NCBI RefSeq assembly: GCF_019974155.1
Contig: NZ_AP025158.1
Span: 930,001-994,000, forward strand
Direction: 5' to 3'
Length of the DNA stretch: 64,000 bases
Origin: Thermus thermophilus
GTDB lineage: Bacteria; Deinococcota; Deinococci; Deinococcales; Thermaceae
In this document: positions 1 through 64,000 of the stretch, one piece after another
How the letters are laid out: every line of letters begins with the position of its first letter
How positions within the stretch are numbered: the stretch's first letter is position 1
The notes under the pieces: generated by a model
Seen by the model: the letters and a program-made list of their open reading frames with translations, nothing else
Databases searched by the model: none
Told to the model about the DNA's origin: nothing
Position numbers and translations under genes: made by a program

Positions 1-8
1 AGTGAGCG

Positions 9-671
9 ATGGCCGTGGTCCCGGAAGGCAAGGTAACGGAGGGGCAGAGCGCTTACCAGCGGCTTCGCTCGGCGATTTTGGAGGGGGAGCTCCTTCCAGG
101 GCAGCGCCTGGTGGAAAAGGACCTCGCCGAGCGCTTCGGCCTCGGTAGGGCGGCCATCCGCACCGCCTTGGCCCGCCTCGAGCAGGAAGGGCTGGTGGAA
201 AGTGCGCCTTACCGAGGAGCTTGGGTCCGGATCCTCTCCGAAGAGGAAGCCCTGGAGGTTTTGGAGGCACGGATGGCCTTAGAATCCTTGGCCGCACGCC
301 ATGCCGCCCGGAAGGCCACCCCCGAGGACATCGCCCGGCTTCAGGGCATTCTGAGGGAGATGGAGGAGCATTACGCCCGGGGGGACCTCCTGGCCATGTC
401 GGAGCTCAACGCCCTCTTCCACCGTACCCTCGTGGAGGCTTCCCGTCACCGAACGGCGGCCCGCCTCATCGAAGCCCTTCGGGCCCAGGGGGTGCGCCAC
501 CAGTACCGCACCATCCTGGTCCCGGGTCGTTCCCAGCGCTCCCTCGAGGAGCACCGGCGGATCCTCGAGGCGGTGTCCGCCCGGGACGAAGAGGCCGCGG
601 AGCGGGCCATGCGGGAGCACCTTCAAGGGGTGATGGCGGCCTTGCGCCAGGCCAAAGGGGGTCCTGCGTGA
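9..671 (+). CDS. GntR-family transcriptional regulator (FCD/FadR-type)
   Basis: This 220-aa protein has an N-terminal winged helix-turn-helix (about residues 12-75, with the typical LVEKDLAERFGLGRAAIRTALARLEQEGLV pattern split over two helices and a wing) and a C-terminal all-helical FCD ligand-binding domain (about 80-210). His and acidic residues that bind metal or carboxylate ligands in this family lie in ELNALFHRTL and in HRRILEAV. It heads a tightly packed cassette: its stop overlaps the GTG of the next gene, so it is probably the local repressor of the catabolic genes up to about 3.2 kb, responding to an organic acid. The start lies only 8 bases inside the window, so its promoter is not visible and a slightly longer form cannot be excluded. 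The family is clear; the effector is unknown. Confidence 0.9.
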   Translation: MAVVPEGKVTEGQSAYQRLRSAILEGELLPGQRLVEKDLAERFGLGRAAIRTALARLEQEGLVESAPYRGAWVRILSEEEALEVLEARMALESLAARHAARKATPEDIARLQGILREMEEHYARGDLLAMSELNALFHRTLVEASRHRTAARLIEALRAQGVRHQYRTILVPGRSQRSLEEHRRILEAVSARDEEAAERAMREHLQGVMAALRQAKGGPA

Positions 672-1579
672 GCTTCCGGGAACGCGCCCTCGCCCTCCTT
701 CAGGGGGGGTGGGACCTCCACGTGCACGTGGAGCCCGACCTCTTGCCCAGGAAGACCGATGACCTCACCCTGGCCCGGCGCTTCCGGGAGATGGGCCTAA
801 AGGGCTTCCTCCTAAAGTCCCACTACGCTCCGACGGCGGAGCGGGCCCAGGTGGTGCGCAAGGCGGTGCCCGGGGTGGAGGTTCTGGGGGCCGTGGTGCT
901 CAACCACGGGGTGGGAGGGCTGAACCCTTTGGCGGTGGAGGTGGCCGCCCGGGCCGGAGCGCGTTTCGTCTGGTTCCCCACGGTGGATGCGGCCAACGAG
1001 GCCAGGCACCTGGAGAAGCTTCCTCCTGAGAAAAGGCCCCAGTGGGCGGGCCTCATGGAAGCCCTCCGGAAGGAGGGTACCGTTCCCGAGCCCATTGCTC
1101 TCCTGGACGCCTCAGGGAGGCTTCGCCCCGAGGCCCGGGCGGTGCTGAAGGTGGCGGCCCGGCACGGGATGGTGGTGGCCACGGGCCACCTCTCCCGGGA
1201 GGAGGTGTTCCGCGTGGTGGAGGCGGCCCTGGAGGAGGGCGTGTCCCAGGTGGTGGTGACCCATCCCGACTACCCCACCCAGGCCCTCTCCCTGGAAGAC
1301 CAGCGCCTTTTGGCCCGGTGGGGGGCTTATCTGGAGCGGTGTTTCGCCCCTTCCCACACGGGGAAGGTGCCTTGGGAGGCCTTGTTCCGGGCTATCCGGG
1401 CCACCCCCTTGGAGCGGAACTTCGTCTCCACGGACCTGGGGCAACCCCAAAACCCCCCGGTGGAGGAGGGCCTGGTCCTGATGGCCGAGCGCCTCCTGGA
1501 GGCGGGGTTTGACGAGGCGGAGGTGCGGCATATGGCGGTCACCGTGCCGGAGAAGCTGGCCTTGGGAGGGGAAAGGTGA
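668..1579 (+). CDS. DUF6282 family TIM-barrel metal-dependent hydrolase
   Basis: This 303-aa protein begins at a GTG that overlaps the regulator's stop (GTGA). The N-terminus carries DLHVHVEPDLLPRK, an HxH-type amidohydrolase/phosphotriesterase-like metal motif, followed by LKSHYAP, ATGHLSREE and VVTHPDYPTQ, each supplying further His/Asp ligands expected of a TIM-barrel hydrolase. The pattern is that of the DUF6282 family, which has no assigned substrate to my knowledge. It overlaps the following GalB-like gene by 4 nt, so the two are translationally coupled and probably act in the same pathway. By context a lactone or ring-fission intermediate is a possible substrate, but that is inference only. 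Confidence 0.75.
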   Translation: MSFRERALALLQGGWDLHVHVEPDLLPRKTDDLTLARRFREMGLKGFLLKSHYAPTAERAQVVRKAVPGVEVLGAVVLNHGVGGLNPLAVEVAARAGARFVWFPTVDAANEARHLEKLPPEKRPQWAGLMEALRKEGTVPEPIALLDASGRLRPEARAVLKVAARHGMVVATGHLSREEVFRVVEAALEEGVSQVVVTHPDYPTQALSLEDQRLLARWGAYLERCFAPSHTGKVPWEALFRAIRATPLERNFVSTDLGQPQNPPVEEGLVLMAERLLEAGFDEAEVRHMAVTVPEKLALGGER

Positions 1580-2286
1580 AGCGCCTTTTGGTGGTGAGCG
1601 CCCACGCCGCGGACTTCGTGTGGCGGGCGGGTGGGGCCATCGCCCTCGCCGTGGCCCAGGGGGGCGAGGCCTTGGTGGTGGCCCTGAGCTACGGGGAGAG
1701 GGGGGAGTCGGGGGAGCTTTGGAAGGAGCCCGGGCAGACCTTGGAGCGGGTCAAGGCCATCCGGGAGGCCGAGGCGAGACGGGCCGCCGAGGTTTTGGGG
1801 GCCGGGTTCGTGGGCCTGGACCTCGGGGACTACCCCTTGAGGGTGGGCGAGGAAGCCCTTTGGCGGCTCGTGGACATCTTGGTCAACTTTGCCCCTGATG
1901 TCCTCATCACCCACACCCCCAAGGATCCTTTCAACCCCGACCACCCGGTGGCCTACGAGGCCACGGAGAAGGCGCGCCAGCTGGCCTCGGGGGCGGGGGT
2001 GGCGAGCGCTTTCCGGACCATCCGGCCTCCCGAGTTTTGGCTTTTTGAGCCCCATCAGCCCGAGCTGTGCGGCTTTGTGCCCAACCTCTTTCTGGACATC
2101 ACCCCGGCGTGGGAGAAGAAGCGGGCGGCCATGGAGGTCTTCGCCTCCCAGGCGTACCTCGTCCGCTACTACAGCGAGCGGGCCGAGCACAGGGCCAACC
2201 ACGCGCGGCGGATCTCCGGCTTTAAGGACATCGAACGCGCCGAAGCCTTTCAGCGGGTCCTGCCCCAGGTGCTCCGGGCCCTTTGA
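1576..2286 (+). CDS. PIG-L/LmbE-fold protein, 4-oxalomesaconate hydratase (GalB)-like
   Basis: This 236-aa protein starts at a GTG overlapping the preceding stop. The LmbE/PIG-L signature usually reads AHPDDE; here it is SAHAADFVWRAGG (about residues 8-20), the variant I associate with GalB-type zinc-dependent 4-oxalomesaconate hydratases rather than sugar deacetylases. A second metal site is HTPKDPFNPDHPVAYEA (about residues 113-129). Immediately downstream is an RraA-type aldolase, the usual partner that cleaves the hydratase product (4-carboxy-4-hydroxy-2-oxoadipate) to pyruvate and oxaloacetate. That pairing supports a role at the end of a gallate/protocatechuate-4,5-type pathway. The fold is firm; the substrate is inferred. 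Confidence 0.75.
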   Translation: MKRLLVVSAHAADFVWRAGGAIALAVAQGGEALVVALSYGERGESGELWKEPGQTLERVKAIREAEARRAAEVLGAGFVGLDLGDYPLRVGEEALWRLVDILVNFAPDVLITHTPKDPFNPDHPVAYEATEKARQLASGAGVASAFRTIRPPEFWLFEPHQPELCGFVPNLFLDITPAWEKKRAAMEVFASQAYLVRYYSERAEHRANHARRISGFKDIERAEAFQRVLPQVLRAL

Positions 2287-2298
2287 GGAGGGGAGGGC

Positions 2299-2967
2299 AT
2301 GCTTTCCCAGGAGGAGATCCAGGAGCTTGCGGCCCTGGGGACCGCCACGGTGTACGAGGCCTCGGGGCGGAAGGGTCTCGTGGAGGCGGGCTTTGTGCGC
2401 CTACCCGAGGGCAGCCGGGCCGCTGGCCCCGCCTTTCCCGTGCTCTGCGCCCAAGGGGATAACCTGGGGGTCCATGCGGCCATGGCGGCCGTGCGCCCGG
2501 GAGAGGTGCTGGTCCTGGCCATGCCGGAACCCGAGCCTGTGGCCCTTGTGGGGGAACTCCTCGCCACCCAGGCCAAGGCCAGGGGGGTGGCCGCCCTCCT
2601 TGTGGACGGGGCGGTGCGGGACGCGGACGGGCTCAGGCTCCTCGGGCTCCCCATCTGGGCGCGGTTTGTGAGCCCAAGGGGGGCCCGGCGGGAGAGGGTG
2701 CTGGGCCTGGGTACCCCGGTATGGGTGGGAGGGGTGGAGGTGCGCCTAGGAGACTATGTGGTGTTGGATGGGGACGGGGTCGTGGTCCTCCCGAGGGAGC
2801 GGGCCCGGGAGGTGTTGCAGCGCGCCCGGGAGCGGGCGGAGCGGGAGGCGGCTTTGAGGGCACGCTTCGCCCGGGGGGAGCTTTCCGTGGACGTCTATGG
2901 GTTGCGCCAGAACCTGAGGGAGGCCTTGGCGGAGGCAGAGCGGCTTCGGGGAGGAGAGGATGGCTAG
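2299..2967 (+). CDS. RraA-like 4-carboxy-4-hydroxy-2-oxoadipate/HMG-type aldolase
   Basis: This 222-aa protein belongs to the RraA/HMG-aldolase (class II pyruvate aldolase) family. Diagnostic segments are GELLATQAKARG (about residues 96-107) and VDGAVRDADGL, whose Arg-Asp pair binds pyruvate enolate and the divalent metal in GalC/LigK/ProA aldolases. The C-terminal YVVLDGDGVVVLPRERA is also family-typical. The ATG is preceded by a GGAGGGGAGGG Shine-Dalgarno 12 nt after the GalB-like gene. RraA proteins that regulate RNase E share the fold, but the catabolic neighbours favour an aldolase giving pyruvate plus oxaloacetate. Its last 8 nt overlap the next gene. Confidence 0.75.
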   Translation: MLSQEEIQELAALGTATVYEASGRKGLVEAGFVRLPEGSRAAGPAFPVLCAQGDNLGVHAAMAAVRPGEVLVLAMPEPEPVALVGELLATQAKARGVAALLVDGAVRDADGLRLLGLPIWARFVSPRGARRERVLGLGTPVWVGGVEVRLGDYVVLDGDGVVVLPRERAREVLQRARERAEREAALRARFARGELSVDVYGLRQNLREALAEAERLRGGEDG

Positions 2968-3227
2968 GCTACGGGTGGCCGTCTTGGGGCTGGGGGAAGC
3001 GGGATCGGCCATCGCCCAAGACCTCCTCCTGGCCGGGGCCGAGGTGGTGGGCTTTGACCCTGTTCCGGAAAAGACCGTTCCCGGCCTTTTGCGGGCTCAA
3101 AGCGAGGCCGAGGCGGCGGAGGGCGCCTCGCTAGTCCTCTCGGTGAACTGGGCCCGGGTGGCCCGGGAGGTGGCGGAGAAGGTGGCCCCGGTTTTGCGGC
3201 CCGGGCAGGTTTATGCGGACCTGCTCA
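2960..3227 (+). pseudogene. NAD(P)-binding dehydrogenase (6PGDH-like/DUF1932), 3' truncated by IS
   Basis: Only about 90 N-terminal residues of a dehydrogenase remain. VAVLGLGEAGSAIAQDL is a Rossmann nucleotide-binding motif (GxGxxG/A), followed by the beta strands VVGFDP and LVLSVNW seen in 6-phosphogluconate-dehydrogenase-like proteins of the DUF1932 type. The frame runs straight into the left inverted repeat of an IS4-family element at 3228 and stops at 3259 after about 11 element-encoded residues. The catalytic C-terminal domain is missing and no matching remnant was found on the other side of the insertion. It was probably the next enzyme of the GntR-controlled cassette and should be non-functional. 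Confidence 0.8.
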
Positions 3228-4428
3228 GTACACGTCAAAACTGGGGACCACCCCTTTAGGATGGACCTGCGTCCACGTGGATGGGCAGGTATCCATAGGA
3301 GGTGGTCCCCGTGGAACAGCTTACCCCACTCATCAACGCCTTGAAGCGATACTGGAAGGCCGACCTCAGGCGCCTCACCTTCCTGGCCGCCCTGGTGATG
3401 GCTCTGGTCACCGCCCGCACCACAAGCGGCCCCAGACTCGCTCTTCCCCTCGGCTCCATAGCCAGCCCTGACCCCCGCTCCGCCTACCGAAGGTTACAGC
3501 GGTTCTTGGCCTGGCCGGGGCTGGACGGGGAGGGCTATGCCCGCTTCGTCCGCAAGGTGTTTCCGCCTCTGGCGGAAAGCATCACCTTCCTCCAACCCCA
3601 AGGGCTCCTCCTGGTCATGGACCGGACCGAATGGGAGCTGGGGAAGAGCAAGGTCAACCTCCTGATGCTGGCCTTCCTGTACCAAGGCCTGGCCGTCCCC
3701 CTGTTCTGGAACTTCCTCCCCCACGACGGCAACTCCTCCACCCCCGAACGCATCGCCCTGACGGAGAGGGCCTTGGCTTTCCTGAGGGCCCACTTCCCCC
3801 ACCTCCGGGTGGAGGGGTTCCTGGCGGATCGGGAGTTCATAGGGGAGGCGTGGTTCCGGTACCTGGAGGAGAAGGGCATCCCCCGGTGCATCCGAATCAA
3901 GGCCAACACCCGGATGTGGCGGTTGGGCTCGGGCCCTCGGGCCTGGGAGCTCTTTGCCTTCCTGAAGGTGGGAGAGAGCCGGGCGCCCAGGCGGCGGTGC
4001 TGGGTCTACGGGCGGCGCATGTGGGTGGTGGGGTTGCGCCTTGGGGTCCGGGAGTGGCTGATTGTGGCTACGGACCTGGACCTTCACCGGGTGCTGGAGG
4101 TGTACGGGCTCAGGTGGGGGATAGAGCGGCTCTTTGGGGCCCTGAAGGGGCGGGGATTTGACCTGGAGGCCACGCACGTGACGCGGGGGGAGAGGCTTTC
4201 GCGGCTTTTGGTCCCCTTGAGCCTGGCCTTCGTGTGGGCGTTTCGGACGGGGCTTGTGCTGCACCGGGTGCGTCCGGCGAGGCCCAAGAAGCACGGGAGG
4301 CTGGGGCAGAGCCTCTTCCGGGCGGGGCTGGACCTGCTCACCCTTTGGGCGCTTGCCCTCTGGGGTGCAGGGGGAGGAAGGCGCGGAAGTCCCTTGGGGT
4401 TATGCCCTATGGAGGTTTTGACGTGTAC
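3228..4428 (+). mobile_element. IS4-family insertion sequence, no target duplication
   Basis: The element is about 1.2 kb and bounded by a 14-bp inverted repeat, GTACACGTCAAAAC at 3228-3241 and its complement at 4415-4428. A single transposase gene fills it. The flanks show no direct repeat: the left flank is the broken dehydrogenase reading rightward, and the right flank (4429-4467) is the inside of a substrate-binding-protein gene reading leftward. Absence of a target duplication, with two unrelated interrupted genes either side, indicates that the element mediated an adjacent deletion or recombined with another copy after insertion. Confidence 0.85.
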
Positions 4429-4432
4429 ATAA
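3311..4432 (+). CDS. IS4-family DDE transposase
   Basis: The GTG at 3311 is preceded by AGGAGGT seven nt upstream and is preferred to an in-frame GTG at 3302 that overlaps that ribosome-binding site. The roughly 373-aa product has the DDE catalytic core: LLVMDRTEWELGK (first Asp), FLADREFIGEAW (second Asp) and the YREK-like segment YGLRWGIERLFGALKGRGF near the C-terminus supplying the Glu. The last codons run through the right inverted repeat. No internal stop or frameshift is visible, so it may be active. Confidence 0.85.
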   Translation: MEQLTPLINALKRYWKADLRRLTFLAALVMALVTARTTSGPRLALPLGSIASPDPRSAYRRLQRFLAWPGLDGEGYARFVRKVFPPLAESITFLQPQGLLLVMDRTEWELGKSKVNLLMLAFLYQGLAVPLFWNFLPHDGNSSTPERIALTERALAFLRAHFPHLRVEGFLADREFIGEAWFRYLEEKGIPRCIRIKANTRMWRLGSGPRAWELFAFLKVGESRAPRRRCWVYGRRMWVVGLRLGVREWLIVATDLDLHRVLEVYGLRWGIERLFGALKGRGFDLEATHVTRGERLSRLLVPLSLAFVWAFRTGLVLHRVRPARPKKHGRLGQSLFRAGLDLLTLWALALWGAGGGRRGSPLGLCPMEVLTCT

Positions 4433-4459
4433 GTCCAATCAAAGCCTTTCTTGGGGTCG

Positions 4460-4467
4460 CCACCACG
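4460..4467. repeat. Target-site duplication of IS256 element (left copy)
   Basis: CCACCACG directly precedes the left inverted repeat and is repeated exactly at 5726-5733 after the right inverted repeat. Confidence 0.9.
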
Positions 4468-5725
4468 GGTCGTGTAAGGATTTATGTGTAAGGGCCCGTG
4501 TTTAATAGGGGGGCACACCTTAGCACGAGGAGGTGCCCCGTGGACCAGGATACCTTGCGGATCTTGCTGAGGGAAGCGGTGCGGGAGACAGTAGCCGAGG
4601 TTCTGCAGACGGTTCTGGAGCTGGACCGGACAGCCTTCTTGCAGGTGCACGGGGGGCGCAGGAACGGCTACTACCCCCGCAAGCTGGAGACCACCTTCGG
4701 CCAGGTGGACCTGAAGGTCCCTAGGGATCGGGAATCTCGGTATTACCCGGCTTTCCTTAAGCCCTACGCCCGCCGCCTGGTGGACGTGGGGGAAGTAGCT
4801 GTGGCCTTGTACGCCGCCGGGGTCAGTCAGCGCAAGGCGGCCGAGATATTGAGCCTGCTCTTAGGCCACCGCTACTCCCACGAGACCCTAAGCGCTCTGA
4901 CCGACCAAGTCCTGGAGGCGGCAGGAGCCTTCCGCACCCGGCCTTTGCCCGAGGAGATGGCCTTCGTCTACCTGGACGGGCTTTCCTTAAAGGTCTTCAG
5001 GGAAGGGGAAGGGATTGTGCGGGAAACGGTGTATGTGGCCCTGGGCATCGCCCCTGATGGGGAGAGGCGGGTCCTGGGGTTCTGGCTGTTGCCCACGGAG
5101 AGCGCCCTGGGATGGGAGGGGGTCCTGGGGGAGCTTTGGCAGCGGGGCCTGCGGCGGGTATTGCTCTTCATCACCGACGGGCTGCCCGGGCTTCCTGAAG
5201 CGATCCGCAGGGTCTACCCTCAGGCGGAGTGGCAGCGGTGCGTGGTGCACGGGGTGCGGTGGAGCCTGTCCCAGGTGCGGGCGCGGGACCGGGGCCTGCT
5301 GGCGGAGGACCTGAGGCGGGTGTACGGGGCGGAGAGCAGGGATGAAGCCCTTAGGGCCTTGGAGGAGGTGAAGGCCGCCTGGGGTTCGCGGTACCCGGGG
5401 GTGGTGGGGCTTTGGGTACAGGATTCGGGGGCCTTCCTGCGGTTCTACGGGTACCCCAAGGTGCTTTGGCCGTACCTGCGGAGCACCAACCTGATGGAGC
5501 GGTTTATCCGGGAGCTACGGCGGGGGACGAAGGTGCGGGACCACAAGTTTCCTAAGGAAGAGGCGGTGTACAAGCTCCTTTACCTGGAGTCAGAGAGGCA
5601 GGAAGGGAGGTGGGCAGAACGGAAACTAAAGGGGTTCTCGGAGGTGAAGGAGGTGCTGGAGAAGATGCTTCAGGAGCGGTATGCCCCCCGTACACAGACT
5701 CTTACACATAACTCTTGACACGACC
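4468..5725 (+). mobile_element. IS256-family insertion sequence with 8-bp target duplication
   Basis: The element is 1258 bp. Its ends are imperfect inverted repeats of about 30 bp: the left end begins GGTCGTGTAAGGATTTATGT and the right end, read inward, begins GGTCGTGTCAAGAGTTATGT; both continue GTAAG. The 8-bp sequence CCACCACG occurs at 4460-4467 and again at 5726-5733 as a target-site duplication, in keeping with IS256 elements. Removing the element and one repeat restores the open frame of the substrate-binding protein across the site. Confidence 0.93.
4498..5718 (+). CDS. IS256-family (mutator-type) transposase
   Basis: This transposase is about 400 aa. The frame opens with GTG at 4498 inside the left repeat; a more likely start is the GTG at 4540 (VDQDTLRILLREAV), which follows CACGAGGAGGTGCCCC. 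The mutator-type core is visible: FVYLDGLSLKV (first Asp), LFITDGLPGLPEAIRRVYP (second Asp, followed by the family's WQRCVVHGVRW segment), and RSTNLMERFIRELRRGTKVR, in which Glu of NLMERF is the third catalytic acid. There are no internal stops. It lies on the strand opposite to the gene it disrupts. Confidence 0.9.
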   Translation: MFNRGAHLSTRRCPVDQDTLRILLREAVRETVAEVLQTVLELDRTAFLQVHGGRRNGYYPRKLETTFGQVDLKVPRDRESRYYPAFLKPYARRLVDVGEVAVALYAAGVSQRKAAEILSLLLGHRYSHETLSALTDQVLEAAGAFRTRPLPEEMAFVYLDGLSLKVFREGEGIVRETVYVALGIAPDGERRVLGFWLLPTESALGWEGVLGELWQRGLRRVLLFITDGLPGLPEAIRRVYPQAEWQRCVVHGVRWSLSQVRARDRGLLAEDLRRVYGAESRDEALRALEEVKAAWGSRYPGVVGLWVQDSGAFLRFYGYPKVLWPYLRSTNLMERFIRELRRGTKVRDHKFPKEEAVYKLLYLESERQEGRWAERKLKGFSEVKEVLEKMLQERYAPRTQTLTHNS

Positions 5726-5733
5726 CCACCACG
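5726..5733. repeat. Target-site duplication of IS256 element (right copy)
   Basis: CCACCACG directly follows the right inverted repeat and matches 4460-4467. Confidence 0.9.
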
Positions 5734-6219
5734 GCTGAAGAAATAGGGTTGCCAAGGTGTGTCGTCGGTGATGCAGGGAATGCCGTTGAGCTCGCACTGG
5801 TCCGCCACCGGCACCGTGGTTTCTGGGGTGTTCCCGGCCACCACCAGGTGGACCCGGTCTTTAAGGATGAGTTCCGCCGTCACTTCGGCGGCGCGGTTGG
5901 GGTTGGACTGGGAATCCTTGTATACGATTTCCAGGTTATAGGTCTTACCCCCGACCCGCACCTTACCGCCGGTGGCCTTGCGCACCTGCTCCAGGGTGAA
6001 GTCGTCGGGCTGGGCGAAGGCCGCAAGGGGGCCGGTCCTGGGACTGACGAAGCCGATTTTGATCGTGCCGCTCTGGGCCTTTCCTAGACCGTGGAAGGCC
6101 GAGCCCACCACCAGGGCACTGGTTCACTTGAGAAAATCCCGCCCTGAAGGCTCCATTCTGGCTCCTCCTTACTATTGGGGGGCCCGGGGAAGTTCCAGGC
6201 CCCCCGCAAACTTTCCCGC

Positions 6220-7194
6220 TTAGTCCGCCGCCACCTGCTCTTCTACCTCGGGCGTGCCGTAGAGGAAGAACTCCGCAGGGAGGGGGCTGCCGTACCAGAT
6301 GATGCCGGCCTCGAGGGTTTCCTCCGTCCACTTGATGGGCTTCCAGTCGGGGTCAAAGATGAGGTAGCCGGGGTCGCCGAAGAGCTCCACGCGGTTGCCG
6401 CCCGGCTCGAGGACGTACATGAACATGGCCTGGCTGATGCCGTGTTTGCCGGGCCCGGCCTCGATCTTGATTCCCACCTCCCGGAAGATGTCGGCGAGGG
6501 TATTCAGGTCGTGGGGGTAGCCGTACCAGTAGCAGACGTGGTGCAGGCGGCCCTTGGCCCCCTTGCCGTCCCGCATGAAGGCGATCTCGTGGACCAGGGG
6601 GCTCACGCTAATCCAGGCCCCGGCCTCGGTGCCGTCCTTCATGACGATGTGCTCCCGCAGGCGGAAGCCCAGGTGCTCCATCATGAAGTTCTTGTTAACG
6701 GTGACGTCCGAGGCCAGGAGGTTGACGTGGTCCAGACGGCGTACGGGTACGCCCCTCAGGGGCCGCTTCTGGGGACGGTTGAGGAGGGGGGTCTTCTTGT
6801 CCTCGGGGGGTTCGTAGTACTCCACCTCCCAGAGGAGCTCCATGGGGTGGCCGTCCGGGGTGGTGAAGCGGTAGGCGGGGCCGTGGCCGAGGTCCCCGTC
6901 TATCCAGCCCTTGCCGAGGCCCGTGGCCTCCAGGGCCTTCACCCGACGTTCCAGGGCCTGGGGGGAGCTGGTGCGCCAGGCCACGTGGCCCAGGCCGGGC
7001 TTGGGGGCCTCGGTGATCTTCAGGGTGTGGTGGTACCAGTCCTCGTAGGCCCGCATGTACACGGACTGCCCCTCCTGCTTCGTGACCTCCATGCCCAGGA
7101 GGTCCCGGAAGAACCAGAGGGTCCCTTCGGGGTTAGGGGTGTAGATCTCCACGTGGGCCAGCTGGTGCACGTCAAAAATCGGCTCCGGCTTCAT
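6220..7194 (-). CDS. Extradiol ring-cleavage dioxygenase (catechol 2,3-dioxygenase type)
   Basis: This 324-aa two-domain vicinal-oxygen-chelate protein cleaves a catechol next to one hydroxyl to give a 2-hydroxymuconic semialdehyde. The C-terminal domain has the Fe(II) triad: His156 in RRLDHVNLL, His218/219 in GRLHHVCYW and Glu270 in GGNRVELFG. The tyrosine/histidine context resembles the type I extradiol enzymes that include homoprotocatechuate and catechol 2,3-dioxygenases. The ATG (7194) sits behind GGGAGGTGAATC. A consensus promoter lies upstream at 7227-7255, with two palindromes further up that resemble those in the iclR-monooxygenase gap. By cluster content the substrate is probably catechol or a methylcatechol rather than homoprotocatechuate. 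Confidence 0.88.
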
Positions 7195-7226
7195 GATTCA
7201 CCTCCCTCGTTTTGGCCTTGAGGCCG

Positions 7227-7255
7227 ATTGTATGCTAGGCACTTAAAAGTGTAAA
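7227..7255 (-). promoter_or_regulatory. Sigma-A promoter of the extradiol dioxygenase gene
   Basis: On the minus strand, TTTACA (7255-7250) and TACAAT (7232-7227) are separated by exactly 17 nt and lie about 33 nt upstream of the dioxygenase ATG. Two GTTYG-N7-CRAAY palindromes are upstream, at 7269-7285 and 7316-7332. Confidence 0.75.
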
Positions 7256-7268
7256 GCGCAAGGGGGGT

Positions 7269-7285
7269 GTTCGCTATGGTCAAAT
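7269..7285. promoter_or_regulatory. Candidate IclR operator 1 (imperfect)
   Basis: GTTCG-ctatggt-CAAAT; the first half-site equals that of the two sites near iclR and the second has one or two changes. It lies 14 bp upstream of the -35 box of the dioxygenase promoter, the position expected of an activator site. Confidence 0.5.
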
Positions 7286-7315
7286 CCTGCCCAAGGAGGT
7301 TTGAACGGCGGGGGT

Positions 7316-7332
7316 GTTTGCTATAGTCAAAC
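7316..7332. promoter_or_regulatory. Candidate IclR operator 2
   Basis: GTTTG-ctatagt-CAAAC is a perfect 5-bp inverted repeat with a 7-bp spacer. It repeats 47 bp from operator 1 within a longer 20-bp near-direct repeat (7265-7284 and 7312-7331). Confidence 0.5.
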
Positions 7333-7394
7333 GCCCGCGGGATGTGAGGAACGAGCCGGGGCCCTCAGGACCCCGGCGCGGCCACGGGGAAACC

Positions 7395-8960
7395 TCAGGC
7401 CTCCGTGGGGTTGATGAGGTCGGGCACCTTCCAGCCTTCCAGGTCGTACTCCCCGAGGAACTTCTCGGCGAAGGCCCTAAGGGCCTCGTTGACCCCGGCG
7501 GCCTCCATGGCCCCGAGAGTCTCGATGCGGATGTTCTCGTGGTTTCCGGCGTAGTTGCGCTCGTAGAGCTCGTGGCGGCCGCCGAACTCCGTGCCCACGG
7601 CGTCCCAGAGGGCCTTCATGATCTTCACCCGGGTGACGGCGTCCACCCCGTTGCCCCGCACGTACTGGTCCAGGTACCGCCGGATCTCGGGGTTCTGGAA
7701 GTCCTTGGCGTGGGAGGGCAGGTAGATGAGGGCGCTCGCCAGGTCGCGCTCAATGATGTCCTTGACCTTGGGGTAGACCTCCGGGGCGAGCACCCGGTAG
7801 GTGAGGCCCGCCCAAAGGTTGGGCAGGACGTAGCCGTCCACCCAGGGCATGGGGTCGCGGGCCATGGCCTCGGTGAGGGCCCAGAAGAGGTTGCGGTAGG
7901 TGAGGACCTCGCCCAGACGGGCCTGGACGCCGCGGAACTGGGAGACCCCGGTGACGTCCAGGGCCTTCATCATGAGGCCCGCGATGAAGTCCAGCTTCAC
8001 GGCGAAGCGGGTGCACCCTTGGAAGGGGAAGCGGTGGACAAAGCCCGAGAGGGGGAAGAAGGCGTTCACCTTCTCCACGTCCCCGTAGACGAAGACGTTC
8101 TCCCAGGGCACCAGCACGTTGTCAAAGACCAGGATGGCGTCGTTCTCATCCAGGCGGCTGGAGAGGGGGTAGTCAAAGGGGCTCCCCGTCCTGGCGGCGA
8201 TGAACTCGTAGGAGGCCCGGGAGATGAGCTTGACCCCCTTGGCGTCCATGGGCACCACGAAGATGAGGGCGAACTTCTTGTCCTTGATGGGGAGGGGCCC
8301 GTAGTGGGCGATGAAGTTCACGTGGGTGAAGGCGCTCCCCGTGGCCACCACCTTGGCCCCCGAGACCACGAGGCCCGCGTCCGTCTCCCGCTCCACGTGC
8401 ATGTAGACGTCCCCTACTTCCTCCACGGGCTTGTGCCGGTCCACGGGGGGGTTGACGATAGCGTGGTTCCAGTAGAGGAGCTTTTCCTGGGTCTCCCTGT
8501 ACCAGCGGCGGGCGTTTTCCTGGTAGGGGGCGTAGAACTCGGCGTTGGGGCCCAGGGTGCCCACGAAGGCCGCCTTGTAGTCGGGGCTGCGGCCGCCCCA
8601 GCCGTAGACCGTCCGCTGCAGTTCGGCGATGGTGTCCCGGGCCTTGAGGAGGTCCTCGGCGCTTCGGGGCCCCACGAAGAAGGGGTGGGTCCAGCCATTG
8701 CCGAACTCGGTGGGCACGGTCCACTTCCAGCCCGAGGGGTCCTTGGAGCGCTCCAGGTCCTCCTTGTGGAGCTCGTGCAGCCGGTCGTACCAGCGGGCGA
8801 ACATGCGGGCGGTGTTGCGGAAGGCGGGGTGGGTGGTCACGTCCTTCACCCGCTCGCCCATGAAGTAGACCTCCCGGCCGTCCCTGAGGCTCTCCAGGTA
8901 CTCCTCGCCCGTCATGGGCCTGGTCAACGCCTTAAGCCGCTCCCTCACCTGCTCGTTCAT
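7395..8960 (-). CDS. Two-component flavin-dependent phenol/4-hydroxyphenylacetate monooxygenase, oxygenase component
   Basis: This 521-aa protein belongs to the HpaB/PheA acyl-CoA-dehydrogenase-like hydroxylases. The N-terminus [25 protein letters not shown] and [20 protein letters not shown] is typical, as are [20 protein letters not shown] and the C-terminal [23 protein letters not shown]. It uses FADH2 supplied by a separate reductase (a candidate is at 12837-13307) to ortho-hydroxylate a phenol to a catechol. Its length and N-terminus resemble the E. coli-type 520-aa enzyme rather than the shorter Thermus HpaB of known structure, as I recall it. The decarboxylase, hydrolase and aldolase genes nearby fit phenol or cresol better than 4-hydroxyphenylacetate as substrate. 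It is divergent from iclR. Confidence 0.85.
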
Positions 8961-9033
8961 CCCAACCTCCCTTGACCTCCTTTTGGGTCATCTAAGACCT
9001 TAGGGGAGGGGAGGTCCTTCCGAAAAGGGGCAA

Positions 9034-9050
9034 GTTCGCCCAAGACGAAC
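9034..9050. promoter_or_regulatory. Candidate IclR operator 3
   Basis: GTTCG-cccaaga-CGAAC, a perfect 5-bp inverted repeat with 7-bp spacer, located 74 bp upstream of the monooxygenase start in the divergent intergenic region. Confidence 0.6.
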
Positions 9051-9167
9051 AGGAATTGCGCTCCAGGCTACGAACCCCGGGATGGGCCCTTGTCCGAAGG
9101 GGGTCTGGGGCCTCGTGCCATCCCATGGGGGCGCAAGCCGCCCTGGGGCCCTGGGAAGGGGGCTTTC

Positions 9168-9184
9168 GTTCGTTTATGGCGAAC
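9168..9184. promoter_or_regulatory. Candidate IclR operator 4
   Basis: GTTCG-tttatgg-CGAAC, with the same half-sites and 7-bp spacing as operator 3, lies 51 bp upstream of the proposed iclR start. It is suitably placed for autoregulation. Confidence 0.6.
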
Positions 9185-9234
9185 GAGCTCCTTGTGAAGT
9201 TTACCTTGAGGGGCTACCCTGGCCTTTGAGGGCT

Positions 9235-10020
9235 GTGCCAAAGGTGATCCGGAGCGTCAGGAAGGCTATGGAGCTCTTAGACCTCTTCACCGAGGAGCGT
9301 CCCGAGTGGGGGGTCACGGAGCTCGCCCAGGCCCTGGGGCTTCCCAAGGCCACCGTGCATGGTCTTCTCTGCTCCTTGGTGGAGGGGGGGATGCTTTACC
9401 GTCTGCCCTCGGGGCGGTACCGCCTGGGCTGGCGTATCCCCCTGCTCAACCGCGTTCTCATGGAGTCCGTTCCCCTTCGCCTCGAGGCCCGCCCCCGTAT
9501 GGCCCGCCTGGCGGAGCTTTACGGCGAGACCGTGCACCTGGCGGTGCTGGAGCGGGGCAGGGTGCTCTACCTGGAGAAGCAGCAGGGGAACCGGGCCATC
9601 CAGGTGAACATCACCGGCGTGGGCGCCTACCTCTACGCCCACGCCTCCGCCCTAGGCAAGGTCCTCCTGAGCGGCCTGAGCGAGAAGGAGGTGATCTCCA
9701 TCGTCAGGACCCACGGCCTACCTGCCCTCACCCCCAACACCATCACCACCCTGGAGGAACTCCTTTCCGAGCTTAGGGGGGTGCGGGAGCGGGGCTACGC
9801 CTACGATCTGGAGGAGTACCTTCCCGACCTCTGCTGCGTGGCCGCCCCCATCCGCGACCACACGGGGCAGGTGGTGGCCGCCTTGAGCTTTTCCGTCCCC
9901 AAGTATCGGTTTGTGGAGATGAAGCAGGCCTACCGAAACGTCATCGTGGAGGCGGCCAAGGAGATTTCCGAGGCCTTAGGCTACGAGGAGGCGAAAAGGA
10001 GGATAGGTTATGTCCGATAA
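9235..10020 (+). CDS. IclR-family transcriptional regulator of the phenol cluster
   Basis: From GTG 9235 the product is 261 aa. An N-terminal winged helix ([15 protein letters not shown], then [20 protein letters not shown]) is followed by an IclR effector-binding domain with [28 protein letters not shown] and the characteristic [33 protein letters not shown]. The frame is open further upstream to 9082, but that stretch is uncharacteristic of the family and spans the putative operator, so the later start is preferred. The last 11 nt overlap the acetaldehyde dehydrogenase gene, which puts iclR at the head of the catabolic operon. The four palindromes described here are its likely binding sites; the effector is probably a phenolic or catechol-pathway compound. 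Confidence 0.88.
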
Positions 10021-10933
10021 GGTCAAGGTAGCCATCCTGGGCTCCGGCAACATCGGCACGGACCTGATGTACAAGCTCCTGAAGAACCCCGGGCACATGG
10101 AGCTCGTGGCTCTGGTGGGGATTGACCCCAACTCCGAGGGCCTGGCCCGGGCGAGGGCCCTGGGGTTAGAGGCGAGCCACGAGGGCATCGCCTACATCCT
10201 GGAAAGGCCGGAGATAAAGATCGTCTTTGACGCCACCAGCGCCAAGGCCCACGTGCGCCACGCCAAGCTCCTAAGGGAGGCGGGGAAGATCGCCATAGAC
10301 CTCACCCCGGCGGCCCGGGGGCCCTATGTGGTGCCCCCGGTGAACCTGAAGGCGCACCTGGACCAGGACAACGTGAACCTCATCACCTGCGGGGGGCAGG
10401 CCACCATCCCCCTGGTCTACGCGGTGCACCGGGTGGCCCCCGTGCGCTACGCGGAGATGGTCTCCACGGTGGCCTCCCGCTCCGCGGGCCCCGGCACCCG
10501 GCAGAACATCGATGAGTTCACCTTCACCACCGCCCGGGGCCTGGAGGCCATCGGGGGGGCCAAGCGGGGGAAGGCCATCATCATCCTGAACCCGGCGGAA
10601 CCCCCCATCCTCATGACCAACACCGTGCGCTGCATCCCGGAGGACGAGGCCTTTGACCGGGAGGCCGTGGTGGCGAGCGTCCGGGCCATGGAGCGGGAGG
10701 TCCAGGCCTACGTGCCCGGCTACCGCCTGAAGGCGGACCCGGTGTTTGAGAGGCTTCCCACCCCCTGGGGGGAGCGCACCGTGGTCTCCATGCTCCTGGA
10801 GGTGGAGGGGGCGGGGGACTACCTGCCCAAGTACGCCGGCAACCTGGACATCATGACGGCTTCCGCCCGAAGGGTGGGGGAGGTCTTCGCCCAGCACCTC
10901 CTGGGGAAGCCCGCGGAGGAGGTGGTGGCGTGA
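10010..10933 (+). CDS. mhpF: Acetaldehyde dehydrogenase (acylating), DmpF/BphJ/MhpF type
   Basis: This 307-aa enzyme oxidises acetaldehyde to acetyl-CoA with NAD+ and CoA. The NAD-binding motif is [15 protein letters not shown] (about residues 8-22), and the catalytic Cys127 lies in [32 protein letters not shown] and [15 protein letters not shown] are family signatures, the latter in the dimer/aldolase interface. It normally forms a channelling complex with the aldolase encoded next, whose GTG overlaps its stop. The pair closely resembles the characterised T. thermophilus aldolase-dehydrogenase, which I recall as megaplasmid-encoded in strain HB8. Confidence 0.95.
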
Positions 10934-11973
10934 GCTGGGACCTTTCCACGGCCAAGCCCCCGGTGGTGGTGGACACCACCCTGCGGGACGGCTCCCATGC
11001 CCACCGGCATCAGTACACGGTGGCGGAGGCGAAGGCCATCGCCCAGGCCCTGGACGAGGCGGGGGTCTACGCCCTAGAGGTCTCCCACGGGGACGGCCTC
11101 GGGGGAAGCTCCCTCCAGTACGGCTTCTCCCGCACGGACGAGATGGAGCTCATCCGCGCGGTGCGGGAGACGGTGCGGCGGGCCAAGGTGGCGGCCCTCC
11201 TCCTTCCCGGGATCGGCACCCGGAAGGAGCTCAAGGAGGCGGTGGAGGCGGGGATCCAGATGGTCCGCATCGCCACCCAGTGCACCGAGGCGGACATCTC
11301 CGAGCAGCACTTCGGCATGGCCAAGGAGATGGGCCTAGAGGCGGTGGGCTTCCTCATGATGAGCCACATGCGCCCTCCGGAGTTCCTCGCGGAGCAGGCC
11401 CGCCTTATGGAGTCCTACGGGGCGGACGTGGTCTACATCGTGGACTCCGCCGGGGCCATGCTCCCGGAGGACGCCTACGCCCGGGTGAAGGCCCTAAAAG
11501 AGGCCCTCTCCCGGGCCAAGGTGGGCTTCCACGCCCACAACAACCTGGGCCTCGCCATCGGGAACACCCTGGCGGCCCTGGCCGCGGGGGCGGACTGGGT
11601 GGACGCCACCCTAAGGGGCTACGGGGCGGGGGCGGGGAACGCCCCCTTGGAGGTCCTGGCCGCCGTCTTGGACAAGGCGGGGCTCAACCCGGGGCTGGAC
11701 GTCTTTAAGCTCCTGGACGCCGCCGAGTACGTGATGGGGCCCATCCTCCACTTCCAGCCCTACCCCGACCGGGACTCCGTGGCCATCGGCTACGCCGGGG
11801 TCTACTCCACCTTCCTCCTCCACGCCAAGAGGATCGGGAAGGAACTGGGCGTGGACCCCTTGGCCATCCTCTTGGAGCTGGGCCGACGCCAGGCGGTGGC
11901 GGGGCAGGAGGACTGGATCCTGCGGGTGGCCCTGGAGCTCAAGGAGAAGGAGGCGGGGGCCCTCGCGGACTAG
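10930..11973 (+). CDS. mhpE: 4-hydroxy-2-oxovalerate aldolase (DmpG/BphI/MhpE)
   Basis: This 347-aa class II aldolase splits 4-hydroxy-2-oxovalerate into pyruvate and acetaldehyde. The HMGL-like TIM barrel begins [15 protein letters not shown] (Arg19 and Asp20 bind pyruvate enolate and Mn2+), with the metal-binding [12 protein letters not shown] and the C-terminal communication domain [24 protein letters not shown] that contacts the dehydrogenase. The GTG start overlaps the dehydrogenase stop by four nt, consistent with stoichiometric synthesis of the complex. Confidence 0.95.
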
Positions 11974-11982
11974 GGAGAGGCC

Positions 11983-12837
11983 ATGAGGCGCGTTGGGTTT
12001 ATCGGCCTTGGCCGCATGGGCCTCCCCATGGCCCAGAACCTGGCCCAAGCGGGGTACGAGGTCCTGGCCTGGAACCGCACCCCCAAGGAGGCGGAGGGCC
12101 TCACCCGGGTGGGAAGCCCCAAGGAGGCGGCGGGAACGGGCCTGGTCATCACCATGCTGGCGGACGACGCCGCCACGGAGGCCGTCCTCCCCGAGATCCT
12201 GGAGGGGCTTCCCCAGGGGGGGCTCCACATCGCCATGAGCACCCTGGGGGTGCCCTACTCCCGCGCCCTGGAGGAACGGCACAAGGCGGTGGGCAGGCGC
12301 TACCTCGCCGCCCCCGTCTTCGGGAGGCCCGAGGCGGCGGCCTCCCGGGCTTTGCGCATCGTGGCGGCGGGGGAGGAGGGGGACTTGGAGGAGGCGAGGC
12401 CCATCCTTTTGGCCTTGGGCCAGGAGGTCCACGTGGTGGGGGAGCGCCCCCACCAGGCCCACGCGGTGAAGCTTGGGGGGAACTTCCTCATCGCCAGTAT
12501 GCTGGAGGCCCTTTCCGAGGCCTACGTGCTGGTGGAGAAGAACGGGGTGGGGCGGGAGGCCTTTTACGAGGTGGTGCGGGCCTTCTTCCGCTCGCCGGTT
12601 TACGAGAACTACGGCCGCATCCTCCTGGAGCGGCGCTTTACCCCTCCGGGCTTCGCCCTGCGCCTGGGGCTTAAGGACGTGCGCCTCATCCACCAGGCGG
12701 CGGACACCACCCACACGCCCCTGCCCCTCGGGCACCTCCTCTTGGACCGGATGCTGGAGGGGGTGGCCCGGGGGATGGGGGAGGAGGACTGGACCGCGGT
12801 GCTTAAGCTCGCCGAGGCCCACGGAGGTTTGGCGTGA
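11983..12837 (+). CDS. NAD(P)-dependent beta-hydroxyacid dehydrogenase (3-hydroxyisobutyrate dehydrogenase-like)
   Basis: This 284-aa protein has the family's N-terminal signature GFIGLGRMGLPMAQNLAQAGYEV (dinucleotide binding), the substrate loop LHIAMSTLG and the catalytic-Lys region AHAVKLGGNFLIASMLEAL. Relatives reduce or oxidise short beta-hydroxyacids or succinic-semialdehyde-type compounds. It lies 9 nt after the aldolase and overlaps the flavin reductase start by one base, so it is clearly in the operon, but it has no obvious step in the standard meta-cleavage route. It could dispose of a side product from methylated substrates; that is a guess. It is not the missing part of the broken dehydrogenase at 2960. 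Confidence 0.85.
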   Translation: MRRVGFIGLGRMGLPMAQNLAQAGYEVLAWNRTPKEAEGLTRVGSPKEAAGTGLVITMLADDAATEAVLPEILEGLPQGGLHIAMSTLGVPYSRALEERHKAVGRRYLAAPVFGRPEAAASRALRIVAAGEEGDLEEARPILLALGQEVHVVGERPHQAHAVKLGGNFLIASMLEALSEAYVLVEKNGVGREAFYEVVRAFFRSPVYENYGRILLERRFTPPGFALRLGLKDVRLIHQAADTTHTPLPLGHLLLDRMLEGVARGMGEEDWTAVLKLAEAHGGLA

Positions 12838-13307
12838 TGGATCCCACGGAGTTCCGCAGGACCCTGGGGCGCTTCGCCACGGGGGTGACGGTGGTCTCCG
12901 CCTACGACGAGGGGGGAAACCCTAGGGGGCTTACGGCCAACGCCTTCATGTCCGTCTCCCTGGACCCTCCCCTGGTCCTGGTCTCCCTGGACAACCGCTC
13001 CCGGACGAAGCCCGTTTTGGAGCGGGCGGGGCGCTACGGGGTGAGCGTCCTCGCCGAGGAACAACGGGCCCTTTCCGACCACTTCGCGGGCCGCCCCCAG
13101 GAGGGGCTGGAGATCGCCTTTGAGGAGCGGGCGGGGGTGCCCCTACTGAAGGGGGCCCTGGCCCAGGTGGCGGCCCGGGTGGTGGCGGTCTACCCCGGGG
13201 GGGACCACACCCTCTTCCTCGGGGAGGTGGAGTACCTCTCCTGGCGGGAAGGGAGGCCCCTCCTCTACTACGCGGGCCGGTACGGCCGGCTGGGGGAGTG
13301 GGGCTAA
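12837..13307 (+). CDS. Flavin reductase, HpaC-like partner of the monooxygenase
   Basis: The 156-aa product has the flavin-reductase-like split-barrel: FRRTLGRFATGVTVVSAY, LTANAFMSVSLDPPLVLVSLD (FMN/FAD phosphate and isoalloxazine contacts), YGVSVLAEEQRALSDHFAGR and the C-terminal YPGGDHTLFLGEVEYL. It should reduce FAD with NADH and hand FADH2 to the oxygenase encoded at 7395-8960. The ATG at 12837 overlaps the preceding stop by one base; an adjacent upstream GTG (12834) is an alternative. Confidence 0.88.
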   Translation: MDPTEFRRTLGRFATGVTVVSAYDEGGNPRGLTANAFMSVSLDPPLVLVSLDNRSRTKPVLERAGRYGVSVLAEEQRALSDHFAGRPQEGLEIAFEERAGVPLLKGALAQVAARVVAVYPGGDHTLFLGEVEYLSWREGRPLLYYAGRYGRLGEWG

Positions 13308-13356
13308 ATGTGGCTTGGAGCGCAAAAGGAGGTGGGGAAGCGGCCATGCTGAGGCC

Positions 13357-13590
13357 ATGGAAAGAGGCTGGGACCTTTCTCCCCCTCGCTGCGACCTCTG
13401 CGGGCGGGCCCTCACCTGGCGGGAGGGTCGGGACCACCTCTACTACTACACCGCCGCGGGCCACACGGGGCTTCTTCTGGTCTGCCCCCGCTGCCGTGCG
13501 GAGGCGGAGGAGCTCCTTCCCCCCAATCTGCATAGGGCCCTTCCTCCCTGGGGGGGCCTGGCCTACCTCTACAGCCGCAGGCGGGCCTGA
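13357..13590 (+). CDS. Small zinc-ribbon-like protein of unknown function
   Basis: This is a 77-aa product from ATG 13357. It contains CDLCGRAL and, about 35 residues later, CPRCRAE, a four-cysteine zinc-ribbon arrangement with an aromatic stretch (HLYYYTAAGH) between. Codon usage is normal for the operon, and it sits between the flavin reductase and a membrane protein on the same strand, but I do not recognise a named family. The frame is open slightly upstream (TTG 13315). Confidence 0.55.
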   Translation: MERGWDLSPPRCDLCGRALTWREGRDHLYYYTAAGHTGLLLVCPRCRAEAEELLPPNLHRALPPWGGLAYLYSRRRA

Positions 13591-13605
13591 AGGGGGGTGG
13601 GGCTA

Positions 13606-14043
13606 GTGGGGGCCTGGGTCCTCCTGGCCCTCCTGGCGGGGGCGGTGCTCCCCCTGCAGGCGGGGGTCAACGCCGAGCTCGCCCGGGTGGTGGGGGGGCC
13701 TGTGCGCTCGGCCCTGGTCTCCTTCGCCGTGGGCACCCTGGCCCTCTTCCTCCTGGCCCTCCTCCTCACGGGGCCCTCCTGGCCCTGGGGCCGGATGCTC
13801 CAGGCCCCGGGGTGGGTGTATGTGGGGGGGCTTCTTGGGGCGGTGTACGTGGTTTCCGTGATCGCCCTGGCACCAAGGCTTGGGCCCCTTCTCACCTTCG
13901 CCCTAGTCATCGCCGGGCAGCTTCTCGCCTCCCTCCTTCTGGAGCACCTGGGGCTCCTTTACCCCCGCCATCCCGTGAACTTCCCCCGCCTCCTCGGCCT
14001 CTTGCTGGTGCTCCTCGGGGCTTACCTGGTGCGGAGGTTCTGA
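13606..14043 (+). CDS. DMT-superfamily membrane protein (YdcZ/DUF606-like)
   Basis: A 145-aa integral membrane protein with four or five predicted helices (WVLLALLAGAVLPLQAGVNAEL, ALVSFAVGTLALFLLALLL, VYVGGLLGAVYVVSVIALAPRLG, FALVIAGQLLASLLLEHLGLL and LLGLLLVLLGAYLV). The LQAGVNAEL and ALxVIAGQLxxSLLLEHxGLL patterns match the YdcZ/DUF606 half-size transporters that often act as dimers. GTG 13606 follows an AGGGGGG site; an upstream GTG at 13597 overlaps that site. It may move a pathway substrate or intermediate, though no substrate is known. Confidence 0.75.
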   Translation: MGAWVLLALLAGAVLPLQAGVNAELARVVGGPVRSALVSFAVGTLALFLLALLLTGPSWPWGRMLQAPGWVYVGGLLGAVYVVSVIALAPRLGPLLTFALVIAGQLLASLLLEHLGLLYPRHPVNFPRLLGLLLVLLGAYLVRRF

Positions 14044-14237
14044 TGGTGGTGCTCAAGGTGACCCTGCTGGAGGGCCGTCCCTCCGAGAAGAAGCGGGAGC
14101 TGGTGCGGAGGCTCACGGAGATGGCCTCCCGCCTTCTCGGCGAGCCCTACGAGGAGGTTCGGGTGATCCTCTACGAGGTGCGCCGGGACCAGTGGGCGGC
14201 GGGGGGCGTGCTCTTCTCGGACAAGGAGGGGACATGA
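14043..14237 (+). CDS. 4-oxalocrotonate tautomerase-like protein lacking Pro-1
   Basis: This 64-aa protein has the 4-OT pattern: VTLLEGRPSEKKRELVRRLTEMASRLLGEPYEEVRVILYEVRRDQWAAGGVLFSDK, including the Arg residues of SVRV-like and the GG near the C-terminus. In canonical 4-OT the residue after the initiator Met is proline, the catalytic base. Here the start reads Met-Val-Val-Leu, and no in-frame start gives an N-terminal proline. The ATG overlaps the stop of the upstream membrane gene and its stop overlaps the decarboxylase ATG. It may be inactive, a structural partner, or a different tautomerase; a second copy with Pro-1 is at 17772. Confidence 0.8.
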   Translation: MVVLKVTLLEGRPSEKKRELVRRLTEMASRLLGEPYEEVRVILYEVRRDQWAAGGVLFSDKEGT

Positions 14238-14929
14238 CGCTTCTTGAGGCGGTAAAGGAGGCCCGCGCGGAGAGGAGAACCCTTCCCGGGGGGCGGGAGT
14301 GGGGGGTGGGCCTGGAGGAGGCCTACCGCATCCAGGAGGCCCTCTTCCCCGGGCCCCTCAAGGGCTACAAGCTGGGCCTGGTCTCCGAGGCCAAGCAGCG
14401 GCAGATGGGGATCGCCGAGCCCGTCTTCGGCCGGGTGCACCCCGGGATGCTCCTGGAGCGGGTGGTCCTGGAGGCCTTCCTCCAGCCCCGCCTCGAGCCC
14501 GAGGTGGCCGTGGTCCTGAAGGAGGACCTGCCCCCCGGGGCCTCCGTGGGGGAGGCCTACCGGGCGGTGGGGGGGTACTTCCTCGCCGTGGACGTGCTGG
14601 ACTCGGTGTGGGAGGGCTACCGCTTCACCCTCCCCGAGGTGGTGGCGGACAACACCTCCGGGGGCGGCTTCCTCCTGGGGACGAGGCGCTTCTCCCGGCT
14701 TCCGCGGGGAAGCCTCCGGGCCTACCTGAACGGGGAGAAGGTGGCCGAGGGCCCCGTGGAGGCCCTGGGGGACCCCGGGAGGCGGCTCCTTTGGCTTGCG
14801 GAGAGGGTCGGGGGGCTTCGGGCGGGCCAGGTGGTCTTCCTGGGCTCCCCGGCCCAGGCGGTGCCCCTCGCGCGGGGCGTGCTGGAGGTCTGGGGCGAGG
14901 GGGACGTGCTCCTCGCCCGGGTGGTGTAG
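14234..14929 (+). CDS. 4-oxalocrotonate decarboxylase (DmpH-like)
   Basis: This 231-aa member of the fumarylacetoacetase-like hydratase/decarboxylase family contains GYKLGLVSEAKQRQMGIAEPVFG, where the AKxxQMG pattern resembles 4-oxalocrotonate decarboxylases; metal-binding acids lie in LEPEVAVVL and AVDVLDSVW. VVADNTSGGGFLLG is the conserved active-site loop. It would convert 2-oxo-3-hexenedioate to 2-hydroxypenta-2,4-dienoate, the substrate of the paralogous hydratase at 16985, with which it normally forms a complex. The ATG overlaps the tautomerase stop. Confidence 0.8.
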   Translation: MTLLEAVKEARAERRTLPGGREWGVGLEEAYRIQEALFPGPLKGYKLGLVSEAKQRQMGIAEPVFGRVHPGMLLERVVLEAFLQPRLEPEVAVVLKEDLPPGASVGEAYRAVGGYFLAVDVLDSVWEGYRFTLPEVVADNTSGGGFLLGTRRFSRLPRGSLRAYLNGEKVAEGPVEALGDPGRRLLWLAERVGGLRAGQVVFLGSPAQAVPLARGVLEVWGEGDVLLARVV

Positions 14930-14939
14930 GAGGTGCGCC

Positions 14940-16448
14940 GTGGTGGAACCCAAGATCTACAAGGAAACGGTGGAGCGGCTTGAGGCTTTGGGCTTTCCCT
15001 TCCGGCTTCCCCTCGAGGTCACCCACTACATCGGGGGGGAGTTCGTCCGAGGGGAGAACCCCTTCCCCGTGGTCTACCCGGCCACGGGGGAGGTGATCGG
15101 CACCGCCCCGGAAGGCCGGGAGAAGGAGGTGGAGATGGCGGTGGCCGCGGCCAAGGAGGCCTTCAAGAAGTGGAGCAGGATGCCGCCGAGCCAGCGCCGC
15201 CCCTACCTCCGCCGCTTCGCGGAGAAGATCCGGGAGTACAGGCCGGTCTTTGAGGTCTTGGAGACCTTGGACGTGGGCCGGCCCATCCACGAGAACCGCC
15301 TGGGGTACGTGGACCGGATGGCCAACAACATCGAGTTCTTCGCCGACTTCGCCGTGACCCACGGCTCCGAGGCCTACCCCATGGAAAACGGCTACATCAA
15401 CTACGTCCTCCGCTTCCCCGTAGGGGTGGCGGCCCTCATCACCCCCTGGAACATGCCCAGCATGCTCGCCACCTGGAAGATCGGGCCCACCCTGGCCTTC
15501 GGGAACACCGCCGTGCTCAAGCCCGCAGAGTTCACCCCCCTCGGGGCCTGGCTCCTCGCCAAGTGCGCCCACGAGGCGGGGCTTCCCCCGGGGGTCTTCA
15601 ACGTGGTCCACGGCTTCGGCCCCGCTTCCGCGGGGGAGCTCCTCACCAAGCACCCCGACGTGCGCCTCATCTCCTTCACCGGGGAGACCACCACGGGGAA
15701 GGTCATCATGAAAAACGCCTCGGACACCCTCAAGCGCCTCTCCATGGAGCTTGGGGGGAAGGCCCCCAACCTCATCTTTGAAAGCGCCGACCTGGACCGG
15801 GCGGTGGAGGTGACCCTGCGGGCGAGCTTCTTCAACCAGGGGGAGGTGTGCCTGGCGGGGTCGCGCCTCCTGGTCCAGCGCTCCGTCTACGAGCCCTTCT
15901 TGGAGAGGCTGGTGAAGGCCGCCCGGTCCCTCAAGGTGGGGGACCCCCTGGACCCCGAGACCCGCATGGGGGCCCTGATCGCCGAGGAGCACTTGAACAA
16001 GGTGATGTCCTACGTGGAGATCGCCCGGGAAACCGCCACCATCCTCACCGGGGGCAGGCGCCCCGAGCTTCCCCACCCCTTTGACAAGGGCTACTTCCTG
16101 GAGCCCACGGTGGTGGTGGACGTGAAGCCCTCGGACAAGGTCTGCCAGGAGGAGATCTTCGGGCCCATGGTGGTGGTGATGCCCTTTGACACGGAGGAGG
16201 AGGCCATAGCGCTGGCCAACGACACCCCCTACGGCCTGAACGCCATCGTCCAGACCCGGGACGTGGGCCAGGCGGTGCGGGTCTCCGAGGCCCTGGAGGT
16301 GGGCACGGTCTGGGTGAACGACTGGTTCGTGCGGGACCTCCGGGTGCCCTTCGGCGGGGCCAAGCAGTCGGGGATCGGCCGGGAGGGCGGCCACTACGGC
16401 TACGAGTTCTACTACGAGACCAAGAACGTCTGCATCGCCAACCGCTAG
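14940..16448 (+). CDS. 2-hydroxymuconic semialdehyde dehydrogenase (aldehyde dehydrogenase superfamily)
   Basis: This ~502-aa NAD-dependent aldehyde dehydrogenase has PWNMPSMLATWKIGPTLAFGN (coenzyme binding), MELGGKAPNLIF (general-base Glu), FFNQGEVCLAGSRLLV (catalytic Cys) and EEIFGPMVVVMPF. It resembles HpaE/DmpC enzymes, which oxidise ring-cleavage semialdehydes to the dicarboxylate that enters the tautomerase/decarboxylase branch. Two adjacent GTG codons (14940, 14943) follow TAGGAGGTG; either may initiate. Downstream, the tail of its coding region holds the -10 box of the Uma2 gene. Confidence 0.88.
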   Translation: MVEPKIYKETVERLEALGFPFRLPLEVTHYIGGEFVRGENPFPVVYPATGEVIGTAPEGREKEVEMAVAAAKEAFKKWSRMPPSQRRPYLRRFAEKIREYRPVFEVLETLDVGRPIHENRLGYVDRMANNIEFFADFAVTHGSEAYPMENGYINYVLRFPVGVAALITPWNMPSMLATWKIGPTLAFGNTAVLKPAEFTPLGAWLLAKCAHEAGLPPGVFNVVHGFGPASAGELLTKHPDVRLISFTGETTTGKVIMKNASDTLKRLSMELGGKAPNLIFESADLDRAVEVTLRASFFNQGEVCLAGSRLLVQRSVYEPFLERLVKAARSLKVGDPLDPETRMGALIAEEHLNKVMSYVEIARETATILTGGRRPELPHPFDKGYFLEPTVVVDVKPSDKVCQEEIFGPMVVVMPFDTEEEAIALANDTPYGLNAIVQTRDVGQAVRVSEALEVGTVWVNDWFVRDLRVPFGGAKQSGIGREGGHYGYEFYYETKNVCIANR

Positions 16449-16458
16449 AATGGGGCCA
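16446..16458 (+). promoter_or_regulatory. Leaderless -10 element of the Uma2 gene
   Basis: TAGAAT, six bases (GGGGCC), then the ATG at 16458; the 18-base string through the second codon is identical to that at the PIN gene (27846-27863). Confidence 0.6.
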
Positions 16459-16988
16459 TGGCCTTAAGGGAGAAGGCGTGGGACCTGGAGGCCTACCTCG
16501 CCCTGGAGGAGGCCTCCCAGGAGAAGCACGAGCTCGTCCAGGGGCGCCTCTGGGCCATGGCCGGGGCGGGGAGGGAACACAACCGCCTCCTCACCCGGCT
16601 TTTCCTGCGCCTCGCCCCGGCGGCCCTAAAGGCGGGGTGCGAGGCCTACGTGGCGGACATGCGGCTTAAGGTGGGGGAGGACGTGTTCTACCCCGACCTC
16701 ATGGTGGTCTGCGAGCCCTCCTCCGACCCCCGCTACGAGGAGCGCCCCTGCCTGGTGGTGGAGATCCTCTCCGAGGGCACCGAGGCCATGGACCGGGGTC
16801 GGAAGCTTCGGCGCTACCTGAGGCTTCCCTCCCTTAAGGCCTACCTTCTCTTGGACAGCCGCGAGCGCAGGGGGGAGGGCTACTTCCGGGAAGGGGAGGT
16901 TTGGGTCTACCGGGAGTGGAGCGGGGTGGACCTCGCCTGTCCTCCGGTGCGCCTCTCCCTGGACGAGGTGTACGAGGGGGTGCTGTGA
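16458..16988 (+). CDS. Uma2-family (DUF820) restriction-endonuclease-fold protein
   Basis: This 176-aa protein belongs to the Uma2/DUF820 group. It has the N-terminal YLALEEASQEKHELVQGRLWAMAGAGREHNRL and the PD-(D/E)XK-like core VFYPDLMVVCEPSSDPRYEERPCLVVEILSEGT (Asp, then Glu of VVEIL), followed by RKLRRYLRLPSLKAYLLLDS. Function is unknown for the family. It is embedded in the aromatic operon, its stop overlapping the hydratase GTG, yet it has its own apparent leaderless promoter: TAGAAT at 16446-16451 ends six bases before the ATG. Confidence 0.85.
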   Translation: MALREKAWDLEAYLALEEASQEKHELVQGRLWAMAGAGREHNRLLTRLFLRLAPAALKAGCEAYVADMRLKVGEDVFYPDLMVVCEPSSDPRYEERPCLVVEILSEGTEAMDRGRKLRRYLRLPSLKAYLLLDSRERRGEGYFREGEVWVYREWSGVDLACPPVRLSLDEVYEGVL

Positions 16989-17761
16989 ATCCGGAAGCTT
17001 TCGCCGAAGAGCTGGAACGGGCCTGGGAGGAGCGGAGGCCCATAGAGCCCCTCTCCGACCGGGGCCTTAAGGGCATTGAGGCCGCCTACCGGGTGCAGGA
17101 GGCCTGGAACGCCCTGCGCCTAGGGAAGGGGGACCGGGTGGTGGGCCGGAAGATCGGGCTCACCTCCAAGGCGGTGCAGGAGCAGCTCGGGGTGGACCAG
17201 CCTGACTTCGGCCACCTCTGGGAAAGCCGCTTCTTTGGCGTGGGGGAGCGGGTGGAGGTGGAGGCTTCCCTCTTCCTCCAGCCCCGGGTGGAGGGGGAGC
17301 TCGCCTTCCTCATCGGGAGGAGGCTGGAGGGCCCTGGGGTCACGCCCCAGGAGGTGCTCGCCGCCACGGAGGCCGTGGCCTTCGCCCTGGAGATCGTGGA
17401 CTCCAGGGTCCGCGACTGGCGGATCCGCCTCGAGGACACCGTGGCGGACAACGCCTCCTTTGGGGGCTTCCTCGTGGCCCCCTGGGAGAGGGCCCTTCTG
17501 GAGGAGGACCTCTCCGCCTTGGGCCTGGTGCTTTACAAGAACGGGGAGGCCGTGGCCCAGGGGACGGGGGCGGCCTGCCTCGGCCACCCGGCGAGGGCCG
17601 TGGCCTGGCTCGCCAACACCCTCGCCGCCTTCGGGGTGGCCCTGGAGCCCGGGGACATCGTGATGTCCGGGGCCTGGGCCCCGGTGCAGCCCGCAGGCCC
17701 GGGGGACCTCTTCACCCTGGTGGGGACGGGGGGGAGGGCCCTGGCCTTGAGGTTCGTCTAG
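16985..17761 (+). CDS. 2-hydroxypenta-2,4-dienoate (2-keto-4-pentenoate) hydratase
   Basis: This 258-aa paralogue of the decarboxylase at 14234 starts at a GTG overlapping the Uma2 stop. VVGRKIGLTSKAVQEQLGVDQPDFG is the hydratase signature; metal ligands are in VEGELAFLI and ALEIVDSRVRDW, and the loop TVADNASFGGFLV is conserved. It adds water to 2-hydroxypentadienoate to form 4-hydroxy-2-oxovalerate, the substrate of the aldolase at 10930. Both branches of meta-cleavage metabolism converge here. Confidence 0.88.
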   Translation: MNPEAFAEELERAWEERRPIEPLSDRGLKGIEAAYRVQEAWNALRLGKGDRVVGRKIGLTSKAVQEQLGVDQPDFGHLWESRFFGVGERVEVEASLFLQPRVEGELAFLIGRRLEGPGVTPQEVLAATEAVAFALEIVDSRVRDWRIRLEDTVADNASFGGFLVAPWERALLEEDLSALGLVLYKNGEAVAQGTGAACLGHPARAVAWLANTLAAFGVALEPGDIVMSGAWAPVQPAGPGDLFTLVGTGGRALALRFV

Positions 17762-17771
17762 GGGGTGGCCC

Positions 17772-17960
17772 ATGCCCATGCTGGAGGTTCTGGTCGCCCG
17801 GGAAAAGCCCCTCACCCGGGAGGAGAGGGAGGCCCTGAAGGAGGAGGCCGAGGCCATCTTCCAGGAGGTCCTCGGCACCCCCAAGGGGAGGCTTCGGGTC
17901 TTCGTCCTGGAGGAGGGGGCGAAAGGGGAAGAGGCCCAAAGCCCCTCGCCGCGGGCCTAA
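17772..17960 (+). CDS. 4-oxalocrotonate tautomerase-like protein with Pro-1
   Basis: The 62-aa product starts MPMLEVLVAREKPLT. Removal of Met would expose the catalytic N-terminal proline of the tautomerase superfamily. The body EREALKEEAEAIFQEVLGTPKGRLRVFVLEE shows the helix-strand pattern, but the C-terminus (EGAKGEEAQSPSPRA) diverges from classic 4-OT. It probably isomerises the 2-hydroxymuconate-type intermediate, doing the chemistry the Pro-less paralogue at 14043 cannot. Spacing to the hydratase is 10 nt. Confidence 0.75.
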   Translation: MPMLEVLVAREKPLTREEREALKEEAEAIFQEVLGTPKGRLRVFVLEEGAKGEEAQSPSPRA

Positions 17961-17970
17961 GGAGGCAGAC

Positions 17971-18810
17971 ATGGAAAGCGTCAAGGTCGCCACGGGAGCC
18001 TTCCTAACCCACCTCCACCGGGCGGGCGAGGGGGAGGCGGTCCTCTTCATCCACGGCTCGGGGCCGGGGGCCACGGGGCTTTCCAACTGGCAGCTGGCCC
18101 TACCGGAGCTCGGGCGGGACTTCCTCTGCCTGGCCCCGGACCTTGTGGGCTACGGGGAGAGCACCCACCCCGAGCCGCCCCCCCGGGGAGCGCGGGCCTG
18201 GATGCGGCTTTGGCTGGACCAGCTTCTGGGGCTTTTGGACGCCCTGGGGCTGGAGCGGGCCCACTTGGTGGGGAACTCCCTTGGAGGGGCCATCGCCCTG
18301 CACCTCCTCATGGAGGCCCCGGAGCGCTTCGGGAGGGTGGTCCTCATGGGGCCAGTGGGGGGTCCTTTCCGCCTGACCCCGGAGCTGGACCGCATCTGGG
18401 GCTTCTACGAGGACCCCACCTTGGGCGCCATGAGGAACGCCATCCGCTGGTTCGCCTTTGACGAGGGGTTCGTCAGGGACCGGCTGGAGGAGATCGCCCG
18501 GATGCGCCTCGAGGCCGCCCTGAGGCCCGAGGTGCGGCGGAGCTTTGAGGCCATGTGGCCGAGGCCGAGGCAGGAGGCCATTGACCAGCTGGTGGTGCCC
18601 CCCTCAGCCCTCAGGCGGATGGACCACCCCGTCCTCATCCTCCACGGGCACCGGGACGGGATCGTGCCCGTGGAGACGAGCCTCTACCTCATGGAGCACC
18701 TGCCAAACGCCCACCTGGTCCTCCTGGGGCGGACGAGCCACTGGGTGCAGATCGAGCGGGCGGCGGCCTTCCACCGCCTGGTGCGGGCCTTCCTCAAGGG
18801 GGAACTCTAA
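17971..18810 (+). CDS. Meta-cleavage product hydrolase (alpha/beta hydrolase, DmpD/MhpC type)
   Basis: This 279-aa alpha/beta hydrolase has the oxyanion motif FIHGSGPGATG (about residue 27 onward), nucleophile elbow GNSLGGAIAL, acid Asp in ILHGHRDGIVPVE and catalytic His in RTSHWVQIERA. These patterns, especially GSGPGATG and SHWVQIE, are typical of carbon-carbon hydrolases that act on 2-hydroxymuconic semialdehyde-type ring-fission products. It supplies the hydrolytic branch for ketone products that cannot be oxidised by the dehydrogenase. The ATG follows AAGGAGG. This is the last gene of the aromatic operon. Confidence 0.88.
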   Translation: MESVKVATGAFLTHLHRAGEGEAVLFIHGSGPGATGLSNWQLALPELGRDFLCLAPDLVGYGESTHPEPPPRGARAWMRLWLDQLLGLLDALGLERAHLVGNSLGGAIALHLLMEAPERFGRVVLMGPVGGPFRLTPELDRIWGFYEDPTLGAMRNAIRWFAFDEGFVRDRLEEIARMRLEAALRPEVRRSFEAMWPRPRQEAIDQLVVPPSALRRMDHPVLILHGHRDGIVPVETSLYLMEHLPNAHLVLLGRTSHWVQIERAAAFHRLVRAFLKGEL

Positions 18811-18823
18811 GGGCAACCGAGGG

Positions 18824-18861
18824 GGAAGGCCCGGGGGCAGGCCCTCGTGCCCGCTTCCCCT
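18824..18861. terminator. Possible convergent hairpin between operons
   Basis: G-rich and C-rich arms (GGGGAAG... and ...CTTCCCC) can form an interrupted stem between the converging hydrolase and debranching-type genes. There is no clear T-run, so the call is tentative. Confidence 0.3.
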
Positions 18862-20170
18862 ACCAGGCCCGGAAACCCCCGGCCAGGGCGTGGAGGTAGA
18901 CGAGGGCCGCCGCGTCCCAGGCCTGGGGGCGGCAGGCCACGGGGTAGGGCACGGGGGGAAGGCCCTCCTCCCGGGGGAAGCCCCCCACGAGCTCCGGTAG
19001 GCGGAGGTCGGGCTGGGAATGGGCCAGGTCCAGGAGGGCCTGGGCCACCCTCAACCCTTCCTCTTTGAGCCCATAGCGGAAAAGCCCCCCGGCGAAGAGG
19101 GCGGTGTCGTGGGGCCATACGGAGCCGTTGTGGTAGGAGAGGGGGTTGTAGCGGGCCTCACGGCTCCCCAGGGTGCGAAGCCCCCACCCCGACCACATCT
19201 CCTGGGAAAAGAGGGTGGCCACGAGCTTGGCCACAAGCTCCCGGGGCACGGCCCCGGCCCAGAGGAGGTGGCCCGCATCGGAAGCCTTCACCCGAAGGGG
19301 CTCCTTATGCCGGTCCAGGGCCAGGGCGTAGGTCCCAAGCTCCTCCAGCCAGAAGCGCTCCTGGGTGAGGGCGAAGAGCTCCTGGGCCCGCTTCTCCTCC
19401 TCCTTTGCCCTTCCTTCCTCCCCAAGGGCCCGGTAGAGCTCCTTTGCAGCCAGGTGGGCGGCGTAGGCGTAGCCCTGGACCTCGCTCACCGCCAGGGGAG
19501 GTTCGGCCAGGCGGCCGTCCTCGTGGCTCATGGAGTCGTGGGAGTCCTTCCAGGACTGGACCGCAAGCCCCGTGCCGCTGGGGGCGAACTCCAAGAGGCC
19601 GTCCCCGTCCAGGTCCGCCCGCTCCAGCCAGCCCAGGGCCGCCTCCCAGTGGGGCCTGAGCGCCCGCACCAGGGAGAGGTCCCCGGTGAGGTCCAGGTAG
19701 CGGCCCAGGAGGACGAGGAAGAGGGGGGTGGCGTCCACGGTGCCGTAATAGCGGGCGAAGGGCACCCGGCCGGTGCGGGAGAGCTCCCCCAGGCGCACCT
19801 CGTGGAGGATCTTGCCGGGCTCCTCCTCCCGGAAGGGGTCCCACACTGCGCCCTGGCGCTTGGCCAGGTAGCGGAGGACGCTCCTTGCCACTTCCTTTCC
19901 CCAGGGGAGGAGCATGAAGGCGGTGAGGAGGCTATCCCGGCCGAAGGGGGCCACGAACCAGGGAATCCCGGCGGCGGGCACGGGGCCCTCCGGGGTGGCG
20001 AGGAGGAGGGCCCTGAGGTCCAGGAGGGCCTGGCGGAGGGGCCTCGCCCAAGGGCCTTCTCCCGGGGGAAAGGCCGCCAGGAAAGCCTCGTAGCTGGGCA
20101 GGGCCCCGGGGGCCTCGAGGGGGCTCTCCAGGGCCACCTCCAAGGCCAGGGTCGCCTCTTCCCTGGTCAA
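18860..20170 (-). pseudogene. Amylo-alpha-1,6-glucosidase/glycogen debranching-type protein, 5' truncated
   Basis: About 436 residues of an (alpha/alpha)6-barrel glycosidase remain. GIPWFVAPFGRDSLLTAFML and DGDGLLEFAPSGTGLAVQSWKDSHDSM are conserved in bacterial debranching enzymes (the latter holding a catalytic acid), as are YNPLSYHNGSVWPHDTALFAGGL and CRPQAWDAAA. Family members have an extra N-terminal beta-rich domain of roughly 200 residues; here the frame begins at a TTG abutting the end of a TnpB-type element, with a stop just upstream. The 5' portion was not found beyond the element. The catalytic domain is intact, so residual expression from the element is conceivable. Confidence 0.75.
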
Positions 20171-21822
20171 GTAGAGTGCACATTAGCGCACTCCGGCCCC
20201 CCACCAGGATGGGGACCCAAGCTACTCCCCCACCCCTCCCACGCTCCCCGATGAAGAAGGGCCTTCAGCGGGGAGAGGTCACGAGGTACCGTGCTCCTGA
20301 GAAGGGGAAGGAAGAGGCCTGCCCTCAGGACCCGCCAGGGATTAACGCCAGGGGAGTTCCTTCCGTCGGTGACCTCCCTTTGGCTCCCCGGTGAGCCCTG
20401 AAGGCTTGAAAGCAAGGCCAGGTGGCGCTTCGCCCTCCCGATCTCCCGGGAAAGCCTGCGCCTCAGGTAGGGGTTGCGCTCCTGCGCTTTTTTGGCCCGG
20501 AGTTCCTGCACCTTGGAGGCGTAGAAGCCCTGGACGTGGCCCCTGAAGCTTTCGTCCCGGAGAAGCCTCTCGTACCCCCTGGGAAGCTTCTCTTCAAACC
20601 CCAAGGCCCTTCTCCCGATCACGTAGGCGGCGGCCACGTCCTTGGAGAGGGAAAGAAGGGGGGCGTACTTCAGCATCCCGATGGTGGAGGTGTCCTGGGG
20701 GTTCACCTCCACCACCTGGACCCCTCTCTTCCGGGCCAAGGAGTGGACCTTCCGGAGAAGGGAAGCGTAGGCGAAGCGGTGGGCCTTCCTCCTGAAGACC
20801 CTCCCCAAACCGTCTCCTCTCCTCCCCTTGGGGAGGTATTTGAGCCTCTCGGTGGCGATGGCGGTCCCATACTGCTCCGCCAGGGAGACGGCTTGGTGGG
20901 CGATCTTCCAGAGGAGGAGTTCCTTGGCCCCCTTGTTGTGGGCCCGGTCCACCTCCTCCAGGGAGAGGGTGAGGTGCCTCCTGAGGTTTCCATCAGGGCT
21001 CACCACCGCCAAGGCCAGGTGGTAGGGATCGGCGTTGATGTCTACGGCCAGGACCCCGTTCTCCTTCTTGGCCACGAGAGGAACGGGTTCCTCCTCCCAG
21101 GTGAAGGTGGCGTAGACCTTCCCCTCCCGCAAGGAGAGGGCCACGTTGTAGGGGAGGGAGGCGTAGACCCTCCCCACCAGGGCGCTCAGGTTGGGGTGGC
21201 CCGTCCTCACCAGGGCGTGGGCGTAGCTCCCGTCTCCGAGGTTGATCCGGAGCCATAAGGCTCCGTCCTTGACGAAGAGCCTCAGGTTGAGGTTGCCCCC
21301 CTTGGTCCTGTCCCCTCGGGAGTAGAGGAGGCCTTGCCTCCTTTCCCTCCAGTCCCGCTTGAGCCTCTTCAGGGGTTTACCCGAGAGGTGTCTGCGCTTG
21401 AGCTGTTGGAAGAGCTTTCTCCCCCCGAAGACCACCTTCCGGGGGTCCTCTCCTCTCTCCCGGGCAGAGTCCAGGACGGCTTGGGCCTTCAGGATCGCGT
21501 CGTCGGCGTAGCGGGTGTTGAGGCGGAAGGTCAGCCCCGAAGGGGCTACCTTGCGGGTGCACAGGGGACTGCCCTGCCTTTTGAGCTCCTCCCTGGTCTG
21601 ACCTTCCAGGAGGCGGTTGTAGGCGTAGCGCACCCCAGCGGAGAAGCGGCGCATGAGGTCCAGGGTGGCCTTGCGGTCCTCCTCAGAGGGAAAGACGAGA
21701 AGGGCCTGGACTCCGGTGAAGGCCTTCGCCCTCTCCTTTGAGGTGCGCTCCCGCGTGGCTTTAGGCTTGGCCTTCACCTGGGGCCTCCTGGGAGGGAGTA
21801 TACCCGTCTGTGGCCCTTGCAT
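20167..21822 (-). CDS. TnpB-related RuvC-domain protein without zinc ribbon
   Basis: The frame encodes up to 551 aa. The RuvC-like acids are visible: GVLAVDINADPYHLALAVVSPDG (Asp), TAIATERLKYLPKG (Glu) and a late SLSKDVAAAYVIGRRALG (Asp). Standard TnpB has two CxxC pairs between the second and third acids; here the segment VNPQDTSTIGMLKYAPLLSLS has no cysteines. That matches the group annotated as IS200/IS605 accessory, TnpB-related. The last ~60 residues (from about NSPGVNPWRVLRAG) look like read-through of the element's 3' end, where an omega-type guide RNA would be expected. The start is uncertain. Whether it is an RNA-guided nuclease cannot be told from sequence. Confidence 0.75.
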   Translation of the reverse strand: MQGPQTGILPPRRPQVKAKPKATRERTSKERAKAFTGVQALLVFPSEEDRKATLDLMRRFSAGVRYAYNRLLEGQTREELKRQGSPLCTRKVAPSGLTFRLNTRYADDAILKAQAVLDSARERGEDPRKVVFGGRKLFQQLKRRHLSGKPLKRLKRDWRERRQGLLYSRGDRTKGGNLNLRLFVKDGALWLRINLGDGSYAHALVRTGHPNLSALVGRVYASLPYNVALSLREGKVYATFTWEEEPVPLVAKKENGVLAVDINADPYHLALAVVSPDGNLRRHLTLSLEEVDRAHNKGAKELLLWKIAHQAVSLAEQYGTAIATERLKYLPKGRRGDGLGRVFRRKAHRFAYASLLRKVHSLARKRGVQVVEVNPQDTSTIGMLKYAPLLSLSKDVAAAYVIGRRALGFEEKLPRGYERLLRDESFRGHVQGFYASKVQELRAKKAQERNPYLRRRLSREIGRAKRHLALLSSLQGSPGSQREVTDGRNSPGVNPWRVLRAGLFLPLLRSTVPRDLSPLKALLHRGAWEGWGSSLGPHPGGGPECANVHST

Positions 21823-21915
21823 TGGAGAAACTTGCTGGAGTGAAGCGCTGAGAAGCGGAAGCGTTTGAGCGTCAGGGTGAAGTAGGGTGCGTTATTTTTC
21901 AACTGTTTGCACCTC
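20172..21915 (-). mobile_element. IS200/IS605-like element with a tnpB-related gene only
   Basis: One end, near 20172-20200, carries GTGCGC-taat-GTGCAC on the minus strand; the other, near 21873-21905, carries GGTGC-(18 nt)-GCACC. Both are subterminal palindromes of the kind found in this superfamily. No terminal inverted repeat or target duplication is seen, as expected. Only the accessory gene is present; no HUH transposase (tnpA) occurs nearby, so it would depend on one in trans. Exact ends are approximate. Confidence 0.6.
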
Positions 21916-22155
21916 CTCGCTTCAATATAACCCAAACTGGCCCCGCTTCCCGGCCGGGGGCCCTGTCCTTGGGGTTGAGGGCGGAAAGCCAGTTCTACCC
22001 CCTGGGCGCCTTGGCGTAGGGCTTCCCTCGTCCGCCGATAAGCGGGCGGAGTAGAGGGGCGTGAACCCATCTCTACCCCAAAAGCCCCTGAGGAGGCTCG
22101 CCGTGAGGGCCGCCCCGGCCAGGTAGGTCCCGGCGGTCGTGTTCCCCTCCCGTGT
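21916..22155. other. Intergenic stretch between TnpB-type element and brnT
   Basis: No convincing gene. On the minus strand a short open stretch contains NTTAGTYLAGAALTASLLRG, which looks protein-like but has no start, no continuation and no recognised family; it may be debris of a disrupted gene. Confidence 0.3.
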
Positions 22156-22464
22156 ATGCCTTGGTATATACTGGAAATAGGAGGCCACCCCCTGGAGTTT
22201 GACTGGGACGAGGCCAACGTCGCCCACATTGCCCGGCACGGGGTGCGCCCCTGGGAGGCCGAGGAGGCCCTCACCGACCCCCTCCGCCTGGTCCTCAAGA
22301 CCCGCTCCCAGCGGGGGGAGGAGCGCTGGGCGGCCCTGGGGGCCACGGAAGGGGGCTGGGTCCCCTTCCTGGTCTTCACCCGGAGGCGGGGCAGGGTACG
22401 GGTCATCACCGCCCGGGACGCCACCCCTGGGGAGAAGCGGCGGTACCGGAGAAGGGGGAAGTAG
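22156..22464 (+). CDS. brnT: BrnT-family ribonuclease toxin
   Basis: This 102-aa protein has the BrnT fold signature: LEFDWDEANVAHIARHGVRPWEAEEALTDP at the start, then ERWAALGATEGGWVPFLVFTRRRGRVRVITARDATPGEKRRYR, with the conserved Arg/Glu residues of the RelE-like active site and the ARxATxxExRxY ending. The first ATG (22156) is used here; TATACT at 22172-22177 could be a -10 box, which would force a later, non-ATG start, so the N-terminus is uncertain. The antitoxin ATG immediately follows its stop. Confidence 0.85.
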   Translation: MPWYILEIGGHPLEFDWDEANVAHIARHGVRPWEAEEALTDPLRLVLKTRSQRGEERWAALGATEGGWVPFLVFTRRRGRVRVITARDATPGEKRRYRRRGK

Positions 22465-22773
22465 ATGAGGAAAAAGCGCAAGGTGCAAAGCCTGGAGGAG
22501 ATCCCCGAGTTCGGGAGCGAGGCGGAGGAGGCCCGCTTCTGGGGGGAGCACGAACTGGGCGAGCCCCTCCTGGAGGCCATGGCCCCGCCCCCGGAAGGCC
22601 TTCTGCTCCCTCCTCGCCCCAGGACGCGGGCCATCTCCCTGCGCCTGGACGAGGACCTCCTGCGGCGGCTCAAGGCCATGGCGAGGAGGAAGGGCAAGGG
22701 CTACCAGACCCTCCTCAAGGAGTTCGTGCTGGAGAGGCTCTACGAGGAGGAGAAGCGGGAAGGGGTCATTTAA
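22465..22773 (+). CDS. brnA: BrnA-family antitoxin (ribbon-helix-helix)
   Basis: This 102-aa protein has ISLRLDEDLLRRLKAMARRKGKGYQTLLKEFVLERLYEEE, a CopG/Arc-type ribbon-helix-helix in the C-terminal half, and the N-terminal SLEEIPEFGSEAEEARFWGEHE, the toxin-binding segment typical of BrnA. It is encoded directly after brnT with no gap, the usual toxin-first order of this type II system, and should repress the pair. A MITE-like hairpin begins at its stop codon. Confidence 0.85.
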   Translation: MRKKRKVQSLEEIPEFGSEAEEARFWGEHELGEPLLEAMAPPPEGLLLPPRPRTRAISLRLDEDLLRRLKAMARRKGKGYQTLLKEFVLERLYEEEKREGVI

Positions 22774-22874
22774 GTACCCCGCTCTGGCTTGCGCCAGAGC
22801 GGGGGCCCCAAAAGAGCCTTCGCAAAGCCCCACTTCCGGTGTCCCATGTGGCGAAATCAAGGCGCGGGCACTTA
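22771..22874. repeat. MITE-like hairpin element, copy A
   Basis: About 104 bp, with a second copy at 41694-41797. The 5' part is a perfect 12-bp stem (22777-22788 pairing with 22793-22804) with a TTGC loop, then GGGGGCCCCAAAAG, a variable centre, GCGAAATCAA and a CACTTA end. The ends (TAAGTACCCC; TAAGTGCCC read inward from the right) resemble the ends of the adjacent IS630 element, with which it shares the terminal TA. The stem sequence differs from copy B but is fully paired in both. Confidence 0.75.
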
Positions 22875-23393
22875 AGTACCCTCCCCCAAGATTTTCAACT
22901 CCACACCCCCCAGGGCCTTTAGGGCCTGCACTACCGCGTCCTTCAGCTCTTCAAGGCTCCCGTAGTGCCGCCTCGGCATCAAAAACCCCTTCACCCGCCG
23001 CCAGATGTTCTCCATGGGGTTCAAATGGGGGCTGTACCGCGGCAGGTAGGCCACCTCCAGCCCACGCCCTCGCCACACCCCCCTCCTCCCCTCCACCCCA
23101 CGGGACCGGTGGAAGGGCGCGTTGTCCATGAACACCTTCAGGGGCTTGACCAAACCTTCGGCCACCCGGTCCAGATACCCCCGCACCACCTCCCACCGCA
23201 CCGGCCCCTCCAAAAGGGCAAAGAAAAGCCGCTCCCCCTCCCGGCCCCGCACCAGGTGCCCCACCACGTTCACCCGCCCCTCCTTGCCCCACGCCCGCGG
23301 CACCCCCTTCGCCTCCCCCCTCCGGCACCAGGCGTACGTGGGAGGCAGGGTCAGGGCAAACCCGCTCTCGTCCAAGTACCCCACCTCCATCAC
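22872..23393 (-). CDS. IS630 transposase, catalytic (DDE) part
   Basis: This 173-aa frame holds the DDE core: VGYLDESGFAL (Asp), LKVFMDNAPFHRS (Asp) and YSPHLNPMENIWRRVKGFL (Glu). It can start at a GTG that overlaps the stop of the upstream helix-turn-helix frame, but the run CAAAAAGGGGGC just before that stop suggests fusion by ribosomal or transcriptional slippage, as in other two-frame IS630 elements. The stop codon coincides with the element end. Confidence 0.85.
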   Translation of the reverse strand: MMEVGYLDESGFALTLPPTYAWCRRGEAKGVPRAWGKEGRVNVVGHLVRGREGERLFFALLEGPVRWEVVRGYLDRVAEGLVKPLKVFMDNAPFHRSRGVEGRRGVWRGRGLEVAYLPRYSPHLNPMENIWRRVKGFLMPRRHYGSLEELKDAVVQALKALGGVELKILGEGT

Positions 23394-23932
23394 CCCCTCC
23401 TGAGCCCCCTTTTTGCCTCCTCTTCCTCCTCCACAAAGGCCTCCACCTCTTCCGCCTCCGGTCTACCCCTGGGCACGTACCGCGTCCGTCTCCACACATA
23501 CCCCACGGCCCTGAGGTGCCGGGCCACCACCTTGGGGGCCAAGCGGACCCCAAAGCGCTCGGCTATGGCCTCCGCAAGTTGCGGGGCGGTCCAGACCCGA
23601 TCTTCCGCCAGTTTCTCCTCCACGAAGGCGGCCATCTCCGGGGTGAACTTCCTGGGGGCTCCCGGGGGTTTGCGGTAGACGAGGCCTTGGAGGCCCTCCC
23701 TCAGGAAGCGCCTGAGGACGAGGTAGACGGTGGTGCGGTCCTTGTGGAAGTGCTGGGCGATCCTTGGGGCGGTCCAACCCTCGGCCGCCAGGCGGACCAT
23801 CATGGCCCACAGGCGGGTCTTCTTGTGGGTCCTTGGGTCCAGGGAGAGCTCCAGGAGGAGCCGGTCCTCCTCAGGGGTCAGCTGGATCCGAAGGGGGGCT
23901 GCCATGTTGAGATGATAAAGGATTGGCACTTA
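22873..23932 (-). mobile_element. IS630-family insertion sequence
   Basis: A ~1.06-kb element with short inverted ends: TAAGTACC at 22873-22880 and, read inward on the other strand, TAAGTGCC at 23932-23925, consistent with the TA target preference of IS630/Tc1 elements. It carries a transposase in two overlapping reading frames, and it truncates a gene that follows recJ. Confidence 0.75.
23390..23929 (-). CDS. IS630 transposase, N-terminal helix-turn-helix part
   Basis: The product is up to 179 aa. Two helix-turn-helix units are seen: RLAAEGWTAPRIAQHFHKDRTTVYLVLRRFLREG and the winged segment WTAPQLAEAIAERFGVRLAPKVVARHLRAVGYVWRRTRY. The likely start is Met at 23905 (MAAPLRIQL) rather than 23929, which lies in the element's terminus. 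It ends within a slippery A5G5 run and probably gives a fusion with the DDE frame by frameshifting. Confidence 0.8.
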   Translation of the reverse strand: MPILYHLNMAAPLRIQLTPEEDRLLLELSLDPRTHKKTRLWAMMVRLAAEGWTAPRIAQHFHKDRTTVYLVLRRFLREGLQGLVYRKPPGAPRKFTPEMAAFVEEKLAEDRVWTAPQLAEAIAERFGVRLAPKVVARHLRAVGYVWRRTRYVPRGRPEAEEVEAFVEEEEEAKRGLRRG

Positions 23933-24081
23933 GGGCCGCATGAGGTTTGATGGCGGGCTTTTACGACAGCCTCTAAGAGGTCGGCGGTGCCCGCCCCGGG
24001 CACCAGGTGGATCATCCCGTAGACCCGGTAGGCCCCGGTGTAGATCCGGGCCTCATGTGCTTCCCGCGGGCTCTTGTACAT
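23933..24081 (-). pseudogene. Truncated gene overlapping the end of recJ
   Basis: ATG 24081 begins a frame overlapping the last 29 nt of recJ: MYKSPREAHEARIYTGAYRV, then YGMIHLVPGAGTADLLEAVVKA. Composition and the tight overlap indicate a genuine downstream gene of the recJ operon. After about 42-49 residues it runs into the right end of the IS630 element (23932) and finishes inside it. No continuation is present on the far side of the element. I do not recognise the family. Confidence 0.6.
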
Positions 24082-26053
24082 CCATCACCTCCCAGTAGGC
24101 GAGGAGGGCCTCGCTGAAGAGGCCCGGGTGGCGGCGCTCGTAGGCGAAGAGGAGGCGGCGGTGGACGAGGGCTTTGAGCCGGGCCCCGGGGGTGTGAAGG
24201 ACGGGGGGGGCGGAAAGCCTGGCCCGCGCCTCCCGCCCCAGGGCCACCTCCACCCGCCTGCCCAGGACCGGCCTCGGGGGGAGGCCGAGCCAAAGCCCGG
24301 CCTCCTCGGGGGGGAGGAGGCGGAAGCCCGCCTTCCTGGCGTAGTCCAGCCCCTCGGGGTTGTCCTCGGGGACGTAGACCCCTTCCCCCAGGCGGGCCCG
24401 GGCCAGGGCCTCGCGAAGGGGAAGAGGGTAGGCGAAAGGCGCGATTCCGCCTTCCAGCGCCTGGGGCTCCCGCAGGTCCACCGCCTGGACCTCGTAGGCG
24501 AGGTGGCCGTTCCAGGCGTTCTCGCTGAGGAGGCCCGCCACCTCCACCTCCGGGGGCAGGGCGAGGTCCCCCCGTTTCCAGGCCAGGACCCGCACCCCCT
24601 TTAGGCGGAAGGCGAGGTGGCGGCCCTCCCCGAGGCGCCGGACCTCCTCCGGGGCGCCGAAGAGGAGGAAGAGGGGCTCGGGGTTTCCCTCGCCGTGGGG
24701 CTCCAGGAGGGCGAGCTCCCGGAAGACCTGGGGGAGGAGGCCGGGCTCCGGGAGCAGGTCCAAAAGGGCCACCTCGCGCACGGGGTCGGGGAAGCGGGCG
24801 GCGTAGGCCTCCACCCGGGCCTTAAAGGCGGGGAAGAGGGCTTCGTCCATGGCGAAACCCGCCGCTTCCTTGTGCCCCCCGTAGCGCAACAAAAGGTCCT
24901 CGGCGCTCCTTAGGGCCTCCACGGCGCTGATGGGGGCGAGGCTTCGCACCGTCCCCTTGCCCTGGGCCACCAGGAAGACGGGCCGGAGGGTTGCCTCGAG
25001 GATCCGGCTCGCCACGATGCCCATCACCCCCGGGTGCCCCTCGGGGTCCAGGAGGACGATGGCCTTGGCCTCGGGGTCCGCCTGGGGGAGGAGCTTCCTG
25101 AGCATGGCCTCCTCCAGGGTCTGGCGGCGGGCGTTTAGCCGGTGGAGTTCCCCCACAAGGGCCTGGGCTTCGGCTGCGTCGTCGGTGAGAAGGAGCCTTA
25201 AGGCCTTTTCGGCCTCTCCGAGGCGGCTTGCCGCGTTGATCCGGGGGGCGATGCGGAAGGCCACCTCCACCGCCTTCCCCGTGTACCCCACCGCCTCGGC
25301 CAGAAGCCTGAGCCCCACCCAGGAGGAGGTGGGGATGCGGGCCAGGCCCTCCTTCACCAAGGCCCGGTTCCAGCCCCAAAGGGGGGCCACGTCGGCGATG
25401 GTGCCCACCGCGGCGAGGTCGGCGTACTCCAGGGGAGGGGGAAGCCCTAGGCGCTCGTGGAGGGCCCAGAGGAGGAGGAAGGCCACCCCCGCCCCCGTGG
25501 GCTTCTCCCCAAGCCCCGGGGTGTAGGCGGGGTGGAGGACGAGGCCGGGGGGAGGGGTCTCCTTGGGGGTGTGGTGGTCCGTGACCAGGACCTCCACCCC
25601 GTTTTCCACGAGCTCCCGAAGCTCCGCGTGGTTGGTGATGCCGCAGTCCACGGTGAGGAAGACCTCGGCCGCCTCCAGGTGCTCGGGAACCCGGTCCATG
25701 AGCACCCCGTAGCCCTCCTCCAGGCGGTGGGGGATGAAGGGGTGGACATCCGCCCCCAAGGCCCTAAGCCCCCGCACCAGGATGGCCGTGCCCGTGAGCC
25801 CGTCCGCGTCGTAGTCCCCGTGGACGCGGATCCGCTTCCCCTGGCGGAGGGCCTCCTCCAGGAGGGCCGCCGCCTCCCTCAGGCCCTCGAGGGGAAGGAG
25901 GGCGAGGGGGGGGTCCAGGTCCTCCCTGCGCCTAAAGCCCCGGTGCCAGTAGGCCAGGGCGGCCTCCGGCCCCACCCCCAAGGCCGTCATCACCTCCCGC
26001 CACTGGGCGAGGGGAGGGAGGGAAAGCACCCGCCAGCGGACCCGGTCCCTCAT
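24053..26053 (-). CDS. recJ: Single-strand-specific 5'-3' exonuclease RecJ
   Basis: This 666-aa DHH-superfamily nuclease acts in recombinational and mismatch repair. Motifs in order: RVHGDYDADGLTGTAIL (motif I), FLTVDCGITNHAELR (II), VLVTDHHTPKE (III, DHH), then PTGAGVAFLL and GTIADVAPL (IV). The DHHA1 motif is KEAAGFAM, inside RYGGHKEAAGFAMDE, followed by an OB fold and a C-terminal domain. Length equals that of the structurally characterised T. thermophilus RecJ as I recall it. The start overlaps the stop of the upstream small membrane gene (ATGA). Confidence 0.97.
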   Translation of the reverse strand: MRDRVRWRVLSLPPLAQWREVMTALGVGPEAALAYWHRGFRRREDLDPPLALLPLEGLREAAALLEEALRQGKRIRVHGDYDADGLTGTAILVRGLRALGADVHPFIPHRLEEGYGVLMDRVPEHLEAAEVFLTVDCGITNHAELRELVENGVEVLVTDHHTPKETPPPGLVLHPAYTPGLGEKPTGAGVAFLLLWALHERLGLPPPLEYADLAAVGTIADVAPLWGWNRALVKEGLARIPTSSWVGLRLLAEAVGYTGKAVEVAFRIAPRINAASRLGEAEKALRLLLTDDAAEAQALVGELHRLNARRQTLEEAMLRKLLPQADPEAKAIVLLDPEGHPGVMGIVASRILEATLRPVFLVAQGKGTVRSLAPISAVEALRSAEDLLLRYGGHKEAAGFAMDEALFPAFKARVEAYAARFPDPVREVALLDLLPEPGLLPQVFRELALLEPHGEGNPEPLFLLFGAPEEVRRLGEGRHLAFRLKGVRVLAWKRGDLALPPEVEVAGLLSENAWNGHLAYEVQAVDLREPQALEGGIAPFAYPLPLREALARARLGEGVYVPEDNPEGLDYARKAGFRLLPPEEAGLWLGLPPRPVLGRRVEVALGREARARLSAPPVLHTPGARLKALVHRRLLFAYERRHPGLFSEALLAYWEVMDVQEPAGST

Positions 26054-26367
26054 GCCTCCAGGTCCCGGTCGGGGATGCGGGGGATCTCCTCTATGCGCGC
26101 CTTCTTCAGCTCGGCCACTTCCCGCTCCAAGGCCCGGACCCGCCTCCAGGCGGCCGCCCGCTCCCGCCGCCCAGCCCAGGCGAGGCCCAGGGCGTAAAGC
26201 CCGCCCACGCCGAGGCCCAGGAGGAAGGCCCCCGGCAGGAGGAGGTAGAGGGGCCAGGGGCCCCAGGGGGTGGGGAGGGCGAGGAAGGGGTAGGTCCCGT
26301 AGAGGTAAAGCCCCGTGCCCGCCACGAGCAGTCCCGATACCAGGAGGAGCCAGTTCACGAGCGCCAT
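26050..26367 (-). CDS. Two-helix membrane protein with C-terminal coiled coil (LapA-like)
   Basis: This 105-aa protein has two transmembrane segments (WLLLVSGLLVAGTGLYLYG; WPLYLLLPGAFLLGLGVGGLYALGLAWA) followed by a basic coiled-coil tail, RRERAAAWRRVRALEREVAELKKARIEE. The layout is like LapA/DUF1049 proteins but identity is not certain. It overlaps hisA by 13 nt and recJ by 4 nt, so it belongs to the trpC-hisA-recJ transcription unit. Confidence 0.65.
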   Translation of the reverse strand: MALVNWLLLVSGLLVAGTGLYLYGTYPFLALPTPWGPWPLYLLLPGAFLLGLGVGGLYALGLAWAGRRERAAAWRRVRALEREVAELKKARIEEIPRIPDRDLEA

Positions 26368-27062
26368 CCCGCCCCCTTTAGCCGGATCCGGCCCTCGTAG
26401 AGGGCCTTGCCCACCAAAGCGCCGTCCACACCTAGGGCCTGGAGCAGGTGGAGGTCCTCCGGGGAGGCGATCCCTCCCCCCACGATAAGCTCGTGGGGCC
26501 AGGCCGCCCGCACCCGGGCCACCACCTCCCGGTCCAGGCCCTTCAGGGTCCCGTCCCGCCGGACGTCGGTGTAGAGGAGGGTCCGCACCCCCATTTCCGC
26601 CCAGGCCCGGAGGAGGTCCAGGGCGGAGGCGGAGACGGCCTCCTGCCAGCCCGAGACCACCACTTCCAGGCCCCGGGCATCCAGGGCCACGGCCAGGCGG
26701 TCCGGGCCCACCTCTTCCAGCATCCGCGCCAGAAGCCCCGGGTCCTTCACGGCCACCGTGCCCACCACCGCCCGGCTCGCCCCCAGGGAGAGGGCCTCCT
26801 GCAGGGCCTCGAGGCTCCGGATCCCCCCCGCGAGCTGGAAGGGGATGGAGAGGGAGGCCGCCACCCGGCGCACCGCCTCCCGGTTCTCCCCCGTGCCCAG
26901 GGCGCGGTCCAGGTCCACCAGGTGGAGGAGGGTGGCCCCCTCCTCCTGGAAGCGCAGCGCAGCCTCCACCGGGTCCCCGTAGGAAGTCTCCCGGGCAGGG
27001 TCCCCCTCGTAGAGGCGCACCGCCTTGCCCGACTTCAGGTCCACCGCCGGGATGAGGCGCAT
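26355..27062 (-). CDS. hisA: Phosphoribosylformimino-AICAR-P isomerase HisA
   Basis: This 235-aa (beta/alpha)8 isomerase catalyses the Amadori rearrangement of ProFAR to PRFAR in histidine synthesis. The catalytic aspartates lie in LIPAVDLKSGKAVRL (Asp8) and LYTDVRRDGTLKG; phosphate loops are FQLAGGIRS and LIVGGGIAS. It lies 4 nt after trpC on the same strand. Confidence 0.95.
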   Translation of the reverse strand: MRLIPAVDLKSGKAVRLYEGDPARETSYGDPVEAALRFQEEGATLLHLVDLDRALGTGENREAVRRVAASLSIPFQLAGGIRSLEALQEALSLGASRAVVGTVAVKDPGLLARMLEEVGPDRLAVALDARGLEVVVSGWQEAVSASALDLLRAWAEMGVRTLLYTDVRRDGTLKGLDREVVARVRAAWPHELIVGGGIASPEDLHLLQALGVDGALVGKALYEGRIRLKGAGWRS

Positions 27063-27066
27063 GGCC

Positions 27067-27857
<791 letters not shown>

Positions 27858-27858
<1 letters not shown>

Positions 27859-28469
27859 TGGCCCGCCCGCTTCCCAGGACCCTTTTCCTGGATGCTTGCG
27901 TCCTTTATCCCGCCCCGATCCGGGACCTCTTCGTGGGCCTGGCCTTGGAGGGACTTGTGCGGCTCAAGTGGAACCGGCGCGTCCAGGAGGAGTGGATCCA
28001 CAACCTGCTTAAAGACCGCCCTGACCTCACCCCGGAGCAGCAGGCGCGGATCTGGGCCACCCCTGAAAAGATGAAGGAAGTTTTGGCGTTCCAAGAACCC
28101 CTGGTAGAGGGCTACGAGAGTCTGGTGGAGGAAATCCAGCTCCCCGATGAAGACGACCGCCACGTGGTGGCCGCCGCCTGGTGGGGAAAAGCGGAGGCCA
28201 TCCTCACCTTCAACCTCAGGGACTTTCCCGAAGAGGAGCTTGGCCGCTGGGAACTCCTGGCCCTCCACCCCGACGACTACCTCACAGAACTTGCCGAAAG
28301 GCTGATCCGGAAAAACTTCCTGCTTGACCCTCTTCTTGGTGTGCTTCGGCGCCAGCGCCGCGCCCTGCGCAACCCCCCTCTCGGGGTGGAGGCCTTCCTG
28401 GAAAGCCTGAGGCGGGCCGGGCTGATCACCTTCGCAGAAGCCCTTGAGGCCTACAAGGGGTACCTCTAA
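27858..28469 (+). CDS. PIN-domain ribonuclease toxin (VapC-like)
   Basis: This 203-aa protein is recognisable by the PIN start TLFLDACVLYPAPIRDLFVGLAL (first Asp), the acidic DEDDRHVVAAAWWGKAEAILTFNLRDFPEEEL (central and third acids), and a longer C-terminal helical tail than classic VapC. The family cleaves RNA and is usually neutralised by the adjacent gene; here the partner at 28531 is an excisionase-like DNA-binding protein, giving toxin-first order. It appears leaderless. Confidence 0.85.
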
Positions 28470-28496
28470 CCCGGCCGGGCCTGTTGCGTTTATTTC

Positions 28497-28511
28497 GTTT
28501 ATCCGGTAAAC
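28497..28511. promoter_or_regulatory. Candidate operator/promoter of the antitoxin gene
   Basis: GTTTA-tccgg-TAAAC, an inverted repeat 20 bp upstream of the antitoxin ATG, overlaps TTGCGT (28484-28489) and AT-rich DNA that could act as an internal promoter. Confidence 0.4.
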
Positions 28512-28530
28512 TGGGGCCTGGAGGTTGGGT

Positions 28531-28944
28531 ATGGGCGGTCTCCTCTTCACCTCTAGGCCCTCGGCGGAAGCGGTCAAGGCCTTCCGGGAAAAGCTCGCCC
28601 CCGGGAAGGTTCTGCACCTCGAGGAAACCTCTTTGGTGCTCACCCCGGAGCTGGCCCGGCTTTTCCGGGAGCTTTTGGGGGCGCTTTTGCGGGGTGAGGC
28701 GGTGCGCATCGTTCCCCTGGAAGCGGAGCTCACCACGGGCCAGGCGGCCGAGCTCCTCGGGGTCTCCCGGCCTTACCTGGTCCGGCTTTTGGAGGAAGGC
28801 AAGATTCCCCACCACAAGGTGGGGACCCACCGCCGGGTCCGGGCCAAGGACCTCCTGGCCTACCTGGAGGCTTCCCGGAAGCGGGGCAGGGAGCTTTTGG
28901 ACGAGCTTATCGGCGAGGCCCAGGAGCTCGGCCTGGGGTATTAG
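28531..28944 (+). CDS. Excisionase-like (MerR/HTH_17) antitoxin of the PIN pair
   Basis: This 137-aa protein has an excisionase-type helix-turn-helix, LTTGQAAELLGVSRPYLVRLLEEGKIPHHKVGTHRRVRAKDLLAYLEA (about residues 73-120), followed by a basic/helical tail that would block the PIN active site. GGAGGT lies 5 nt upstream of the ATG. Paired PIN plus HTH_17 genes form a recognised toxin-antitoxin arrangement. It also ends just before the patatin gene. Confidence 0.8.
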   Translation: MGGLLFTSRPSAEAVKAFREKLAPGKVLHLEETSLVLTPELARLFRELLGALLRGEAVRIVPLEAELTTGQAAELLGVSRPYLVRLLEEGKIPHHKVGTHRRVRAKDLLAYLEASRKRGRELLDELIGEAQELGLGY

Positions 28945-28947
28945 GCC

Positions 28948-29775
28948 GTGCGCGGCGTGGCCTTGGCCTTAGGGGGAGGCGGCGTTCGGGGGTACGCCCA
29001 CCTCGGGGTGCTCGCCGTCTTGGAGGAGGCGGGTGTCCCCATCCGGGGCCTTGCGGGGAGCTCCGCCGGGGCCTTGGCGGCGGCCGCCTGGGCCTTCGGC
29101 CACAAGGACCCCTGGAAGGTGCACGAGGCCATCTTTGACCGGGAGGTGGCGGAGCTTTCCCGGGCGGGAAGCCTCCGGGCTTTGGCCCGGCTCTTCATCG
29201 CCTTCAGGCGCCCGGCCGTGGTGGCCACAGGCCGGATAGAGGAGGGGCTTAAGGCCCTCTTTGGCGAGGCCCGCCTGGAGGAAAGCCCCCTTCCCCTGGC
29301 CATCCAGGCCGCCGACCTCCTCACGGGGGAAAAGGTGGTGCTCCGGCGAGGCCCGGTGTGGCAGGCGGTGCTGGCCAGCATGGCCATCCCCGGCCTTTTC
29401 CCCCCGGTCCCTTGGGAAGGGCGGCTTCTGGTGGACGGGGACGTGGTGGAGAAGGTGCCGGTGCGGGCGGCCAAGGCCCTCTTCCCCAAGGTGGTGGCCG
29501 TGGACGTCTCCAACCCCCCGCCCAAGGAACCGCCCAGGACGGCCCTCGAGGCCGCCCTCCTGGCGGGCGAGGCGAGCCGGAGGCGCCTGAAGGCGCTGGC
29601 CCTCAGGGAGGCCGACCTGGTCCTCGCCCTGGACCCTCCCTTCCCCATAGACACCTTTGACCACGAAAAACTCCCCCTGGTCTACGAGCTCGGCCAGAAG
29701 CGGGCCCGGGAGCGGCTCAAGGAGGTCCAGGCCCTGGCCCGGGTGCGCCTTAGGGACCTCTTCCCCCGGCGATAA
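28948..29775 (+). CDS. Patatin-like phospholipase
   Basis: This 275-aa protein has an oxyanion hole GGGGVRGYAHLGVLAVLEE, nucleophile GLAGSSAGALAAAAW (GxSxG) and the DGD catalytic Asp in LLVDGDVVEKVPV, the full patatin dyad. It is probably a cytoplasmic or membrane-associated lipid acyl hydrolase of the RssA type; no signal peptide. GTG start 3 nt after the antitoxin stop. Confidence 0.88.
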   Translation: MRGVALALGGGGVRGYAHLGVLAVLEEAGVPIRGLAGSSAGALAAAAWAFGHKDPWKVHEAIFDREVAELSRAGSLRALARLFIAFRRPAVVATGRIEEGLKALFGEARLEESPLPLAIQAADLLTGEKVVLRRGPVWQAVLASMAIPGLFPPVPWEGRLLVDGDVVEKVPVRAAKALFPKVVAVDVSNPPPKEPPRTALEAALLAGEASRRRLKALALREADLVLALDPPFPIDTFDHEKLPLVYELGQKRARERLKEVQALARVRLRDLFPRR

Positions 29776-30145
29776 GCCTCTCCGCCCGGCGCACCAGGTT
29801 TAGGCCCAGAGCGAGGCCCAAGGGAAGGAGCCAAAGCCCCTGGGGCCTCAGGAGAAGGCCCATCACCCCCAGGAAGAAGAAGAGGGCCGCCCCGAGCCCC
29901 ACGGCCACCAGGGGGGCCAAGGGGCCCTCCTCCTTCAAGGCTTCTCGCCCTTGGCGGTAGAGCCAAAGCCCCCCCAGGAAGGCCAGGAGGTACAAGGCGG
30001 GGTGGAAGGCCCGGGGGAGGAAAAGGGAAAGGAGAAGGAGGACCCCCCCCTGCCCCAGGAAGAGGGCGAGCCCGTAAAGCCAAAGCCCCCGGCGCCTCGA
30101 GGCCCGGTCCGCCCCCGGGTCCAAAAGGGCCCTGAAGACCTCCAA
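29750..30145 (-). CDS. Small polytopic membrane protein, unknown function
   Basis: This 131-aa protein has four hydrophobic segments (LWLYGLALFLGQGGVLLLLSLFL, ALYLLAFLGGLWLY, LAPLVAVGLGAALFFFLGVMG and LWLLPLGLALGLNLV). It follows the ABC ATPase by 8 nt on the same strand, so it is likely co-transcribed with the transporter genes. No family recognised. It overlaps the patatin gene's 3' end by 26 nt in the convergent direction. Confidence 0.6.
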   Translation of the reverse strand: MEVFRALLDPGADRASRRRGLWLYGLALFLGQGGVLLLLSLFLPRAFHPALYLLAFLGGLWLYRQGREALKEEGPLAPLVAVGLGAALFFFLGVMGLLLRPQGLWLLPLGLALGLNLVRRAERLIAGGRGP

Positions 30146-30153
30146 CCGCCCCC

Positions 30154-30897
30154 CTACTGGTGGAGGACCCGCTCCAGGAAGGCCCGGGTGCGCTCCTCCT
30201 TGGGGGCGGTGAAGATCTCCCCCGGCCTCCCCTCCTCCACGATCTGCCCCCCGTCCATGAACACCACCCGGTCCGCCACCTCCCGGGCAAACCCCATCTC
30301 GTGGGTCACCACCAGCATCGTCATCCCCCCGCGCGCCAGGTCCCGCATCACGTCCAACACCTCCCCCACCATCTCCGGGTCCAAGGCGCTCGTGGGCTCG
30401 TCAAAGAGCATGATCTTGGGCTCCATGGCGAGCGCCCGGGCGATGGCCACCCGCTGCTGCTGGCCCCCGGAAAGCTGCCCCGGGTACTTCCCCGCCTGGT
30501 CCAAAATCCCCACCCGCTCCAAAAGCTCCAAAGCCTTCCTCTCCGCCTTCTCCTTCGGCCAGCGCCGCACCCGCATGGGGGCCAGGGTGATGTTCTCCAA
30601 GACGGTCATGTGGGGGAAGAGGTTGAACTGCTGGAAGACCATCCCCACCTCCCGCCTCACCTCCCGGAGAGCCCGGTCGTCCTTGACGTTCAGGCCGTCC
30701 ACCCACACCTCCCCCTCCTGGAAGTCCTCCAGGCGGTTGATGGTGCGGATGAGGGTGCTCTTCCCCGAGCCCGAGGGCCCGATGATGACGAGCTTCTCTC
30801 CCGGGGCCACCTCCAGGTGGATCCCCTTGAGCACGTGCAGGGGACCGAACCACTTGTGCAGGTTGTGGATTCGGATGATGGGCTCCACCGCCCTCAT
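30154..30897 (-). CDS. Polar amino-acid-type ABC transporter ATPase (GlnQ-like)
   Basis: This 247-aa ATPase has Walker [19 protein letters not shown]-loop [19 protein letters not shown], signature [15 protein letters not shown], Walker [14 protein letters not shown] and the switch His in [16 protein letters not shown]. The close match to GlnQ/GltL ([13 protein letters not shown]) points to polar amino acids. No ABC permease lies nearby; its ATG instead overlaps the stop of the TRAP permease (ATGA). Confidence 0.88.
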
Positions 30898-32867
30898 TTT
30901 CGCACCCGCTGGAGGAGGTAGACCAGGAGGAAGAGGCCTAGGCCTATGGCGTCCGTGAGGAGGCCCGGGACCACCAAGGCCAAGGCCGCTCCCAGGAGAA
31001 GGGCCCTTTCCCAAAGGCGGGTGGGCTTGTGCAGGAAGCCCACCAGGGCGGCGGCGAAGGCGGTCATCCCCAAAAGGGCGGTTAGGAAAACCCAAAGGCC
31101 CTCAAGCCAGGAGTCCACCCCCAGGAGGAGGAGCTTGGGGTTAAAGAAGAACATGTAGGCGAGGAGGGCGGTCCTGAGCTCGTAGACGAAGCCCTGCACC
31201 GCCGTCTTCCAGAAGTCCGACTTGGCGATGGCGCTCGCGGCGTAGGCGGCGAGGGCCACAGGAGGGGTGGAGTCCGCCATGATGCCGAAGTAGAAGACGA
31301 ACATGTGGGCGGCCACCGGGGGCACCGGGTAGCCCGCCTTCTCAGAAAGCTGCAGGACCACGGGCACCACCAGGGAGGCCATGACGATGTAGTTGGCGGT
31401 GGTGGGGAGGCCCATGCCGAGGAGGAGGCTCGTGAGCTGGGCGAGGAGGAGGACCAGGAGGAGGTTCCCCCCGGAGAGGCGTTCCACGATGTCCGTGAGC
31501 CCGAAGCCGATGCCGGTCATGGTGACGATGCCCACAATGACGCCGGCGGTGGCCGTGGCCAAGGCGATGCCCACCATGCCCCGGGCGCCCGCCTCGAGGC
31601 CCTCCAGGATGAGCCTTCCTCCCCTCAAGAGCCCAAAACCCACCCCCGCCCCGCCCCTATGGGCTCGCCAGGCCTCCTGGAGGAGGATGAGGGCCAGCAT
31701 GAAGAAGACGGTGTTCAAGGCGGCCCGCTCCGGGGTGAGCCTCAGGCCCACCAGGGCGTAGAGGAGGTAGGCCAGGGGCAGGAGGTAGTGGGCCCCCGAG
31801 CGGAGGATGGGACCAAGGGGGGGAAGCTCCGAGCGGGGCACCCCCTTGAGGCCCAAGGCGAGGGCCTCGAGGTGGACGGTGAGGAAGAGGGTGGCGTAGG
31901 CGAGGAGGGCGGGGACGAGGGCGATGAGGATGAGCTGGTTGTAGGGGATGCCCAGGAACTCCGCCATGATGAAGGCCGCGGCCCCCATCACCGGCGGCAT
32001 GAGCTGCCCGTTGGAAGAGCTCGCCACCTCCACCGCCCCCGCCTTCTCCGGGGGGTAGCCCACCCGCTTCATGAGGGGGATGGTGAAGGTGCCCGTGGTG
32101 ACCACGTTGGACACCGAGCTCCCCGAGACCACCCCCGTGAGGGCGCTCGCCACCACCGCCGCCTTGGCGGGCCCCCCCCGGAAGTGGCCGAGGAGGGCGT
32201 AGGCTGCCTGGATGAAGAAGCGCCCCGCCCCCGCCTTCTCCAAAAGGGCCCCGAAGAGGACGAAGAGGAAGACGAAGGTGGCCGAGACCCCCAGGGGCAC
32301 GCCCCAGATCCCCTCGGCGGTGGTGTAGAGCTGGCCCATGAGCTGGCTCCACTGGCTCCCGGCGTGGAGCTGAAGCCAGGAGGGGAGCATGTAGGGGATG
32401 AGGCCCTTGGGCCCGGTGAGGGCGTAGAGGATGAAAAGGGAGGCGATGACGGGCAAGGCGGGCCCCACCACCCGCCAGCTCGCCACGAAGAGGACGAGGA
32501 GGGTGAGGGTCCCCATGACCACGTCCCGCCCGCTCGGGATGCCGCCCCGGAGCTGGGTGATGCCGTAGTAGTCCAAGACCACGTAAAGCGCCCCCGCCAC
32601 CCCCAAAAGGGCCAAGACCCAGTCCGAAAGGGGCACCCGGTCCTTGGGGCCCCTCTTCCCCGGGTAGGCCAAGAAGGCCAGGGCCAGGGCGAAGGCCAGG
32701 TGGACCGCCCGCAGGCGCAAGGGGTCCAGGGTGCCGACCTCCGTGGCCCAGAGCTGGAAGAGGCTCCAGGCCACCCCTAGGGCCACGAGCAGGTAGCGGG
32801 CCAGGCCCCTGGGCTTCCGCCCCCCGAGCTCACTTTCCTCCACCAAAAGCGAAGCGTCCTGCGCCAT
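30894..32867 (-). CDS. TAXI-type TRAP transporter fused permease (DctQM)
   Basis: This ~657-aa polytopic protein fuses the small (Q) and large (M) TRAP permease subunits. The M domain shows [89 protein letters not shown] and the C-terminal [21 protein letters not shown], all diagnostic of TAXI-TRAP permeases. ATG 32867 follows GGAGGAAGG and is preferred to an upstream TTG. The adjacent binding protein at 32924 supplies substrate; uptake would be ion-coupled. Confidence 0.92.
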
Positions 32868-32923
32868 CCTTCCTCCAGGCAAAGGGGGCCCCAGGCGGGG
32901 CCCCCAGGGCGTTCCTTCTCAGC

Positions 32924-35204
<2,281 letters not shown>

Positions 35205-35289
35205 GTCTGTTCCCCCCATGCGGCCCCCGGAGAAGGTTCCTTCGCGCAGCCCGGGCTAGGGTTTCGGGAAAGTCGCTCTAGCGGGACGC

Positions 35290-36516
35290 CTAGACCACCC
35301 ACCTTCCCCGCCGCATGAGGGGAATGCGGGTGCCGTCCTCGTAAAGCCCGTCCACGTCCATCTCCTCGGAGCCCACCATCCAGTCCACGTGGATGAGGCT
35401 TTCGTTACCCCCCCGCCTCCGGAACTCTTCCCCCGAGGGGCGGCCCTCCAGGTTTTCCGCGTAGGCCTGGCCGAAGGCGATGTGGCTTGCAGCGTTTTCG
35501 TCAAAGAGGGTGTCAAAGAAGACGAGGCCCGTCTTGGCGATGGGGTTGTCCGCGGGGACCAGGGCCACCTCCCCGAGGCGCTTCGCCCCCTCGTCCGTGT
35601 CCAGAAGCCGCTTCAACACCTCCTCGCCCTTCTCGGCCCGCACCTCCACGGCGAAGCCCCTCTCAAACCGGGCGAAGATCCCCTCCACCAAGGTGCCCCC
35701 CAGGGCCAGGGGGCGGCTTGCGCGCACCACCCCCTCCACCCGCTCCCGGTGGGGGGCGGTGAAGACCTCCTCCGTGGGCAGGTTGGGGTTGCAGAGCCGG
35801 CCCCCCTTGGTGGGGGTGGCCCCGCCCTGCCAGAGGTGCCCCTCGGCGAGGCCCACCACGAGGTCCGTCCCCGGCCCCCGGAAGTGGAGAGCGTGGAAGC
35901 GGCGGGCGTTCAGGTAGGCCACCTTCTCGTGGAGGGCGCGGTTGTGGGCCTCCCAGGCGGCCACGGGGTCTTCCTGGTCGGCCCGGGTGGCCTGGAAGAT
36001 GGCCTCCCAGAGCCTCCTCACCGCCTCCTCCTCGGGGAGGTCTGGGAAGACCGCCCTCGCCCAGCCGGGGTGGGCGAAGGGGACGATGGTCCAGTTGCTG
36101 ACGAACTCCGTGATGGCCTCGAGGGCGGGCTTGTAGGCGCGGGCGTTGGCCTTTTGCGCCCGGCCCACCCTCTCCGGGGGAAGCCCTTCTAGGGCCTTGG
36201 GGTCGCTCCCCGAGACGGCAAGCCTCGCCGCCCCTTCCCTGAAGGCCTTGGCCATCCCCTCGTAGAGCCAGGCCGGGGCCTTGTCCAACCCCTCTTCCGG
36301 CGCCAGGGCGAGGCGCTTGCGGGCAAGCTCCTGGTCCCCGTAGATCACGGTGAAGAGGCTCGCCCCCTCCCGGTAGGCCTTCTCCGCGAGAAGGCGCACG
36401 AAGTCCACCGCCTCAACGGGGGCGGTGGCGATGACCTCCTGCCCCTTCTCCAGGTTGAGCCCCACGCGGATGGCGAGTTCCGCCAGCTTTTCCAGGTTGC
36501 GCTTGAAGGCGTCCAC
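35290..36516 (-). CDS. M29-family metallo-aminopeptidase (aminopeptidase T type)
   Basis: This 408-aa cytosolic dinuclear-metal aminopeptidase has the M29 pattern: GTDLVVGLAEGHLWQGGA, CNPNLPTEEVFTAPHRERVEGVVRAS (metal-binding Glu and His), NPIAKTGLVFFDTLFDENAASHIAFGQAY (Glu/His ligands) and NESLIHVDWMVGSEEMDVDGLYEDG (His, Asp). Length agrees with Thermus AmpT. Monocistronic as far as can be seen. Confidence 0.95.
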   Translation of the reverse strand: MDAFKRNLEKLAELAIRVGLNLEKGQEVIATAPVEAVDFVRLLAEKAYREGASLFTVIYGDQELARKRLALAPEEGLDKAPAWLYEGMAKAFREGAARLAVSGSDPKALEGLPPERVGRAQKANARAYKPALEAITEFVSNWTIVPFAHPGWARAVFPDLPEEEAVRRLWEAIFQATRADQEDPVAAWEAHNRALHEKVAYLNARRFHALHFRGPGTDLVVGLAEGHLWQGGATPTKGGRLCNPNLPTEEVFTAPHRERVEGVVRASRPLALGGTLVEGIFARFERGFAVEVRAEKGEEVLKRLLDTDEGAKRLGEVALVPADNPIAKTGLVFFDTLFDENAASHIAFGQAYAENLEGRPSGEEFRRRGGNESLIHVDWMVGSEEMDVDGLYEDGTRIPLMRRGRWVV

Positions 36517-36547
36517 GCCCCAAGTCTTCGCCTAAAGGGGGGCTTCG

Positions 36548-36679
36548 TCAAGGCCTGGGGCAGCTTCGGGGCCGGGCGAGGAGGAGGACGAGGCCCGCGA
36601 GGAGGAGGAGGAAGGGGCGGTAGGCCTCGAGGGCCACCCCCAAGGCGGCCAGGGCGAGGGCCAGGAGGTAGCGGAGCAT
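36548..36679 (-). CDS. 43-aa hydrophobic protein
   Basis: MLRYLLALALAALGVALEAY is followed by RPFLLLLAGLVLLLARPRSCPRP; it forms one or two membrane helices. Support comes from TAGAAT at 36691-36686 (minus strand) placed six bases before the ATG, the same leaderless promoter layout as trpC and the PIN gene. Its function is unknown. Confidence 0.5.
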   Translation of the reverse strand: MLRYLLALALAALGVALEAYRPFLLLLAGLVLLLARPRSCPRP

Positions 36680-36715
36680 GCCCCCATTCTACCCCTGGGA
36701 CAGGTATCTTGCCCC

Positions 36716-36907
36716 CTGAGGGAGGCCCTACCGCCCTGGTTGCCGGGCATCCGCGCCCGCGGGATTGATGGGTGGCCACCCGCCCCGGCCTCCCCGCCGC
36801 ACAGCATCCCGGTCGTCAAAGACCGCATCCACATGGAAGGGCGGGTGGCGGAGCCCGCCGCCTTTGAGCGGGCCAACTACCTCAGGGTTCTGGGCTCGTA
36901 CCGCCTT
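36716..36907 (+). other. Possible gene remnant, 63 codons, no ATG
   Basis: An open frame with Thermus-like codon use encodes LREALPPWLPGIRARGIDGW and ends HMEGRVAEPAAFERANYLRV-LGSYRLLP before TGA. Only TTG (36740) could start it. It converges with, and overlaps by 26 nt, the HTH gene. It looks like the tail of a degraded gene, but random high-GC coding appearance cannot be excluded. Confidence 0.3.
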
Positions 36908-37130
36908 CTTCCCTGAGGGCGTAAAGCCCTTCCCCCAGGGCCACCACCGGGCTTCGGTGCCAGCGGGCCAGGGCGGAAAGGCGGATCTTGGCGATCTTCT
37001 CCGGTTCCTTCACGTCCTTCCAGAGCCCGTCCTCCTTGAGGAGGCGGCCGATCTCCGTGTAGTGGAGGGGCCTTCCCGCTTCTTTGAGAAGCTCCAGAAC
37101 TTTTTTACGAAACCGGTCCGGCCTCGGCAT
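36882..37130 (-). CDS. Small HARE-type winged-helix protein
   Basis: This 82-aa protein reads FRKKVLELLKEAGRPLHYTEIGRLLKEDGLWKDV followed by KIAKIRLSALARWHRSPVVALGEGLYAL. That is the compact winged helix of HARE-HTH/RpoE-delta-like domains, which usually accompany DNA-acting enzymes. It is divergent from polX with a short shared promoter region. Function not known. Confidence 0.65.
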   Translation of the reverse strand: MPRPDRFRKKVLELLKEAGRPLHYTEIGRLLKEDGLWKDVKEPEKIAKIRLSALARWHRSPVVALGEGLYALREEGGTSPEP

Positions 37131-37164
37131 GGGGCTTCGTCCAGTCTACCCGTATAGTGGGGGT

Positions 37165-38892
37165 ATGCGGAACCAGGAGCTCGCCCGGATCTTTGAGGAA
37201 ATCGGGCTCATGAGCGAGTTTTTAGGGGACAACCCCTTCCGGGTCCGGGCCTACCACCAGGCGGCCCGCACCCTCTACGACCTGGACACCCCCATAGAGG
37301 AGATCGCCAAGAGGGGCAAGGAGGCCCTCATGGAGCTTCCCGGGGTGGGGCCGGACCTCGCGGAGAAGATCCTGGAGTTCCTCCGCACGGGGAAGGTGGG
37401 GAAGCACGAGGAGCTTTCCCGGAAGGTCCCGCGGGGGGTCCTCGAGGTGATGGAGGTCCCCGGGGTGGGGCCCAAGACGGCCCGGCAGCTCTTCCAGGAG
37501 CTCGGCATAGACTCCCTGGAAAAGCTCAAGGAGGCCCTGGAGCGGGGGGACCTCACCCGGCTCAAAGGCTTTGGCCCCAAGAAGGCGGACCGCATCCGGG
37601 AAGGCCTCGCCCTCGCCCAGGCGGCGGGGAAGCGGAGGCCCTTGGGGGCGGTGCTCTCCCTGGCGCGAAGCCTCCTCGAGGCCATAAGGGGGCTTCCCGG
37701 GGTGGAGCGGGCGGAGCTTTGCGGCTCGGCGAGGCGCTACAAGGACACCGTGGGGGACCTGGACTTTTTGGTGGCGAGCAGAGAGGGCGAGCGGGTGGTG
37801 GAGGGCTTCGTGCGCCTTCCTCAGGTGAAGGAGGTCTTCGCCAAGGGGAAGGAAAGGGCCACGGTCTTTTTGAAAAACGGCCTCCAGGTGGACCTGAGGG
37901 TGGTCCCCTTGGAAAGCTACGGGGCGGGCCTCCAGTACCTCACGGGGAGCAAGGCCCACTCCATCCGCCTTCGCGCCCTCGCCCAGGAAAAGGGCCTGAA
38001 GCTTTCCGAGTACGGGGTCTTCCGGGGGGAGCAAAGGATCGCCGGGGAGACGGAGGAGGGGGTCTACGCCGCCTTGGGCCTTCCCTGGATCCCACCGCCT
38101 CTTCGGGAGGACCACGGGGAGATAGAGGCGGCCCTTTCGGGAAGGCTTCCTAGGCTCCTTGAGCTTTCCCAGATCAAAGGGGATCTTCAGGTCCACTCCA
38201 CCTACTCCGACGGGAAGAACACCTTGGAGGAGCTCTGGGAGGCGGCGAGGGCCCTGGGCTACCGCTACCTCGCCGTCACCGACCACTCCCCGGCGGTGCG
38301 GGTGGCGGGGGGGCCTTCCCCCGAGGAGGCCTTGAAGCGCATAGAGGAGATCCGCCGCTTCAACGAGACCCACGGCCCCCCCTACCTCCTCGCCGGGGCC
38401 GAGGTGGACATCCACCCCGACGGCACCCTGGACTACCCGGACTGGGTCTTAAGGGAGCTGGACCTGGTTTTGGTCTCCGTCCACTCCCGCTTTAACCTCC
38501 CCAAGGCCGACCAGACCAGGCGCCTCCTCAAGGCCCTGGAGAACCCCTTCGTCCACGTCCTCGCCCACCCCACGGCGAGGCTTTTGGGCCGCCGCGCCCC
38601 CATTGAGGCCGACTGGGAGGCGGTCTTCCGGAAGGCCAAGGAAAAGGGCGTGGCGGTGGAGATTGACGGCTACTACGACCGCATGGACCTCCCCGACGAC
38701 CTCGCCCGCATGGCCTACAGCATGGGGCTTTGGGTAAGCCTCTCCACCGACGCCCACCAGACCGACCACCTCCGCTTCATGGAGCTCGCCGTGGGCACGG
38801 CGCAAAGGGCCTGGATCGGCCCCGAGCGGGTGCTCAACACTTTGGACTACGAGGACCTCCTCTCCTGGCTCAAAGCCCGGCGAGGCGCTTAG
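37165..38892 (+). CDS. polX: Family X DNA polymerase/3'-5' exonuclease PolX
   Basis: This 575-aa protein combines helix-hairpin-helix repeats (LMELPGVGPDLAEKI, VMEVPGVGPKTARQL, LKGFGPKKADRI), a nucleotidyltransferase palm (ELCGSARRYKDTVGDLDFLVA with the metal Asp pair) and a C-terminal PHP exonuclease (LQVHSTYSDGKNTLEEL, AVTDHSP, AGAEVDIHPDG, LVSVHSRFN, VLAHPTARLLGRR, STDAHQTDHL). It acts in gap-filling base-excision repair. TATAGT at 37153-37158 lies six nt before the ATG, so the mRNA is probably leaderless. Confidence 0.96.
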   Translation: MRNQELARIFEEIGLMSEFLGDNPFRVRAYHQAARTLYDLDTPIEEIAKRGKEALMELPGVGPDLAEKILEFLRTGKVGKHEELSRKVPRGVLEVMEVPGVGPKTARQLFQELGIDSLEKLKEALERGDLTRLKGFGPKKADRIREGLALAQAAGKRRPLGAVLSLARSLLEAIRGLPGVERAELCGSARRYKDTVGDLDFLVASREGERVVEGFVRLPQVKEVFAKGKERATVFLKNGLQVDLRVVPLESYGAGLQYLTGSKAHSIRLRALAQEKGLKLSEYGVFRGEQRIAGETEEGVYAALGLPWIPPPLREDHGEIEAALSGRLPRLLELSQIKGDLQVHSTYSDGKNTLEELWEAARALGYRYLAVTDHSPAVRVAGGPSPEEALKRIEEIRRFNETHGPPYLLAGAEVDIHPDGTLDYPDWVLRELDLVLVSVHSRFNLPKADQTRRLLKALENPFVHVLAHPTARLLGRRAPIEADWEAVFRKAKEKGVAVEIDGYYDRMDLPDDLARMAYSMGLWVSLSTDAHQTDHLRFMELAVGTAQRAWIGPERVLNTLDYEDLLSWLKARRGA

Positions 38893-39529
38893 CCTCCTTC
38901 AGGACCTCAAGGAACATCTCCCGGGTGAGCCTTCCCGTCTGGGTGTTCTGCCGGGAGACGTGGTAGCTCGCGAGGAGGTGCCTTCCCCCGGGGAGGGGGT
39001 AGTGGGCCCCGTGGCGGAAGGGGTAGGCGCTCTTCCTCAGGCCGAAGTGGGCGAGGAGGGCCTCGAGGGCCACCCTCCCCAGGGCCAGGTAGACCCGCAC
39101 CTCGGGGAGGAGGCCGAGCTCCAGCGCCGTCCAGCGGGCGCAGGCGCGGAGCTCCTCGGGGGTGGGCTTGTTCTTGGGCGGGGCGCAGCGCACCGCCGCG
39201 GTGAGGTAGACCCCGTGGAGCCTGAGGTCGTCCCCGGGAAGGCTTTCCGGCTTGCTGGCGAGGCCCGCCTCATGGAGCAAGGGGTAGAGGAAGGCCCCGG
39301 AGGCGTCCCCGGTGAAGGGGCGGCCCGTGCGGTTGGACCCGTGGGCCCCGGGGGCGAGGCCGAAGAGGAGGATCTTGGCCTGGGGGTCGCCGAAGCCCGG
39401 AACCGGTTTGGCCCAGTAGGGCTCGCCCCGGAAGGCCCGCTTCCTCCCCACCACCTCCTCCCGCCAGGCCACGAGCCTGGGGCAGAGGCGGCAGGCGGCA
39501 AGCTCCGTGCGGAAGGCCTCGAGGTCCAC
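38870..39529 (-). CDS. udgB: Family 5 uracil-DNA glycosylase UDGB
   Basis: This 219-aa protein carries motif A FGLAPGAHGSNRTGRPFTGDASG, in which the usual catalytic Asp/Asn position is Ala as in UDGB; the family removes uracil and hypoxanthine. Cysteines in CRLCPRL and later (AVRCAPPKN, RACARW) ligate the [4Fe-4S] cluster. The C-terminal LLASYHVSRQNTQTGRLTREMF holds the motif-B His. It converges with polX and overlaps it by 23 nt, a DNA-repair pairing. Confidence 0.93.
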   Translation of the reverse strand: MDLEAFRTELAACRLCPRLVAWREEVVGRKRAFRGEPYWAKPVPGFGDPQAKILLFGLAPGAHGSNRTGRPFTGDASGAFLYPLLHEAGLASKPESLPGDDLRLHGVYLTAAVRCAPPKNKPTPEELRACARWTALELGLLPEVRVYLALGRVALEALLAHFGLRKSAYPFRHGAHYPLPGGRHLLASYHVSRQNTQTGRLTREMFLEVLKEAKRLAGL

Positions 39530-39542
39530 GCCTAAAAGGTGC

Positions 39543-41120
39543 CTACAGGGGGATGTTGTCGTGCTTCTTCCTGGGCCTCTCCTCCTGCTTCTCCCAGAGC
39601 ATCCTTAGGTGCTGGTAGAGGACGCGCCGGGTGTGGGTGGGGTCAATGACGTCGTCAATGTAGCCCCGCCCCGCCGCCACCCAGGGGTTGTCAAAGGCCC
39701 GGCGGTACTCCTCAATCTTCCTCCTCCGGGTCTCCTCGGGGTTAGGGGAGGACTGGATCTCCCTGCGGTAGATGATGTTCGCCGCCCCTTCCGCCCCCAT
39801 CACCGCCACCGCCGCCGTGGGCCAGGCCAGGACCACGTCCGCCCCCATGTCCTTGGAGTTCATGGCGAGGTAGGCCCCCCCGTAGGCCTTGCGGGCGATG
39901 AGGGTGATCTTGGGCACCGTGGCCTCGGCGTAGGCGAAGAGCATCTTGGCCCCGTGGCGGATGATCCCCCCGTGCTCCTGGGCCACGCCGGGCAGGAAGC
40001 CCGTCACGTCCACCAGGGTGAGGAGGGGGATGTTGAAGGCGTCCATGGTGCGGATGAAGCGGGCCGCCTTGTCCGAGGCGTTGATGTCCAAGGCCCCGGC
40101 CATGAAGCGGGGGTTGTTGGCGATGACCCCCACGGGGTACCCCCCGAGCCGCCCCAGGCCCACGATGATGTTCCGGGCGAAGCGGGGCTGGATCTCCAGG
40201 AACTCCCCGTCGTCCAGGAGGGTGCGGATCACCTGGTGCATGTTGTAGGGGCGGCGGGCATCGGGGTGGACGATCTCCAGAAGCTCCGGGGTGGGGCGGA
40301 AGGGGTCGTCCTTGGGGGTGAGGACGGGGGGCTTTTCCCGGCTGTTCTGGGGGAGGTAGGAAAGGAGCTTCTTGATGAGGTCCAGGACCTCCTTGTCGTC
40401 CTTCCCCTCCAGATGGGCCACCCCGCTTTTCTCCATGTGGACGTCGGCCCCCCCGAGCTCCTCAAAGGTCACCTCCTCCTTGGTGACGCTCTTGATCACC
40501 TCGGGGCCGGTGATGAACATGTAGCTCGTGCCCCGGCTCATGAGGACGAAGTCGGTCATGGCGGGGCTGTAGACCGCGCCCCCGGCGCAAGGCCCCAGGA
40601 TGGCGGAGATCTGAGGGACGACCCCGGAGTAGATGGCGTTCCGGTAGAAGACCTCCCCGTAGCCCGAGAGGCTGTCCACCCCCTCTTGGATCCGGGCCCC
40701 GGCGGAGTCGTTCAGGCCGACGATGGGGGCCCCCACCTTGGCCGCGAGGTCCATGAGGCTCGCGATCTTGCGGCCGTGCATCTTGCCCAGGGAGCCGCCC
40801 AGCACGGTGAAGTCCTGGCTGAAGACGAAGACCAGGCGGCCCCCAATGGTGCCGTAGCCCGTCACCACGCCGTCCGCGGGGGCCTCTATCCCCTCCATGA
40901 GCCCGGTTTCCAGGTGCTCGGCGAAGGGCATGAGCTCCACGAAACTCCCCGGGTCCAGGAGGTAGTCTAAGCGCTCCCTCGCGGTGAGCTTGCCCTGCTG
41001 GTGCTGCTTCCTTATGCGCTCCTCGCCCCCTCCTAGGAGCACCTTTTTGCGCCTTTCTTCCAGCTCCGCCAAGAGCTCGTCCAGGATGAGCCGGGCGTTA
41101 TCGGCCATAGTCCAGGGCAT
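39543..41120 (-). CDS. Acyl-CoA (propionyl-CoA-type) carboxylase, carboxyltransferase beta subunit
   Basis: This 525-aa carboxyltransferase has the PccB/MmdA pattern: KQHQQGKLTARERLDYLLDPGSFVEL, VFVFSQDFTVLGGSLGKMHGRKIASLMDLA, GARIQEGVDSLSGYGEVFYRN, CAGGAVYSPAMTDF and RKAYGGAYLAMNSKDMGADVVLAWPTAAVAVMGAEGA (acyl-CoA site). The biotin carboxylase partner is not in the window. Met at 41120 or 41108 may start; no ribosome-binding site is apparent. Confidence 0.92.
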   Translation of the reverse strand: MPWTMADNARLILDELLAELEERRKKVLLGGGEERIRKQHQQGKLTARERLDYLLDPGSFVELMPFAEHLETGLMEGIEAPADGVVTGYGTIGGRLVFVFSQDFTVLGGSLGKMHGRKIASLMDLAAKVGAPIVGLNDSAGARIQEGVDSLSGYGEVFYRNAIYSGVVPQISAILGPCAGGAVYSPAMTDFVLMSRGTSYMFITGPEVIKSVTKEEVTFEELGGADVHMEKSGVAHLEGKDDKEVLDLIKKLLSYLPQNSREKPPVLTPKDDPFRPTPELLEIVHPDARRPYNMHQVIRTLLDDGEFLEIQPRFARNIIVGLGRLGGYPVGVIANNPRFMAGALDINASDKAARFIRTMDAFNIPLLTLVDVTGFLPGVAQEHGGIIRHGAKMLFAYAEATVPKITLIARKAYGGAYLAMNSKDMGADVVLAWPTAAVAVMGAEGAANIIYRREIQSSPNPEETRRRKIEEYRRAFDNPWVAAGRGYIDDVIDPTHTRRVLYQHLRMLWEKQEERPRKKHDNIPL

Positions 41121-41179
41121 GATACAATGGCCGGGGACGGCCGGAAAACCTTGGGCCTATCCCGGAAAGGAGGTGAAGC

Positions 41180-41641
41180 GTGAGAAGGTGGCTTCCTGCG
41201 TTGCTGGCACTGGTCCTGGTGGCGGTCCTCGTGTTTTTGGGGTACCAGGCCTACACGGCCTACCAAGGGCTTCAGGCCAGGGTGGCCGCCCTCGAGGCCC
41301 AGGTCCAGGGCCAGGGGGAGGCCTTGAAGGCCCTTTCCGGGCGGGTGGCCCGGCTGGAGGAGGAGGTCTTCCGCACCCCCGCCGAGCCTCTCTCCCCGCC
41401 CCCGGCTCCTGAGGTGCCGGCGCCCCCCGCTTGGCCTTACGTGGTGGGGGTGCTCGTCCTCCTTCTCCTCCTCTACCTCTTCCTTCGGCTTCTCCGCGCC
41501 CCCGAAAAGCCCAAAAGGGCCACCGAGAAGGCCGAGGAAAAAAGCCCAAGCCAGGCCGCTTCCCCCGAAGGGGTGGAGGAGGCCCGGATGCTGGACGAGG
41601 GAGCGCCACCCCCTCCCCCGGAGGAGCCGAGAAAGGAGTGA
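41180..41641 (+). CDS. Coiled-coil membrane protein, unknown function
   Basis: This 153-aa protein has an N-terminal helix WLPALLALVLVAVLVFLGYQAYTAY, a heptad coiled coil LQARVAALEAQVQGQGEALKALSGRVARLEEEV, a proline-rich linker, a second helix PYVVGVLVLLLLLYLFLRLL and an acidic/proline tail. GTG start 41180 with a strong AAAGGAGGTGAAGC site. It is followed by a perfect intrinsic terminator, so it is a single-gene unit divergent from the carboxylase. Confidence 0.7.
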   Translation: MRRWLPALLALVLVAVLVFLGYQAYTAYQGLQARVAALEAQVQGQGEALKALSGRVARLEEEVFRTPAEPLSPPPAPEVPAPPAWPYVVGVLVLLLLLYLFLRLLRAPEKPKRATEKAEEKSPSQAASPEGVEEARMLDEGAPPPPPEEPRKE

Positions 41642-41660
41642 TCCCACCCGGAAGGAGAGG

Positions 41661-41690
41661 AAGCCCCCCGCCTCTAGGCGGGGGGCTTTT
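41661..41690 (+). terminator. Intrinsic terminator
   Basis: Perfect 12-bp stem (41661-41672 with 41677-41688), TCTA loop, ending in TTTT. Confidence 0.85.
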
Positions 41691-41693
41691 CCC

Positions 41694-41797
41694 CTAAGTA
41701 CCCCACCGCGGCTTTCGCCGCGGTGGGGGCCCCAAAAGGACCTTCCCAAGCCTTATTTCGGGCAACCCGTGTTGCGAAATCAACGTGCAGCCACTTA
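41694..41797. repeat. MITE-like hairpin element, copy B
   Basis: The same layout as 22771-22874: TAAGTACCCC start, a perfect 12-bp stem (41701-41712 with 41717-41728) with a TTTC loop, GGGGGCCCCAAAAG, a variable centre, TGCGAAATCAA, and a CACTTA end. Eight stem base pairs have been replaced relative to copy A with pairing kept. Its end forms the etfA stop codon. Confidence 0.75.
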
Positions 41798-42739
41798 GTC
41801 CTTCAGCTTTTTCACCGCCTCAATCAGGGCAGGGAGCACCTGGTGCACGTCCCCCACGATGCCGTAGTCGGCGTGCTTGAAGATGGGGGCCTCGGGGTCT
41901 TTGTTCACCGCCACGATGTACTTGCTCTTGTTCATCCCCGCCAGGTGCTGCACCGCCCCGGAGACCCCCAGGGCGATGTAGAGGGAGGGTTGGACGGTCT
42001 TGCCCGTCTGGCCCACCTGCTCGGCGTAGGGACGCCAGCCCGCGTCCACCACCGCCCGGGTGGCCCCCACCGCGCCCCCAAGGAGGGCGGCGAGTTCCTC
42101 CACAAGCCCAAAGGCCTCCGCGCTCCCCATGCCCCGGCCCCCTGTGACCACCACGTCCGCCTCGGTGAGGGAGACGCCCTTCTTCTCCTCCTGGAGGCGC
42201 TCCAGGACCTCCACCGTGGGCACCTCGGGCACGCTGAGGGCCACCACCTCGGCCTCGCCCCCAAGGGGCTCCGCGAGGGGAGTGGTGTTGGGCTTCACCG
42301 TGAGGACCACGGGAAGGGCCGCCTTCACCCTCTGGGTCACCCGGTTCAGGTAGGCGTAGCGGGTGGCGTGGACCTCGCCGCCTTCCAGGCGGGACTCGAG
42401 GGTGTCCTCAAGAAGCCCCGCTCTTAGGGCGTAGGCCACCCGGCCCAAGTAGGCCCGGCTCTGCCTGGAGGAGGGGGCCACCACCGCCTTGGCCCCACTG
42501 GCCTCGGCGGCCTTAAGCACCCCGGCCGCCCACTTCTCGGCGGTGTAGGGGCCTAGGGTGGCGGTGTAGAGAACCTCCACGTATTTGCGGGCCTCCTCCA
42601 CGGGGGCCTTCTCCTCGGCGAGGAGCACCCCGGCCACCTTCCCCCCCAGGGCCTGGGCCAGGTCCCGGGCCCGGGTCAGGGCCTCGAGGCTTCCCTTCCT
42701 GAGCCGGTTGCCGTCGTGGTCCAAGACTACGAGCACCAT
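41795..42739 (-). CDS. etfA: Electron transfer flavoprotein alpha subunit
   Basis: This ~314-aa subunit contains the FAD-binding C-terminal domain: [69 protein letters not shown] and [36 protein letters not shown] 42739 follows AGGAGGTG directly; an upstream GTG lies within that site. It is 9 nt after etfB. Its stop codon lies in the MITE-like element. Confidence 0.95.
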
Positions 42740-42748
42740 AGGCACCTC

Positions 42749-43492
42749 CTAGATGACCTTGGCCTCCTCGTGGAGGAGCCGCACGAGCTCTTCCGCCGCC
42801 GCCACGGGGTCCTTGCCGTCCAGGATCTTGCCGAGCCTGGACTTCTCCTGGATCTCCTCGGAAATCAGGGTGACCTTGGGGGTAAGGCGCGCCTGCACCT
42901 TCCGGATCTCCTTCTTTTTGGCCTTCATGATCCCGGGCAGGGTGGGGTAGCGGGGCTCGTTCAGGCCCTGCTGCGTGGTGAAGACGGCGGGAAGCCGCAC
43001 CCTAACCCACTCCGCCCCCTCGTCTAGGTCGTGCTTGGCCTTGGCCGTGTCCCCTTCCAGCTCGAGGGCGGTGGTCCAGGCCACCACCGGCACCCCTAGG
43101 GCCTCCGCCAGGGCCCCCCCCAGGGCTTGGCTGTCCCAGTCCGCCTGCTGCCCCCCGGTGAGGACCAGGGTGGGGGCTTCCTCCTTGAGCACCTCCACCA
43201 GGGCCTCGGCCACGGCCACGGGGTCGGCAAAGCCCTCGTAGACCACGTGCACCCCCCGGTCCATCCCCATGGCCAAGGCGGTGCGGATGGCCTCCTCGGT
43301 GCGCTCGGGGCCGAAGCCCACCACCACCGCCTCCCCGCCGTGCTTCTCCTTGAGGCGGAGGGCCTCCTCCACCGCGTACTCGTCCATCTGGTCCAGGATC
43401 ATCGTGGCCCCGGAGAGGTCCACGCGGTCCCCCTGGACCCTGAGCCTGCTCTCGCCGTCGGGCACCTGCCGGATCACCGCCACGAACTTCAT
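42749..43492 (-). CDS. etfB: Electron transfer flavoprotein beta subunit
   Basis: This 247-aa protein has the beta-subunit signature VRVRLPAVFTTQQGLNEPRYPTLPGIMKAKKKEI, preceded by LVLTGGQQADWDSQALGGALAEAL and the N-terminal ILDQMDEYAVEEALRLKEKHGGEAVVVG. Paired with etfA to carry electrons from the acyl-CoA dehydrogenase encoded just upstream to the respiratory chain. Confidence 0.95.
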   Translation of the reverse strand: MKFVAVIRQVPDGESRLRVQGDRVDLSGATMILDQMDEYAVEEALRLKEKHGGEAVVVGFGPERTEEAIRTALAMGMDRGVHVVYEGFADPVAVAEALVEVLKEEAPTLVLTGGQQADWDSQALGGALAEALGVPVVAWTTALELEGDTAKAKHDLDEGAEWVRVRLPAVFTTQQGLNEPRYPTLPGIMKAKKKEIRKVQARLTPKVTLISEEIQEKSRLGKILDGKDPVAAAEELVRLLHEEAKVI

Positions 43493-43503
43493 CCCTCACC
43501 TCC

Positions 43504-44649
43504 TCACTCCGCCAGGACGTGCCTGGCGATGATGAGCCTCTGGATCTCGTTGGTCCCCTCGTAGATCTGGTTGAGCTTCACGTCCCTGAGGAGTTTTTCC
43601 ACGGGGAACTCCCGCACGTAGCCGTAGCCGCCGTGGATCTGGATGGCCTGGTTGGCCGCCTCAAAGGCGATCTCGGAAGCGTAGGCCTTGGCGATGGCGC
43701 TGGCGTGGGCGTGGGGAAGGCCCTGGTCCGCGAGCCAGGCGGCGTAGTAGGTGTACATGCGGGCGGTTTCAATGCCGATGAGCATGTCGGCGAGCTTGAA
43801 CTGGATGGCCTGGAAGTTGGCGATGGGCTGGCCGAAGGCCTCCCGCTCCTTGGCGTACTTCCTGGCCTCGTCCAGGGCCCGCCTCGCCACCCCCACGCTT
43901 CCCGCGGCCACGGGGATCCGGGTCTTGTTCAGGGTCTGCATGGCGATCTTAAAGCCCTCCCCCTCCTCCCCCAGGCGGTTTTCCACCGGCACCTTCACGT
44001 CCTCAAAAATGAGCTCGTAGGTGCCCGAGGCCCTTTGCCCCATCTTCCCGTGGATCTTGACGGCCTTGAAGCCGGGGGTGCCCCGCTCCACCACCAGGGC
44101 CACCACCCCTTTGTGGCGTAGCTCGGGGTTCACCGTGGCGAAGACCACCACCCACTCCGCCTCGCCGCCGTTAGAGATCCACATCTTGGTGCCGTTCAGG
44201 ATGTAGTGGTCGCCTTGGCGGATGGCCCGGGTCTTTAAGGCGGCGGCGTCGGAGCCGTTTCCGGGCTCGCTTAAGGCGAAGGCGGCGAGGGCGGGCTTCT
44301 TTGTGAGGGGCCTCAGGAAGCGCTCCTTCTGCTCCTCCGTCCCTGCGAGGAGCACCGGGGTGATGCCCAGGTCGCTCGCCATGGGGATGGTGTAGATGCC
44401 CATGCAGGCGTAGGCCAGCTCCTCCCCCACGATGACCTCGTCCAGCATCTTGAGCCCCATCCCCCCGTACTCCTCGGGGATGATGGCGTTCAGGAGGCCC
44501 ACCTCGTGGAGCTTCTCAATCACGGGCCAGGGGACCTCCTCCTTCTCGTCGTACTCCCGGGCCACGGGGAGGATGACCTCCTTGGCGAAGCGCCGGGCCA
44601 GGGCCTGGAGCTGCCTTTGCTCCTCCGTGAGGCTGAAGTCTATGGGCAT
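43504..44649 (-). CDS. Acyl-CoA dehydrogenase
   Basis: This 381-aa flavoenzyme has AFALSEPGNGSDAAALKTRA (FAD/substrate signature 1), WISNGGEAEWVVVFA, and the C-terminal QIHGGYGYVREFPVEKLLRDVKLNQIYEGTNEIQRLIIARHVL, where the Glu of IYEGTNEIQ is the catalytic base of short/medium-chain enzymes. It forms an operon with etfB and etfA. Confidence 0.95.
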   Translation of the reverse strand: MPIDFSLTEEQRQLQALARRFAKEVILPVAREYDEKEEVPWPVIEKLHEVGLLNAIIPEEYGGMGLKMLDEVIVGEELAYACMGIYTIPMASDLGITPVLLAGTEEQKERFLRPLTKKPALAAFALSEPGNGSDAAALKTRAIRQGDHYILNGTKMWISNGGEAEWVVVFATVNPELRHKGVVALVVERGTPGFKAVKIHGKMGQRASGTYELIFEDVKVPVENRLGEEGEGFKIAMQTLNKTRIPVAAGSVGVARRALDEARKYAKEREAFGQPIANFQAIQFKLADMLIGIETARMYTYYAAWLADQGLPHAHASAIAKAYASEIAFEAANQAIQIHGGYGYVREFPVEKLLRDVKLNQIYEGTNEIQRLIIARHVLAE

Positions 44650-44746
44650 CCCGCACCTCCTTCCGCCGGGGGCTCCCCCTTTGACCGAGTCTAAGATTTT
44701 TGGAAGCCCCTGGCAACCCCGGCCCCCATGCTACCATTGGGGCAAG

Positions 44747-47641
44747 ATGCGGCTTGTGGGGCAGATGGAGGTCCTGGCCCGGTTTCAGCGGGCGCTTCTA
44801 AAGGACCTCGAGCCCACCCAGATCCTCCGGAACCTCCTGGAGGTGGCCACGGAGGAGGGGGTGGAGCGGGCGGCCCTCTTCCTCTACCACCCCGAGACCC
44901 GGGAGCTCGTGGGGGAGGTGGCCTCGGGGCGGGGGCGGCACTACACGGTCTCGGCCATCGCCTTGCCCCTCTACGCCAAGGGGCCGGTGCAGGAGGCCTT
45001 CTTCGCCGAGGGACCCCTTAGGCGGGGAGAGGAGTGGCTTCTTCCCGTGGTGGGGGAGGAGGAGGCCTTCTGCTGGGCCGATCCTGAAAGGCGTTGCCGG
45101 GAGCGTCCCCGGGCCACGCAAGAGACCCGGGCCCTCATCTGCCCCTCCTGCCCCCGGTTCGCCGCCAAGGGGGTGCTGGCCCTGGAAGGGGTTCCCCCCT
45201 CCCTCCAGCCCCTTCTTCCCCTCCTCGCCCAGCTCACCGCCTTGGCCCTGAAAAACGGGGAGCTCTTCGCCCAGAGGGACCAGGCCCTGGCCCGCCTTTC
45301 CCGGCACGTGGAGGCTCTGGCCCACGTGGGCGCCCTCACCCGCGAGGTGGCCCGGGCCCTGGACCCCAACGCCGTGCTGGAGACCCTGGCCCGGGCCCTG
45401 GTGGAGCGCCTTGGCTTTTACCGGGCCACCGTGGCCCTGGTGCGGGGGGAGAGCCTCCTCGGCCACCTCACCGTGAAGGGAAGGCAGGTCTTCTGGACCG
45501 AGGGGAAAAGCGCCCTTCACCTCGCCCTGGCCTCCTCCCCCGACCCCATGGCCCGGGCCGCCCGGGAGCGGCGAAGCCTCCTGGTGCCCCGGGAGGCCCT
45601 TCCCCCTGGGGTGGCCCAGGGGATGGGGCCCACCGTGGCCTTCGTGCCCGTGGTGGCCGAGGAGGCCGTCCTCGGGGTCTTGGCCGTGGACCACGGGCCC
45701 GGAGGGCCTCCCGTTTCCGAAGAAGAGGTGCGCTACCTGGAGCTTCTGGCCGGGGCGGCGGGGGTGGCCTTCCGCAACGCCGAGCTCTACCGGGAAAAGA
45801 CCCGCCTCTCCTTAGCCCTGGCCGCGGAGAGGACCCGGCTTTCCCAGATCCTGGAGGAGCTTCCCGACGGCGTGGTGGTCCTCTTCGGTGAGCGGGGTTT
45901 CGCCAACGGCCGGGCCCGGGAGGCCTTGGGCTTGGGGGCGGAGGTGGCCTTGGAGGACCTTCCCGCCGCCTTGGCCCCCGCCTTGGAAGGGGGGAGGCTG
46001 GAGCTCGCCCTGGGCGGGGCCACCTACAGCGTGCGGGGGCGGCAGGTGGGGGAGGCGAGGATTTTGGTCCTCCACGACATCACCGAGCGCACCCGCACGG
46101 AGCGGGCTCTAAGGGACCAGGTGGCCTTCACCCAGGCCCTGGTGGACGTGGCCCAGGAGGCCCTCCGCCAGCGGGACCTTCCCTCCTTGGCCCGGGCCAT
46201 CGTGGAGCGGCTCTTGGCCCTCTTCGCCGCCCAGGAAGGGGTGCTCCTTGCGGAAAGCGGGGGGAAAGGGGAGGTGCTCTACAGCACCTGTGCCCTTCCC
46301 GAAGAGCTTCCCCGGCCCAACCTCCTGGAGCGGGCCCTGGGGGAGGAGGCCCCCTTGGGGGTGGAGGCCTTGGCCCCGGAGGACTGCGCCCTGGCGGAGG
46401 CCTTGGGCCTAAAGAGCGCCCTCGTGGTCCCCTTCCGGACGCAAGGGTTCCGGGGGGCCCTCTTCCTTGGCTACCGCCAGGGGCGGCGCTTTTCCGAGAG
46501 GCTTCTCCACCGCCTGGGGCAGGTGGCCACCCTCCTCGCCCTGGTGCTGGAGAAGGGGCGCTTCCTGGCCCTTCTGGAGGCCGAGGAGGAGCGCCTGAAG
46601 GCCTTTCTGGAGCACTCCCAGGATGTGGTCTACGTGCTGGACCAAGAAGGCTTCATCCGCTTCGCGAGCCCCAGCGTGCGCACCCTTTTGGGCTACGAGC
46701 CCGAGGGGTACAAGGAGGCCCCGGTGAAGGCCTTGGACTTCGTCTACCCGGAGGACCGGCCCAAGGCGGAAGCCCTGCTTGGGGAGCTCCTTTCCCAGCC
46801 GGGGCACACCCTCACCGGGGCGTTCCGGGTCCTCCACAAAGACGGCACCCCTATCCCCATGGAGGCCTGGGGGCGGAACCTCCTCCAGGACCCCAGGGTG
46901 GGGGGGGTGGTGGTGGACCTGAGGGACCTCAGGCCCAGGCTGGAGGCGGACCGGGTCAAGGGGGAGTTCATCGCCGCGGTGAGCCACGAGCTCCGCACCC
47001 CCCTCGCGGTGATCATGGGCCTGGCGGAACTCTTGCAGGAGGAGGCCCTTTCCCCAAGCGCCCAGGAGTCCGTGGAGCTCATCCTGGAAAGCGCCTTCCG
47101 CCTCAAGACCATGGTGGACAACCTTCTGGACACAAGCCGCCTCGAGGCGGGCCGCTTTGAGATCTCCCGGCGCCCCGTGCACCTTAAGCCCCTCCTTCTG
47201 GACCTGGCCCGGAGCTTCCAGGGGGTGGCCCGGCTTTCCGGGGTGGAGTTCTGTGTGGAGGTGGAGGAGCTTCCCCTCGTGGAGGTGGACCCAGACCGCA
47301 TCGTCCAGGTGGTGGGCAACCTCCTCGCCAACGCCTTCAAGTTCACGCCCTCCGGGGGATCGGTGCGGCTTTGGGCCGGGGTGCGGGGGGAGGAGGTGTG
47401 GGTGGAGGTCCGGGACACCGGGCCCGGGATCCCCAAGGAGGAGCTCCCCCGGCTTTTCCAGCGCTACGCCCGGGCCAAAAACGCCCGCGCCCGGGGGGTT
47501 TCCGGCACCGGGCTTGGCCTTTTCATCTCCAAGCACATCGTGGAGGCCCACGGGGGGCGGATAGAGGTGGAGAGCGAGGAGGGAAAGGGGAGCCTCTTCC
47601 GGGTTATCCTGCCTCTGTATGGCCCGCATCCTGGTGATTGA
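44747..47641 (+). CDS. Multi-GAF/PAS hybrid sensor histidine kinase with Cys-rich first GAF
   Basis: This ~964-aa soluble kinase contains: GAF-like domain with Cys109, Cys117, Cys132 and Cys135 (FCWADPERRC then ICPSCPRF); a second GAF (about 210-360); a short PAS-like segment (385-475); a third GAF (480-620); a PAS (625-735, VVYVLDQEGFIRFASPSVRTLLGYEPEG); HisKA with His747 in AAVSHELRTPLAVIMGL; and HATPase (NLLANAFKFTPSGG, VRDTGPGIPKEEL, GVSGTGLGLFISKHIVEAHGG). No membrane helix is seen, so it senses a cytoplasmic signal, possibly redox or metal through the cysteines. It overlaps the regulator gene by 23 nt. Confidence 0.88.
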   Translation: MRLVGQMEVLARFQRALLKDLEPTQILRNLLEVATEEGVERAALFLYHPETRELVGEVASGRGRHYTVSAIALPLYAKGPVQEAFFAEGPLRRGEEWLLPVVGEEEAFCWADPERRCRERPRATQETRALICPSCPRFAAKGVLALEGVPPSLQPLLPLLAQLTALALKNGELFAQRDQALARLSRHVEALAHVGALTREVARALDPNAVLETLARALVERLGFYRATVALVRGESLLGHLTVKGRQVFWTEGKSALHLALASSPDPMARAARERRSLLVPREALPPGVAQGMGPTVAFVPVVAEEAVLGVLAVDHGPGGPPVSEEEVRYLELLAGAAGVAFRNAELYREKTRLSLALAAERTRLSQILEELPDGVVVLFGERGFANGRAREALGLGAEVALEDLPAALAPALEGGRLELALGGATYSVRGRQVGEARILVLHDITERTRTERALRDQVAFTQALVDVAQEALRQRDLPSLARAIVERLLALFAAQEGVLLAESGGKGEVLYSTCALPEELPRPNLLERALGEEAPLGVEALAPEDCALAEALGLKSALVVPFRTQGFRGALFLGYRQGRRFSERLLHRLGQVATLLALVLEKGRFLALLEAEEERLKAFLEHSQDVVYVLDQEGFIRFASPSVRTLLGYEPEGYKEAPVKALDFVYPEDRPKAEALLGELLSQPGHTLTGAFRVLHKDGTPIPMEAWGRNLLQDPRVGGVVVDLRDLRPRLEADRVKGEFIAAVSHELRTPLAVIMGLAELLQEEALSPSAQESVELILESAFRLKTMVDNLLDTSRLEAGRFEISRRPVHLKPLLLDLARSFQGVARLSGVEFCVEVEELPLVEVDPDRIVQVVGNLLANAFKFTPSGGSVRLWAGVRGEEVWVEVRDTGPGIPKEELPRLFQRYARAKNARARGVSGTGLGLFISKHIVEAHGGRIEVESEEGKGSLFRVILPLYGPHPGD

Positions 47642-47975
47642 GGACGAGCCCCTGGTGGGGCACATGCTCCGCCGCTTTCTGGAGCGGGCAGGGCACGAGG
47701 TGGTCTGGGCCCCGAACGGGGAGGCGGGCCTTAGGCGCCTGGCCGAAGGGTTTGACCTCGTGGTCTGTGACCTCATCATGCCCGGGATTCCCGGGGAGGA
47801 GGTGATCCGCCGCATCCGGGAGGGGGCGGGACCGCCGGTCCTCGCCGTTTCGGCCAGCGTCTCCCAGGAAAGCCAGCGCCGGGCCCTCGAGGCCGGGGCC
47901 CAGGCCTTCCTGGGCAAGCCCTTTGAGGCCCAGGCCTTCTTGCGGGTGGTGGAGGGGCTTCTCCGGGGGGCATAG
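47619..47975 (+). CDS. Single-domain response regulator
   Basis: This 118-aa receiver domain has the acidic pair in VIEDEP, phosphoacceptor Asp51 in VVCDLIMPG, Ser in LAVSASVS (Thr/Ser position) and Lys in FLGKPFEAQ. There is no output domain. It starts inside the kinase gene and is its obvious partner; the output must be by protein contact. Confidence 0.92.
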   Translation: MARILVIEDEPLVGHMLRRFLERAGHEVVWAPNGEAGLRRLAEGFDLVVCDLIMPGIPGEEVIRRIREGAGPPVLAVSASVSQESQRRALEAGAQAFLGKPFEAQAFLRVVEGLLRGA

Positions 47976-48003
47976 GTCCCGAAGGCCTTGGTATAGGCTA
48001 GGG

Positions 48004-50424
48004 ATGATGCTGGGCCTCACTTCAGAGGAGGCGGGGAAAAGGCTTAGGGTCCACGGGCCAAACGCCTTGCCCGAGCGCCCTCCTCCGCCTTTTTGGCGCA
48101 AGGCCTTGCGCCAGCTTCAAAATCCGCTCGTCTACCTTCTGCTCTTTGCCTTCGTCCTGGAGTTTTTGCTCTGGTTCTACGAGGGAGGGCGGGGCGCGCC
48201 CCTAGAGGCCTTGGCCATCCTGGCCATCCTCCTTCTCAACGCGCTCCTCGGTGCCTTCCAGGAGAAGCGCTCCGAGGAGGCCTTGAAGCGTCTCAAGGCC
48301 TTGGCCGAGCCTTCCGTCTGGGTCTTGAGGGACGGAAGGTTTCAACGCCTTTCCGCCCGCGGGCTCGTCCCTGGGGACGTGGTGCGCCTCGAGGCCGGCG
48401 ACCGCGTCCCCGCAGACGGCGTCCTCCTGGAAGGGAGCGGCCTCTCGGTGGACGAGAGCGTCCTTACCGGGGAGAGCGTCCCCGTGGAGAAGGGGGTAGG
48501 GGAGGAGGTCTTCGCCGGCACCTTGGTGGTGCGGGGAAGGGCACTGATGGAAGTGAGGCGCACCGGCTTGAAAAGCGCCATGGGGCGCATCGCCCACCTC
48601 CTTGCGGGGATGGAGGAGGAGAGAACCCCCCTGGAAAAACGCCTGGAGGCCTTTGGCCGCCGGGTGGCCCGCTGGGTTTTCCTCCTCGCCTTCTTCCTTG
48701 CCTTCTTAGGCTTCCTGGTGGAGGGGTTTTCCGCCAAGGTGGTCCTCTTCGCCGTGGCCCTGGCGGTGGCGGCGGTGCCCGAGGGGCTTCCCGCGGTCCT
48801 CACCCTGGCCTTGGCCCTGGGGGTGGAAAGGATGGCCCGGCGGAAGGCGGTGGTGCGGCGCCTCTCGGCGGTGGAGGCCCTGGGAAGCGTCACCGTCATC
48901 GCCACCGACAAAACGGGCACCCTCACGGAGAACCGCATGGAGGTGGAGCGGGTGGTGGGGCCCGACCTCGAGGGGGCCCTCCTCGCCATGGTCCTCTGCA
49001 ACGACGCCGATCCCGCCACCGGGGCGGGGGATCCTCTGGAGCTCGGCCTCCTCCGCCACGCCCATGCGAGGGGCCTGGACGTGGAGGCGCTGAGAAAGGC
49101 CTACCCCCGCCTTTCCGAGCGCCCCTTTGACAGCGCTTGGAAGTTCATGCGGGTCACCACTTCTCTGGGGAGCTTCCTCAAGGGCGCCCCGGAGGCCCTT
49201 GTTCCCCGCCTGGACCTGTCCGAGGAGGAGAAGCGGCGGCTTCTCGGAGAGGCCGAGGCCCACGCCCGGGAGGGCTACCGGGTCTTGGCCTTGGCCTTCG
49301 GGGAGGGGGAGAGGGAAGAGGGGCTTCGTTTTCTGGGCTTTGTCCTCCTGCTGGACCCGCCCCGCCCCGAGGTGCCCGAAGCGGTGGAGCGGGTCCAGAG
49401 GGCGGGGGTGCGGGTGGTGATGGTCACCGGGGACCACCCGGCCACCGCCCTCGCCATCGCCCGGAGGGTGGGGATTCCGGCGAAGACCGTGGTCATAGGG
49501 GAAGAGATCGGGAAGCTTTCCGAGGAGGAGCTCCTGAAGGTGGACGTCTTCGCCCGGGTGAAGCCCGAGGACAAGCTTCGCATCGTGGAGGCGTTCCAGA
49601 GGGCTGGGGAAGTGGTGGCCATGACCGGGGACGGGGTGAACGACGCCCCGGCCCTCAAGCGGGCGGATGTGGGCGTGGCCATGGGGCAACGGGGCTCGGA
49701 CGTAGCCCGGGAGGTGGCGGACCTGGTGCTTCTGGACGACAACTTCGCCACCATCGTGGCCGCCATAGAGGAGGGGCGGAGCATCTACGAGAACATCCAG
49801 AAGTTCCTGCGCTTCCTCTTCTCCACCAACCTCTCCGAGGTCCTGGTGGTGGCCTTGGGGATGGTCTTCGCCGCCCTCTTGGGCCTCCGCGACGAGGCGG
49901 GGCACCTCCTCCTCCCCCTCACCGCCGTGCAGATCCTCTGGATCAACCTCATCACCGACGGGCTTCCCGCCCTAGCCCTGTCCTTGGACCGGAACCCCGG
50001 GGTCCTGGACCGCCCCCCCCGACCCAAGGAAAGCCCTCTCCTAGACGGGCTTTCTCTCCGCTTCGTCCTCCTCACCGGCACCCTCAAGGCGGGGGTCGCC
50101 CTGGGGCTTTTGGGGTTCCTTCCCGGGGCGGTGGGCCTCGAGGCCGCCCGGAGCGCCACCTTCCACTTCATGGCCATCGGCCAGCTCTTCTTCGCCTACG
50201 CCGCCCGGCATACCCACATCCGTCCTCTCCCCAACCCCTACCTGCACGGGGCCGTGGCCCTAGGGATTCTCGTGCAGCTCGTCCTGGGGACCCTGGGGCC
50301 TGGCCTCCTCGAGGCCGTCCCCTTACCTCCTTGGACCTGGGGCCTGGTGCTCTTCAGCGCCCTTTCGGCCTGGGGGCTGGCGGAGGCGGTGGACCGGGTA
50401 GTATGGCGAAAGGAGGCCAGATGA
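48004..50424 (+). CDS. P-type cation-transporting ATPase (P2/P3-like)
   Basis: This 806-aa pump has an N-terminal actuator ([15 protein letters not shown]), [22 protein letters not shown] in M4, the phosphorylation site [16 protein letters not shown] (Asp302), nucleotide-binding FLKGAPEAL, hinge [22 protein letters not shown], and [24 protein letters not shown] in the C-terminal helices. PEGLPA plus NLxTDxxPA resembles Ca2+/Na+-type pumps rather than heavy-metal ATPases, but the ion cannot be fixed. TATAGG six nt before the ATG suggests leaderless expression. The CBS gene overlaps its stop. Confidence 0.9.
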
Positions 50425-50762
50425 GGGAGGACATCAAGGTCAAAGACCTCATGACAAGCCCGGCGGTGGGCGTCCCCTTGGGGACCACCTTGGACCAGGT
50501 GGCGGCCTTGATGCTGGAAAAGCGCATCGGCAGCGTCCTGGTAGTGGACGAGAAGGGGAAGCTGGTGGGCATCGTGACCGAGAGCGATTTCCTCAACGGG
50601 CTTGGGGCTCCTCCGCGCCACCTCCCGGGCCACGCTCCCCAGGAGGAGGCGGTCCAGCCCCGTGCGCCCGTGGGTGCCCAGGACCACGAGGTCGTGCTTT
50701 TCCGCCTCCTTCAGGATGACCTCCGCCGCCAGGCCCTCCAGGAGGTGGGCCTCAAAGGCTAG
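50421..50762 (+). pseudogene. CBS-domain protein, 3' truncated and fused to antisense USP sequence
   Basis: [60 protein letters not shown] is one full CBS motif. At about 50592-50600 the frame crosses into the complement of the universal-stress-protein gene and continues as meaningless Arg/Pro/Gln-rich residues to 50762. CBS proteins need two motifs to form a Bateman module; the second is missing. Start ATG overlaps the ATPase stop and has AAAGGAGG upstream, so the N-terminal half is still expressed with the pump. It was presumably a regulator of, or co-expressed with, the transporter. Confidence 0.75.
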
Positions 50763-51008
50763 GCCCAGCTCCTCGGCCATGCGGGTGGCCCGGTTCAGGG
50801 CGGCAAGCCCCTCCTTGCGCAGGTCCTCCACCAGCTCCTGGTAGTAGGGGAGGGCTTCCGGGCCCAAAAGAAGCCTCGGCCCCAAGGGCTCCAGGGCGTA
50901 GAGGAAGGCCACCTTGGCCTTCAGGGCTTGGGCCAGGCGGAGGCCCTCCCGCACTCCCCTCTCCGCCGCCTCGCTTCCGTCCGTGGGCAGGAGGATGGAC
51001 CGATACAT
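50595..51008 (-). CDS. Universal stress protein (UspA family), 3' end altered by deletion
   Basis: MYRSILLPTDGSEAAERGVR, LVVLGTHGRTGLDRLLLGSV and AREVARRSPKPV form a complete USP domain with the ATP-binding G-x2-G-x9-G-S motif. The usual last few residues (KPVLVV-type) are replaced: from about 50595 the frame enters the complement of the CBS and ATPase genes and stays open to 50238, adding about 118 unnatural residues (total 256 aa). The fold may survive with a long tail. It starts 3 nt after the RNase J stop, as the last gene of rpsO-pnp-rnj. Confidence 0.75.
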
Positions 51009-51011
51009 CCC

Positions 51012-52733
51012 TCACCCCTCTATGACCACGGGCAGGATCATGGGGTCCCGGCCCGTGGCCTTCTTCAGGAACTTCTTCACCGGGTAGTAGATGTCGTCCC
51101 GGATGCGCTCCAGGGGCTTCTTTTCCCGCACCCCGTTTTTCAGGGCCTCGAGGGCCATGCGCCGGACCTCTCCCAAGAGCTTCTCCCCTGCCTTCACGAA
51201 CCCCCGGGAGACCACCTCCACCACGGGCTCCTCGTCCGCCAAGGCGGTGATCACCACCAGGCCCTCCTCGGCCATGTGGCGGCGGTCGGCCAGGATCTCC
51301 TCGGTGATGTCCCCCACCCCCAGGCCGTCCACGTAGAGGACCCCGTGGGGCACCTCCCCCGTCTTCTCAAAGGTCTCCCGGGTGAGGCGGTAAACGGCCC
51401 CGTTCTCCCCGATGAGGGTCTTCTCCGGGGGGCGGCTCATGGACTCGGCGAGCCACTTGAAGTTCACCTGGTGCCGCACCTCCCCGTGCCAGGGCAGGAA
51501 GAAGCGGGGGGTGGTGAGGTTGAGGATGAGCTTCAGCTCCTCCTGGGAGGCGTGGCCCGAGGCGTGGACCTTGTAGGTGGGGGGGTAGAGGACGTAGGCC
51601 CCCAGGGCGTAGAGGCGGTTGATGACCCGGTTCACCGCCTCCTCGTTCCCGGGGATGGGGCTTGAGGAGAGGATCACCGTGTCCCCGGGCTTGATGGCCA
51701 TCTTGGCGTGCCCCTCAAAGGCCAGGCGGTGGAGGACGGACATGGGCTGGCCCTGGCTCCCCGTGGCCAGGATGAGGACCTGGTGGTCGGGGAGGTCCTT
51801 CACCTCCTCCAGGGTGTAGAGGCGGTCCTTCACCTTGAGGTAGCCGAGCTCCAGGGCGATGCGGCTGAACTTGAGCATGCTCCGCCCCTCCATGGCCACC
51901 TTCCGCCCGTACTTCTCCGCCGCCCAGATCACGGACTGGATGCGGTGGATGTGGCTGGCGAAGGTGGTGACGAAGACCCGCCCCGGGGCGCGGCCGATGA
52001 CCCGGTCCAGCTCCTTGGCGATCTCCATCTCGCTTGGGGTGTAGCCGGGCCTTTCCGCGTTGGTGGCGTCGGCGATGAGGAGCAAAACCCCTTCCGCCCC
52101 CGCCTGGGCCACCTTGGCCAGGTGGGAGACCTTCCCGTCAATGGGGGTGGGGTCCAGCTTGAAGTCCCCCGTGTGGACGATGGTGCCGATGGGGGTGCGG
52201 ATCACCACCCCAGAGTTGTCGGGGATGGAGTGGGTCATGCGGAAGAGGTCCAGGGTGAAGTACCGCCCCACCTGGATGCGGTCGTCGGGGGAGATCTCCT
52301 TCAGGTTGAAGGCCCCGGGCCTCAGGCCGAACTCCTCCAGCTTCCCCCGTAGGAGCCCCAAGGTGAGCCTCGCCCCGTAGATGGGCACCGGGCTTTCCTT
52401 GCCGAAGATCATGGGAAGGAGGAAGGGCAGTCCCCCGATATGGTCCTCGTGCCCGTGGGTGAGGACCCAGGCCTTGATCTTGTGGCGGTTCTCTATGAGG
52501 TAGTCCACCCGGGGGATGAGGAGGTCCACCCCGGGCATCCCCTCCTCGGGGAAGGCGAGCCCTCCGTCCAGGACGAAGATCTCGTCCCGGAAGCGGAAAA
52601 CGGTGATGTTCTTGCCGATCTCCCCCATCCCCCCCAAGGGGATGATCTCCACGTAATCCTGGGGGCCGCCCTGGGACCCCTCCTGGGGCTTCCGCCGGCG
52701 CCTCCTCCTCGGCTTCCGTTCCTGGTTTTCCAT
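51012..52733 (-). CDS. rnj: Ribonuclease J
   Basis: This 573-aa metallo-beta-lactamase/beta-CASP nuclease has endo- and 5'-3' exoribonuclease activity. LTHGHEDHIGGLPF is the zinc motif, followed by RMTHSIPDNSGVVI, IVHTGDFKLD, the beta-CASP segments FVTTFASHIHRIQSV and MLILATGSQGQP-like VLILATGSQGQPMS, and SGHASQEELK (third metal site). A basic N-terminal tail (RKPRRRRRRK) precedes the domain. Length and sequence agree with T. thermophilus RNase J. It forms an operon with pnp and rpsO. Confidence 0.97.
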   Translation of the reverse strand: MENQERKPRRRRRRKPQEGSQGGPQDYVEIIPLGGMGEIGKNITVFRFRDEIFVLDGGLAFPEEGMPGVDLLIPRVDYLIENRHKIKAWVLTHGHEDHIGGLPFLLPMIFGKESPVPIYGARLTLGLLRGKLEEFGLRPGAFNLKEISPDDRIQVGRYFTLDLFRMTHSIPDNSGVVIRTPIGTIVHTGDFKLDPTPIDGKVSHLAKVAQAGAEGVLLLIADATNAERPGYTPSEMEIAKELDRVIGRAPGRVFVTTFASHIHRIQSVIWAAEKYGRKVAMEGRSMLKFSRIALELGYLKVKDRLYTLEEVKDLPDHQVLILATGSQGQPMSVLHRLAFEGHAKMAIKPGDTVILSSSPIPGNEEAVNRVINRLYALGAYVLYPPTYKVHASGHASQEELKLILNLTTPRFFLPWHGEVRHQVNFKWLAESMSRPPEKTLIGENGAVYRLTRETFEKTGEVPHGVLYVDGLGVGDITEEILADRRHMAEEGLVVITALADEEPVVEVVSRGFVKAGEKLLGEVRRMALEALKNGVREKKPLERIRDDIYYPVKKFLKKATGRDPMILPVVIEG

Positions 52734-52789
52734 ACGCCTCCCATCTTCCCGGCCTGGCCGGGACGCGCGTTAGGTCAGGCCCCCAGGGG

Positions 52790-54931
52790 TTACTTGCGCC
52801 GCCTGGGGGGGATCTTGCCTTCCAGCTCGGGGCGGATCAGGTCAATCTTGCCCCGCTCGTCAATGCGGTGGACCTTGACCTTGATCACGTCCCCCACCTT
52901 GAGGTGGTCCTCCACCCGCGTCACGCGGCCCGGGGCGATCTGGCTGATGTGGAGAAGCCCCTCGGTGCCGGGGAAGAGGCTGATGAAGGCGCCGAAGGGG
53001 GTGATGCGGGTGACGGTGCCCTCGTAGATCTCGCCCACCTTGGCCTCGCGGGTGAGGTCCTCTATGCGCTTCTTGGCCTCCAGGGCGGCCTCGAGGTCGC
53101 TGGAGTAGATGCGCACCGTCCCGTCCTCCTCAATGTCCACCTCCACCCCAAGCTCCTCCAGGGCGCGCACGTTCTTGCCCCCGGGGCCGATGACGAGGCC
53201 GATCTTCTCCACGGGCACCTTGAGGGAGAGGATCCTTGGGGCGAAGGGCTTGAGCTCGGGCCGGGGGGCGGGGAGGACGGTCTCCATCAGGTCCAGGATC
53301 TTGAGCCTGGCCTCCCGGGCCTGGAGGAGGGCCTCCTTCAGGACCTCGCGGGGAAGGCCCCCCACCTTGTTGTCCATCTGCAAGGCGGTGACCCCCTTGC
53401 GGGTCCCGGCCACCTTGAAGTCCATGTCGCCGAGGGCGTCCTCGAGGCCCAGGATGTCCGTGAGGATCACCGCCCGGTTCCCCTCCCACACCAAGCCCAT
53501 GGCCACCCCGGCCACCGGGGCCCGGATGGGCACCCCCGCGTCCATGAGGGCGAGGCAGCCGGCGCAGACCGTGGCCATAGAGCTAGAGCCGTTGGACTCC
53601 AGGACGTCCCCCACCACGCGGATGGTGTAGGGGAAGTCCTCCTCCTTGGGCATCACCGCCTTGAGGGCCCGCTTGGCCAGATTGCCGTGCCCCACCTCGC
53701 GGCGGGAGACCCCCCTTAGGCGCCGCACCTCCCCGGTGGAGAAGGGGGGAAAGTTGTAGTGGACGAGGAACTTCTCCGTCTCGTCTATGCCCAGGTCGTC
53801 CAGGATCTGCTCGTCCCGGCCCGTGCCCAGGGTGACGGTGCCCAGGACCTGGGTTTCGCCCCGGGTGAAGACGGCGGAGCCGTGGGCCCGGGGCAGGACG
53901 TCCACCTCAATCCAGATGGGCCTGAGGTCCTTAGGCCCGCGGCCGTCCGCCCGCTTGCCCTCCTCGAGGACGAGCCTTCTGAGCTCCCTGCGCACCACCT
54001 CGTCAAAGGCGCTCTTGTAGAGGGGCTTCTTGCCCTCGTCCGGGGTGCCGTCCTCCCCCTTGGGGAGGGCCTCGGCGATGAGGCGTTCGGCGAACTCCGA
54101 AAGGGCCCGGCTCCTTTCCCCCTTGCTCGCCGTCTGCAGGACCTGGGAAAGCCCCCGCTCCAGGGCAAGGCGGTAGAGGGCCTCCTTCTCCTCCTCGGGG
54201 AGGCTTTCCGGGGGGGTCCAGGCCATCTTGGGTTTGGCGAGTTCCCGGGCCATGGCCTCCTGGAGCTCCAGGATGGGCTGCATCTCCTTGTGGGCGAACT
54301 CCAGGGCCTGAACCAGGGTCTCCTCGTCCACCTCCCCGGCCTCCGCCTCCACCATGAGGATGGCCTCTTTGCTCCCCGCCACCACCAGGTCCAGCTGGCT
54401 TTCCTCCAGCTCCTGCAGGGTGGGGTTCAGGACGAAGCTCCCGCCGATGAGGCCCACCCGCACGGCGGCGATGGGGCCCTCCCAGGGGATGTCCGAGAGC
54501 ATGAGGGCGGCGCTCGCCGCGATGGGGCCCAGGATGTCCGGCGGGTTCTTCTGGTCGGCGGAGAGGACGGTGACGATGATCTGGACCTCGTGCCGGAACC
54601 CCTTGGGGAAGAGGGGCCGGATGGGGCGGTCCGTCATGCGGGCGGAGAGGATGGCCTTCTCCCCGGGACGCCCCTCCCGGCGCATGAAGCTCCCCGGGAT
54701 CTTCCCCACGGCGTAGTGCCGCTCCTCAAACTCCACCGTGAGGGGGAGAAAGTCGGCCTCCACCGGTGTCTCCGAGGCTTGGGCCGTCGCCAGGACCACG
54801 GTGTCGGCGTAGCGGACCAGGACGGACCCCGAGGCCTGTTTGGCGTACTTGCCCGTCTCCAGGACGAGGGGCCGCCCCGCCAGGGTGAGCTCGTAGCGGT
54901 GGGCTTGGGGGACATTGGATGTACCTTCCAT
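52790..54931 (-). CDS. pnp: Polyribonucleotide nucleotidyltransferase (PNPase)
   Basis: This 713-aa phosphorolytic 3'-5' exoribonuclease contains two RNase PH domains (first with [12 protein letters not shown]-like [18 protein letters not shown]; second with [13 protein letters not shown] and [17 protein letters not shown]), KH domain [30 protein letters not shown] and S1 domain [37 protein letters not shown] 54931 follows GAAGGAGCG; no earlier Met has support. Confidence 0.97.
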
Positions 54932-54992
54932 GGCGCTCCTTCCAAAAGCGAAGGGCGGAGCTTTCGGCCCCGCCCCCGACCTGTTCCCCAGT

Positions 54993-55262
54993 TTAACCCC
55001 GGAGGCCCAGTTTCTCAATAAGGGCCCGGTACCGCTCGGGGTCCTCCCGCTGCAGGTAGCGGAGGAGCCTGCGGCGCTGGCCCACCATCATCAGGAGGCC
55101 GCGGTGGGAGTGGTGATCCTTCTTGTGGACCTTGAGGTGCTCGGAAAGCCGATTGATCCTCAGGGTAAGGAGCGCCACCTGGACCTCGGTGCTCCCCGTG
55201 TCCCCGGGGAAACGGGCGAACTCCTGAATGACCTTCTGCTTCTCTTCCTTCGTGATGGGCAT
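54993..55262 (-). CDS. rpsO: 30S ribosomal protein S15
   Basis: This 89-aa S15 has [52 protein letters not shown], the standard rRNA-binding signature. It is first in the rpsO-pnp-rnj-usp operon, with a consensus promoter at 55337-55365 and GGAGGGAAAAC before the ATG. Confidence 0.98.
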
Positions 55263-55336
55263 GTTTTCCCTCCGTCAGGCGGGAAGGCGCTTTAAGCCCC
55301 TTCCTCCTCGAGGCGGTCTCCCGCCAAGCCTTACCC

Positions 55337-55365
55337 AGGATAGGCCCTCCTCCCCGTCCCGTCAA
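55337..55365 (-). promoter_or_regulatory. Sigma-A promoter of the rpsO operon
   Basis: On the minus strand TTGACG (55365-55360) and TATCCT (55342-55337) are spaced by 17 nt; about 70 nt of leader precede rpsO. Confidence 0.7.
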
Positions 55366-55926
55366 CCAGGAAGACGGCGTCTCCCGCACGGCGAAGAGGA
55401 GGAGGAAGGCCAAGAGGGCGGGCAGGGCGGAGAGCCAGAAGACGCCCCGGAAGCCCAGAAGGGGCAGGAGAAGGAAGGCCAGGAAGGGGCCTAGGGTGGC
55501 CCCGAGGGTGTCCAGGCTCCGGTGGAGGCCGTAGGCCCGGCCCAGGGCCTCTTTGGGGGCGCTTTCCGCGATGAGGGCGTCCCGGGGGGCGGTGCGGAGG
55601 CCCTTTCCGGTCCGGTCCAGGAAGCGGTAGAGGAGGACGTGGAAGGGGGTCTGCGCCAGGGCCAAGAGGGGCCGGAACAGGGCGGGGAGGCCGTAGCCCA
55701 GGAGGAGGAAGGGGCGCCTTCTCCCGAGCCGGTCGGAAAGCCTCCCCCCCACCACCTTGAAGAGGCTCGCCGTGGCCTCCGCCACCCCTTCCACCAGCCC
55801 GATTGTCCCGGGGCCTGCTCCGAGGCTCGCCAGGAAGAGGGGGAGGAGGGGGTAGACCATCTCGCTCGCCACGTCCATGAGGAAGCTCACGGCGCCGAGG
55901 AGGTAGACCAGAGGAGGAAGCCTCAC
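55356..55926 (-). pseudogene. MFS transporter, only N-terminal half retained
   Basis: The GTG at 55926 overlaps the stop of the upstream membrane gene. The N-terminal six helices are clear: LPPLVYLLGAVSFLMDVASEMVYPLLPLFLASLGAG, GGRLSDRLGRRRPFLLLGYGLPAL (MFS motif A GRLSDRLGRR), KGLRTAPRDALIAESAP and VFWLSALPALLAFLLLFAVRE. The frame then becomes hydrophilic and passes through the rpsO promoter and gene to 55015 without further helices. MFS proteins of this type have about 12 helices, so the C-terminal half has been deleted. Where homology ends is estimated. Confidence 0.65.
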
Positions 55927-56393
55927 GGCCGGGCCCTCCAGAGGAGCCCGAGAAGGAAGGGCTCCGGGACGGTCATCAGGAGGGAGAGGGGGTCCAGGGG
56001 GGCGGGGGAGAGGAGGGCTAGGCCCTGGGAGGTGGGGAAGGGAAGGGGCAGGGTGCGGGTGAGGAAGAAGAGGAGGAGGAGGGCTGAGGAGAGCCCCACC
56101 CCGAGCCGCCACACCAGGGGGGCGAAGGGGGGGTCCTCCCCGGGGTACATGAAGCGGAGGAGGACGAGCCCCAGAGCGTAGGTGGCCTTGAGGGCGAGGA
56201 GGACGAGGAAGGCCTGGCCGTAGAAGTAGTACTCGCTCACGAGGCCGTACCGCACCGCCTCGGCCTCCGAGACCCCGAGGGCGCTCCCGCAGAGCCCCTC
56301 CCCCAGGGTTTCCGAAAGCCCAAGCCCTAGGAACTGGAGGAAGAAGGGCAGGACCTCGAGGGCCGCGATGGCGTAGGCGCGGGCGAGGAGCAT
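55923..56393 (-). CDS. Polytopic membrane protein downstream of ba3 oxidase
   Basis: This 156-aa protein has four hydrophobic segments (AYAIAALEVLPFFLQFLGLGL, YYFYGQAFLVLLALKATYALGLVLLRF, WRLGVGLSSALLLLFFLTRTLP and a C-terminal PLSLLMTVPEPFLLGLLW). It follows the terminator of cbaA and is co-translated with the MFS remnant (GTGA overlap). No recognised family; association with the oxidase is positional. Confidence 0.6.
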   Translation of the reverse strand: MLLARAYAIAALEVLPFFLQFLGLGLSETLGEGLCGSALGVSEAEAVRYGLVSEYYFYGQAFLVLLALKATYALGLVLLRFMYPGEDPPFAPLVWRLGVGLSSALLLLFFLTRTLPLPFPTSQGLALLSPAPLDPLSLLMTVPEPFLLGLLWRARP

Positions 56394-56397
56394 CCCC

Positions 56398-56427
56398 AAA
56401 AAGTCTCCCCCTCCCTGGGGGAGGGGG
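56398..56427 (-). terminator. Intrinsic terminator after cbaA
   Basis: 9-bp stem (56407-56415 with 56419-56427), three-base loop, followed on the minus strand by TTTTT at 56402-56398. Confidence 0.75.
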
Positions 56428-56448
56428 TCAAGGGACAAAGGGCCTAGG

Positions 56449-58137
56449 CTACCAGAGCCGCCACCCCGGCACGGGGTTGAGGTGGCTGAAAAGCTGCACC
56501 AGGGTGGGCCCGTAGGCCAGGACCACGAGGATTGCCGCCACGGCGAACCAGAAGCCGATCCGGTCCATGGCCTGGACGAGCCTGCGGTCCTCGGGGCCGG
56601 AGAGGACCTCGGCGAAGGGAAGGGGGGCTTCGGCGAGCTCCACGCGGCGCTCCCGGCCCAAAAGGACGCTGAAAAGCCCGTAGATGAAGAGGAGGAGCGC
56701 CACCAGGAGGACGATCCCCGCCAGGACGTTGAACACCATGGGGACCGCCGCATGGGAGTAGGCGTCCGGCACCTGGGCGATGTAGGTCCGCCGGGGCACG
56801 TTGAGAAGGCCCTGCCAGTGGAGGCCCACCGCCATGACCATCATGCCGAGGAACCAGAGCCACACCACCGCCAGGCCGAGCCGCCTTTGCGCATCGGAGA
56901 TGGGCTTGCCCGTGAGGTTGGGGAGGAGCCAGTAGAGGGAGCCCATGGCGGTGAGGGTCACGAGGCTCGCCACCTGGAGGTGGAAGTGGCCGGGGACCCA
57001 GGCGGTGTTGTGCACCACATAGTCCAGGGTGAAGCTGGCGTTCACGATGCCCCCGGCGCCCCCGGGGATGAAGCCGAGGAGGCCCAGGACCGGGGCCACG
57101 AAGGCGGGGTTGTCCCAGGGGAGGGTCCGGATCCAGCCGAAAAGCCCCTTGCCGCCCCGCATGCGCCCCGCGAACTCCAGGCTCGCCGCGATGGTAAAGG
57201 CGGTCATGAGGCTCGGCACGGCCACGAAGAGGGTGAGGACGGAGTGGATCATCTTCCAGGTGGGGTCAATCCCGGGGTCGGCGAACTGGTGGTGGAAGCC
57301 CACGGGGGTGGAGAGGAGGAGGAAGAGGAGGAAGGCGAGGCGGGCCATGGGGTCGGAGACCAGCTTCCCCCCGGCCTGCTTGGGAAGGATGGTGTAGATG
57401 ATGGCGTAAGCGGGCAGGAGCCAGAAGTAGACGATGGGGTGGCCTGTCCACCAGAAGAGGGTGCGGGCGATAAGGGGGTCAACGCCCTGGATCAGGCCGA
57501 AGGACCAGGGCAGGAGGAAGAGGACCGCCTCCAGCACGAGCCCGATGGAGGCGAGGAACCACATGAGCCAGAAGACCACGGCCATGTAGGTGACCAAGGG
57601 GGTCACCTTCCCCGGGTTCTCCGCCTTCCAGCGCCGCCAGAGGTCCAGGACGAGGTAGATGCTCACCCAGGTGGAGAGGACGAAAAGGCTCGCCCCCAGG
57701 TAGAAGGCCCAGTGCCCCTTGAGGGGCGGGTAGAAGGTGTAAAGCACCGTGGCCTCGTTGGCGAGAAGGGGAAGGGCGGCCACCACGAGCCCGATGAAGG
57801 CCATCCACCAGGAGAGCCACATGAGGCCCATGTTGGGCCGCATGTTCAGCTCTCTAGCGGGCAGGTAGACCATGATGGCCTGGGCGAAGAGCTGGGTGAA
57901 GACGATGGCGTTCAAGACCCCGTGCAGGGTCAGGCCCTGGTAGTAGGACTGGACGAAGGGAAGGAGGCGCTTGAGAAGGGGATAGGCGTCCACGTTCCCG
58001 TAGTTCAGGGCCTGGAAGGGGCCGAAGAGGCTTCCCACGATGAGGGCGAGGAAGCCCAGGACCAGGAAGTAGAGGGTCGCCTTCTTCTCCGGATAGGCCT
58101 CGTAGATCCGGCCGATTTCGCCGCTACGCACCGCCAT
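56449..58137 (-). CDS. cbaA: Cytochrome ba3 oxidase subunit I
   Basis: This 562-aa B-family haem-copper oxidase subunit has 13 helices. LTLHGVLNAIVFTQLF carries a low-spin haem b His, WWTGHPIVYFWLLPAYAIIYTILP the Cu-B His and the crosslinked Tyr (HPIVYFW), STPVGFHHQFADPGIDP the Cu-B His pair, and VVHNTAWVPGHFHLQVASLVTL the haem a3/b ligands. It reduces O2 with proton pumping, typically under low oxygen. It lies 3 nt from subunit II. Confidence 0.98.
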   Translation of the reverse strand: MAVRSGEIGRIYEAYPEKKATLYFLVLGFLALIVGSLFGPFQALNYGNVDAYPLLKRLLPFVQSYYQGLTLHGVLNAIVFTQLFAQAIMVYLPARELNMRPNMGLMWLSWWMAFIGLVVAALPLLANEATVLYTFYPPLKGHWAFYLGASLFVLSTWVSIYLVLDLWRRWKAENPGKVTPLVTYMAVVFWLMWFLASIGLVLEAVLFLLPWSFGLIQGVDPLIARTLFWWTGHPIVYFWLLPAYAIIYTILPKQAGGKLVSDPMARLAFLLFLLLSTPVGFHHQFADPGIDPTWKMIHSVLTLFVAVPSLMTAFTIAASLEFAGRMRGGKGLFGWIRTLPWDNPAFVAPVLGLLGFIPGGAGGIVNASFTLDYVVHNTAWVPGHFHLQVASLVTLTAMGSLYWLLPNLTGKPISDAQRRLGLAVVWLWFLGMMVMAVGLHWQGLLNVPRRTYIAQVPDAYSHAAVPMVFNVLAGIVLLVALLLFIYGLFSVLLGRERRVELAEAPLPFAEVLSGPEDRRLVQAMDRIGFWFAVAAILVVLAYGPTLVQLFSHLNPVPGWRLW

Positions 58138-58140
58138 GGC

Positions 58141-58647
58141 TCACTCCTTCACCACGATCGTGCCGAACATGTTCTGGTGGCCTAAGCCGCAGTACTGGTT
58201 GCAGATGATGCGGTACTCCCCGGGTCTTTTGAAGGTGTAGCGCACGGTGGAGACCTCGCCCGGGAGCACCTCCACGTTGATGTTGGTGCCCTCCACGTGG
58301 AAGCCGTGGATCACGTCCGGGCTCGTGATCTTGAAGACGATCTCCGCCCCTTGGGGCACCTCAATGGGGTTCGGCTGGTAGCCGAAGGCAAAGGCCAGGA
58401 CGTAGACCGTGTACTGGTTGGGGCCGGTCTGCACCACCGCCTGGGCCGGGTCGGCCCAGGGGCCTTCCTGCCTTACCGTGGTGGGGTCCACGCGCTCCAG
58501 CTTCCCCGCGGGGATGACCCCGGCGGTGTGGGTGGCCAGGGTGTAGGCGATGAGGGCGATGAAGACGAAGAGCATCGCCAAGGAGAAGGCGAGCCACCCC
58601 TTCTCGTAAGCCAGGATCGCCTTGTGGGCCTTGTGCTCGTCCACCAT
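58141..58647 (-). CDS. cbaB: Cytochrome ba3 oxidase subunit II
   Basis: This 168-aa protein has one N-terminal helix (GWLAFSLAMLFVFIALIAYTLA) and a cupredoxin domain with the Cu-A site: His in VIHGFHVEGTNINVEVLPG, then CNQYCGLGHQNMFG, giving the Cys-x3-Cys-x3-His-x2-Met pattern. It accepts electrons from cytochrome c552. Confidence 0.98.
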   Translation of the reverse strand: MVDEHKAHKAILAYEKGWLAFSLAMLFVFIALIAYTLATHTAGVIPAGKLERVDPTTVRQEGPWADPAQAVVQTGPNQYTVYVLAFAFGYQPNPIEVPQGAEIVFKITSPDVIHGFHVEGTNINVEVLPGEVSTVRYTFKRPGEYRIICNQYCGLGHQNMFGTIVVKE

Positions 58648-58649
58648 AC

Positions 58650-58754
58650 CTACCCCCTAGCGAAGAAAACGGCGTACACCCCCAGCCAGAAGACCAGGAT
58701 GGTGAGGGTCAAGACCAGGATGACCGCCAGTGCGCCTTTGGGTTTTTCCTCCAT
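58650..58754 (-). CDS. cbaD: Cytochrome ba3 oxidase subunit IIa
   Basis: The 34-aa single-helix subunit, MEEKPKGALAVILVLTLTIL then VFWLGVYAVFFARG, matches the known size of the third subunit that replaces the first helix of a normal subunit II. ATG 58754 follows GGGAGGAGGGGT. First gene of the cba operon. Confidence 0.95.
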   Translation of the reverse strand: MEEKPKGALAVILVLTLTILVFWLGVYAVFFARG

Positions 58755-58825
58755 ACCCCTCCTCCCTAACGGCGGGTGCCGTATACGGCCTCTATGGTAG
58801 CGGAAACCGCGTTTTGCGGTGAGGT

Positions 58826-58869
58826 ACATTTGTCCCTTGGACAAGGGACTTTTTGGGACATTTGTCCCT
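58826..58869. promoter_or_regulatory. Candidate operator: two direct repeats upstream of cbaDBA
   Basis: ACATTTGTCCCT occurs at 58826-58837 and 58858-58869, 32 bp apart (about three helical turns). Between them GGACAAG makes an inverted partner with TTTGTCC. The block ends about 70 bp upstream of cbaD, and no strong -35 box is seen. Confidence 0.5.
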
Positions 58870-58896
58870 ATAAAATCCGGGATACGGGTGGGGAGT

Positions 58897-58924
58897 AAAA
58901 AGGGGGCGGGGTCGCCCCGCCCCC
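58897..58924 (-). terminator. Intrinsic terminator after mglA
   Basis: Perfect 10-bp GC stem (58902-58911 with 58915-58924) with a three-base loop, followed on the minus strand by TTTTT (58901-58897). Confidence 0.85.
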
Positions 58925-58939
58925 GGGCCCCTGGGCCGC

Positions 58940-59530
58940 TTAAGACCCCCCCGCCACGCGGGCGAGGACCAGGCGGCTCACCTCCTTGAGGGTCTCAAAG
59001 ACCCCCTTGCCCTCGGTGGCCACCGCCTCGAGGACGGGAAACTTCCCCTCAGGGTCCACCACGGCCCGGACCATCTCCACCGGCAGGGCGTCCGGCAGGT
59101 CCCGCTTGTTTACCTGGACGACGATGGGCACGTCGTCCAAGGTCAGGCCGTACTCGGCCAGGTTCTCCCGCATGTTGCGCATGCTCTCGGCGTTGGCCCT
59201 AAGGCGGTTCGGCGCGGAGTCGGCCACGAAGACGATCCCGTCCACGCCCCTCAGGATGAGCTTGCGGCTTGCGTTGTAGAACACCTGGCCCGGCACGGTG
59301 TAGAGGTGGAACCGGGTCTTGAAGCCCTTCACCTCCCCGAGGTCCAGGGGAAGGAAGTCAAAGAAGAGGGTGCGCTCGTCCTCCGTGGCCAGGGAGACCA
59401 TTTCCCCTTTGCGCCCCTCGGGCACCTTGCTGTAGATCCATTTCAGATTGGTGGTTTTTCCGGAGAGGCCGGGACCGTAGTAGACGATCTTGAAGTTGAT
59501 CTCCCGGTTGGCGAAGTTGATGGTGCTCAT
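58940..59530 (-). CDS. mglA: MglA Ras-like polarity GTPase
   Basis: This 196-aa GTPase has P-loop [17 protein letters not shown], switch region [41 protein letters not shown] and base-specificity motif [14 protein letters not shown]. MglA marks the leading pole in gliding/twitching cells; in Thermus it should control type IV pilus-driven twitching. It is 6 nt from mglB. Confidence 0.95.
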
Positions 59531-59536
59531 GGGGGG

Positions 59537-60028
59537 TTAGTTGCGGAGGAGGTCGTCCAGGAGGGCTTCTGCCCCTTCCCGGTACTCCGTGTCCAGGGCG
59601 AGGCGGGGAGGGTTGGCCAGGGCCTCCTCGGCGATGCGGGCGAGGGCCTCTGCGGCCCGCTTGCCGTGGAGCTTCACCTTGCCGAGGGGCGCGGTCTCGT
59701 CAAAGACGAGGACGAGGAGGGCGTACTCCCCGGCCTCGTCCACGTAGAGGCCCATCCTCTCTCCCTGGTGGACCTCCTCTTGGAAGCGGGCTTCGCCCAG
59801 AAGCTGGGCCAGGGCCTGGGTGGCGGCGGCGTTCCCCGCCACCAAGGTGGCGAGGGTGTCCAAGGGAGGAGGCTTGGGGGCCCAGAGGGCCTCCTTGTGG
59901 GCGAGGACGAAGCCCTTGCGGTCAACGAGGAAGGCGTAGCGGGCGCCCGTTTCCCTTAGGGTCTCCTCGAGGACCTCCACGGCCCGCTCGTAGGGGGCGC
60001 CGTAAAGGACCAGGGAAGGCTCCACCAT
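59537..60028 (-). CDS. mglB: MglB roadblock/LC7 GTPase-activating protein
   Basis: This 163-aa roadblock/LC7 protein contains YAFLVDRKGFVLAHKEALWAP, LDTLATLVAGNAAATQALAQLLGEARFQEEVHQGERMGLYVDEAGEYALLVLVFDETAPLGKVKLHGKRAAEALARI. It is the MglA GAP and co-transcribed with it. Confidence 0.95.
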   Translation of the reverse strand: MVEPSLVLYGAPYERAVEVLEETLRETGARYAFLVDRKGFVLAHKEALWAPKPPPLDTLATLVAGNAAATQALAQLLGEARFQEEVHQGERMGLYVDEAGEYALLVLVFDETAPLGKVKLHGKRAAEALARIAEEALANPPRLALDTEYREGAEALLDDLLRN

Positions 60029-60045
60029 AGTATGCTCAGTCTACC

Positions 60046-61371
60046 ATGGAGGCCTGGATCGCGGAGGCGAAGGCGCTCCTTGCCGAGCTCGTGGCCGTGC
60101 CCTCGGTGAGCGCCGAGGGGAAGGCCCTTCGGGAAGGGGCGGAAAAGGTGGCCGAGGTGCTGGAGGGCCTGGGGCTTCGCGCCGAGCTTCACGAGGGCTA
60201 CGGCCCCCCTGTGGTCTTCGCCGAGGAGGGGGAGGGGGAGAGGACCCTCCTCTTCTACAACCACTACGATGTCCAGCCCCCGGACCCCCTGGAGCTTTGG
60301 GACACGGACCCCTTCGTCCTCGCCGAGCGGGAAGGGGCCTGGTACGCCCGGGGCGCCCACGACGACAAGGGGGAGCTCGTGGCCCGCGTGCTGGCCCTGA
60401 GGCTCTTCCAGGAGAAGCACGGCTTCCTCCCCCGGGTGAAGTTCGTGGTGGAGGGGGAGGAGGAGGTGGGAAGCCCCCACCTCGAGGCCTACGTGGCGGA
60501 CAAGCGGGACCGCCTGAAGGCCGAGGCCATCCTCTGGGAGGCGGGAGGCGTGGACGCCAAGGGCAGGCCCTACCTCTACGCCGGGCTCAAGGGCATCGTG
60601 GCCCTGGAGCTTAGGGTGCGCACCGCGGCCTTTGACCTCCACTCCTCCTACGGGGCGGTGGTGGAAAACCCCATCTACCGCTTGAGCCGGGCCCTGGCCT
60701 CCCTTCGGGACGAGGAGGGGCGGGTCTTGATCCCGGGCTTCTACGCCAAGGTGCGCCCCCTCACCCCCTTGGAGATGGAGGTCTTGGCCGAGATCCCGGA
60801 CGAGTCGGAGGCCCTTCGGGAGGCCTTTGGCGTGAGGGACTTCCTGGGCGGGGCGAGGAACTTGGACTTCAACCAGCGCCTTTACACGGAGCCCTGCGTG
60901 AACTTCAACGGCTTCCACGCGGGCTACGGGGGCCCCGGGTCCAAGACCGTCCTCCCCGCGGAGGCCCGGGCCAAGCTGGACTTCCGCCTCGTCCCCGACC
61001 AGGACCCGGAGGAGGTGCCGGAGCTCCTTCGGCGTCACCTCGAGGCCCAGGGCTTCCACGACGTGGAGGTGGTGATCCTGGAGAAGGGGGAACGCCCGGC
61101 CCGCTCCGACCTCGCTCACCCCTTCGTGGCCCTGGCGCGGCGGGCCCTGGAGGAGGCCTTCGGGGAAAAGGCCGTCCTCTACCCCAACATGGCGGGCTCG
61201 GGGCCCATGCACCCCTTCCTCCACCACCTCAAGGCCCCGGCGGTGGGCCTTGGGGTGGGGTACCCGGGAAGCCGGGTGCATAGCCCCAACGAGCACATCC
61301 GCATCCGGGACTTTGAACGGGGGGTGCGGGCCCTCCTGCGCCTCCTGGAGCTTTTCTTCCTGGGCCGGTAG
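60046..61371 (+). CDS. M20-family metallopeptidase (dipeptidase/deacylase)
   Basis: This 441-aa dinuclear-zinc hydrolase has YNHYDVQPPDPLELWDTDPF (His and Asp ligands), YARGAHDDKGELVARVLAL (bridging Asp), FVVEGEEEVGSPHLEAYV (Glu base and Glu ligand), a dimerisation domain, and SRVHSPNEHIRIRDFERG (terminal His). This matches ArgE/DapE/CPG2-like dipeptidases. TATGCT nine nt before the ATG suggests a near-leaderless mRNA divergent from mglB. Substrate unknown. Confidence 0.9.
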   Translation: MEAWIAEAKALLAELVAVPSVSAEGKALREGAEKVAEVLEGLGLRAELHEGYGPPVVFAEEGEGERTLLFYNHYDVQPPDPLELWDTDPFVLAEREGAWYARGAHDDKGELVARVLALRLFQEKHGFLPRVKFVVEGEEEVGSPHLEAYVADKRDRLKAEAILWEAGGVDAKGRPYLYAGLKGIVALELRVRTAAFDLHSSYGAVVENPIYRLSRALASLRDEEGRVLIPGFYAKVRPLTPLEMEVLAEIPDESEALREAFGVRDFLGGARNLDFNQRLYTEPCVNFNGFHAGYGGPGSKTVLPAEARAKLDFRLVPDQDPEEVPELLRRHLEAQGFHDVEVVILEKGERPARSDLAHPFVALARRALEEAFGEKAVLYPNMAGSGPMHPFLHHLKAPAVGLGVGYPGSRVHSPNEHIRIRDFERGVRALLRLLELFFLGR

Positions 61372-61389
61372 GCCTTACCCTCTTGGCGT

Positions 61390-62271
61390 ATGCGCCTCGT
61401 CTTTGGCGAAAAGGATACCCCTTACGAGGAGGCGCGGGTCGTCGTCCTGCCCGTGCCCTACGACCTCTCCCTCTCCTTCCTCCCGGGGGCCCGGAGGGGC
61501 CCCGAGGCCATCCTCCTCGCGAGCCGTGAGCTTGAGCCCTTTCTTTTGGAGCTCGGGGTGGCCCCCGAGGAGGTGGGGGTCCACGCCGCCGAGCCCGTGC
61601 CCTGGGTGGCGGGGATGGCCGAGGAAAGCCACCGCCTGATCCGGGAGGAGGCCCTAAAGCACCTCGAGGCGGGGAAGTGGGTGGTGGCCCTGGGCGGGGA
61701 CCACTCCATCACCCACCCCCTGGTCCGGGCCCACCGGGAGGCTCTGGGGGACTTCTCCCTCCTCCACATTGACGCCCACGCCGACCTCTACCCGGAGTGG
61801 CAGGGCTCGGTCTACTCCCACGCAAGCCCCTTCTACCGCCTCCTCACGGAGGGGTTTCCCCTGGTCCAGGTGGGGATCCGGGCCATGGACCGGGAGGCCT
61901 TGCGCTTGGCTCAGGAGAAGGGCGTGGCCCTCTTTCCCGCCCACCGGATCCACCGGGAGGGGCTTCCCCTGGAGGAGATCCTTAAGGCCCTGGGGAAGCG
62001 GGTCTACATCAGCCTGGACTTTGACGCCCTGGACCCCTCGGTGATGCCCAGCGTGGGGACGCCCTTGCCGGGAGGGCTTTCCTACCGCCAGGTGGTGGAC
62101 CTCCTCGAGGCCGTCTTCCAGGAGAAAGAGGTGGTGGGCATGGACTTCGTGGAGCTCTCCCCCAACGGCCAGTTCCACGCCGAGATGACCGCGGCCCAGC
62201 TCGTCTACCACGCCATCGGCCTGAAAGGGCTTCAGGCGGGCTGGCTTTCCCGGGAAGTGGACCACATTTAG
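61390..62271 (+). CDS. speB: Ureohydrolase: agmatinase/aminopropylagmatinase
   Basis: This 293-aa arginase-family protein binds two Mn2+: LGGDHSITHPLV (His), LLHIDAHADLYPEW (Asp-x-His-x-Asp), and ISLDFDALDPSVMPSVGTPLPGGLSYR (Asp-x-Asp). In Thermus, SpeB hydrolyses N1-aminopropylagmatine to spermidine in the unusual polyamine route; that identity is from family knowledge and the gene context is neutral. Confidence 0.88.
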   Translation: MRLVFGEKDTPYEEARVVVLPVPYDLSLSFLPGARRGPEAILLASRELEPFLLELGVAPEEVGVHAAEPVPWVAGMAEESHRLIREEALKHLEAGKWVVALGGDHSITHPLVRAHREALGDFSLLHIDAHADLYPEWQGSVYSHASPFYRLLTEGFPLVQVGIRAMDREALRLAQEKGVALFPAHRIHREGLPLEEILKALGKRVYISLDFDALDPSVMPSVGTPLPGGLSYRQVVDLLEAVFQEKEVVGMDFVELSPNGQFHAEMTAAQLVYHAIGLKGLQAGWLSREVDHI

Positions 62272-62300
62272 CCCGAGGGGTTTCCCCTTAGCCTGGGGGC

Positions 62301-63185
62301 ATGCGCTTCGGGCTTTGGCTTTCCTGCTTCCTCCTCCCGGCCCTGGCCCAGGTCCTCACCCTCCCTGACCTCCGGGCGCGGACCTACGGGGAGGGAGGGT
62401 TTCGCGTGGAGCGGGTCCTGGAGGAGAGGCCCGCCTTCACCCGGGTCCAGTTCTCCCACCTCTCCGACGGCCTCCGGGTCCACGGGTTCGCCAACCTGCC
62501 CAAAGGCCGAGGCCCCTTCCCCGTGGTGGTGGTCCTCCACGGCTACGTGGAGCCGAGCCGCTACCGCCTCCTCGCCTACACCACCCCCTACGCCGACTTC
62601 CTGGCGGAAAGGGGCTACCTCGTCCTCCACCCGAACTTTCGGGGCCACCCCCCTTCCGAGGGCGCCCCGGCCCAAGGCCTCCGCCACGTCTACGCCGTGG
62701 ACGTGCTGAACCTCCTCGCCGAGGTGCGCCGGGGGGCCTTCCCCCAGGCGGACCCCGCCCGCATCGCCCTCTTCGGCCACTCCATGGGGGGCGGCGTCGC
62801 CCAGATCGTGAGCCTGGTGGACCCTGCTTTAAGAGGCGTGGTCCTCTACGGGAGCATGAGCGGGGACGAGCGGAGGAACCTGGAGCGGATCCGCTACTGG
62901 TCGGGGGGAGCTCGGGGAGGGGAGCTGTTCGCCCTTTCGCCCGAGCTCCTCCGGCGGGCCTCCGCCTGGACCTACCTGGCGGAGCTTTCCGTGCCCTTGA
63001 GCGTCCACCACGGGCTTCAAGACGCCCAGGTGCCCCCGGAGTGGTCCTGGGAGCTCTGCCGCAGGCTCAAGGCCCTGAAAAAGCCCGTGGAGTGCTTCAG
63101 CTACCCCGGGGGGCACCTCTTCCGGGGGGAGGTGGACCGGGTCTTCCGGGAGCGGGTGTTGGCCTTCCTGGGCCGGGTGCTTTAG
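62301..63185 (+). CDS. Secreted alpha/beta hydrolase (S9/dienelactone-hydrolase-like)
   Basis: The 294-aa precursor has a short signal MRFGLWLSCFLLPALAQV. Its core VVVVLHGYVEPSRYRLLAY (oxyanion region), ALFGHSMGGGVAQIVSLV (GxSxG nucleophile), Asp in HHGLQDAQVPPEW and His in SYPGGHLFRGEV complete a triad like prolyl-oligopeptidase-type esterases. TAGCCT lies six nt before the ATG, a leaderless signal. Substrate unknown. Confidence 0.8.
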   Translation: MRFGLWLSCFLLPALAQVLTLPDLRARTYGEGGFRVERVLEERPAFTRVQFSHLSDGLRVHGFANLPKGRGPFPVVVVLHGYVEPSRYRLLAYTTPYADFLAERGYLVLHPNFRGHPPSEGAPAQGLRHVYAVDVLNLLAEVRRGAFPQADPARIALFGHSMGGGVAQIVSLVDPALRGVVLYGSMSGDERRNLERIRYWSGGARGGELFALSPELLRRASAWTYLAELSVPLSVHHGLQDAQVPPEWSWELCRRLKALKKPVECFSYPGGHLFRGEVDRVFRERVLAFLGRVL

Positions 63186-63194
63186 GCTTGGGCC

Positions 63195-63359
63195 GTGCGG
63201 GCGTTTTTGGAGCACCTTTCTGCCCTCTTCTTCGCCCTGGCCTTCGGCGCCCTGGTCTTCGGGGTTCTCGCCCGGCTTCTCGGCGCCGGGCGCCCCTGGC
63301 TTTTCTTCCTCCTCGCCCTCCTGCTCTTTCTCCTCGGGCTCTTTTGGGGTGTAAAATAG
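63195..63359 (+). CDS. 54-aa two-helix membrane protein
   Basis: The GTG at 63195 begins an open frame with helices LSALFFALAFGALVFGVLAR and PWLFFLLALLLFLLGLFWG. TAGGCT is six nt before the GTG, repeating the leaderless layout. Short but with typical codon use; function unknown. Confidence 0.55.
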   Translation: MRAFLEHLSALFFALAFGALVFGVLARLLGAGRPWLFFLLALLLFLLGLFWGVK

Positions 63360-63365
63360 CCCCCC

Positions 63366-64000
63366 GTGGCCAAGCGCGTGGTTTCCGTCTCCTTGGGCAG
63401 CAGCCGCCGGGACGCCGCGGCCGAGGTGGAGCTTTTGGGGGAGCGGGTCCTCTTGGAGCGGCGGGGGACGGACGGGGATTTCCAGAGGGCCCTCTGCCTC
63501 ATCCAGGAGCTGGACGGCAAGGTGGACGCCATCGGCCTAGGCGGGATTGACCTTTACCTCTTCGCCGGAGGGCGGCGGTACGCCCTCCGGGACGCCCTGA
63601 GGCTCAAGGAGGCGGCCAAGAAGACCCCCGTGGTGGACGGCTCCGGCCTCAAGCACACCTTGGAGAGGCGGGCGGTGCGGGAGCTCGCCTCCCTTATAGA
63701 CTGGAGGAAGACCAAGGTCCTCCTGCCCTCGGCCGTGGACCGGTTCGGCCTCGCCGAGGCCTTGGACGAGGCGGGGGCGAAGGTGCTCTACGGGGACTTC
63801 ATCTTCGCCCTGGGTCTGCCCATTCCCCTCTACAGCCTCTCCTTCCTGCAGAAGCTCGCCTTCCTCCTCCTTCCCCTCTTCACCCGCCTGCCCTTTTCCG
63901 TTCTCTACCCCACGGGGAAGAAGCAGGAGGAGGTGCGGGAGGACTGGCGCGCCCGCTACTACGCCTGGGCCGACGTGGTGGCCGGGGACTGGCACTACAT
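63366..64000 (+). CDS. Quinate 5-dehydrogenase-like protein (partial)
   Basis: A GTG-initiated frame runs off the right edge (about 211 residues visible): VVSVSLGSSRRDAAAEVELLGERVLLERRGTDGD, DAIGLGGIDLYLFAGGRRYALRD, VVDGSGLKHTLERRAVRELA and LYGDFIFALGLPIPLYSL. I associate this pattern with proteins annotated quinate 5-dehydrogenase in Thermus, an annotation of doubtful biochemical basis. No catalytic motif is identifiable in the visible part. Confidence 0.6.
   Translation, partial: MAKRVVSVSLGSSRRDAAAEVELLGERVLLERRGTDGDFQRALCLIQELDGKVDAIGLGGIDLYLFAGGRRYALRDALRLKEAAKKTPVVDGSGLKHTLERRAVRELASLIDWRKTKVLLPSAVDRFGLAEALDEAGAKVLYGDFIFALGLPIPLYSLSFLQKLAFLLLPLFTRLPFSVLYPTGKKQEEVREDWRARYYAWADVVAGDWHY

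Follow-up and report, generated by a model that had tools for sequence, protein, structure and literature searches.

Probable deletion scar between a CBS-domain gene and a universal stress protein gene in Thermus thermophilus, one of several losses at this locus in the genus

Genes and overlapping frames at the locus

The window is a stretch of 64,000 nucleotides from Thermus thermophilus (contig NZ_AP025158.1, positions 930,001 to 994,000). Within it, two frames on opposite strands, one beginning as a CBS-domain gene and the other as a universal stress protein (USP) gene, overlap by 342 bp according to their ORF translations. The features of the locus are as follows.

48007..50424, + strand: intact P-type cation ATPase gene, the upstream neighbour (ORF 47923-50424, probable start at 48007)
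50421-50762, + strand: CBS frame, an ORF of 113 aa
50421..50596, + strand: CBS gene remnant with the first CBS motif only (Pfam CBS at residues 7-60)
50596..50597: putative deletion junction, with one base (A at 50596) common to both sides, T. arciformis serving as proxy
50597..50762, + strand: CBS frame continued past the junction, antisense to the USP gene (ORF translation)
51008-50238, - strand: USP frame, an ORF of 256 aa
50597..51008, - strand: USP gene, residues 1-137, with codon 138 across the junction (Pfam Usp)
50238..50596, - strand: read-through continuation of the USP frame past the junction (about 119 codons, stop included), antisense to the CBS remnant and the ATPase end
51012..52733, - strand: intact gene, presumably RNase J-like, adjoining the USP start (comparison with 26 genomes)

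The ATPase carries the Pfam domains E1-E2_ATPase and Cation_ATPase_C and is 82% identical to the T. igniterrae (G023) protein over residues 4-806. The gene on the other flank is presumably RNase J-like. Between them the sequence breaks at 50596/50597, where the CBS-domain gene on the + strand passes into the 3' end of the USP gene on the - strand. This position lies inside the interval, about 50592-50600, in which a preliminary description of this DNA had placed a common break point for the two frames. In a DNA search, T. arciformis (G012) matches the CBS side with 93% identity up to 50596 and the USP side with 97% identity from 50596, on a different contig, and alignment against this proxy reveals no inserted bases at the junction. 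Additionally, the USP frame extends beyond the CBS start and runs antisense to the end of the ATPase gene (50238-50424), a portion that was absent from the preliminary description.

At the join, the codons of the two frames coincide exactly, position 1 lying on position 3. The frequency of stops in the antisense registers was taken from 52 gene-like ORFs of the window (18,840 codons), picked by codon-position GC. The register of the join contains 0.5% stops per codon and is open for at least 55 codons from 79% of positions and for at least 119 codons from 64%. In the other two antisense registers the corresponding shares are 27% and 21% for at least 55 codons, and 8% and 4% for at least 119. 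One in three random joins would be expected to fall in the nearly stop-free register. The long read-through in both directions is unremarkable because the joined register is nearly free of stops by composition. The previously proposed 342-bp antisense coding overlap is therefore supported as a pair of open frames rather than as coding sequence, since open antisense frames are expected from composition, and the overlap says nothing about function.

Intact arrangement in relatives and the missing segment

In T. igniterrae, the order of genes is ATPase, CBS gene, exchanger gene, convergent USP gene and RNase J. The CBS protein of this species has 154 aa with two CBS motifs (Pfam), the exchanger has 325 aa and belongs to the sodium/calcium exchanger family PF01699, and the USP has 146 aa with its own end intact. 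Missing from the window are the CBS gene beyond residue 58-59, the entire exchanger, and the last 8-9 USP residues, a piece that corresponds to about 1,267 bp in T. igniterrae and about 1,273 bp in G006 and G041. The deleted length is given from these more distant relatives because in T. arciformis the locus falls on two contigs and its exchanger carries an IS-like insert. The comparison with relatives that the preliminary description had called for thus yields, in intact genomes, both a CBS gene with two motifs and a USP that retains its native terminus. Its proposal of a deletion between convergent genes is upheld as regards the deletion; the CBS and USP genes were not convergent neighbours, because a whole exchanger gene stood between them.

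The exchanger query has no match at E <= 1 in the two contigs of the own genome (G000); the same query matches 22 of the 26 other Thermus genomes. CBS and USP paralogues are present elsewhere in the own genome, as found with the full CBS gene and the USP, and the best USP paralogue is 47% identical over residues 1-143 of 146. No near plasmid source of the exchanger was found in the plasmid collection searched, in which all 97 records lie below 60% identity.

Searches with the window DNA covered 41 genomes (the own genome and 24 other Thermus among them) and then 27 Thermus genomes. The USP-side match starts at window position 50595-50618 in 25 of the 26 other Thermus genomes, and in G002 the USP was not found within the stretch fetched. 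None of these 26 genomes has the joined CBS-USP arrangement, and CBS-side matches, where present, are separate pieces. An ancestral overlap, which the preliminary description had named as the outcome that would overturn its reading, is accordingly rejected. A junction-spanning pattern, searched with up to 2 mismatches allowed, occurs exactly in the own genome only, near matches elsewhere being other sites, and the exact junction was not found in viral contigs. CBS-side matches in 4 of 19 genomes (G006, G020, G022, G023) reach 50631, 35 bp beyond the junction and overlapping the USP match. Likeness past 50596 is poor in an alignment of the window with G012, G018, G022 and G023, and these extensions are read as probable chance similarity of GC-rich DNA.

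Remnants of the CBS and USP genes

Bateman-type CBS proteins contain paired CBS motifs in tandem. The window frame has a single Pfam motif and the intact relatives have two, which bears out the earlier statement that the CBS frame loses its second motif. The remnant is most likely dead. Relative to T. arciformis it carries 3 non-synonymous and 3 synonymous changes (dN/dS 0.29).

The Usp domain of the window protein (Pfam PF00582) occupies residues 1-138 and profile positions 1-137 of 141 (E 1.7e-28), a near-full length, and the protein is 96% identical to that of T. arciformis over the latter's residues 1-139. The ATP-binding motif of USPs, as given in an excerpt of PMC3673472, is G-2X-G-9X-G-(S/T). 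The window translation GTHGRTGLDRLLLGS fits this pattern, and G114, G124 and S125 are invariant in an alignment of 16 USPs. The native hydrophobic last strand is missing, homology stopping at residue 138 of 146; according to PMC3673472, a strongly hydrophobic last strand contributes to the dimer interface in the majority of USPs with a known structure. The earlier claim that the USP loses its last strand holds for the end of homology, but an AlphaFold model of the chimera predicts a replacement strand at 138-142, formed by the read-through residues V-E-E-I-A, at the same positions as in an intact control. In this low-depth modelling (alignments of 16 and 15 rows, the chimera being guided by 15 intact USPs), mean pLDDT is 92-97 in residues 1-40, 93-98 in 61-110 and 91 in 131-140, falls to 64 in residues 141-150, and lies mostly below 50 beyond residue 158, where the tail is predicted to be disordered. 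The USP core may still fold, because a read-through strand is predicted in place of the lost one, and the two glutamates in that strand would make a normal USP dimer doubtful.

Between the own genome and T. arciformis, the USP core has accumulated 12 changes, 4 non-synonymous and 8 synonymous (dN/dS 0.18); for comparison, dN/dS is 0.27 in the ATPase, 0.17 in RNase J and 0.16 in rpoB. The rpoB value against T. parvatiensis (G021) was left out on account of a frame break in the gene of that genome. Against an assumed neutral share of 0.75, the binomial value for the USP core is 0.003, which covers the whole path between the two genomes and is not taken as evidence of present function. The USP ratio fits constraint rather than decay, and neither remnant shows decay, but most of this divergence may be older than the deletion. 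For that reason, and because the changes are too few, dN/dS was rejected as a test of present function. With its nucleotide-binding core kept, the USP may be either a recent pseudogene or partly working.

Recurrent loss across Thermus

The counts over 26 genomes include the own genome, and G042 was set aside (65% complete, with a contig end inside the exchanger). Of the 26, 16 have the exchanger as a nearly complete open frame, and in 10 it is broken or absent (G000, G002, G003, G004, G010, G012, G013, G014, G022, G024). In 11/26 the CBS gene is either broken or was not found, namely in the genomes of the exchanger-loss set without G012, together with G005 and G015. In only three genomes is the USP truncated, missing or aligned in part: G000, G002 and G015 (aligned only from residue 35). 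Its homology falls short of residue 143 in the own genome alone among the 26. All 26 gave a match to the RNase J-like gene, often covering only the portion inside the stretch fetched.

The scars differ. Exchanger relics were recovered by search in G004, G010, G022 and G024, and scraps of the CBS start and the exchanger end were read by eye in G003, G004, G010 and G014. In G024 the ATPase end adjoins exchanger residue 241, and in G013 the gap between the ATPase and USP alignments is about 30 bp. The T. arciformis exchanger is split over two contigs (L031:1-285, L032:1-352) by an IS-like insert, the ORF of which has helix-turn-helix matches in Pfam. On an rpoB tree of the 26 genomes, in which 10 of 22 inner branches are starred, the exchanger state requires a minimum of 6 changes and the CBS state 8. 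Scoring T. parvatiensis, with its empty native site, as a loss lowers the exchanger figure to 5. These changes may include regains. Shuffled labels give a mean of 8.2 changes, and 35-40 of 500 shuffles are as low as observed, so the exchanger losses are not clearly clustered. The CBS-exchanger pair has been lost several times in Thermus, and the window deletion is one instance. The lost exchanger and its repeated loss in the genus are the larger fact, which lay outside the view of the preliminary description.

Origin of the scar and alternative explanations

The own genome groups with T. parvatiensis (rpoB 97.5% identical, support 100/100). Identity of the window to T. arciformis is 82-90% over 48200-49600 (ATPase), 90-96% over 49600-50400, 92-98% over 50400-52400 (CBS, USP and most of RNase J), and 76% at 52600-52800. 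This pattern suggests that the locus at 47800-53000 is a mosaic from recombination between lineages, and the parent of the deletion can therefore only be approximated by a proxy.

The scar was very probably made by a deletion of about 1.27 kb, one of several losses, after which the cut frames ran into each other's complement. Such a deletion, presumably a single step with loss of function, would have taken the 3' 60% of the CBS gene and the entire gene of the Na+/Ca2+ exchanger family, and would have shortened the convergent USP gene by its last 8-9 codons. Each truncated frame would then read through the complement of the other to the next stop. Judged from the proxy parent, the broken ends would have been united by illegitimate joining rather than by repeat recombination, because the two sides have at most 1 bp in common; a repeat-mediated deletion is rejected on the same observation. 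Several successive deletions could have left the same scar. An IS-mediated deletion was also considered on account of the IS-like insert within the T. arciformis exchanger; with nothing inserted at the window junction, it is no more than a possible route.

The junction is read from the assembly, and the locus may be in a mixed, polyploid state. An assembler could also have passed over the exchanger and linked the CBS gene straight to the USP gene, and the T. arciformis assembly does break in the same interval, at the IS-like insert. An artefact of this kind is nevertheless very improbable: the own genome is in two contigs, the exchanger has no match anywhere in it although the query works in 22 others, and relic-bearing scars occupy the same place in other Thermus genomes. 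Among the matches listed, this stretch resembles other parts of the own genome only over short lengths and with no more than 84% identity, so no long repeat was seen that might mislead an assembler. The open frames over 342 bp might instead suggest an old antisense gene pair kept by selection. This explanation has next to no probability, given that no conserved arrangement appears in the 26 other Thermus genomes, that the register is nearly stop-free by composition, and that conserved parts are missing from both proteins.

The deletion may still have left a product that works. In a functional chimeric USP, V-E-E-I-A would replace the last strand and the antisense-derived tail would be tolerated or used. 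The preserved core and the strand at 138-142 in the AlphaFold model, together with the few non-synonymous changes in the core, are consistent with this possibility. It is unlikely on balance, as the model leans on 15 intact USPs and loses confidence from residue 141 onwards, two glutamates enter a strand that is normally hydrophobic at the dimer interface (excerpt of PMC3673472), and the genome contains other USP-like genes, the best of which is the 47% identical paralogue noted above. Less likely again, and distinctly improbable, is a new protein made in one step, a USP with a terminal strand and a tail of well over 100 residues from the antisense of the CBS and ATPase genes. If this were true, deletions between convergent genes in GC-rich, antisense-open genomes would be a general source of long new C-termini.

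Comparison with known systems and significance

Pseudogene formation by deletion is an ordinary process in bacteria. The window resembles such cases in its sharp break, its missing gene, and the relics and differing scars of its relatives. It departs from them in that the same gene pair was hit in several Thermus species and in that the deletion extends into a convergent neighbour. The scar has the look of ordinary gene decay, slightly unusual in its outcome, at a position from which the same genes have gone in related species. A stop-codon-mutation model for convergent overlapping genes is tested in PMC2174442. As in that model, the convergent frames of the window lost their ends and each runs to the next stop; in the notation of that paper their phase is 123:321. 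The window differs in that more than a stop codon went: the deletion took conserved parts of both proteins together with an entire third gene, and there is no sign that both products are kept. A literature search found no published description of the locus, which is no proof of its absence from print, and the main text of the T. parvatiensis genome paper (PMC5529391) mentions neither antiporter, exchanger, universal stress nor CBS domain.

Taken alone, a single genome-specific scar carries little weight. For annotation it calls for caution, as automated gene prediction may yield a USP of 256 aa or a CBS protein of 113 aa with antisense read-through ends. The recurrence of CBS-exchanger loss beside a P-type ATPase is more useful than the single scar: because the pair is broken or absent in 10-11 of the 26 genomes while the RNase J-like gene is matched in all 26, the dispensability of the exchanger becomes testable.

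Possible mobility of the unit within the genus

The native site of T. parvatiensis (L204:3944-4104) contains only scraps of the ATPase region, between RNase J and the end of a gene that we take to be response-regulator-like. A complete ATPase-CBS-exchanger-USP unit is located at 1.41 Mb in this genome (L205:5665-10338), about 0.5 Mb from the native site. A degenerate RNase J scrap lies beside the unit, and its exchanger is 97% identical to that of T. igniterrae. To judge from these sequences, the unit appears to move between Thermus genomes.

Full-length exchangers form two groups, 51-54% or 85-100% identical to the T. igniterrae protein. One group comprises G001, G005, G007-G009, G011, G015 and G017-G019, and the other G006, G016, G020, G021, G023 and G041. 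This split departs from the rpoB tree (G007 versus G006/G041), which suggests gene replacement at the locus.
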